In this document: positions 1-22,219 of the stretch, in pieces
Layout of the letters: every line of letters begins with the position of its first letter
Numbering within the stretch: position 1 is the first letter of the stretch
IMG/VR virus record: IMGVR_UViG_3300027917_002462
Span: 1 to 22,219 of that record
Reading direction: 5' to 3' (one strand)
Source: a virus
DNA length: 22,219 nt
Translations under genes and position numbers: made by a program
The notes under the pieces: generated by a model
Seen by the model: only the letters and a program-made list of their open reading frames with translations
Told to the model about the DNA's origin: nothing
Databases searched by the model: none

Positions 1-182
1 GTTGTAGTGAGGCTTAGCTCTAGTCATGCTTGTGGTAGTAATGGTTGGTTTAGACCACTATCCCACCCCTATACTCTCTCCTCAAAGTCCTCTCTCAGCT
101 ACTCTTCTCAAGAGAGGTCAAGTCGTCTCTAGGGAGTCTCCTTATCAGTAAGGGACCATTCTCCCTTAGACCCTGCTGTCAC

Positions 183-243
183 TCGCTCGTCTCCGCTCGC
201 TCGTTCCTGTTGCCTTGTCTGTTCGCTCGCTTCCGCTCGCTCC
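183..243. repeat. Imperfect direct repeat built on CGCTCGCT
   Basis: Two 21-base copies, at 183-203 and 223-243, are spaced 40 bases start to start and differ at only three positions. Each copy contains two CTCGC-type submotifs, so four CGCTCG words occur within about 60 bases. The repeat lies in non-coding DNA and is flanked by a 7-base inverted repeat at 122-128 and 244-250. Iterons, a protein binding array or a low-complexity expansion are all possible. Confidence 0.5.
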
Positions 244-375
244 AGACGACGGCACAGTAGATGTATAGCAGAATTGCACATGGGGTCTCGTCAAACACGA
301 GGGTAAGACTTTTGCGATGTGCAGAACTGATATACTTTTGGACGATAAGTGACGTTTAGTCGTGGAAGGGGTTTT

Positions 376-457
376 AGGGTGGCTACCCGAGGTGCAGTAC
401 TGGCTGTAAGCGAAGTCAGTGTGGCTTGTAAGTACAGCGTATTGGGTAGCCTACCCT
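376..457. other. Long inverted repeat closing a structured element just after the last minus-strand gene
   Basis: The sequence at 376-388 pairs with 444-457 over 13 base pairs with a single one-base bulge (AGGGTGGCTACCC against GGGTAGCCTACCCT). Inside this helix further pairings are possible: GTACT/AGTAC and GCTGTA/TACAGC. The element begins 5 bases beyond the stop codon of the gene ending at 463, so in the minus direction it lies in the operon's 3' end. No U-run follows it, so it is not a textbook intrinsic terminator. It may be an RNA-stabilising 3' structure or a structured RNA of its own. Confidence 0.5.
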
Positions 458-462
458 ATCTG

Positions 463-1320
463 TTACCAGAGTGAACCCTCCTCAGGTGCAGTCTCTACAC
501 CATGGACGTTGTTGTAGTAGTTGAGAGCGAATGCGTAGCGTACAGTGCACTCACTCAGGAGTTGGCAGGGCTCCTTGTTGATCCAGTTGAAGAGGTAGTT
601 CCAGTACAGAGAATTGAACCACTTCCAGGGTGTTCCGTAGAGCTTGTCGATTTCGAGCATTCCACAGACGCTGATGATGAAGGCATCTCTGCATTCCTTG
701 CGATAGGCTGCAGGGTCTTGTGCTGCTACGGCCTTCTCTCTGACCTCTTTGGTGAACTCTTCAGCATATCCACAGAAATTCAAGACACTGTGGTTACTCT
801 TGATCTTGCGGAGCAGCCTCTTGACTACGTTCTGGTTTTCGTTGAGGTACTTGACTCTTCGGGAACGAGCCATTCTATACACTACTTCCAGGGCATCTCC
901 TGCTGCTTCCTTGGGGCTTGCGTCGTCGTATTCCAGGCCTTGCTGGATGAGCTTGGTCAGGCGTTGGACTTCCTCCTCGTTGAAGAACTTGTTCATGACG
1001 CCATCTTGGTGCGCCGCTTGATCGATGGACTCAGCAGGACCGTCACCTTTCCAGCTTGGGTTGCCATCCCAGTATCCATCTCCGTATCTGGTCTCACACA
1101 CGTGCCAGAGCCAGCCTCCTGTGGGGGTGTGACGAGTGGTGTAGTAGTACTCGGTAAGGAACTCACTCAAGCTGACGTCTTCCCAGTTGGGCAGGTCACC
1201 GAGAGCATCATTGCGCTCATCCTCGCCATCTACGTCATCATCTTCGACGACGTTGACGTGGTCTTCCACGAGGTTGAGGTCGTGCTTTGCGAGTTCGCTT
1301 GCGAGTGTTGGAAGGCCCAT
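463..1320 (-). CDS. Hypothetical phage protein, 285 aa, acidic N-terminus
   Basis: The product is not recognised. The ATG is preceded by AAAAGGAG a few bases upstream, an excellent ribosome binding site, and the stop is TAA. Residues 18-43 are strongly acidic (a run of Glu/Asp, including VVEDDDVDGEDE), followed by an aromatic Gly/Trp-rich part at about 66-92. The rest is mainly helical, with Arg/Lys-rich stretches near 150-175 and Trp/Tyr-rich sequence near 231-247. Five cysteines are scattered without a metal-binding pattern. No signal peptide or membrane segment is evident. It is the last gene of the minus-strand block and has a 5' leader with a 16-base inverted repeat. A long open frame on the opposite strand is its shadow: it lacks a ribosome binding site and the neighbouring genes all run minus. 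Confidence 0.8.
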   Translation of the reverse strand: MGLPTLASELAKHDLNLVEDHVNVVEDDDVDGEDERNDALGDLPNWEDVSLSEFLTEYYYTTRHTPTGGWLWHVCETRYGDGYWDGNPSWKGDGPAESIDQAAHQDGVMNKFFNEEEVQRLTKLIQQGLEYDDASPKEAAGDALEVVYRMARSRRVKYLNENQNVVKRLLRKIKSNHSVLNFCGYAEEFTKEVREKAVAAQDPAAYRKECRDAFIISVCGMLEIDKLYGTPWKWFNSLYWNYLFNWINKEPCQLLSECTVRYAFALNYYNNVHGVETAPEEGSLW

Positions 1321-1371
1321 GTTGTTCTCCTTTTGGAGTGAAAGAGCACTGATTGACGAACGGAGTGTGCC

Positions 1372-1437
1372 AGAAAGTGTGAAGAGCTAAACCAACAATG
1401 GAACAACAAGGGTATAACTAGGCTCTTTACACTTTCT
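1372..1437 (-). promoter_or_regulatory. 16-base inverted repeat in the leader of the 285-aa gene, with competing pairing
   Basis: AGAAAGTGTGAAGAGC at 1372-1387 is the reverse complement of 1422-1437 apart from one position, giving a 16-base stem with a 34-base loop. Just upstream in the minus direction, AAGTGT at about 1450 can instead pair with the ACACTT inside the second arm. Two mutually exclusive hairpins are therefore possible in the leader transcript. It lies about 50 bases before the start codon at 1320. The layout resembles an attenuator or an operator, but no leader peptide or U-run confirms either. Confidence 0.4.
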
Positions 1438-1484
1438 TGACACGAAGTGTGGGAAAGCTGTGCTTAGCTCCAGTGAAAGGAGGA

Positions 1485-1769
1485 CTACTTGTGGCATTCC
1501 TCGCGGAGCTTCAGAGCTTCGTCCAGCATCAGTTGGAGGTGTTTGTCAGTCACCATGGCGTTGTCATTGAGGATGATTGCCTCACCACAGATGAGTACAC
1601 CGTGTTTGCCTCCATCTACCTCAGGTCCAAGGTCGTAGACGCCAGAGTTGAGCCTGAGTGGACCAGCAGCACGACCGGTGAAGTCACATCCACCGAGCAT
1701 GATGAGTAGTCCAGCCAGTAGCATGAGACCACAGATGCACATTGCTGGTCTGTCGAATTCGTAGTTCAC
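1485..1769 (-). CDS. Small predicted lipoprotein, 94 aa
   Basis: The start is GTG, preceded by AGGAGGAAGGACT, and it overlaps the TGA of the upstream gene by three bases (GTGA), suggesting translational coupling. After a short N-terminus, residues about 11-27 form a hydrophobic segment that ends in LGGC, a good lipobox with the lipidated cysteine at residue 28. The mature part is about 66 residues and likely folds as a small extracytoplasmic domain. It has no recognised family. With the neighbouring membrane peptides it forms a group of small envelope-directed phage proteins. Possible roles include superinfection exclusion, an outer-membrane spanin partner or host envelope modification; none can be chosen from sequence. 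Confidence 0.7.
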   Translation of the reverse strand: MNYEFDRPAMCICGLMLLAGLLIMLGGCDFTGRAAGPLRLNSGVYDLGPEVDGGKHGVLICGEAIILNDNAMVTDKHLQLMLDEALKLREECHK

Positions 1770-2044
1770 AGTCCTTCCTCCTCAGCGATGTGTTGTCCAA
1801 GCTCGAAGAATCGTTCCAGTAGTTCTGGCCCATGAGCAGTGAACTTCTGCATGACAGGCTCATCGTAGAGGGCATTGAGTTGTGCCACTTCCTCTGGAGT
1901 ATAGAAGTCAGCCCAGATACGTGCGATACCACGTTCCAGACGGTCTGTGACTTCCTGTGTGATGGTGATGCCGTTGAGTTCGAGGTTTTTCTCCAGCATT
2001 TCCCTGAAGCCGATCTTGTTCATGAGTTCGAGAAGAGTTTCCAT
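1766..2044 (-). CDS. Small helical protein, 92 aa, DUF2059-like
   Basis: The ATG is preceded by AGGGAGAACAA, a good ribosome binding site, and the TGA overlaps the GTG of the lipoprotein gene downstream. The sequence is helical. Its second half, about residues 44-85 (FYTPEEVAQLNALYDEPVMQ and onward), follows the pattern of the DUF2059 C-terminal region, in which a T-x-E-E-hydrophobic helix is followed by a (F/A)-x-Y-x-x-P segment and a second helix. DUF2059 members are usually secreted proteins, but no signal peptide is seen here. The family match is from memory of the pattern and is tentative. Coupling to the lipoprotein suggests the two are made in fixed ratio. Confidence 0.7.
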   Translation of the reverse strand: METLLELMNKIGFREMLEKNLELNGITITQEVTDRLERGIARIWADFYTPEEVAQLNALYDEPVMQKFTAHGPELLERFFELGQHIAEEEGL

Positions 2045-2065
2045 TTGTTCTCCCTGGTGATGTTG

Positions 2066-2197
2066 TTACGAGTTGGTTTCTGGGTTGATGGCGTCAGCCG
2101 CTGCTGCGCGGAGTTTTGAGACCTCCGATTTCCCAATACCGAGACGATCTGTGATGTAGAGAATCAGGGCTGCGATGACGAGTATCTCGATGATCAT
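2066..2197 (-). CDS. Single-span membrane peptide, 43 aa, overlapping the upstream gene
   Basis: The ATG at 2197 follows AGAAAGGAATACTACCA, a good ribosome binding site. A longer in-frame extension to 2296 has no such site, so the short form is preferred. The peptide opens with a hydrophobic stretch (IIEILVIAALILYI, residues 2-15), giving one membrane segment. A short charged helix of about 28 residues follows, rich in Ala and Lys. No homologue is recognised. Its first 104 bases lie inside the 3' end of the upstream gene in a different frame. Membrane peptides of this size in phages are often lysis regulators, holin-like proteins or exclusion factors, but nothing here distinguishes these. Confidence 0.6.
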   Translation of the reverse strand: MIIEILVIAALILYITDRLGIGKSEVSKLRAAAADAINPETNS

Positions 2198-2603
2198 TGG
2201 TAGTATTCCTTTCTGGAGGTGAGAGAGGTGAGAGTTCATCTGGCACAAAGATGCCGAGATCCTTTGGTACAGGCACCTTGGTTTGGTCCATGTCATTGAA
2301 GTGAAGAGGTACAGCTGGTGCTACTGGCTCAGGTTCTGGTAGTTCTATATCGTCGATGAACCAATCGTCTTCGTTTTGCAGTGCAGCCAGTGCCAGCTCC
2401 ACGTGTGCTTGGTGTTTGGCATCTTGCCATGCTTTCCATTCACGCACTCTGGCTTGGTACTTGGTCCATCGTTCTACACTGGTCCAGAACCATTGACGCA
2501 GGGTGAACCTGATTCTATCTTCTGTGTTCTTGGCGTAGCTGATTGGAACAACCAGGAAGAAGATGAGCAGTGCTACTGAGACTACGATTAGAGGGAAGCT
2601 CAT
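2094..2603 (-). CDS. N-terminally membrane-anchored protein, 169 aa
   Basis: The ATG is preceded by AAGGAGAAACATC. Residues 4-22 form a strongly hydrophobic segment, followed at once by basic residues (K, R), so the remainder is predicted to be cytoplasmic with the N-terminus outside. Residues about 35-75 are a Trp/Lys/Arg-rich helix (REWKAWQDAKHQ). Residues 80-97 are acidic and proline-rich (ELPEPEPVAPAVP). The last 35 or so residues have unusual composition (Ser/Arg/His-rich) because they share DNA with the 43-aa membrane peptide in another frame. The function is not recognised. An inner-membrane spanin is conceivable from size and anchor, but the charge distribution argues against it. Confidence 0.65.
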   Translation of the reverse strand: MSFPLIVVSVALLIFFLVVPISYAKNTEDRIRFTLRQWFWTSVERWTKYQARVREWKAWQDAKHQAHVELALAALQNEDDWFIDDIELPEPEPVAPAVPLHFNDMDQTKVPVPKDLGIFVPDELSPLSPPERNTTNDHRDTRHRSPDSLHHRSSRYWEIGGLKTPRSSG

Positions 2604-2724
2604 GATGTTTCTCCTTGTATTCGCTTATGTTCTTTGGTATCTTGTCGACAGAGAGTCCCTCCCCCGAGTATGTAAGCAAAGGATCCTGGGGACTCAATCT
2701 GCCGACTCCCTCACCAGGGAAAGT

Positions 2725-3342
2725 CTATTCGAACACTGTGTAGAGATTCCATGTGGATCCTGCAGGAAGCTCATCGATGATCCACTGGTACTCTGCTTCA
2801 GTAAGCTCGATGTATCTGCTCTCTTCCACGATGATCTTGGCTTCCGAGAGCTTCAGTTCGGGCATGATGACGCGGAGTGCTTTGATGCATGCGATCTGGC
2901 CGATGAGCCTGTGCTCACCTGTACAGTCGAAGTAACGGTTTTTCGTCTCTACCTGACCAGATTCTCTCTTCAGCCTCATGTTCTCGATGTAGGCAAGCCT
3001 TGCAGCTTCTTCTGCAGCCCTTGCTTGTTGACGCAGGTTGAAGATCTCAGCAGTTGGGCTGTTCCTTTCGTTGTACTTGGCGTAGAGGTCAGCAAGCTCT
3101 TGCTCCTTGTCATTGAGCATGTCTTCCAGTCCTCTGTTGGTGCTCTCTGCAATGCCCAGCTCTCTTTCCAGTCTGTTGCACTGTCCGAGGAGGCTATCCC
3201 TCTGGTTGTCCAGATCCTTGAGAGCAACACTTGCTGCTTCGTTTGTCTTGATCTGCAGCTCCAACTCGGTGTTCAGCTCCATCACCATGCGGATGAGGGT
3301 GCTCTGCGAGAAGGTAGCGAGGAAGGTCTTGTCGACTGCCAT
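2725..3342 (-). CDS. Coiled-coil protein with a ribosomal L7/L12 C-terminal-like tail, 205 aa
   Basis: I choose the ATG at 3342, which follows CTGGAGAACACGTC. An in-frame start at 3399 has no ribosome binding site and would overlap the upstream membrane peptide. Residues about 15-125 show heptad-like spacing and few breaks, so a long coiled coil is likely. Residues 147-175 read IGQIACIKALRVIM then LSEAKIIVEES, matching the core of the L7/L12 C-terminal fold (KVxVIKxVRxxTxLGLKEAKDLVE). In the ribosome that domain recruits translation GTPases. Similar isolated copies occur in phage and bacterial proteins of unknown role. A further helix follows (LTEAEYQWIIDEL). A structural, scaffolding or translation-targeting role is possible; none is shown. 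Confidence 0.75.
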   Translation of the reverse strand: MAVDKTFLATFSQSTLIRMVMELNTELELQIKTNEAASVALKDLDNQRDSLLGQCNRLERELGIAESTNRGLEDMLNDKEQELADLYAKYNERNSPTAEIFNLRQQARAAEEAARLAYIENMRLKRESGQVETKNRYFDCTGEHRLIGQIACIKALRVIMPELKLSEAKIIVEESRYIELTEAEYQWIIDELPAGSTWNLYTVFE

Positions 3343-3395
3343 GACGTGTTCTCCAGTGAAGGTTGAGGCGCATTGTTCAATTTGATAGATAAACC

Positions 3396-3530
3396 TCAAT
3401 CACCCAACTTAGGAGCAGTGATAATGATAACTACAGCTACAACACCAAACACGACCCACACACTTGGTTCCATAACTGCCCATTTCAAGTCTTCTACTAT
3501 CTCCAACAGAGTTCTAATAGACACAGGCAT
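3396..3530 (-). CDS. Single-span membrane peptide, 44 aa
   Basis: This gene is shorter than usual ORF cut-offs. The ATG at 3530 follows TAGGAGTTACTC, a good ribosome binding site, and the stop is TGA. The peptide starts with a short amphipathic part (MPVSIRTLLEIVEDLKW) and has one hydrophobic segment at about residues 24-38 (SVWVVFGVVAVVIII), ending TAPKLGD. One membrane span with a tiny tail is predicted. No family is recognised. Its size and layout resemble the other small membrane peptide at 2066-2197, though the sequences differ. It lies between the hammerhead-containing part of the block and the coiled-coil gene. Confidence 0.6.
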   Translation of the reverse strand: MPVSIRTLLEIVEDLKWAVMEPSVWVVFGVVAVVIIITAPKLGD

Positions 3531-3544
3531 GAGTAACTCCTACT

Positions 3545-3688
3545 CTACTTAGTGAAACGTCTCCTCACCCTTTCCTCGTAGCCACTACGTGCGACAGCAC
3601 TCAAACAAGCTGCACGACAACGCATCAAAGTGCAACGACGATGCGGTGCAAAGGATATATACACCCGACGTCCCAAACTGTGTGACAT
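3545..3688 (-). CDS. Possible small basic Cys/Arg-rich peptide, 47 aa (doubtful)
   Basis: The open frame runs up to the TAG just before the ribosome binding site of the 44-aa membrane peptide gene, a spacing that fits the operon. Candidate starts are ATG at 3688 (47 aa), ATG at 3727 (60 aa, lying inside the hammerhead core CTGATGAGG) and GTG at 3754. None has a clear ribosome binding site. The product would be strongly basic (RRR, RCR, ERVRRR) with several cysteines. If it is not a gene, positions 3541-3716 are an untranslated spacer downstream of ribozyme copy 1. Confidence 0.25.
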   Translation of the reverse strand: MSHSLGRRVYISFAPHRRCTLMRCRAACLSAVARSGYEERVRRRFTK

Positions 3689-3719
3689 AGCGGAGTACGC
3701 TACCCCACAGAGACATACT

Positions 3720-3782
3720 GGCCTCATCAGTACAGGAACTATACCTGTAGACACCTAGGGATTGGACCTAGATGTTTCGGCC
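3720..3782 (-). ncRNA. Type II hammerhead ribozyme, copy 1
   Basis: Read on the minus strand, all hammerhead parts are present in the order GGCC-GAAA-stem III-GUC-stem I-CUGAUGA-GGCC. Stem III is CAUCUAGG/CCUAGGUG with loop UCCAAUC. The cleavage triplet GUC is at 3752-3750. Stem I is UACAGG/CCUGUA with loop UAUAGUU. The catalytic core CUGAUGA is at 3730-3724. Stem II is formed by GGCC at 3782-3779 with GGCC at 3723-3720 and is the open end, defining the type II topology. An ACU/AGU pairing (3793-3791 with 3719-3717) may extend stem II past a bulge. Cleavage is predicted after the C at 3750. It lies between the genes at 3797-4048 and 3545-3688 or 3396-3530. Confidence 0.88.
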
Positions 3783-3796
3783 TGAAACCTAGTTAC

Positions 3797-4048
3797 TTAT
3801 TCTGCAACTTGAATAAGTGCATAAATCCCATCATGGAGATAGATAGCAGTCCTCTGCTGTTTGTTCAGCCAACGATAACCTTTATTCAACCAAAGATAAA
3901 CATGACCAAAGGCGTCGGCGGTCTCATTATCTGCCCTCAGTCCAGAGAGAGCCTCTACTTCTTGTAGAGATAAATGATTGTGGATCATCTTTTCGATCAA
4001 TGGGTAGGTTCCATCGATCATGGCTCCGAATCCAAAGGCTCCGTGCAT
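3797..4048 (-). CDS. Hypothetical protein, 83 aa
   Basis: The product is not recognised. The ATG at 4048 follows AACAAGGAGTAAGCT, a strong ribosome binding site, itself only about 15 bases after the end of ribozyme copy 2. The stop is TAA. The sequence is probably soluble: a Gly-rich start (HGAFGFGAM), then helices with YPLIEKMIHNHLSL and a Trp/Tyr-rich repeat-like part (YLWLNKGYRWLNKQQR, where LWLNK and RWLNK echo each other). No membrane segment or metal motif is seen. It is flanked on both sides by hammerhead ribozymes, so its mRNA would be released as a separate piece with a ribozyme hairpin at each end. Confidence 0.7.
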   Translation of the reverse strand: MHGAFGFGAMIDGTYPLIEKMIHNHLSLQEVEALSGLRADNETADAFGHVYLWLNKGYRWLNKQQRTAIYLHDGIYALIQVAE

Positions 4049-4075
4049 AGCTTACTCCTTGTTGTTGAGACTACT

Positions 4076-4136
4076 GGCCTCATCAGTGCACGCAACACGT
4101 GCAGACGCACAGGGATTGGACCTGTACGTTTCGGCC
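4076..4136 (-). ncRNA. Type II hammerhead ribozyme, copy 2
   Basis: On the minus strand: GGCC (4136-4133), GAAA, stem III CGUACAGG/CCUGUGCG with loop UCCAAUC, cleavage triplet GUC (4106-4104), stem I UGCACG/CGUGCA with loop UGUUG, core CUGAUGA (4086-4080), and GGCC (4079-4076). Both stems are fully paired, counting one G-U in stem III. Cleavage is predicted after the C at 4104. The motif starts 6 bases after the stop codon of the 458-aa gene and ends about 15 bases before the ribosome binding site of the 83-aa gene, filling the intergenic gap almost completely. Confidence 0.92.
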
Positions 4137-4142
4137 TATTGG

Positions 4143-5519
4143 CTATCCGTGAGTGACAAGCCTCAGGTGGTCAAGCAACCTGGTCAGCTCCTTCTTCATG
4201 CGATCCTCACGCTGCAACGGGAAATCAATAGCCCAGTTATCGAAGTGGTCAGCATTAGCTTTCACCTCGTTATCCCAGGCCAGGCGATGCAGCCAGAGGT
4301 AGTACTGGATGGCAGAACGCTCTTCGTCAGTAGGCGGAATAGCTTGAATGACATCCCACTCAAACTGACGCCTAAGAGACGTAGGCTTCAGAGCCAGCCA
4401 GTATTGGTCACGACAATAATTGCAGAAGCCGAAGTAAATGTTCAGGCCATAGTGGTCATCTCGTGAGATCCACTTAGCTCCCAACCACTTGCTTCTCAGC
4501 TTTGCGATCATGTCTTTGAGACCTTGACGCATGAACAGGAACCAGGGGCTGTATGTTTCACCCTCTGCCGCGACAGTCTTTAGCCCAGCAGCCTGCTCCA
4601 ATTGCCAGGTAGCATACCGCTTGGCATAGTTAGAGACTCTGTCGATGCTCGAAGCTACTTTGCAGTATCCGGTCAAGTAGTCGGTCGCAATGTCCTTGTG
4701 TTCAGCAGCTTTTTCGACTGCTTTAGCAAGATGACGTTTGACCATCTTCTCGACCCAGGCTTCACGGTCAGGACCAAGGAAGATCTCAAGTGCATCAAAG
4801 TAGGCATCCCGTTGCGTTCCTGCGTAGGGCAGCCTTTCAGTAACAAGCGCACTGACCTTATTGATCATGTCCCAGTCGAAGCCGAGATCCCGCAGGTGGC
4901 GTTCATAGCCAATGAGAGCATCTTCATGCCACTCACTCCAGTCAGATGAGAGCCGGTTTTGACCAACACTCCACTCCCTGAGTTGGTAGGCACGCTGTAC
5001 CTGAAACACATCAGCTGTGTTCCAGCATCTGGATGTATGATTCGTCACCACGAGGGGCGTCATTTCATGCTCATCCAGATCAGCTATGGCAATGCGTGGC
5101 GAGATCTTGGCAGCTTCCGATGATGTCACTTCTTCAGCGATCACCACAGGATAGTCTGTCTTGACTTCGACAGCTCGCTTAAAGCTGACAGGCTCCAGCC
5201 TACCACTCTGCTTATTCAGCCTATGGCCCATCGTGTCGTAGATGTAGGTGTCCTCCAGCAACCTAGTGGGCACCATTGCCTGAGTCTCCTCGAAGATATT
5301 GAGGAGGGCACGACGCTCATTAGGTGTAGCCTTAGCGAACTTACCTTTGGCATCTACTACTCTGAGACCATTCGCCTGCTTCCGGATCATCAAACGCTCC
5401 TGCACGGGGCGCTTACGCTCGATGGGAAGAAACAGATGTCTGTCACTCCACATCTTGTCGATGACCAGGGTGCGAGTGGTGGTAGTTCCGGTCCATCCGG
5501 TCAGAGTGATAACCTGCAT
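4143..5519 (-). CDS. Hypothetical phage protein, 458 aa, Trp/Tyr-rich C-terminal half
   Basis: This is the largest gene of the minus-strand block. The ATG at 5519 follows GAAAGGGGTAACCA and the stop is TAG. No family is recognised. Residues 1-20 are Thr-rich (GTTTTRT). Residues 33-75 are basic. The rest is helical and unusually rich in Trp and Tyr, with a single CNYC motif at 366-369 that could bind metal only with partners elsewhere. No Walker motif, nuclease signature, signal peptide or membrane span is seen. A late acidic/aromatic part (YLWLHRLAWDNEVKANADHF) precedes a basic C-terminal helix. It is bounded by ribozyme copy 3 upstream and copy 2 immediately downstream, so its transcript would be excised as a monocistronic message. 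Confidence 0.8.
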   Translation of the reverse strand: MQVITLTGWTGTTTTRTLVIDKMWSDRHLFLPIERKRPVQERLMIRKQANGLRVVDAKGKFAKATPNERRALLNIFEETQAMVPTRLLEDTYIYDTMGHRLNKQSGRLEPVSFKRAVEVKTDYPVVIAEEVTSSEAAKISPRIAIADLDEHEMTPLVVTNHTSRCWNTADVFQVQRAYQLREWSVGQNRLSSDWSEWHEDALIGYERHLRDLGFDWDMINKVSALVTERLPYAGTQRDAYFDALEIFLGPDREAWVEKMVKRHLAKAVEKAAEHKDIATDYLTGYCKVASSIDRVSNYAKRYATWQLEQAAGLKTVAAEGETYSPWFLFMRQGLKDMIAKLRSKWLGAKWISRDDHYGLNIYFGFCNYCRDQYWLALKPTSLRRQFEWDVIQAIPPTDEERSAIQYYLWLHRLAWDNEVKANADHFDNWAIDFPLQREDRMKKELTRLLDHLRLVTHG

Positions 5520-5555
5520 TGGTTACCCCTTTCGTTGTTGGTAGTTAAGGCAACT

Positions 5556-5618
5556 GGCCTCATCAGTACGTGCAACACACGTAGACCCTGGGGAATTGGA
5601 CCCCATGCGGTTTCGGCC
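5556..5618 (-). ncRNA. Type II hammerhead ribozyme, copy 3
   Basis: On the minus strand: GGCC (5618-5615), GAAA, stem III, cleavage triplet GUC (5586-5584), stem I UACGUG/CACGUA with loop UGUUG, core CUGAUGA (5566-5560), and GGCC (5559-5556). Stem III is less regular than in the other copies: CC/GG next to the core, a small asymmetric internal loop, then UGGGG/CCCCA closing the loop UCCAAUU. Cleavage is predicted after the C at 5584. It lies in the leader of the 458-aa gene, with the start codon 37 bases downstream. Between it and the upstream gene is an 8-base hairpin (TGACACGG at 5627-5634 with CCGTGTTA at 5647-5654). Confidence 0.9.
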
Positions 5619-5626
5619 TAAACCAG

Positions 5627-5654
5627 TGACACGGTATTAGGTAGCCCCGTGTTA
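5627..5654 (-). other. Hairpin between the 88-aa gene and ribozyme copy 3
   Basis: TGACACGG and CCGTGTTA form an 8-base stem (one G-U) with a 12-base loop. The hairpin lies 20 bases beyond the stop codon at 5674 and 9 bases before ribozyme copy 3 in the minus direction. No U-run follows, so intrinsic termination is unlikely. A role as an insulating or stabilising stem for the 3' end left by ribozyme cleavage is possible. Confidence 0.4.
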
Positions 5655-5673
5655 TGGCCTGTAGTGCTATGCG

Positions 5674-5940
5674 TTACACTACGTAGTCGTACCCATCCCA
5701 ACCGTACTCATCCTCGACCTCATCCTCCAGGTCGTAGAGTCGTTGGGTGAGCCTGTCATGGAAGTCCATCTTGGCCTGCCTCCTCAGCCTAATGCCTCTG
5801 TAGGCAAGGATGGCATTGTAGTCACCAGCATCTACCGCAGGCTCTAGCTCAGCAAGCTGGGCATCGAGCTTCTCAATCGAGCGGTGAGTGATGGCGAGTA
5901 GGTCATGGACAGTCTCCCAGTCCAGTAGATGCATAGCCAT
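5674..5940 (-). CDS. Small helical protein, 88 aa, acidic C-terminus
   Basis: I choose the ATG at 5940, preceded by AAGGAGCACTA; an in-frame GTG at 6018 has no ribosome binding site. The product is mostly helical and charged (WETVHDLLAITHRSIEKLDA, then RLYDLEDEVEDEYGW), possibly a short coiled-coil hairpin. The acidic tail (about residues 73-85) ends in an aromatic GYDYVV. No family is recognised and no membrane segment is seen. It precedes the hairpin and ribozyme copy 3. Confidence 0.65.
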   Translation of the reverse strand: MAMHLLDWETVHDLLAITHRSIEKLDAQLAELEPAVDAGDYNAILAYRGIRLRRQAKMDFHDRLTQRLYDLEDEVEDEYGWDGYDYVV

Positions 5941-6070
5941 TAGTGCTCCTTGGTTAGTGGGTATGATTACCCTGGCTCTATGTCTCTCATCCTGGGCTTG
6001 CCACCAGGCAATGGTCACATTACGGGTGAGCAGTATTGTAGCCTTGCTCAGAGGCTAGCCAGTTTGTTGG
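5941..6070. other. Intergenic leader with short hairpins
   Basis: No gene is supported here. It contains TTGCC/GGCAA around loop ACCA (about 6000-6013) and TAGCC/GGCTA around a 9-base loop (about 6040-6058). A GTG open frame crosses it in phase with the 88-aa gene but lacks a ribosome binding site. The sequence does not contain a hammerhead core, unlike the next intergenic gaps downstream. Confidence 0.35.
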
Positions 6071-6262
6071 TTACGGCATCATGACCTTGTGCTTCTTGAT
6101 ACTGAGTACTCGATATCCATCACATTCTATTTCACGAATGAAGAGATCGAGTTCTCTGTTGCTCTCGAAGTAGAGGTCAACAGTGAATGGGGAATCATAG
6201 TCTTTGTAGAGCAATGTAACGTCTACTTGGACCATTCCCACAAGCTGCCTGGCTTTTGCCAT
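6071..6262 (-). CDS. Hypothetical protein, 63 aa, first gene of the minus-strand block
   Basis: The ATG at 6262 follows GAAAGGGAAAGACA, a good ribosome binding site. The product is small, basic at both ends and rich in beta-type alternation (QVDVTLLYKDY, FTVDLYF, YRVLSIKKHKVMM), with an acidic helix between (NRELDLFIREIE). It resembles a small mixed alpha/beta protein, but no family is recognised. As the promoter-proximal gene of the block it is likely among the first made. Confidence 0.65.
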   Translation of the reverse strand: MAKARQLVGMVQVDVTLLYKDYDSPFTVDLYFESNRELDLFIREIECDGYRVLSIKKHKVMMP

Positions 6263-6514
6263 TGTCTTTCCCTTTCATTGGCGGGTGAGGTTATCTAAAG
6301 TATGACCACGGGGTGGGCTCTAAACGTTTGAGCCTCCTTCACGATCATTCCTATTAATACCCTCCCAACTACTCTTTACTAAAATTGATATCTATTCTGG
6401 CCAAGCTTTCTGTATATTTTTTATTACACTTTAGTTACTATTAGGGCCGGGACGCCCGAATCTTTTCTATTCACATCACTCGTGCTACTATGTGGTTATC
6501 TACTTGTGTGCTCT
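6263..6514. promoter_or_regulatory. Divergent intergenic region between minus-strand and plus-strand operons
   Basis: The two gene blocks diverge from here, so both must be transcribed from this region or from further outside. It is partly AT-rich (about 6385-6440, with TGTATATTTTTTATTAC). GGCTC at 6316-6320 and GAGCC at 6330-6334 bracket the palindrome AAACGTTT. A GC hairpin, CGGG/CCCG around ACG at 6448-6458, is followed by AATCTTTT on the + strand. TTGATA (about 6386) and several TATATT/TATTAAT words occur, but none has standard 16-18-base spacing, so I do not assign a sigma70-type promoter. A phage-specific or middle/late promoter is possible. Confidence 0.4.
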
Positions 6515-6808
6515 ATGAACATAAACTCATATCCTCCAGAACTCATCTATACTATTGGCGAGATCTACGAAGCTTTTCTCAATCCAGAACTCAATCATGC
6601 TTATAGATATAAGAAGCTAGTAGACATCAGCACCAATGGATATGACTGCAAGTATGCAAAAGCCTCTTACCATCGATGGCTTTCATCAGGACAGTCGGCG
6701 GAAACCATTAACACCCTTCTATCCGTACAGGAACAAATCACAAGAGCATTACAGCTCTACCAAGAGATAGAAAAAGATCTAAATGAGTCAACAGAAGAAA
6801 CTACATAG
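6515..6808 (+). CDS. Hypothetical small protein at the head of the packaging operon, 97 aa
   Basis: The function is not recognised. An in-frame GTG at 6482 would add 11 mostly hydrophobic residues; neither start has a visible ribosome binding site, so the start is uncertain. The product is helical: YPPELIYTIGEIYEAF, then a segment YHRWLSSGQSAETINTLLSV that could be a recognition-type helix pair, then a C-terminal charged helix (LQLYQEIEKDLNES). Size, helical content and position ahead of the terminase genes would suit a DNA-binding or small terminase-like component, but no motif proves it. Its end overlaps the next gene by 26 bases. Confidence 0.6.
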   Translation: MNINSYPPELIYTIGEIYEAFLNPELNHAYRYKKLVDISTNGYDCKYAKASYHRWLSSGQSAETINTLLSVQEQITRALQLYQEIEKDLNESTEETT

Positions 6809-7721
6809 TAAACCACCTACAGAGGGGTCTGAACGCCTTCCTGAGCGGTTTTCTACCTATAATACCAATCCGATACAGGCAGAAGACATAAAGCCTTCAG
6901 AAAGCTCTACAGCTCCTTTAAAAGATGATAAAGAAACCTGTACTGATCTAGCTACTGTAGAAGAAGAGCTTAGTGTCACTTTAGCTGGTCCTGTAGATAA
7001 GTCTGAGTTTACAAAGTACCTTGGACTCTCTATGGACAACTATGAGCTAAATATGGATAAGGAGACTGCTACCAAGTACAAGAGATATATTATGTCTTTG
7101 AAACATGGTATGCACGCGGCTGTACCTCTTACCTGTGTAGGTGGGAAGAAGTGTCCTCTAGGTTCTAGATGTCCTTTTACTAGGCACGACGATGAAGGGA
7201 TGGTAGATTATGATGATTCTACCTATCCACTATGTAGGCCCTGTCCTGTAGAAAGGGATATGGTCAAGCTTCACATGTTGGATATGGTTCGTGAGTATGA
7301 AGTAGAGCCCGATGACTATACTGATATTGCTATTGTGAGCAAACTGGCTACTCTAGATGTGCTTGAGTTCAGATGCAACATGCTTCTTGCTACCGATGCT
7401 GAAGGATTGGTTATCAGTGAGGTGACTAGCTTTGATCCAAAGAATAGTAAGGAGTTCATTAGTAGGAAGGCCCATCCAGCGTTTGAAATATTGGAAAAGA
7501 TACATAGGATAAAACAGGACTTATTGAGAGGTATGGTAGGGACTAGACGAGAAAAATACAAGAAGGATGCTGCTACCGGTGAAAGAACTTCTACTACTGA
7601 TCTCACTAAAGAGATGCACGATCTACTCGACATCCTTAAGAATGCTAAGGATGAGAACGATATAATAGATGCAGAGTATGCTGAGGTAGAGGTTCTAGAC
7701 ACTAATAAAAGGGAGTCGTAG
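6783..7721 (+). CDS. Five-cysteine protein, 312 aa, candidate small terminase subunit
   Basis: The ATG at 6783 lies inside the end of the preceding gene. Residues 1-75 look disordered (Ser/Thr/Glu/Pro-rich). A compact Cys cluster follows: C118, C124, C130, then CRPCP with C151 and C154, a spacing suited to zinc or an iron-sulfur cluster. Residues 155-205 are helical. Residues 229-258 (KAHPAFEILEKIHRIKQDLL, then GTRREK) resemble the C-terminal pattern of P27-type small terminase proteins, where HPA is followed by a helix and a basic turn. Together with its place upstream of the large terminase this suggests DNA recognition during packaging. That assignment is inference. The tail (282-312) is acidic. 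Confidence 0.75.
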   Translation: MSQQKKLHSKPPTEGSERLPERFSTYNTNPIQAEDIKPSESSTAPLKDDKETCTDLATVEEELSVTLAGPVDKSEFTKYLGLSMDNYELNMDKETATKYKRYIMSLKHGMHAAVPLTCVGGKKCPLGSRCPFTRHDDEGMVDYDDSTYPLCRPCPVERDMVKLHMLDMVREYEVEPDDYTDIAIVSKLATLDVLEFRCNMLLATDAEGLVISEVTSFDPKNSKEFISRKAHPAFEILEKIHRIKQDLLRGMVGTRREKYKKDAATGERTSTTDLTKEMHDLLDILKNAKDENDIIDAEYAEVEVLDTNKRES

Positions 7722-8005
7722 TGCTATATACATGTTCATGCTTAGATCCGGACTGCGATATCTGCAATCCTGCTAAAAGGGATGATTGTGGTCCGCCTTG
7801 CTGTAATGAAGACCAGGATTGCTCTAAAGACAGCAAGAAAGATGGTTGTTGTGGTGGTTGTTGTGAACGATCTGCTGATATTAATGATGTAAGCCAGATT
7901 AGGGTAAATATGGAATACTACATTGGCAGAGTGAATGAAGATGCGCTTAGAAAGCTTCCTAAGGATATGCCATTTAGGCTGGTGCCTAACAAAGTAGAAA
8001 AGTAG
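7721..8005 (+). CDS. Cysteine-rich peptide, 94 aa, 12 Cys in the first 48 residues
   Basis: The GTG start shares one base with the TAG of the upstream gene (TAGTG) and is preceded by AAAAGGGAG. Cysteines are at 5, 7, 12, 15, 23, 27, 28, 34, 43, 44, 47 and 48, including CxC, CxxC and a CCGGCC block, interspersed with acidic and lysine residues. Such density suggests metal clusters (zinc or metallothionein-like) or an iron-sulfur protein. The C-terminal 45 residues contain no Cys and look like a small folded tail (MEYYIGRVNEDALRKLP). No family is recognised. Position between two packaging-region genes hints at a virion or packaging role. Confidence 0.75.
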   Translation: MLYTCSCLDPDCDICNPAKRDDCGPPCCNEDQDCSKDSKKDGCCGGCCERSADINDVSQIRVNMEYYIGRVNEDALRKLPKDMPFRLVPNKVEK

Positions 8006-8027
8006 TTCTCAAGAGCAGGAATAGTGA

Positions 8028-11000
8028 GTGGAGTTCAATTGGCTAGGAATGAATATAGCCGCTGGGCAAATTGGCGGCTTGTTTCATAGATTTCTGGGAC
8101 TTGGTGGAACAGCACCGGCACCTCCAACTGCATTACCAGCTAATAGCGTTACCTTCGACTTAGAGACTACTGGTTTAGAGCCAGGTAGACACTCTGTTAT
8201 AGAGGGTGCTGTCTATGATATGAAGTCTGGTACAACGTGGTCCAGACCGATTACTCCATATATAGGTCGAGATGCAGTTAGTATAGATACTCTTTCTGCT
8301 AGTGCTTCTGATTGGTGGAAATCTAGACAGAAGGCATTGTATAGCTGGGTGGGAAAGGACGCTGCTCAAGTAGCTCCAGACGAGTTTGTTAGGCAGCTAG
8401 CCAATAATCTAAAAGGCAAGGTAGTTTGGATTCAGAATGCTCCATTTGAATCTAGACAAATGGCCGATCTATTTAAGCATCACATTGGGCCAGAAGAGCT
8501 TGCTTCGATTAGGAAGATGTTCGAGACACGACCTCTTTCCGAGGCTAGTCAGAGACATCTATTCTATGTGACAGGTAGAGATATTCAGGCAGCTAGACAG
8601 ACTGCATTTCAGACACGAGACTGGATGCCTGTCTTTACTGAGTATTTAAGAGATGCAGCTCGTAAGACAGATGCTATTAGGGTTCGTGATATTCAAGATG
8701 TGACTAGAGCTATTTTTAGTGAGTCACAGCGTATAGGATTGATGAAGGCTACCAAGTCGTTCGTAGGTAGCAATATCAATACTTTGTCTCTGGCATATGG
8801 ATTTGATCCAGAAGTTCATAGAGCACCAGCTGATGTTCTTAGAGAAAGTGACCTATTACGTAGGTTGTGGAGAGTAGCGACTGGATTACATGAATCTAGA
8901 CATAGAGGACTGTGGGGCGAGGCAGCTCTTGTATTCAGCGATAAATACAGAGAAGATCTGACTGCTATACGTAGAGTAGGTCATGCACAAGAACTGTTGT
9001 TGCAGAGATCGATAGCTAGGAACCTAGCAGAAGCTAAGTTGGCATTAGACTTTGGAGAGGGTGAGGTTAAAGGTGTAAACGATAAGCTGATGAGTTTCGT
9101 AGCACCGATGGAGACGTATGAAGGGAAGGTAGTACATCAGCGTATTGCCTATCACCTCAAAAAACAACCAAAAGATTTCGACGAGGCAATCAGACTATTT
9201 ACGTCTGAGCGCTTTATGAGCAAAGGCCTGACAGACGTTGTCGAAAAAGCAGTTCTAGATGTAAAGACGAAATCTAGAGCTGGCTTAAGAGAAATGGTGG
9301 CTAATCCATTAAAGCTTGAGCTTGATGCTAATGCTGAGCTAATCAAGCTGATGGATGAGGCAGGTAAGTTTAATAACTGGGATGCTTTACGCTTCTTGTT
9401 TGCTAGACATCCTATCAAGATGGGTGCTATAGCAGCTACAGGACTATATCTTACTGGCGCTACCATTGACTTTGCTACTTCGAGAACCAGTACACCAGCA
9501 TTAGAGGATGAATCATTTGTAGATTGGTCTGGTATGGAGCCCTATGGCATTGGCTCCGATATGAGGCACTATTCAACTGATTTTGGTTCAGGTTGGCGTG
9601 GTTTACTAGACTTTACTGGAAAGATAGCTTATCTAGGCAAGCAAGCAAGGACAACTTGGTTTCAGCAGGGGGAATTGACTGCTCTTGGCGTAGATATTGA
9701 GCAACGTGTAACTAGACTTGCTAAGAAGGTGTCTACACAAGACTTTCACCAAGCTACTTCACTAATTAGAAGACGGTCATTGGCTCATCCACGAGAAATG
9801 CATATTCGTGATCGTCTGGATAATGTTGCTTCGCCTAGACTGCAGCCAGGATCAATGGCTGAGTTTTTGGTAGGTGCTGATTCAAAACAGATAACTTCAG
9901 CTAAGCGTACAAGCTTTATTGGCTATAGAGACTACAATATTATTCAAGGTCTTGGTTATGGGCGCGTAACTCCAGGAAGTGGGTTTGGTTCTCCATCTAT
10001 AGGTTTTGAACTCTTAGATGTAGGTATTCTTCAGTTAACTGGTAAGATGTCGGGCCTGGGCAGGAAGACAGGATGGGTTAAGTTTGGTGAAGGTGCTTCG
10101 ATATCCATTGCTGATCTTTTTAAGTCTGCTGTTGGTTTTGAGAGAAAAGTACCTGGGGCAGGTAAAGAGCTTGAGTATCTTGCTCGTGTACATGAAGCAG
10201 CTGGGGCAGAAAGACTTGGTATTGTCAACTTCTCTGCCTTCATGTCTAAAGGATATAAGTCAAAGGTCATTAGACATGAAACTTTCCACAATCTTGTAGA
10301 CGATGAGTGGAGAACACAGTTTGCTAAGATTAATCCAGAACTTCTTAAACATGCTGGTCTTGAGAACTATCGATGGGGCTATCAGCCAGAATTAGCTGTA
10401 GAAGAATATGCGGCTTATCGTCTTGGAGATTTACAGACTCCAGTAGAGATTCTAGGCGAAGCAGCTGCTAATAAACGCTTGCTGACTACTTTAGAGACTC
10501 TTACAGAGCAGTCAGCTATTAGTACTTGGGCTAAAAGAAAACAGCTTAGATCCCAACTACTTGGCATGCAAGATCAAGGTATTGCTGCAAAACTTAGAGA
10601 TGCTTTTACTGATTTTGGTTCTCCGTGGAAGGGTATGGCTTCTCCATGGAAGGCTATAGCTGCAGCAGCACGTCGTCTTAGAGGTCGTGCTCAAACATGG
10701 GCTAGTAGTTCAGGTATGCGTTATATGGTTCCTGGACCTCGCCGTGTTAGTAAGGTAGCTACTGCAGCTCAAGAAGCAGGTCTTTCGGCTAATTTGAGAG
10801 GCAATCGTATTGAAGGAATGAAGAAGAGTGGTCTCTCATATTGGTCACGTGCTGTAGATCATGACTTTGGTCGATCATGGGCTCGTTTAGCTAAGCTTAT
10901 GGAGAAGATAGGTAGTGTCTTTTCCAGACTGACAAAAGGCCTGTTTAAACGCACTACAACAGCACAGAAGGCACTTGCAGAAGAAGCTCCTGTCTTTACA

Positions 11001-12170
11001 AATATCATTAAAGATGAGTTAGCTAATCAGGAGAGTAGCTTGATTCAGACTCTTATTAAGTCTGGATATACAACATCAGAAGTACATGCTCAAAGTATGG
11101 TGCAAAGAGCTAGCTGGTTCACAATGGGTGGATCCAAGTGGGCAAGGTTTGAGACTTTGGGTAAGGGTGGTTTTGGTAAAGCTTGGCTCGTTGCATCTCC
11201 CGAAACTGGTCAAGTTGGTGTACTAAAGCAACTTCGTCCTAGCTTAAAGCCTGGATCATGGGGTGCTGGTAGACAGGCTGAACCATGGCTTTATCCTGCA
11301 AGGCCAGGTGCTGCAAAACCACCTACAGAACTGAGACAACGTCTAATAGGTAATATGGATGAAGTTGTTGGATGGATGGATGAAGGTAATATTCCACCAG
11401 AATGGGGCAAAGGCACAATAGAAGAGATCATGGCTGCCCAAAAAGCTTATACACAGCTGTATAGATCCACAACGCCAGACAGAGAATTACGCTCTATAGA
11501 ACATATTCTGTCTTATGAGGTTGCTATGCAGCAACAAGCTCGTAAAGAGCTTGGCGATGTGATTCCAGAAGTTTTTACTGGTGGCGTGATTGAAGTAGGT
11601 GGTGAGAGAGCAGGAGTTGGATTTATCCAAGAATATGGTGGTCGAGGACTAGGTAGCATGTCTAGGCGTATGACTCCTGAACAATTAGCCTCTGTTGAGT
11701 CACAAGTAAGAGAGTATGTTGAGGGTCAGCTACAGCGTGGTGGTGTATTTAACTGGGACTTAGGTAGAAACAATATTCTTGTTGATCCTGGTACTATGAA
11801 AATACGGATTATTGATCAAGGTGGTGCTACCTTTATCAAGGGCGTTCACGATGAAGCATATAAGGAATATGGTAAAACCTTTGGTAATATGATTATGGAG
11901 CGTATTTTTGGACCAATGCGAGGAGAGATTGGGCATGTCACTTCTAGTAATATGCAGAGGGCTGCTATTCAGGGAGTAGAAGCTAGTGGTGGTAGAGCTG
12001 TTGTTGGTCTTGAGGAGGCAACAGAAAATTCACTTGCCTTTGCAGCAATAGAAGCAGACGCTAGAAGAGCAGCTTGGAGAGAGCGTAAACTACAAGTAAC
12101 TAAAATGCAACATGAAGCACATAAGAAGATGTTTGGGCGTAAGACTGGTCATGCTAAAGGAGGTCACTAA
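8028..12170 (+). CDS. Giant polyvalent-type protein: exonuclease, metallopeptidase and protein-kinase-like domains, 1380 aa
   Basis: The GTG start has AGGA seven bases upstream. Three enzyme-like domains are visible. (1) Residues about 40-285, DEDDh exonuclease: FDLETTG (D44, E46), QNAPFES (N137, with E141 where an acid is expected), and HRAPAD (H264, D269). (2) About 715-830, zincin-like: HETFH at 750-754 is HExxH, with candidate third ligands E788/E792/E793 in PELAVEEYAAY. (3) About 1035-1290, protein-kinase-like: glycine loop GKGGFG (1045-1050), K1067, catalytic WDLGRNN (D1244, N1249), and IDQG (D1263) in place of DFG. A hydrophobic stretch at about 464-481 may be a membrane segment. The linkers are helical and basic. 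Phage proteins of this kind are packaged and ejected with the genome to disarm host defences. That role is inference from architecture and position. Confidence 0.85.
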   Translation: MEFNWLGMNIAAGQIGGLFHRFLGLGGTAPAPPTALPANSVTFDLETTGLEPGRHSVIEGAVYDMKSGTTWSRPITPYIGRDAVSIDTLSASASDWWKSRQKALYSWVGKDAAQVAPDEFVRQLANNLKGKVVWIQNAPFESRQMADLFKHHIGPEELASIRKMFETRPLSEASQRHLFYVTGRDIQAARQTAFQTRDWMPVFTEYLRDAARKTDAIRVRDIQDVTRAIFSESQRIGLMKATKSFVGSNINTLSLAYGFDPEVHRAPADVLRESDLLRRLWRVATGLHESRHRGLWGEAALVFSDKYREDLTAIRRVGHAQELLLQRSIARNLAEAKLALDFGEGEVKGVNDKLMSFVAPMETYEGKVVHQRIAYHLKKQPKDFDEAIRLFTSERFMSKGLTDVVEKAVLDVKTKSRAGLREMVANPLKLELDANAELIKLMDEAGKFNNWDALRFLFARHPIKMGAIAATGLYLTGATIDFATSRTSTPALEDESFVDWSGMEPYGIGSDMRHYSTDFGSGWRGLLDFTGKIAYLGKQARTTWFQQGELTALGVDIEQRVTRLAKKVSTQDFHQATSLIRRRSLAHPREMHIRDRLDNVASPRLQPGSMAEFLVGADSKQITSAKRTSFIGYRDYNIIQGLGYGRVTPGSGFGSPSIGFELLDVGILQLTGKMSGLGRKTGWVKFGEGASISIADLFKSAVGFERKVPGAGKELEYLARVHEAAGAERLGIVNFSAFMSKGYKSKVIRHETFHNLVDDEWRTQFAKINPELLKHAGLENYRWGYQPELAVEEYAAYRLGDLQTPVEILGEAAANKRLLTTLETLTEQSAISTWAKRKQLRSQLLGMQDQGIAAKLRDAFTDFGSPWKGMASPWKAIAAAARRLRGRAQTWASSSGMRYMVPGPRRVSKVATAAQEAGLSANLRGNRIEGMKKSGLSYWSRAVDHDFGRSWARLAKLMEKIGSVFSRLTKGLFKRTTTAQKALAEEAPVFTNIIKDELANQESSLIQTLIKSGYTTSEVHAQSMVQRASWFTMGGSKWARFETLGKGGFGKAWLVASPETGQVGVLKQLRPSLKPGSWGAGRQAEPWLYPARPGAAKPPTELRQRLIGNMDEVVGWMDEGNIPPEWGKGTIEEIMAAQKAYTQLYRSTTPDRELRSIEHILSYEVAMQQQARKELGDVIPEVFTGGVIEVGGERAGVGFIQEYGGRGLGSMSRRMTPEQLASVESQVREYVEGQLQRGGVFNWDLGRNNILVDPGTMKIRIIDQGGATFIKGVHDEAYKEYGKTFGNMIMERIFGPMRGEIGHVTSSNMQRAAIQGVEASGGRAVVGLEEATENSLAFAAIEADARRAAWRERKLQVTKMQHEAHKKMFGRKTGHAKGGH

Positions 12171-13180
12171 TGGCTTTGTTCCGTACTGCAGGCGTTGCTG
12201 CACGTAAAGGAGTACAAAAAGCAGGTGCAGTGGTTAGCAAGCTTCTTCCTAGTGAGGTAACTGTTAGAACAGCAGTGTCTGATTTGCCAACTCTTACTCC
12301 AGAATTGGTAGGTAGTCGCACGAATTTAATGATGGTGGAAGGGTTTGATTACGCTACTGGTACTATGACTGCTCCTGTAGGACGTAAGTTTAGTGGTGTA
12401 TTTGGTGAGGCTTTTGAGCGTGCTGGTTTACCAACAGATATACCAGGACTAAGAACTGCTGCAATAGAGCGCTTTCAACCACAGTTTCGTGCACGTGTAC
12501 AGGGTGCTGTAGATTATGGTGGGCCTCCTGCTCGAATGGATTTTGGACTTACTGAGAGTGTATTTCCTGTGGGATTACCAGCTACTACACCAGCTGGTGG
12601 CTATACAGGAACAATGACTGTTGGTGGTCCAAGAAGAGTAGGAAGAATTGTTGGTCAGCCTGCTGTTGCACCTGTTACTCTAGATGAAGGTGTCGTATTT
12701 CAGCGACAAGTAGCGAGTGCACTACAAGAAGCTCCAACTCGTATGAGACCTAGAATTGAGCCTGGGCCCGGTTTGACTAGTGAAGTACAAATGCAAAGGC
12801 CTGCATGGCCTGGGCCAAGTTTTAGTGCTAAGACAAAGGGGTGGAGTTTTAGAGGTAGTTTTGTCGATCGTCTAGCTGGTGCTGGAGTAGGAATAGCTAC
12901 TAGTAAATATACGTGGGGCGGATTAGCTGCTACTGGTATAGCGGGTATGACAGGCTTTGGTGGTTATGCTTTAATGCAAAATCAGGTTGATATGAATAAA
13001 CAAGCTATGAAATCATTGAAGACGATGCGCAACTCTCTTCGTTATGGTGGTATGAACAGGCGTGGTGATTTTGAGTACAATCCTATGATGACATTCTCTA
13101 GACCTCGTGTACGAGCTGGCCATCTTGGAGCTAATGGTGGTTTGACATTAGCTCTTAATCGCCAAAGGAGTGCTAGATAA
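12170..13180 (+). CDS. Gly/Pro-rich putative virion protein with one membrane segment, 336 aa
   Basis: The ATG overlaps the stop of the giant gene by one base (TAATG), with AAAGGAGGT just before it, a near-perfect ribosome binding site. Residues 1-30 are basic-amphipathic. Residues 60-215 are rich in Gly, Pro, Val and Thr with little predicted helix. Residues about 248-268 (TWGGLAATGIAGMTGFGGYA) form a Gly-rich hydrophobic segment. The C-terminal 65 residues are basic and end in RQRSAR. No family is recognised. Its companions at 13180 and 16334 share this small-residue composition and basic C-terminus, suggesting a group of internal capsid or membrane-interacting virion proteins. Confidence 0.75.
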   Translation: MALFRTAGVAARKGVQKAGAVVSKLLPSEVTVRTAVSDLPTLTPELVGSRTNLMMVEGFDYATGTMTAPVGRKFSGVFGEAFERAGLPTDIPGLRTAAIERFQPQFRARVQGAVDYGGPPARMDFGLTESVFPVGLPATTPAGGYTGTMTVGGPRRVGRIVGQPAVAPVTLDEGVVFQRQVASALQEAPTRMRPRIEPGPGLTSEVQMQRPAWPGPSFSAKTKGWSFRGSFVDRLAGAGVGIATSKYTWGGLAATGIAGMTGFGGYALMQNQVDMNKQAMKSLKTMRNSLRYGGMNRRGDFEYNPMMTFSRPRVRAGHLGANGGLTLALNRQRSAR

Positions 13181-13929
13181 TGCCAACTCTGACATCATAT
13201 TTTGACAAAATGACTCCTGCTAGACAGGCTACTTGGTTGAGTGAGTTAGAGTGGTCTGGTGCAACAATGGGGTTTCATATTACTCCTGGCGAAGCATATA
13301 CAGAAGTAGGTCCTATGATGCCTGGAGCTAGACGTGCTAAGTTCTTTATGCCTGGTACAGCAGAATGGATGGGCTTAAGAACTGCTGGCAGAGGTATTAA
13401 AGAAGCTGCAGGACTTGGTGCTAAAGGCGCATGGGGTAAAGCTTTTGCAGTTGGAGGAAAGGGATTGGCTAAAGCTGCTGGTAAGGGCTTTGCTCCTGGA
13501 CTTGGGCTTTATTTTACTGGAACGGCTGCTCTTGAAGGCTATCGTCAGGGTGGTGTGACTGGAGCTATTAGTGGTGGCCTAAGAGAAGCAGCTATTAACT
13601 TGGCGTTGTTTGCTGGAATACGAGCGTTAGGACCGCATGGTGCTCTTGTTCTTGCAGGTGGTGCAGCTGTTGCTGGTGCAGGATTAGCTCTTGGTTATGG
13701 ATTTGCTAAGGGTGCTGAAGCGTCTTGGCAGTATCACATGCGCAACTTACCGCTTGAGACGACAGGGTCTTTGTCAGCCTTTAGTACTGGTGGTGCTGCT
13801 ACCATGAGACAAAGAAGCTTGATGAATATTCAGCGCAGTCATTTGAATGCACGTTCGGCGTTTGGCAATGAAGCACAGTACGCACACTTGGCAAGATATA
13901 GGGGTGTTGGTAGACGAGGCTTGATGTAA
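13180..13929 (+). CDS. Gly/Ala-rich putative membrane-interacting virion protein, 249 aa
   Basis: The ATG overlaps the upstream stop by one base (TAATG) after CAAAGGAG. The first 60 residues look soluble. Residues 66-105 are a Gly/Ala/Lys-rich amphipathic stretch. Residues about 104-175 contain two or three Gly/Ala-rich hydrophobic segments (including LVLAGGAAVAGAGLALGYGF at 156-175). The C-terminal part (207-249) is basic, with ATMRQRSLMNIQRSHLNARS, a segment that looks like a conserved tail rather than a linker. Such small-residue helices resemble glycine-zipper packing in oligomeric membrane proteins. A genome-delivery or internal-virion role is inferred from composition and position just before the terminase. 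Confidence 0.75.
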   Translation: MPTLTSYFDKMTPARQATWLSELEWSGATMGFHITPGEAYTEVGPMMPGARRAKFFMPGTAEWMGLRTAGRGIKEAAGLGAKGAWGKAFAVGGKGLAKAAGKGFAPGLGLYFTGTAALEGYRQGGVTGAISGGLREAAINLALFAGIRALGPHGALVLAGGAAVAGAGLALGYGFAKGAEASWQYHMRNLPLETTGSLSAFSTGGAATMRQRSLMNIQRSHLNARSAFGNEAQYAHLARYRGVGRRGLM

Positions 13930-16334
13930 TGCACGAGAAGATCAAAGATCTATATATGGAGAACGAGTATGGAATCCAATATTTGGATTACTATAAGAAA
14001 GCAGACTCACAGTTAGTCAAGTATTGTCAAGATACCTACAATATCAACACTAAATGTCATGGCATGTGTGTGAATTGCCAGATCGATCATATCAGTCGAT
14101 ATGGTGATACTAGTGATTGGGCAATCAAGGTAGAAAAGGCTTATGTTTATGAGCAGGAAGATTTACGTGAAGTTGTTGGTATGCTTAGGCGCTTCCAGAG
14201 AGTCAAGATACTGAAGCGTAAAGGTCGTTTGGTTCGTATTCAGGCAGTCATCAACTATGGTGTATGTACAAGAGACGAGGAGCATCCTCGTGTTTATAGA
14301 GAGCGTAAATCAGATATTAACCAGCTTCGATGTGAGATATGTGAATCTGCTATGTCTGCTCGTGTACATAAGATTGAAGGTTGGGTGCCTTTTGTTCATG
14401 TTACTGCGTTTAGTGTCAAGTGTGGTTTTGTTCCAAAGAGCTATGAAGATGAGATTCCTTCAACTGTAAGAAAGACACTTACCAAAGAGAAGCTTGAAGC
14501 TCTTCTTAGTCTTATTGATCCAGTTAAATGGGCTCGTGACTTTCTAGGTATTGAGTTGCGTGAGCATCAGAAAGTTGATGCTATGTGTACAGCTAAGCAC
14601 ACTGTACGAAGGTGGGGAAGACGATCAGGTAAAACCTATTCTGAATGCCAGAAGGTTCTTAGGTTTGCTCTGACAACACAAATCTCAGAAGGACATGATG
14701 CTAAAGGAAAGGAGATTAAGCGTGGTCCAGTAGTACTTGTTGTGTCGCCATACTTGGCTCAGATTACTTTGATTTTCGATATGATTCGCAAGATGGTCAA
14801 GAGAAATCCAGATATTCACATTCAGCGTGATATTAAGACGCCTTATCACTATCTGAAGTTTGCAGATACTGAAGACTGTGAAGGTGCAGTTATTATGGGT
14901 TTTACTGCAGGATCATCGTCTGGTGCAGAAGGTGGTACTGTTCGTGGTCAAGGCGCTGACATGATGTTAGTAGATGAGGCTGATGATATGCCAGAAGCTG
15001 ATCTACTGGATGCTGTCGAGCCTATCCAGATTACAACACCCAACGTAATGATGATGGCTTCATCTACTCCAAAGGGTAAGCGCGAATGGTTCTGGAAGGT
15101 TTGTACTGAATCACCTCATTATAAGGAAACATACTTTCCTGCCACAGTACTAGACCACTGGGATGAAGTTAAGGACGAAGTTGAGCGCAAGGGTGTTACT
15201 GGCGTGCACTTCTTGCAAGAGTATATGGCACAGTTTGCTATTCAGATTGAGGGTGTTTATCAAGCGAACTATGTCACTGATGCAGAAGTTGATTACGAAT
15301 ATGGACAATCGCATAAGATATTGTGGAATCAAGAGACTTTTGGGGTAGATGCACCAGAGTCTGGATGGACTTACTCGATAGGCGTGGACTGGAATACTAA
15401 CGCTGGTGTTGAGCTTGTTATTGTAGGATTGCCTCCTAATAATATTGAGTTTTGGGTGGTAGATGCCGTTAACATACCAAAACACGAGTATCAGCAGCAT
15501 ATTGCTATGGAAAAGCTTATTGAGCTGAATCGTTACTGGAATCCATCTTTCATCTATGTAGATAGAGGTTATGGTGGCACACAGCTTGAGCATCTACAGA
15601 TCTTTTCTGATCGTGCTCGTATGCGTGAGCCAGGTTCTGCTGATGCTAAACTGAAGGACATTCTTACGGCTTATGACTTTGGTAAGAAGATTGCATATCG
15701 TAATCCTGCTACTGGTTTACAAGAAGAGACTCAAGCTAAGCCATTCTTGATTGAGAACTCTATTAGACAGTTTGAGCAAGGGCGTATTCGTTTCTCTAAG
15801 CATGACCATATCTTGCATCAACAGCTGCATAACTACATTATTGCTGGTGTAAGTCCACAGGGCGTGCCTCGTTACGGAATGAATGATAAGAAGATTGGAG
15901 ATCATAGGCTTGATGCTCTTAATCTTGCGCTAATTGGATACATTCTTGAGATGTCTGAATGGGCCACTGATGTAGGTGAAGTGGCAAATATATTGCATGC
16001 TTCTAGTTTTGGTTCACAAGAGGTTAGAAAGCTGGTAGCAGAGAACGAGCGTAATTGGATCGAATTTGTGCGTGGTGTTCCAAGAGGTATAGGTTTACCA
16101 GGTCATCTTAAAGTTAGATATGACCCTGGTTATGTTGAAATGAAAGAAACACAACGCCAGACATCTTCTGAGCATAGTCGTACTGCTGAGATAGATAATG
16201 CTGGTCGTCAAGATACTAATACATTGCGTATAGGTTTCAGCTCAGATACTGAATGGAAGTATGATGGTACTAAGAAGCCAACATCACGAGTAGCCCATAT
16301 TCATAGTCGCAAACCCAAACGAAGGACATTCTGA
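13929..16334 (+). CDS. terL: Terminase large subunit (ATPase and nuclease), 801 aa
   Basis: This is the DNA-packaging motor. The ATG overlaps the upstream stop by one base. The ATPase has Walker A GRRSGKT (230-236), Walker B MMLVDEAD with D349/E350, and the coupling motif SST at 378-380 in a TPNVMMMASSTPKGK context. The RNase H-fold nuclease follows: GVDWN (D487), YVDRGYGG (D545) and GDHRLDA (D658, D662). An extra N-terminal region of about 200 residues precedes the ATPase and carries two cysteine clusters, CHGMCVNC (C43, C47, C50) and C113 with CEIC (C135, C138), likely zinc-binding. The C-terminal 125 residues after the nuclease are basic and less ordered. At 801 residues it is clearly longer than typical large terminases (roughly 450-650). 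Confidence 0.97.
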   Translation: MHEKIKDLYMENEYGIQYLDYYKKADSQLVKYCQDTYNINTKCHGMCVNCQIDHISRYGDTSDWAIKVEKAYVYEQEDLREVVGMLRRFQRVKILKRKGRLVRIQAVINYGVCTRDEEHPRVYRERKSDINQLRCEICESAMSARVHKIEGWVPFVHVTAFSVKCGFVPKSYEDEIPSTVRKTLTKEKLEALLSLIDPVKWARDFLGIELREHQKVDAMCTAKHTVRRWGRRSGKTYSECQKVLRFALTTQISEGHDAKGKEIKRGPVVLVVSPYLAQITLIFDMIRKMVKRNPDIHIQRDIKTPYHYLKFADTEDCEGAVIMGFTAGSSSGAEGGTVRGQGADMMLVDEADDMPEADLLDAVEPIQITTPNVMMMASSTPKGKREWFWKVCTESPHYKETYFPATVLDHWDEVKDEVERKGVTGVHFLQEYMAQFAIQIEGVYQANYVTDAEVDYEYGQSHKILWNQETFGVDAPESGWTYSIGVDWNTNAGVELVIVGLPPNNIEFWVVDAVNIPKHEYQQHIAMEKLIELNRYWNPSFIYVDRGYGGTQLEHLQIFSDRARMREPGSADAKLKDILTAYDFGKKIAYRNPATGLQEETQAKPFLIENSIRQFEQGRIRFSKHDHILHQQLHNYIIAGVSPQGVPRYGMNDKKIGDHRLDALNLALIGYILEMSEWATDVGEVANILHASSFGSQEVRKLVAENERNWIEFVRGVPRGIGLPGHLKVRYDPGYVEMKETQRQTSSEHSRTAEIDNAGRQDTNTLRIGFSSDTEWKYDGTKKPTSRVAHIHSRKPKRRTF

Positions 16335-16951
16335 TGCCATTGTCAACTAAAACACTAGGTTACTTAGGGGGTGGGTTTCTTGCAGCTAGTGCTCTTGGAG
16401 GTGCAGCAATAGGTGCTGTAGGTGGTTCTGTATGGGATTATGAATCACGTGCAGGATCAGGAGCATTAGCAGGACTTGCGTTTGGTGCTACTGTTCTTGG
16501 AGGGCCTTTGGCAGTTCGTGGCGGCATACGAACAGCTAGACAAATCTCTAAGCAAGGTTTTAGTTCTGCATTAAATGCTGGTACTGTAGGAGCTATGGCT
16601 GGTGGCGTAGCAGGTGGTTTGTTTGGTCCATACGATTCCACTATTGCTAATATCACTACCGGTGCTGCTGCTGGTTTTGGTGGTGCAACACTTGCTACTA
16701 GACTAGGAAGACATCTTGGTCCACGTTTTAAGCGTATTGGACAAGCTGGTTATGTTGGTATAGCTCATGGTGGTGCAGTCAAGTCTCCTATGTTTTATGC
16801 GGGATGGGGTGGTAGGTCGTTTAGTGCTGGTATGGGTGCAATAGGCGCTGGAGCTGGAACTGCTAGCTCATTATTTGTCCCTGCAGTAGCCCATGCAATG
16901 ATAGGCGGTTCACGTCGAGATAAGCGACAGACTTCATTGAATAGATATTAA
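16334..16951 (+). CDS. Glycine-zipper-like multi-segment membrane protein, 205 aa
   Basis: The ATG overlaps the TGA of the terminase by one base (TGATG), with GAAGGA upstream. The protein is almost entirely Gly/Ala-rich and hydrophobic, with segments at about 8-32, 41-62, 80-98, 105-122 and 163-190, each spaced with GxxxG-like small residues (LGGAAIGAVGG, GTVGAMAGGVAGG). Short basic linkers separate them and the tail is RRDKRQTSLNRY. This pattern suits oligomerising membrane helices. A phage protein of this type made with the packaging proteins could be an internal virion component that inserts in the host membrane during DNA entry, but this is inference. The basic RQxSL tail recalls the C-terminus of the 249-aa protein. 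Confidence 0.75.
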   Translation: MPLSTKTLGYLGGGFLAASALGGAAIGAVGGSVWDYESRAGSGALAGLAFGATVLGGPLAVRGGIRTARQISKQGFSSALNAGTVGAMAGGVAGGLFGPYDSTIANITTGAAAGFGGATLATRLGRHLGPRFKRIGQAGYVGIAHGGAVKSPMFYAGWGGRSFSAGMGAIGAGAGTASSLFVPAVAHAMIGGSRRDKRQTSLNRY

Positions 16952-16960
16952 GAGGTCAGT

Positions 16961-17401
16961 ATGAGTCTAAAGGTCTATAACTCAAGCAAGGTTGCTATTG
17001 ATGATGCTGAGGGCTTTGTCTTTACTGCCCATAATGGTGTGCGTGGTGAATCAGTAGATGTGCTCTTGTATCTTAGAAATGACACGACGTACGTTTATTA
17101 CAACAACATCATCATTAGTGTAGAAGATTCTGATTCAGAAGACGATACTCTTGGGGTCTATGGCACGGGGCGTGGCTTCAAGTTGTCAGCTGGATCTAGA
17201 CAGCCAACAGAAGCAGAATGGGACAATGTTATAGCTGGCGACTATATAGAGATGTCGGATGTGGGTACTTCTGTAACAGGAGACATTACCACCTATTATC
17301 CATTCTGGATGCGTGTTATAGTACCTGGGAACACCGAGGTACAGACATTTAGTGATGTGAGTCTGAATATAACTGCATCTGAGCATCTAGTAGGATTGTA
17401 A
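16961..17401 (+). CDS. Small beta-rich putative virion protein, 146 aa
   Basis: The ATG follows AGAGGTCAGT. The product is rich in beta-strand patterns (VDVLLYLRNDTTYVYYNNII, FWMRVIVPG, VQTFSDVSLNITASEHLV) and acidic. The segment in which an FWMRV strand is followed by VPGNTEVQTFSDVSLNI resembles a small beta-sandwich seen in decoration or adaptor-like phage proteins, where a PxxTxxQ turn links two strands. I do not recognise a named family with certainty. Its location between the terminase and the portal favours a head or tail structural role. Confidence 0.7.
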   Translation: MSLKVYNSSKVAIDDAEGFVFTAHNGVRGESVDVLLYLRNDTTYVYYNNIIISVEDSDSEDDTLGVYGTGRGFKLSAGSRQPTEAEWDNVIAGDYIEMSDVGTSVTGDITTYYPFWMRVIVPGNTEVQTFSDVSLNITASEHLVGL

Positions 17402-17973
17402 TGGCTGATTTCACTGTTAACGAACGTACTCGCAAGCTTATGGAGACTATTAGTGAGATAGTCGACAAGGAAGATGATGTAGGTATCTTTAAGCTACAGA
17501 AACAAGCTCCTGAACGACTCAAGAAGATTTTGGCACAGACCGATGATAAGACAAAACCTTCTATGGAAGATCTTCTTAAAGAGCGACAGTACTTTGATTC
17601 TCGTACTGGAGAAGAATCAGTAGATCTGTTAGGTAGAGCAACTAACAAGGACTTCTCGTCTGTAACTGATTTTGATGCTGATGAGATTAGAGAGAATCTA
17701 CAGGCTATGCGCGAGCGTAGTGCACGTCTACAAGAAGAGTTAGGCAATCTACAGACACTAATAGAAGACAAGATTGTGAATGCCGACCCAAAGAAGGTGG
17801 AAGCAACTATTGATATTAGGAAGGATGCTAATCTTCGCAATGCTGTGCGTCGTGTTTTTGGTGACAAGAAGAAGACAATCACATTTGAGGATTACAAGAA
17901 GGCACTACAGCTTAAAACTCGCTTTGACAAGGAAGAGGTTGAAGCAACTGCTAGCGATAAGGTGAAGTTCTAA
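17401..17973 (+). CDS. Charged coiled-coil protein, 190 aa
   Basis: The ATG overlaps the preceding stop by one base (TAATG). The sequence is strongly helical and highly charged: NERTRKLMETISEIVDKEDD at the N-terminus, a coiled coil at about 93-130 (IRENLQAMRERSARLQEELG), and a lysine-rich end (DKKKTITFEDYKKALQ). No Cys, no membrane segment and no known motif are seen. Small charged helical proteins in this place may be scaffolding or head-assembly factors, but the scaffold normally lies between the protease and the major capsid gene, so this is uncertain. Confidence 0.7.
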   Translation: MADFTVNERTRKLMETISEIVDKEDDVGIFKLQKQAPERLKKILAQTDDKTKPSMEDLLKERQYFDSRTGEESVDLLGRATNKDFSSVTDFDADEIRENLQAMRERSARLQEELGNLQTLIEDKIVNADPKKVEATIDIRKDANLRNAVRRVFGDKKKTITFEDYKKALQLKTRFDKEEVEATASDKVKF

Positions 17974-18302
17974 TGCCTGGTCTGCGTAAGAAGGATGAAG
18001 TTTCGCAAGAACAGAACCAACGAGAAGAAGACTATGAGAAGCTGTTTCCTAAGATAGGAAGGGACTTTGTGAGCAAGGAAGATCTTGCTGATATTTTGGC
18101 TTTGATCGTAAATGCAATTCCTGGACTCTCTGTTGAGGTCAGTGATGCTAAAGCTACTGCCTTAGCTGCTGAGTACAAAGACAATATCAATAGTGGCAAG
18201 ACTGATAGCAAGAAATATAAGGATTTGATTAAGCTCGACGACGATGATGAGCCAGAAGAGTCTGAGGACGAAGAGGAAGAGGAAGATAGTGGCTCTATTT
18301 GA
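17973..18302 (+). CDS. Small acidic-tailed protein, 109 aa
   Basis: The ATG overlaps the preceding stop by one base (TAATG). The N-terminal 30 residues are charged, the middle holds an amphipathic helix pair (FVSKEDLADILALIVNAIPG), and the last 18 or so residues are an almost unbroken Asp/Glu run ending in SGSI. The acidic tail could mimic DNA or bind basic partners. No family is recognised. The last 14 bases of the gene overlap the start of the next gene. Confidence 0.65.
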   Translation: MPGLRKKDEVSQEQNQREEDYEKLFPKIGRDFVSKEDLADILALIVNAIPGLSVEVSDAKATALAAEYKDNINSGKTDSKKYKDLIKLDDDDEPEESEDEEEEEDSGSI

Positions 18303-19728
18303 TGAAGCAAAAGCCAAGCCTGATGTCCCATTGGTAGAGATCAGTCCGTTTGTTGAAGTAGACTTATCGCTTATTATCAAGTCGTACGAAGAGTCAATGC
18401 GTGAGTCAGGTACTGAAGAAGGCGTTATTGTCTCTGGCTATGGAGAGATAGAGAAGAACAAGGGCGCTTTGGGTCTGCTTGACAATATCAATGGCAGTTA
18501 TAGTCAGTCACCGTCAGAAGATTCTGCTGGTGGGTCAGCTGAAGTGACTATTGATACACAACTAGATCTCGGAGATGCTGGCATACCGTTTGGGGACTGT
18601 TTTCCATGTGATGGTCGAATTGTCTTTGGCGTAGACAATCTGCCACATCCTGCCATGTTTAAGTTTTGGGAAACGTATCTAGATGCTATAGAAGCTTTTA
18701 TTCAACAGATGATGAATCTGATGAATCCAATGAACTTCTATAGTGACATCTGTTTCTTGCTAGATGCTCTGCGAATTGTATGTCCACAGGATCTTTTGGT
18801 TCTGTTAGCTGTGCTGCGTTTCTTATTGGCACACTATATTATGCTGAGCTTTCAGTTCAATTTGGACTGGATAGCTATTATTGGTCTGTTGCTGCTTCCA
18901 ATCTTGATGTTAATTCACACCTTGCTGCAAATGGCAATCAATATTGGACTAGGACCATTGAAGTGCTTGATAGAGATGTTGACATTCTTCTATGAGTTAA
19001 ATGTTTCACTTGAAGCTACAGTGATGCAAGCTGCTGATGCTATAGATACTACAGTCAATAGTTTTGAGGAAGTAGGTAGACAGCTCGATTCTCTGGGTGG
19101 CGGTGCTACTGATGCGGAAGTACCTACAACGGATACTAGTGAAGATTTTGAAGAGGAGCCAGAAGAGCCGTCTGTGCCAGTGCCGCCAGCAGGAGGCTAT
19201 CAAAAATACAAGGAGTTTATTGGTAAAGTTGGTGCATTTACAAGCATGTTGATCGCCATGACAGATGCTAAGTTTACTCTTGAAGAACTGCTAGCTAAGT
19301 TTACAAGGGCTGTAGAGGTATTGATCAATTACTTGAGTGCTGGGATGTTGCTCAAGATGCAGCTTATGGGTGCAATCATTGACTTGATGAGGCTAATTGG
19401 TTTTCTTGTCGGTTTAATACGCGCCCTTATGAATGGTTCTGTATGTGATGATCCTAGTCAACCCTTGAGTCCCAGTGATGTAGAAGGACTTGTTAAAGCC
19501 TTGAATGCCAGCCAACAAACAGCTTCACAGTCTACTACATCGTCAACTGATAATCCGTTAGTAGCAAGTACAATCGGCCTAGATTTCAATACTGCCACAG
19601 GTGAACTTGTTATTACAGACAAGATTACAGACCAGAGTAAGCGTGTACCAACATGCATAAGTAAGGCTAGTGCCGACGATCGTGATACTATTTTAGAGTG
19701 GATAGACGAACTGGAAGGTTCAAGCTAA
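18289..19728 (+). CDS. Multi-span membrane protein between terminase and portal, 479 aa
   Basis: I choose the GTG at 18289, preceded by GAGGAAGATA. An upstream in-frame ATG at 18244 would start with a Lys/Arg-rich stretch that is only the other-frame reading of the preceding gene's acidic tail. The protein has a soluble N-terminus with CFPC (C104, C107) and strongly hydrophobic segments at about 168-188 and 195-218. A Glu/Pro-rich linker follows at 274-300 (EDFEEEPEEPSVPVPP), then a hydrophobic amphipathic region at 310-383 (LLKMQLMGAIIDLMRLIGFL). The tail is Ser/Thr-rich with an acidic end. It is not recognised. Finding such a membrane protein inside the head gene cluster is odd and suggests a virion component acting at the host membrane. 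Confidence 0.75.
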   Translation: MALFDEAKAKPDVPLVEISPFVEVDLSLIIKSYEESMRESGTEEGVIVSGYGEIEKNKGALGLLDNINGSYSQSPSEDSAGGSAEVTIDTQLDLGDAGIPFGDCFPCDGRIVFGVDNLPHPAMFKFWETYLDAIEAFIQQMMNLMNPMNFYSDICFLLDALRIVCPQDLLVLLAVLRFLLAHYIMLSFQFNLDWIAIIGLLLLPILMLIHTLLQMAINIGLGPLKCLIEMLTFFYELNVSLEATVMQAADAIDTTVNSFEEVGRQLDSLGGGATDAEVPTTDTSEDFEEEPEEPSVPVPPAGGYQKYKEFIGKVGAFTSMLIAMTDAKFTLEELLAKFTRAVEVLINYLSAGMLLKMQLMGAIIDLMRLIGFLVGLIRALMNGSVCDDPSQPLSPSDVEGLVKALNASQQTASQSTTSSTDNPLVASTIGLDFNTATGELVITDKITDQSKRVPTCISKASADDRDTILEWIDELEGSS

Positions 19729-19739
19729 TAGGTCTATAG

Positions 19740-21857
19740 ATGACAATTGCAGTCAATAGATTTACGGTAGAAGATCGTATTAAGCCACGATCGCCACTTT
19801 CTGTCAAGCAGGTGAACTCTCCTGTACTGGGATACAAACAAACTAATTCTCGTACGACATTTGAGCCACCTGAATATGACCTGTCTGAGTTTAACACAAT
19901 TGAGGATGTCGAAGCCTATGTTAGACAGACTCATCGTAAGAAGATCGGACTTGGGTTTAAGGAAGGCTGGGATCTTGTAGGCAAGAATATCGATACGCTT
20001 AGCTATATTAAGAAGCGTTTTGCTCAATTAGAGCATGCACAAGGTAAGCCTTGGCGTCTTTTGATGAAAGAGATTTTCTATGACTTGGTCAAGCATTCGA
20101 ATGCTTATCTAGTCAAGGTTAGAAATGCGGATGTATCTGGTGGGTTTACACGAACTGCCAATGGCAAGAGTATTGATCCTATAGCGGCTTACTTTATTAT
20201 GGCTCCAGAAACAGTACAGATTGCTAAAGACAACTCTGGGAAGATTCTTAAAGTACGTCAGTCGATGCCGGATGGTCGTACGAAGACACATGCACCTGAT
20301 TTGGTAGTGCATTTCTATCTTGATAAGAAGACTGGCTTCTCTACAGGTACACCTATCCTTACGCCAGTGAAGGACGATATTCGTACTCTAAGACGTATCG
20401 AAGAGAACATAGAGCTGCTTGTATATCAGAATCTGTTTCCGTTATTCCAGTACAAGGTAGGTACAGAGAAGTCACCAGCTAAGACTTATCCAGATGGCCA
20501 AACTGAAATAGACATCGTACATAATAAGCTTGAGTTCATGCCTCCTGAAGGTGTCCTTGTTACGCCAGAGCGACATGAAATCTCAATGATTGGTTCTGAG
20601 GGACGTGCTTTAAGAGCAGAGGGTTATCTCAAGCACTTTAAAGAACGTGTGATGGCTGGTCTGGGTACTAGTAGCGTTGACATGGGTGAGGGTGGCACTA
20701 GTAATCGTAATACTGCTGATAGGCTGTCAGATAACTTGCGAGACGATGTAAAGTCTATTCAGGATGATTTTGAAGCTCAGTTTGATTTCTTTATCATTAG
20801 AGAGCTACTATTAGAAGGCAAGTTTGGTGCTGACGTACTTGATCCAGAAAATACAGTGCATCTTAGCTTCCGTGAGATTGATACTGATCGTCAGATTGCC
20901 AAAGAAAATCATGTGGCACAAATGTACACACAGCATATTTTCTCAGAGGACGAGGCTCGTATCAAGATAGGCTACGATCCTATTCCACTAGACGATCAAG
21001 AAGTCAGGGAGAAGATGTATTGGAGTATGATTGAGCAACCTAGCTTGCTTATCAGATCTATCGATGAATCATCTGGCCTGTCTGCTGCTACTGACAACCC
21101 TCAGGTTGCTGTGGAGAAAACCAATGCACGTGAGGGTGAAGAGAGAACTAAACGTATTGGTGCGGCCAGCAAACCACAGCCTCAGCAAGCTGCCAAGAAG
21201 AATAGTGGTCAGAGAGCTGGAGCAAGTAGGGATCAGCCTAGTAACCAATATGGCACTAGAACTGGTCCTAAGACGCGAAGAGATTTTGTAGATACTGAAT
21301 TACTTTCACATGTAGAACAGTTACTACATGATGTTTCAATCTATCTACAGTCAGATGCAAGTAAGTCATGGGTCAAAGGCGTAATCAAGGCCTGGACCGA
21401 ACAGACAAACAAGAGGCAATCAAGACTAGCAAGAGGTGCTTTTGTAGCTGGCGTTCGTAGCGTTGGCCTCAATCCATATTTCTATAATTTAGCATCACAG
21501 GTTCGAACTGTTGAAGATCATTCATCACGTTATGTACGTAAGTTGGCTCGTAATCTAGAGGATAGGTTTCAGAGATTGACAGGTGAAGAAGATGTTTCAA
21601 CCATGATGTCGATTATGGATATTACTGTTAATCGTGTAAATGCTATCAATGAAACAGAACAGCAAAGAGCGTATAATTATGGTAGATTAGTAGCGTTCAG
21701 GTTGACCGGTGATAAAGTCAAATATACATCTCATGCTGGCGCCTGCGAGGAGTGTATGATAACAACAAGACAGGATAATCTTGATCCAAGAAAGTTGTCT
21801 ATTGATGACATTCCTCCTGTGCATCCGTACTGTAGTTGTTCTGTAGACAAGGAATAA
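19740..21857 (+). CDS. Portal protein with C-terminal MuF-like head-morphogenesis domain, 705 aa
   Basis: The portal is the dodecameric ring at the head vertex through which DNA enters and leaves. The ATG follows AGGTCTATAG. Residues about 40-440 show the portal pattern: PWRLLMKEIFYDLVKHSNAY, IAAYFIMAPETVQI, then GFSTGTPILTPVKDDIRTLR leading into the long clip/stem helices, and a FREID strand. A low-complexity linker (455-515, rich in Ala, Gln, Lys and Arg) joins a helical C-terminal region (515-705). This ends in YTSHAGACEECM (C669, C672) and IPPVHPYCSCS (H695, C698, C700), the typical end of MuF/SPP1 gp7-type head-morphogenesis proteins. Those are normally a separate gene just downstream of the portal, so this looks like a fusion. 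Confidence 0.9.
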   Translation: MTIAVNRFTVEDRIKPRSPLSVKQVNSPVLGYKQTNSRTTFEPPEYDLSEFNTIEDVEAYVRQTHRKKIGLGFKEGWDLVGKNIDTLSYIKKRFAQLEHAQGKPWRLLMKEIFYDLVKHSNAYLVKVRNADVSGGFTRTANGKSIDPIAAYFIMAPETVQIAKDNSGKILKVRQSMPDGRTKTHAPDLVVHFYLDKKTGFSTGTPILTPVKDDIRTLRRIEENIELLVYQNLFPLFQYKVGTEKSPAKTYPDGQTEIDIVHNKLEFMPPEGVLVTPERHEISMIGSEGRALRAEGYLKHFKERVMAGLGTSSVDMGEGGTSNRNTADRLSDNLRDDVKSIQDDFEAQFDFFIIRELLLEGKFGADVLDPENTVHLSFREIDTDRQIAKENHVAQMYTQHIFSEDEARIKIGYDPIPLDDQEVREKMYWSMIEQPSLLIRSIDESSGLSAATDNPQVAVEKTNAREGEERTKRIGAASKPQPQQAAKKNSGQRAGASRDQPSNQYGTRTGPKTRRDFVDTELLSHVEQLLHDVSIYLQSDASKSWVKGVIKAWTEQTNKRQSRLARGAFVAGVRSVGLNPYFYNLASQVRTVEDHSSRYVRKLARNLEDRFQRLTGEEDVSTMMSIMDITVNRVNAINETEQQRAYNYGRLVAFRLTGDKVKYTSHAGACEECMITTRQDNLDPRKLSIDDIPPVHPYCSCSVDKE

Positions 21858-21859
21858 CT

Positions 21860-22219
21860 ATGACCAAGCAATTTGCTAAGTTCTATGACTATGTCGATCT
21901 TGCGGCACCAAAGGGATTGCGTATTCCTGACGAGCCAAAAGAAAAGGCAAAATTCATCGACAATTTCGTTGCCAATAAAAAGGGTCTAATAGCTACAGTT
22001 AGGGCTACACATGCAGCAAGACTGACACGTAATAATGGCTTGTATTTGCCAGACAAGATGCGCAAGGGTTCTAGAACAATGGTTTCACGTGAGCGTGGCG
22101 GTTCTGAACCGTATGATAAGCCAGTACTTATCAATCACGAGTCACACCTTGATGCTATTGGTAGGATCGTCGCTGCTGACTATATAGATGTCACTCAGCA
22201 AGCACGTGTAACTGATTCG
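21860..22219 (+). CDS. Prohead (capsid maturation) protease, N-terminal part; cut by window end
   Basis: The ATG follows AAGGAATAACT, two bases after the portal stop; 120 codons are visible and the frame stays open at the window end. Residues 87-105 (DKPVLINHESHLDAIGRIVA) fit the strand-plus-histidine signature of S78/U35-type prohead proteases, which cleave scaffold and capsid precursors during head maturation. H93 is the likely catalytic histidine; the serine lies beyond the window. Position after the portal and before the expected scaffold and major capsid genes agrees. Confidence is moderate because only the first part is seen. Confidence 0.75.
   Translation, partial: MTKQFAKFYDYVDLAAPKGLRIPDEPKEKAKFIDNFVANKKGLIATVRATHAARLTRNNGLYLPDKMRKGSRTMVSRERGGSEPYDKPVLINHESHLDAIGRIVAADYIDVTQQARVTDS

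Follow-up and report, generated by a model that had tools for sequence, protein, structure and literature searches.

Three type II hammerhead ribozymes between the genes of a leftward phage operon, with a likely role in mRNA processing

The window analysed here, a virus record of 22,219 bases from IMG/VR, carries three hammerhead ribozymes in its leftward operon. Judged from sequence and predicted fold, these are genuine type II hammerheads, for which self-cleavage is predicted. The best explanation is that they cut themselves in the intercistronic gaps and so split the transcript of the phage operon into single-gene mRNAs, perhaps capped by hairpins – a reading given a probability of roughly 0.7. 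The arrangement is of a kind known from prophages and is not unusual among viral contigs that carry such ribozymes.

Gene content of the window

Among the window's ORFs, a PHROG search matched one to the large terminase (PHROG 2, E = 1e-27) and another to a portal protein (PHROG 9232, E = 2e-51). This bears out the claim of the sequence-only reading that the ribozymes lie between phage genes. Both proteins are only distantly akin (about 30%) to those of the large phages Moorella MTATph1, Bacillus KLEB27-3 and Acinetobacter ME3 (177–235 kb), so the contig may be a piece of a large phage. For a 1380-aa ORF on the plus strand (8028–12170), Pfam gave nothing and PHROG only a marginal match (E = 5e-4). 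A search for tRNA genes in the window found none.

The direction of the genes switches at about 6.3 kb, leftward to its left and rightward to its right. In the order of leftward transcription, an 88-aa gene is followed by copy 3, a 458-aa gene, copy 2, an 83-aa gene, copy 1, a gap and a 44-aa ORF (Table 1). The longer ORF form of the 88-aa gene had no match in the PHROG search, and no relatives of the 458-aa protein were found with PHROG, Pfam and protein searches. There is no clear gene directly behind copy 1; the stretch of about 190 nt between it and the 44-aa ORF holds only doubtful short ORFs.

Table 1. Positions of the ribozymes, their stem III caps and the neighbouring genes in the window, and of T-loop-like hammerheads at other loci
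Feature	Position	Strand	Remarks
44-aa ORF	3396..3530	-	first clear ORF downstream of copy 1; Shine-Dalgarno AGGAG; one hydrophobic segment
Hammerhead copy 1, type II	3720..3782	-	predicted cleavage after C3750; stem I UACAGG/CCUGUA, 7-nt loop UAUAGUU
Stem III cap, copy 1	3758..3768	-	conserved, GGUCCAAUCCC
83-aa gene	3797..4048	-	between copies 2 and 1
Shine-Dalgarno AAGGAG of 83-aa gene	4055..4060	-	within the 5' leader predicted from copy 2 cleavage
Hammerhead copy 2, type II	4076..4136	-	predicted cleavage after C4104; stem I UGCACG/CGUGCA, loop UGUUG
Stem III cap, copy 2	4112..4122	-	conserved, GGUCCAAUCCC
458-aa gene	4143..5519	-	between copies 3 and 2
Shine-Dalgarno-like AAAGGGG of 458-aa gene	5526..5532	-	within the 5' leader predicted from copy 3 cleavage
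Hammerhead copy 3, type II	5556..5618	-	predicted cleavage after C5584; stem I UACGUG/CACGUA, loop UGUUG; stem III bulged
Stem III cap, copy 3	5592..5602	-	conserved, GGUCCAAUUCC; tRNA T-loop-like
88-aa gene	5674..5940	-	upstream of copy 3; Shine-Dalgarno AAGGAG before its ATG
Terminase and portal genes	13929-16334 and 19740-21857	+	PHROG matches
T-loop-like hammerheads elsewhere	L283:9866-9927, L291:5974-6042, L326:4296-4354, L293:2692-2752, L077:2351-2409

Sequence and fold of the ribozymes

Three complete type II hammerheads had been proposed on the minus strand from the sequence-only reading; their coordinates, strand, core and stems were confirmed, and a hand recount agreed with the three predicted cleavage sites. 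Every copy has the order A-GGCC-GAAA-stem III-GUC-stem I-CUGAUGA-GGCC-A, with the invariant core (CUGAUGA and GAAA), the NUH cleavage triplet (GUC) and an A flanking stem II on both sides. RNA folding of the bare motif gave the three-way hammerhead for every copy (z = -2.9, -3.2, -1.2). In this fold, as in the independent covariance model described below, stems I and III are closed by loops and stem II is open. Stem I differs in each copy and is fully paired in each. This had been called direct covariation; the pairing is compatible with that description, but three paralogues are a small sample, and the strong covariation is that of an external set of viral hammerheads.

Statistical support

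A structural scan for the core, a 4-bp stem II and paired stems I and III recovered the three copies and no further match in the window. On first-order Markov shuffles of the window the scan gave one match in 17.8 Mb, or about 0.0025 expected per window, and viral DNA from other sources (2.07 Mb, both strands) yielded none. A covariance model was trained on 22 viral hammerheads, with the window left out. It scored copy 2 at 58.9 bits (E = 6e-17), copy 3 at 52.0 bits (E = 9e-15) and copy 1 at 49.1 bits (E = 8e-14), and it found nothing else in the window up to E = 10. Within the 22 external members 99.7% of cells are paired and 14 of 17 pairs are altered on both sides, which none of 500 shuffles equalled, though these members were selected by a scan that demanded pairing. 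With a pattern for the core only, about 120 of 127 matches in the listed loci have paired stems I and III, neither of which was required.

The Rfam model for this type, Hammerhead_II (RF02276), detected copy 2 only, with a score of 25.9 bits where gathering demands 37; there was no match in the window at gathering, and for copies 1 and 3 none was reported. At gathering, RF02276 also recovered just 4 of 41 viral hammerheads from 20 viral pieces, the 41 being defined by the structural scan. Since 37 similar viral hammerheads were missed as well, the failure on the window is a property of the model and its threshold, which are too strict for hammerheads of this form, and the Rfam gathering score is not a structural criterion for membership of type II.

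Position relative to stop codons and Shine-Dalgarno sites

The ribozymes fit closely into the gaps between the genes. Copies 3 and 2 end 36 and 27 nt before the ATG of the 458-aa and 83-aa genes, each led by a Shine-Dalgarno site, and the stop codons of these genes lie 6 nt ahead of copy 2 and 14 nt ahead of copy 1, respectively. Most viral hammerheads of this type are placed likewise. In 99 of 113 non-redundant cases the next feature is an ORF with a Shine-Dalgarno site and ATG, compared to 23% of random sites, though this count may be too high: GAGG of the core is scored as a Shine-Dalgarno site when the start lies less than about 12 nt past the ribozyme, and 11 of the 99 starts are within 10 nt. 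The median distance from ribozyme to start is 26 nt over all viral cases with a Shine-Dalgarno start. An ORF stop lies at most 120 nt ahead of 108 of the 113, compared to 53% of random sites.

Arrays in other viral genomes

With copies 3 and 2 around the 458-aa gene and copies 2 and 1 around the 83-aa gene, the window has at least two ribozymes on one strand flanking single phage genes. Such a tandem series had been described as unusual, a view that does not survive comparison with other genomes. Arrays of two or more on one strand occur in 50 of the 245 IMG/VR pieces that carry such ribozymes, and arrays of three or more in 26. The 67.6-kb contig IMGVR_UViG_3300038412_000035 (L005/G004) packs 11 type II hammerheads into 5 kb of a single strand (2575–7559), several of them directly before AGGAG...ATG. 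Clusters of type II hammerheads around single genes were described in prophages by Perreault et al. 2011 (PMC3088659); those clustered ribozymes cleave in vitro, and a triple array around ardA is active in E. coli. Clustered type II hammerheads in prophages are likewise mentioned in PMC6155905. Together, the IMG/VR arrays and the published prophage clusters mean that the arrangement in the window was already known. Six type II hammerheads were also seen on one strand within 5 kb of the Singulisphaera sp. GP187 chromosome (L355, 1112–6214), a region that is probably a prophage.

No close phage relative with the same three ribozyme sites was found by searches with the nucleotide sequence, the 458-aa protein and the portal and terminase kin. 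The nucleotide search of named phages gave no match to the window, and two portal relatives (L123 and L124, 52% identity) have neither the ribozymes nor the 458-aa gene in the records examined. There was no credible hammerhead match in Moorella MTATph1, Bacillus KLEB27-3 or Acinetobacter ME3; a 21-nt match in MTATph1 (E = 1e-4) was dismissed, as the stems are absent.

A subclass with 4-bp stem II

The pattern GGCCGAAA-N32-62-CTGATGAGGCC occurs in at least 119 stretches of IMG/VR, and the stricter pattern GGCCGAAAC...CTGATGAGGCCA in only 13 stretches of 257 Gb of GTDB contigs, which is consistent with a mainly viral motif, with the caveat that the two patterns are not identical. In the 113 non-redundant viral cases, the base before stem II is A in 112 and the base after it in 87; stem I has 6 bp and a 5-nt loop in 96, and loop I starts with U in 108. 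The window copies fit a subclass with a 4-bp stem II, flanking A's, a 6-bp stem I and mostly a UNNNG loop – UGUUG in copies 2 and 3, with copy 1 atypical at 7 nt.

A pseudoknot between loop I and the 3' tail is common in published type II hammerheads but does not define them. Pairing of at least 4 bp is found in 79% of forms with a 3-bp stem II (20% with tails swapped) and in 11% of forms with a 4-bp stem II (4% with tails swapped), and as the tertiary contact of the 4-bp subclass the pseudoknot is therefore unsupported. In copy 2 the loop UGUUG could pair with CAACA at tail position +9, and in copies 1 and 3 the pairing reaches at most 3 bp within 14 nt. Given the scarcity of pseudoknots in 4-bp forms, the window ribozymes fit a pseudoknot-poor subclass, presumably held together by non-Watson-Crick contacts of the U-loop and the flanking A's. 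The two subclasses – 3-bp stem II with pseudoknot, and 4-bp stem II with UNNNG loop – may each call for a model of their own. Stem III is closed by a tetraloop in 196 of 324 cases, and 119 of those tetraloops are UNCG or GNRA; this preference for stable tetraloops indicates selection for hairpin stability at stem III.

Stem III cap and 3' tail

The three window copies have a common stem III cap, GGUCCAAUYCC (10 of 11 positions), while the remainder of stem III varies. The cap resembles a tRNA T-loop (U54 C55 C56 A57 A58 U59 Y60, with G-C closure). A search with a loose T-loop pattern gave no hammerheads among the matches listed. Independent phage hammerheads whose apical heptaloop fits G-UUCRANN-C came from targeted searches (L283, L291, L326 and L293), and in an unbiased set of heptaloops one of ten (L077) is T-loop-like, with 0.02 expected. 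As the examples are few and the targeted ones were selected, the T-loop-like cap is best treated as a candidate feature and a lead.

When 14–20 nt of flanking sequence are included, the predicted minimum-energy fold of copies 1 and 2 drops stem II, and the tail pairs with UGAGGC. In these models the tail pairing could reduce activity, and cleavage may depend on co-transcriptional folding. As the whole ribozyme is transcribed ahead of the tail, the alternative fold could also be that of the product after cleavage. Over the class, complementarity between tail and core is modest (mean -5.7 vs -4.7 kcal/mol, p = 8e-4).

In other phages a specific form of such a tail is found. Of 303 viral hammerheads of type II, 23 have AUCAG directly 3' of stem II, whereas other orders of these five letters average 3.9. 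The motif is often CAUCAG, is complementary to CUGAU(G) of the core, and lies mostly 0–1 nt past stem II of varied sequence; the loci include L093, L097, L116, L595, L441, L448, L369, L383 and L412. This tail could fold the cleaved 3' product as CUGAUG-AGGC-CAUCAG and block religation. The form is absent from the window.

Proposed function and alternatives

During transcription of the operon each ribozyme would fold and cut after its C17, so that the polycistronic transcript would become a set of single-gene mRNAs. In hammerhead cleavage the stem III side retains a cyclic phosphate and the stem I side acquires a 5'-OH. From this established chemistry, the upstream mRNA would end in the stem III hairpin and a C carrying a 2',3'-cyclic phosphate; the downstream mRNA would begin with a 5'-OH and at once the stem I hairpin, followed by the Shine-Dalgarno site and the start codon. 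Because a type II hammerhead has a closed hairpin on either side of the cut, capping of the ends is proposed beyond segmentation itself. Hairpins on both ends should uncouple the decay of adjacent genes, with no host nuclease needed. Points that weigh against this reading are the atypical loop I of copy 1 and the want of a clear gene right after it, the flank-dependent loss of stem II in the predicted folds of copies 1 and 2, and the failure of the searches to turn up a relative that keeps the ribozyme positions.

Among the other explanations, control of leader cleavage by a ligand, a protein or translation, with the stem III cap or the 3' tail as mediator, is unlikely, though several features point toward such a switch. 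The cap is kept while the stems differ, beyond what hammerhead activity needs, the tails of copies 1 and 2 can pair with UGAGGC, and AUCAG is in excess in other phages; however, that form is missing here, the class-wide complementarity is modest, and the conserved cap may merely reflect recent duplication. A different fate for the cleaved RNA is conceivable, in which pairs of hammerheads excise gene-length RNAs that a ribozyme or an enzyme then ligates into circles or spliced products. Copies 3 and 2, and copies 2 and 1, flank single genes as this would need, and eukaryotic hammerhead elements act via RNA circles (PMC6155905, PMC7761336). On the other hand, the genes have ordinary Shine-Dalgarno sites and stop codons, no ligase gene was found among the ORFs searched with PHROGs and Pfam, and an excised RNA would start in the stem I of one ribozyme and end in the stem III of another, so that religation would need a hybrid ribozyme. 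Perreault et al. sought spliced or circular products of the clustered prophage hammerheads and detected none (PMC3088659), and excision is clearly improbable.

It is more improbable still that the ribozymes sit between gene cassettes as passive recombination joints or as selfish passengers, with any cleavage bringing no benefit. Their neighbours are unrelated small ORFs of no assigned function, the identity of the genes varies in published cases (PMC3088659), and copies on one contig are more alike in sequence than copies on different contigs, all of which would suit passengers; against this, the stems have diverged with pairing retained, the core is intact in every copy, and passive joints do not need such tight positioning between stop codon and Shine-Dalgarno site. 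That the elements are chance or inactive hairpins resembling hammerheads is scarcely credible. Their scores lie below Rfam gathering, but so do those of most similar viral hammerheads, and neither the rarity of matches in shuffled sequence nor the E values of the independent model would be expected of chance.

Segmentation of the operon mRNA by self-cleavage is thus preferred for the window. Extended to type II arrays as a class, the proposal would be that they provide mRNA segmentation independent of host nucleases, favoured since only type II gives hairpins at both ends, with the T-loop-like cap adding a site for a host tRNA-handling protein; this wider proposal is tentative and, taken whole, rather doubtful.

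Comparison with known hammerheads and significance

The window ribozymes share the core, the open stem II, the intergenic position and the clustering around single genes with the published bacterial and prophage type II hammerheads (RF02276; Perreault et al. 2011, PMC3088659), for which triple arrays are known and active. They differ in having a 4-bp GGCC stem II, with a UNNNG pentaloop in two of three copies, where in the published forms stem II is shorter and loop I forms a Watson-Crick pseudoknot with the tail; the window copies also score below the Rfam threshold and carry a T-loop-like stem III cap in all three copies. The 11-copy contig is like the window in architecture and in the position ahead of a Shine-Dalgarno site and ATG, but it has far more copies, with unrelated stems and stem III loops. 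Type I and III hammerheads of viroids, satellites and retrozymes have the same catalytic core; unlike the window copies, they have another open stem, serve in the processing of RNA circles, and yield products that end in open strands and not in closed hairpins.

Because the Rfam threshold for type II overlooks most viral forms with a 4-bp stem II, routine annotation underestimates their number. What hammerheads do in phages is regarded in the field as still open (PMC6155905). While the locus is not new in kind, the comparison yields a testable account, in which position between stop codon and Shine-Dalgarno site, a stable stem III and capping of both cut ends come together, and the function of these ribozymes is most likely intercistronic mRNA processing.

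Follow-up and report, generated by a model that had tools for sequence, protein, structure and literature searches.

Type II hammerhead ribozymes fitted between genes of a tailed phage and their probable role in separating messages

Three elements located between consecutive minus-strand genes in a fragment of a tailed phage genome are, almost beyond doubt, type II hammerhead ribozymes by sequence and fold. As judged from the sequence, these hammerheads very probably cleave, and their role is likely to be the separation of messages, by cutting polycistronic minus-strand RNA in cis, once in each gap. The main idea is not new because Perreault et al. (2011) already described type II hammerheads clustered around single genes in prophages and proposed that these give rise to single-gene mRNAs (PMC3088659); the question of why phages carry self-cleaving ribozymes has stood since that report. 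The survey of relatives described here portrays an element that is fitted between a stop codon and a ribosome-binding site and tracks gene boundaries, not particular genes, and for the fragment analyzed, the exact RNA ends can be predicted.

Genes and ribozymes in the window

The window, that is, the whole stretch of DNA that was analyzed, is the 22,219-base IMG/VR virus record IMGVR_UViG_3300027917_002462, a fragment of a tailed phage genome. The first 6.3 kb carries, on the minus strand, small genes none of which matches a family, and the hammerheads are found among these. The bit scores and E-values below are from R1, a covariance model for which 70 other hammerheads, all from outside the window, were used.

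3396-3530, minus strand: 44-aa gene, separated by a 189-nt leader from copy 1 upstream of it (coding score and Shine-Dalgarno)
3720-3782, minus strand, to 3783 with the preceding base: copy 1, type II hammerhead ribozyme (R1 56.2 bits, E 6.2e-15; fold z -2.8)
3797-4048, minus strand: 83-aa gene, between copies 2 and 1 (ORF)
4055-4060, minus strand: AAGGAG, the Shine-Dalgarno sequence for the 83-aa gene, lying 15 nt beyond copy 2 (read directly)
4076-4136, minus strand, to 4137 with the conserved 5' A: copy 2, type II hammerhead ribozyme (R1 61.6 bits, E 1.5e-16; fold z -3.8)
4143-5519, minus strand: 458-aa gene, between copies 3 and 2 (ORF)
5556-5618, minus strand, to 5619 with the preceding base: copy 3, type II hammerhead ribozyme, stem III bulged (R1 52.5 bits, E 8.3e-14; fold z -1.5)
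5674-5940, minus strand: 88-aa gene, upstream of copy 3 (ORF and coding score; alternative 114-aa reading from 6018)
13929-16334, plus strand: terminase large subunit (family match)
19740-21857, plus strand: portal (family match)

The 458-aa protein has no match in Pfam, PHROG, NCBIfam or phage proteins, and the 83-aa protein matches no family above the curated cut-offs. Neither the 458-aa protein nor the terminase has relatives in IMG/VR. Among cultured phages, there is no DNA match to the window array or to two large relative arrays, and no protein match to the 458-aa gene, and the terminase shows distant matches only. A consensus-terminator search detects no terminator-like sites between the genes on the minus strand; along with the shared strand, this absence, a weak indication, is consistent with the genes and ribozymes being carried on a single minus-strand transcript.

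The three copies share the form A-GGCC-GAA-[stem III]-UC^-[stem I]-CUGAUGA-GGCC, in which the open stem II identifies type II. Copy 2, read on the minus strand from 4137 down to 4076, is A-GGCC-GAAACGTACAGGTCCAATCCCTGTGCGTC^TGCACGTGTTGCGTGCA-CTGATGA-GGCC. The catalytic core (GAAA, CUGANGA, the A15.1-U16.1 pair and H17 at the cut site, here C17) conforms to the consensus in all three copies, and both the folds and the model alignments show stems I and III closed by loops and stem II open, an arrangement that is supported by covariation in the relatives. The predicted cuts are at 5584/5583 in copy 3, 4104/4103 in copy 2 and 3750/3749 in copy 1.

The minimum free energy fold of each of the three minimal sequences is the hammerhead, which is retained in copy 3 with its bulged stem III. 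In a longer sequence context, the minimum free energy fold trades the 4-bp stem II for local pairings; energy-based folding is known to handle poorly those hammerheads that rely on tertiary contacts. The stems have diverged with pairing preserved: between copies 1 and 2, pairs 3, 5 and 6 of stem III are substituted on both sides, as are pairs 2, 4 and 5 of stem I among the three copies; stem II is GGCC/GGCC throughout. In copies 2 and 3, the loop UGUUG could pair with CAACA located 10-16 nt downstream. Two further structures lie next to the ribozymes. A strong hairpin (3661-3719, minus strand; -20.6 kcal/mol, z -1.95) is present in the leader that separates copy 1 from the 44-aa gene, and the segment between the 88-aa stop and copy 3 (5619-5680, minus strand) contains two hairpins that are no stronger than those of shuffled sequence (z -0.93).

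R1 detects no fourth hammerhead in the window, even at E-values up to 1 with the filters off, and the window contains no type I or type III hammerheads. The Rfam model RF02276 reports copy 2 alone, with 25.9 bits, below the gathering score of 37; copies 1 and 3 go unreported at E-values up to 1. In relatives, too, the RF02276 cut-off misses most of the subgroup, recovering 7 of at least 44 hammerheads in 20 loci; this cut-off is a setting of the database and does not define what a hammerhead is.

The GGCC of copy 2 starts 6 nt after the TAG stop codon (4143) of the 458-aa gene, and its other end is followed, 15 nt on, by AAGGAG (4060-4055) and by the start of the 83-aa gene at 4048. The sequence-only reading had placed a minus-strand ribozyme at 4076-4142, at these same distances from the stop codon and the Shine-Dalgarno sequence; the coordinates and the R1 score agree with it, this segment being the copy 2 ribozyme plus the 6-nt spacer. 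That reading also had copies 3 and 1 in equivalent gaps on either side. Both copies are there, but their gaps are looser: copy 1 is separated by 14 nt from the 83-aa stop and by 189 nt from the start that follows (3530), and for copy 3 the corresponding distances are 55 nt, from the 88-aa stop, and 36 nt, to the start of the 458-aa gene.

Conserved core and variable stems in relatives

Relatives were collected from viral contigs and one bacterial/archaeal genome set by core-pattern scans that did not require pairing in stems I and III, and the counts pertain to the matches listed. In the first scan, good stems were immediately apparent in 48 of 53 stretches, and the remaining five are all scored by the covariance model. 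Across ∼3.5 Mb, a descriptor returns 562 matches, compared with 1 in the reversed sequence, and a second descriptor, in which stem II was not required, returns 553 compared with 0, with stem II fully complementary in 530. In alignment set A1, 97.5% of the cells are paired and 15 of the 17 pairs show compensatory change, and in set A3, 98% of the cells are paired; this support is not fully independent of the selection of the sequences because the finder required stems I and III.

Among the 473 sampled hammerheads, stem I is 6 bp in 434 and loop I is 5 nt in 387, with the five-base loop carrying U at its first position (99%), A at the third (76%) and G at the final one (83%). The seeds were selected for a 4-bp stem II, so that these features characterize the sampled subgroup and not type II hammerheads in general. 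A pseudoknot between loop I and the tail is not enriched in the relatives (134 with at least 3 bp, compared with 125 ± 9 with permuted tails), and the covariation between loop I and the flanks is weak and confounded by relatedness.

The catalytic core is intact in 142 of the 147 model matches (array loci), and the stem sequences vary freely, with compensation. This pattern bears on the proposal that the element is mainly a short homologous DNA block that serves as a border for the exchange of single genes, with RNA cutting being incidental. Homology indeed often breaks at the ribozyme, with 73 locus pairs sharing the ribozyme and the downstream flank only, and 107 the ribozyme and the upstream flank only. 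However, a constant core with variable, compensated stems is the reverse of the pattern that a DNA homology block would require, and a single gene slot is filled by two differently permuted ribozyme types, so that this explanation appears quite improbable.

The slot in question is located upstream of an orthologous 255-aa gene (the orthologs of L044, at loci L404-L450) and holds a type II hammerhead in seven cases and a type I hammerhead in two. In several phages, the same slot contains a promoter-like sequence, and in many, neither a ribozyme nor anything promoter-like. The occupation of one slot by two permutations points to cutting itself as the selected property, and the many L044 orthologs that lack a ribozyme indicate that the element is optional. 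Type I hammerheads occur in gene gaps of the type II kind, sometimes in mixed arrays (L440:1418-1471, the equivalent position in L443, L127, L135, L149, L156, L275 and L379).

Placement between genes

Placement was analyzed for 508 non-redundant copies among the matches listed, using genes from a simple home-made caller, the starts of which are approximate and the stops firm. Of these copies, 25 overlap a called gene, and in 409 of the 460 copies with both neighbors called, both neighboring genes are on the strand of the ribozyme. The median distance is 1 nt from the stop codon to the ribozyme and 26 nt from the ribozyme to the next start, so that copies 1 and 3 of the window are more loosely spaced than most relatives. 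For gaps shorter than 200 nt, the stop codon is at most 3 nt away in 262 of 351 cases, compared with 61 expected under random placement and 151 when 15 nt are reserved for the ribosome-binding site. In 138 of 428 copies, the distance is -1, the G of UAG being the first base of stem II; the A that precedes stem II is conserved in 502 of the 508 copies, which partly explains the merging of stop codons into the ribozyme edge. No paper describing this stop-codon-abutting placement was found in the open literature, the subscription journals being mostly outside the search, so that the evidence of novelty is weak.

In most relatives, the stop codon touches or runs into stem II. A ribosome that finishes translating the upstream gene would therefore sit over stem II and GAAA and might keep the ribozyme unfolded. 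Translation would then gate the cut, with messages that hold a terminating ribosome spared and emptied ones cut. In the window, copy 2, at 6 nt, is the only copy close enough, and we regard such gating as an unlikely, though not negligible, refinement.

At the other end of the element, the 15 nt between copy 2 and the Shine-Dalgarno sequence could be taken to suggest a regulated switch, in which a signal controls the translation or stability of the next gene and cutting is not constitutive; Perreault et al. have proposed that some phage hammerheads may be regulated (PMC3088659). However, the predicted openness of the ribosome-binding site barely shifts on cleavage (from a mean of 0.58 to 0.61 in 200 relatives; mean change 0.02) and does not rise in the three copies of the window, and the predominant 5-nt loop I leaves no room for an aptamer. 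A switch is therefore, in our estimate, the least probable of the alternatives considered.

The copies at a locus are nearly always on one strand, and the largest array comprises 11 copies in ∼5 kb of a 67-kb contig. In contig G007 (that of locus L306), a minus-strand hammerhead (36973-37046) lies upstream of a plus-strand array (38936-42551), as if across a divergent promoter. The genes downstream of ribozymes are mostly of unknown or non-structural function (DUF932, AAA, SprT-like).

Exactly one gene lies in 111 of the 191 intervals between copies, and this tendency of the arrays to enclose single genes would also fit the formation of circular messages. Under this explanation, two cuts would free a gene, the ends of which would re-form a hammerhead via stem II, with the stem I half coming from the upstream copy and the stem III half from the downstream copy, and would be ligated, as in retrozymes. 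In the window, where stem II is the same in all copies, gene-spanning pairing is possible, but for the same reason the window is uninformative as to whether such complementarity is maintained. In relatives, the cross-gene complementarity expected of a retrozyme-like unit is not kept: among 99 pairs of neighboring copies with differing stems II, stem II is fully paired within both copies in 77 but across the gene in only 23. Furthermore, many of the surveyed loci have a single copy, and Perreault et al. sought circular or spliced products and found none (PMC3088659). The pattern of sequence variation thus points to cutting in cis over the formation of circles, which, including the proposed division of the ribozyme between two copies, we consider improbable.

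Predicted processing of the messages

Under the message-separation model, each cut would fall past a stop codon and ahead of the next Shine-Dalgarno sequence. The upstream mRNA would keep its stop codon and finish with the stem III hairpin, carrying a terminal 2',3'-cyclic phosphate, and the downstream mRNA would have a 5'-OH and open with the stem I hairpin. The expected outcome is single-gene messages, of ∼1480 nt for the 458-aa gene and 354 nt for the 83-aa gene, each of which would decay and be translated separately, so that the ribozymes would act like a natural counterpart of engineered ribozyme insulators.

Joint transcription of the genes, cutting during infection and independent fates of the resulting mRNAs are inferred. 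Hammerhead arrays similar to that in the window cleave in vitro and in E. coli, although 4 of 18 consensus hammerheads were inactive, and in haloviruses HF1 and HF2, a transcript 5' end maps within 3 nt of the hammerhead cut site (PMC3088659). Together with the placement and core conservation in relatives, the published cleavage of similar arrays (PMC3088659) lends good support to the notion of a probable cutter between genes put forward in the sequence-only reading. The two ends foreseen there, a stem III hairpin finishing the upstream product and a stem I hairpin opening the downstream one, are also what the present models predict. Three further proposals of that reading reach past what the sequence supports: the designation of the genes as early, differing stabilities of the pieces, and structured ends as the purpose of the element. 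The last of these is harder to maintain, given that sites of this kind are also occupied by type I hammerheads, the downstream product of which would lack a 5' hairpin.

Comparison with known systems

The closest counterparts are the prophage arrays, in which type II (and also type I and III) hammerheads lie on the coding strand and flank single genes or short blocks (PMC3088659). The window presents the same arrangement, with three minus-strand copies around the minus-strand 458-aa and 83-aa genes. It differs in that the collections searched contain no close relative of the phage and that the loop I-tail pseudoknot, common in published type II hammerheads although not defining, is unenriched in the subgroup to which the window belongs; the stop-codon-abutting placement is quantified in the present analysis. 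The Rfam family RF02276 (Hammerhead_II) has the same circular permutation and catalytic core, and copy 2 aligns across the full model, whereas the group represented in the window has a 4-bp stem II and a 6-bp stem I with a pentaloop.

Other systems resemble the window arrays in part. The HHphage hammerhead of HF1 and HF2 likewise closely precedes a start codon within a viral operon, but it has a variant core and is present in one copy, before the first gene of the transcript (PMC3088659). RiboJ, also a self-cleaving ribozyme, is located in the 5' leader, where it uncouples the gene from the sequence that precedes it and increases expression in E. coli; in contrast to the phage elements, it is engineered and placed behind a promoter, not between the genes of an operon (PMC6206723). 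The Theta ribozymes of gut phages are another case of a small self-cleaving ribozyme employed as a phage RNA-processing element, with an HDV-like fold and a location at tRNA 3' ends instead of between protein-coding genes (PMC10879173).

What the first reader, a model, noticed from the sequence alone, without database searches (positions are those of the whole stretch)
8028..12170. One protein combining exonuclease, metallopeptidase and kinase-like domains
The 1380-aa product has DEDDh motifs (D44/E46, H264/D269), an HExxH (750-754) and kinase residues (glycine loop 1045-1050, K1067, D1244, N1249, D1263). Three different enzyme classes in one chain upstream of the packaging genes match the polyvalent protein concept described by Iyer, Aravind and colleagues: effectors packaged in the head and ejected first into the host to counter restriction or other defences. 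This particular combination may be undescribed.
Basis: partly seen in the sequence, partly recalled or inferred. Interest (0 to 1): 0.88.

Follow-up and report, generated by a model that had tools for sequence, protein, structure and literature searches.

The report
Phage multi-enzyme protein with tagged modules
This phage gene encodes one large protein carrying a DNA-trimming enzyme, a probable protein-cutting enzyme and a cut-down protein kinase, and it belongs to a previously unnamed family of mix-and-match proteins in which a short conserved tag separates enzyme modules and which probably travel inside the phage particle to act on the host at infection.

Summary
Observation confirmed. The 1380-aa ORF is real, and every named residue is where stated. 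The exonuclease and kinase assignments hold up by profile and, for the kinase, by fold. The HExxH domain is conserved in relatives (HExxH plus a downstream Glu), but its fold is unproven.

The protein belongs to a family of at least 38 non-redundant phage proteins (339-2418 aa) from 0305phi8-36/ME3-like phages. A ~35-residue motif (SGKDDxYNTIEGLxHxGxAxxxRxxxTDFGSGW), absent from Pfam, separates swappable modules: DEDDh exonuclease (22/38), kinase (21), SNase (14), HExxH or HExxE peptidase-like. The window has two strong copies (26.9 and 30.8 bits; best of 500 shuffles 4.3). The motif was not found in the cultured-phage, plasmid or prokaryotic-genome collections searched. In 34 of 37 relatives the gene sits just upstream of TerL. 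In the other three the linker block lies in the tail module, fused to a homologue of an annotated virion structural protein beside the tape measure. That fusion is the best evidence for virion carriage.

Best reading: a virion-delivered polyvalent effector (Iyer et al. 2017) of a new subtype. Delivery and targets are inferred.

The parts
8028..12170 (+). 1380-aa modular multi-enzyme protein (linker family member)
   Evidence: intact ORF, AGGA before the GTG, stop overlaps next ATG; two linker motifs far above shuffles
8151..8873 (+). DEDDh-type 3'-5' exonuclease module, aa 42-282 (D44, E46, N137/E141, H264, D269)
   Evidence: PADLOC DEDDh 4e-6, PHROG 192 5e-4, L012 6.5e-19, family profile to PolC exonuclease 9e-10
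9411..9476 (+). hydrophobic segment, aa 462-483, before the first linker (possible membrane helix; mean hydropathy 1.17)
   Evidence: hydropathy upstream of the first linker averages 1.0 in the family against 0.2 at random positions; inference
9498..9602 (+). linker motif 1, aa 491-525 (ends TDFGSGWRG)
   Evidence: 26.9 bits with an HMM lacking window rows; best of 500 shuffles 4.3
9930..9956 (+). possible degenerate linker, aa 635-643 (DYNIIQGLG)
   Evidence: 0.4 bits, not significant
10173..10421 (+). zincin-like metallopeptidase module (predicted), aa 716-798; HExxH 750-754, third ligand probably E792
   Evidence: conserved in L007, L111, L146, L148 with H750, E751, H754, E792 invariant; fold model inconclusive
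10530..10634 (+). linker motif 2, aa 835-869 (ends TDFGSPWKG)
   Evidence: 30.8 bits with an HMM lacking window rows
10803..10871 (+). possible degenerate linker, aa 926-948 (NRIEGMKKSGLSYWSRAVDHDFG)
   Evidence: 0.5 bits, not significant alone; MAFFT places it on the relatives' pre-kinase linker
11139..11837 (+). minimal protein-kinase-like module, aa 1038-1270 (G-loop 1045-1050, K1067, E1164, D1244, N1249, D1263)
   Evidence: family profile to PDB kinases 2e-14; AlphaFold core pLDDT about 82-94; VIA Z 13.7, Foldseek 3e-5
12120..12167 (+). basic C-terminal tail, aa 1365-1380 (HKKMFGRKTGHAKGGH)
   Evidence: basic G-x-[KRG]-H type tail in 23 of 38 family members against 6.1 expected from shuffles
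6783..7721 (+). 312-aa conserved upstream neighbour (o312), unknown function
   Evidence: homologue detected upstream in 28 of 37 relatives
13180..13929 (+). 249-aa Gly/Ala-rich neighbour (o249) before TerL
   Evidence: homologues in nearly all linker loci
13929..16334 (+). large terminase subunit
   Evidence: PHROG 2 terminase 1e-27; MTATph1 TerL 31%
19740..21857 (+). portal protein
   Evidence: PHROG 9232 portal 2e-51; MTATph1, KLEB27-3, ME3 portals 30-35%

Best explanation
It is a virion-carried polyvalent effector. It is made with the head and packaging operon, loaded into the particle, and delivered with the DNA. Inside the host its modules act at once: the exonuclease on nucleic acid, the minimal kinase by phosphorylating host proteins, and the HExxH module by cutting host proteins or the effector itself. 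The ~35-residue linkers and the basic tail are the constant frame: they separate modules and probably serve loading, threading or processing, while enzyme modules are swapped between phages. Shown here: domain content, linkers, synteny, module swapping, and fusion of similar blocks to a virion structural protein homologue in three relatives. Inferred: presence in this virion, ejection, substrates, and the linker's role.
For: Three enzyme modules. Linker motif in 38 non-redundant proteins, 34 of 37 relatives with TerL just downstream. All linker copies lie in a single ORF in each of 15 records up to 191 kb. Modules vary widely: exonuclease 22, kinase 21, SNase 14, HExxH 7, HExxE 4 of 38. In L150, L153 and L155 the linker block follows tail sheath, tube and chaperone-position genes and is fused to a homologue of ME3_35 'virion structural protein' (E=5e-74 in L155). 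That protein is a separate linker-free ORF in 7 of 8 TerL-type records. 0305phi8-36 orfs 143 and 144 are stated to be the only non-structure genes near the tape measure (PMC2147016). Cultured ME3 carries a stand-alone homologue of the exonuclease (2.8e-23) two genes upstream of TerL. The linker is conserved at protein level, not by recent DNA duplication (codon identity 0.48 against 0.41 expected).
Against: No proteomics for any linker protein. The window is a 22-kb fragment. Three relatives carry the virion fusion and 34 do not, so carriage of the TerL-side version is by analogy. The HExxH fold is unconfirmed. The exonuclease has E141 in place of the usual Asp. No substrate is known.
Confidence: 0.66

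Rival explanations
1. A head-assembly or packaging accessory that works only in the producing cell: the nuclease trims DNA ends, the peptidase matures the prohead and the kinase regulates the motor. Nothing is injected.
For: Tightly coupled genes next to TerL and portal; always the same locus in TerL-type phages.
Against: Module content varies freely between phages that share the same packaging genes, and no single enzyme is universal; the same kind of block is fused to a virion structural protein homologue in the tail module of three phages.
Confidence: 0.17
2. A polyprotein precursor: the linkers are proteolytic cleavage sites, cut by a phage protease or the in-cis HExxH module, so that separate enzymes are released in the head or the host.
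For: Regular placement of linkers between modules; low model confidence around the linkers; Iyer et al. propose zincin processing of polyvalent proteins (PMC5512222).
Against: Many linker proteins lack any HExxH/HExxE motif; the Glu at IEG is only 76% conserved and absent from both strong window linkers, unlike a T4-type x-E cleavage site as I recall it. Compatible with the best explanation rather than exclusive of it.
Confidence: 0.3
3. The linker is only a recombination footprint that makes module exchange easy, with no protein-level role.
For: Modules are shuffled between linkers.
Against: Linkers in one gene share codons barely above chance (0.48 against 0.41) while the protein motif is highly conserved (F 99%, S 100%, G 98%).
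Confidence: 0.06
4. The HExxH stretch is a catalytically dead or non-peptidase domain, so only two enzymes are present.
For: AlphaFold model mean pLDDT 50, no fold match, no PDB profile hit.
Against: H750, E751, H754 and E792 are invariant across the window and four divergent relatives, and other modules in the family carry HExxH/HExxE motifs.
Confidence: 0.25

Closest known systems
Polyvalent proteins (Iyer et al. 2017, PMC5512222)
   Same: several effector-type domains in one phage polypeptide; protein kinases, zincin-like metallopeptidases; phage members linked to portal-terminase phages and thought to be packaged
   Different: different domain set (DEDDh exonuclease, SNase, minimal kinase without the described His-Asp insert) and a conserved ~35-aa linker; the text search found no 'SNase' or 'linker' in that paper
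Phage N4 virion RNA polymerase-like polyvalent proteins
   Same: giant multi-domain virion protein with an HExxH domain
   Different: no RNA polymerase; small interchangeable enzyme modules and repeated linkers
ME3_11 of Acinetobacter phage ME3
   Same: DEDDh exonuclease plus hydrophobic segment, two genes upstream of TerL
   Different: 529 aa, no linkers, no kinase or peptidase
ME3_35 virion structural protein (0305phi8-36 orf145 by inferred numbering)
   Same: its homologue is the C-terminal part of three linker proteins or loci (L150, L153, L155)
   Different: itself carries no linker or enzyme modules; the window protein has no such part
OspG-type minimal effector kinases
   Same: a relative's kinase (L149) matches OspG_kinase at 7e-7; in both the kinase appears to end soon after the DFG-equivalent
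   Different: OspG is a bacterial type III effector; only weak similarity, window kinase not matched directly

Membership tests
Polyvalent proteins (Iyer et al. 2017) | two or more effector-type domains in one polypeptide | tested here: met
   exonuclease and kinase confirmed, HExxH probable
Polyvalent proteins (Iyer et al. 2017) | encoded by a phage with a portal-terminase packaging system | tested here: met
   TerL and portal downstream in the same operon
Polyvalent proteins (Iyer et al. 2017) | packaged and delivered with the DNA | not testable with these tools
   indirect only: fusion to a virion protein homologue in L150, L153, L155
Polyvalent-protein kinase clade of Iyer et al. | loss of the C-terminal kinase subdomain with active site kept | tested here: inconclusive
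   active-site residues kept; after D1263 the model shows long helices rather than an obvious full C-lobe, but this was not measured against a reference
Polyvalent-protein kinase clade of Iyer et al. | insert between the catalytic His and Asp | tested here: not met
   N-W-D1244 in the window and H/N-x-D in relatives, no insert
DEDDh exonucleases | motifs DxE, NxxFD, HxxxxD | tested here: inconclusive
   D44, E46, H264, D269 present; ExoII is NxxFE (E141) in the window, NxxFD in L134, L145, L156, L158
Protein kinase superfamily | G-loop, Lys, C-helix Glu, catalytic Asp, Asn, DFG Asp and kinase fold | tested here: met
   1045-1050, K1067, E1164, D1244, N1249, D1263; Z 13.7 to PknB and RIOK3
Zincin metallopeptidases | HExxH with third metal ligand | tested here: met
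   H750, E751, H754, E792 invariant across the window and four relatives
Zincin metallopeptidases | zincin fold | tested here: inconclusive
   low-confidence model, no match

The most novel reading that the evidence does not exclude
The linker is a dedicated cargo tag. Phages of this lineage load arbitrary enzyme modules into the virion by bracketing them with a 35-residue element that the particle recognises, or that lets them thread through the tail, which makes a plug-in delivery platform for phage effectors.
Probability: 0.33. Interest if true: 0.87.

Novelty: new variant of a known kind. Interest (0 to 1): 0.74.

Why it matters
If right, one sequence motif picks out a whole class of phage-delivered effectors and marks the borders of their modules, so that new anti-host enzymes can be read off environmental phage genomes. 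It would also make a question testable: how do phages load and thread multi-enzyme proteins of up to 2400 residues through a tail?

Tried and rejected
Direct homology searches with the whole protein found nothing significant in INPHARED phages, PLSDB plasmids, IMG/VR or GTDB genomes; relatives were reached through TerL/portal synteny and the linker.

A weak Ntox37 match of one linker (1e-3) was not seen for nine other linkers and is treated as chance.

A T4-type prohead cleavage site in the linker was considered and not favoured: the IEG Glu is only 76% conserved and absent from the window's strong linkers.

The two extra degenerate linkers in the window are not significant. The second HExxH (288-292) is not supported as a separate domain. 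The HExxH model gave no usable fold match: Foldseek best E 0.74, VIA best Z 3.5.

0305phi8-36 itself was not in the phage collection, and its proteomics paper was not held. No paper was found combining polyvalent protein, staphylococcal nuclease and kinase domain in phage.

Full report
What was checked. The ORF at 8028-12170 is intact (GTG start with AGGA seven bases upstream). Its stop overlaps the ATG of the next gene, and the genes from 6482 onward run on one strand with little or no spacing through terminase to portal. The window is a 22,219-base IMG/VR virus record. TerL and portal place it near phages MTATph1, ME3 and KLEB27-3, the 0305phi8-36 lineage, at about 30% identity.

Exonuclease. 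The window protein matches PADLOC DEDDh (4e-6) and PHROG 192 DNA polymerase exonuclease (5e-4). It aligns over aa 43-392 with a 2085-aa protein at the same genomic position in L012 (25%, 6.5e-19). In an 11-row alignment D44, E46, N137, H264 and D269 are invariant. The profile of that alignment hits the PolC exonuclease in PDB at 9e-10 and DnaQ at 4e-6. One departure: the second motif is NxxFE (E141) here and in ME3, NxxFD in others.

Kinase. Alone the domain is marginal (Pfam 0.027). Family alignment keeps a G-loop Gly, E1164, D1244, D1263 and G1265 invariant. The profile hits PDB protein kinases at 2e-14 and RIO2 at 6e-12. AlphaFold gives a confident core (pLDDT about 82-94), matched to PknB and RIOK3 (VIA Z 13.7) and to kinases by Foldseek (3e-5, probability 1.0). 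After the DFG-equivalent (DQG) the model shows long helices rather than an obvious full C-lobe, so this looks like a minimal kinase; the truncation was not measured against a reference.

HExxH. A single HExxH appears in 3.5% of shuffles of this protein. The support is conservation: four relatives keep HExxH and a Glu aligned with E792, 38 residues after H754 in the window. The model is poor (pLDDT 50) and has no fold match, so peptidase remains a prediction.

The linker. Repeats seen in L012 and L007 seeded searches of 2.9 million viral contigs. After redundancy removal, 38 proteins of 339-2418 aa carry the motif SGKDDxYNTIEGLxHxGxAxxxRxxxTDFGSGW, 1-6 copies each. With an HMM built without window rows, the window has copies of 26.9 and 30.8 bits, against a best of 4.3 in 500 shuffles. 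Pfam has no such family. INPHARED, PLSDB and the GTDB genome scan gave none. In 15 records up to 191 kb every copy lies in one ORF per record. Codon identity between linkers of one gene is near expectation (0.48 against 0.41), so the motif looks held by protein-level selection rather than recent duplication.

Modules. Between linkers sit exonuclease (22/38, nearly always N-terminal), kinase (21, usually last), SNase (14), HExxH (7) and HExxE (4) modules. The window's set occurs in L147, and in L146 with SNase added. By eye only, there are also GNAT-like, PD-(D/E)XK-like, nucleotidyltransferase-like and ART-like modules. The first linker often follows a hydrophobic segment (mean hydropathy 1.0 against 0.2), and most proteins end in a basic G-x-[KRG]-H type tail (23 against 6.1 expected). 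These module counts come from HMMs iterated on the same set of proteins, so the weakest members rest on in-set profiles; Pfam supports many of them independently.

Place in the genome. In 34 of 37 relatives TerL lies just downstream, and in 28 an o312 homologue is detected upstream. The three exceptions (L150, L153, L155) are in the tail module: after sheath, tube and chaperone-position genes, the linker block is fused to a homologue of ME3_35, annotated 'virion structural protein' (E=5e-74 over 1047 alignment columns in L155). That structural protein is a separate linker-free ORF in 7 of 8 TerL-type records, so these are the same kind of phage. In 0305phi8-36 orfs 143 and 144 are said to be the only non-structure genes near the tape measure (PMC2147016); I map ME3_35 to orf145 from the ME3 annotation, which is an inference.

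Conclusion. The protein is best read as a virion-delivered polyvalent effector of a new subtype. Shown: two enzyme folds, one probable zincin, the linker family, module exchange, synteny, and fusion to virion protein homologues in three relatives. Inferred: carriage in this virion, ejection, substrates, and the linker's role. Compared with Iyer et al. 2017 (PMC5512222), the general concept is met. The kinase lacks the His-Asp insert they describe, and I found no mention of SNase or of a linker in that paper's text.

Noticed in passing
window 6783-7721: 312-aa protein with a Cys cluster (CPLGSRCPF...CRPCPVE), conserved directly upstream of the linker protein in 28 of 37 relatives; possible metal or Fe-S binding; no family match.
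   Followed up: partly
window 7721-8005: 94-aa very Cys-rich ORF just upstream of the multi-enzyme gene, perhaps a small metal-binding protein.
   Followed up: no
window 13180-13929 and 12170-13180: Gly/Ala-rich, glycine-zipper-like hydrophobic proteins between the effector gene and TerL; the 249-aa family is conserved in nearly all loci and its C-terminus resembles that of ME3_12 by eye.
   Followed up: partly
window 19740-21857, about aa 660-705: Portal C-terminus ends in a CxxC...HPYCSC pattern that resembles MuF-type domains by eye; no Pfam hit.
   Followed up: no
L007:9992-13519: TerL relative carries an intein with a LAGLIDADG domain (Pfam 4e-16); other TerL relatives look split by insertions too. 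L153's fused linker/virion protein also has intein matches.
   Followed up: partly
L012:6722-7480, and the linker proteins of L147, L136, L123, L153, L121: Further effector-like modules between linkers by eye: ART-like, GNAT-like, PD-(D/E)XK-like and nucleotidyltransferase-like.
   Followed up: no
L150:9005-13550: The linker/virion-protein fusion is split into two overlapping ORFs here but is one ORF in L155 and L153.
   Followed up: no
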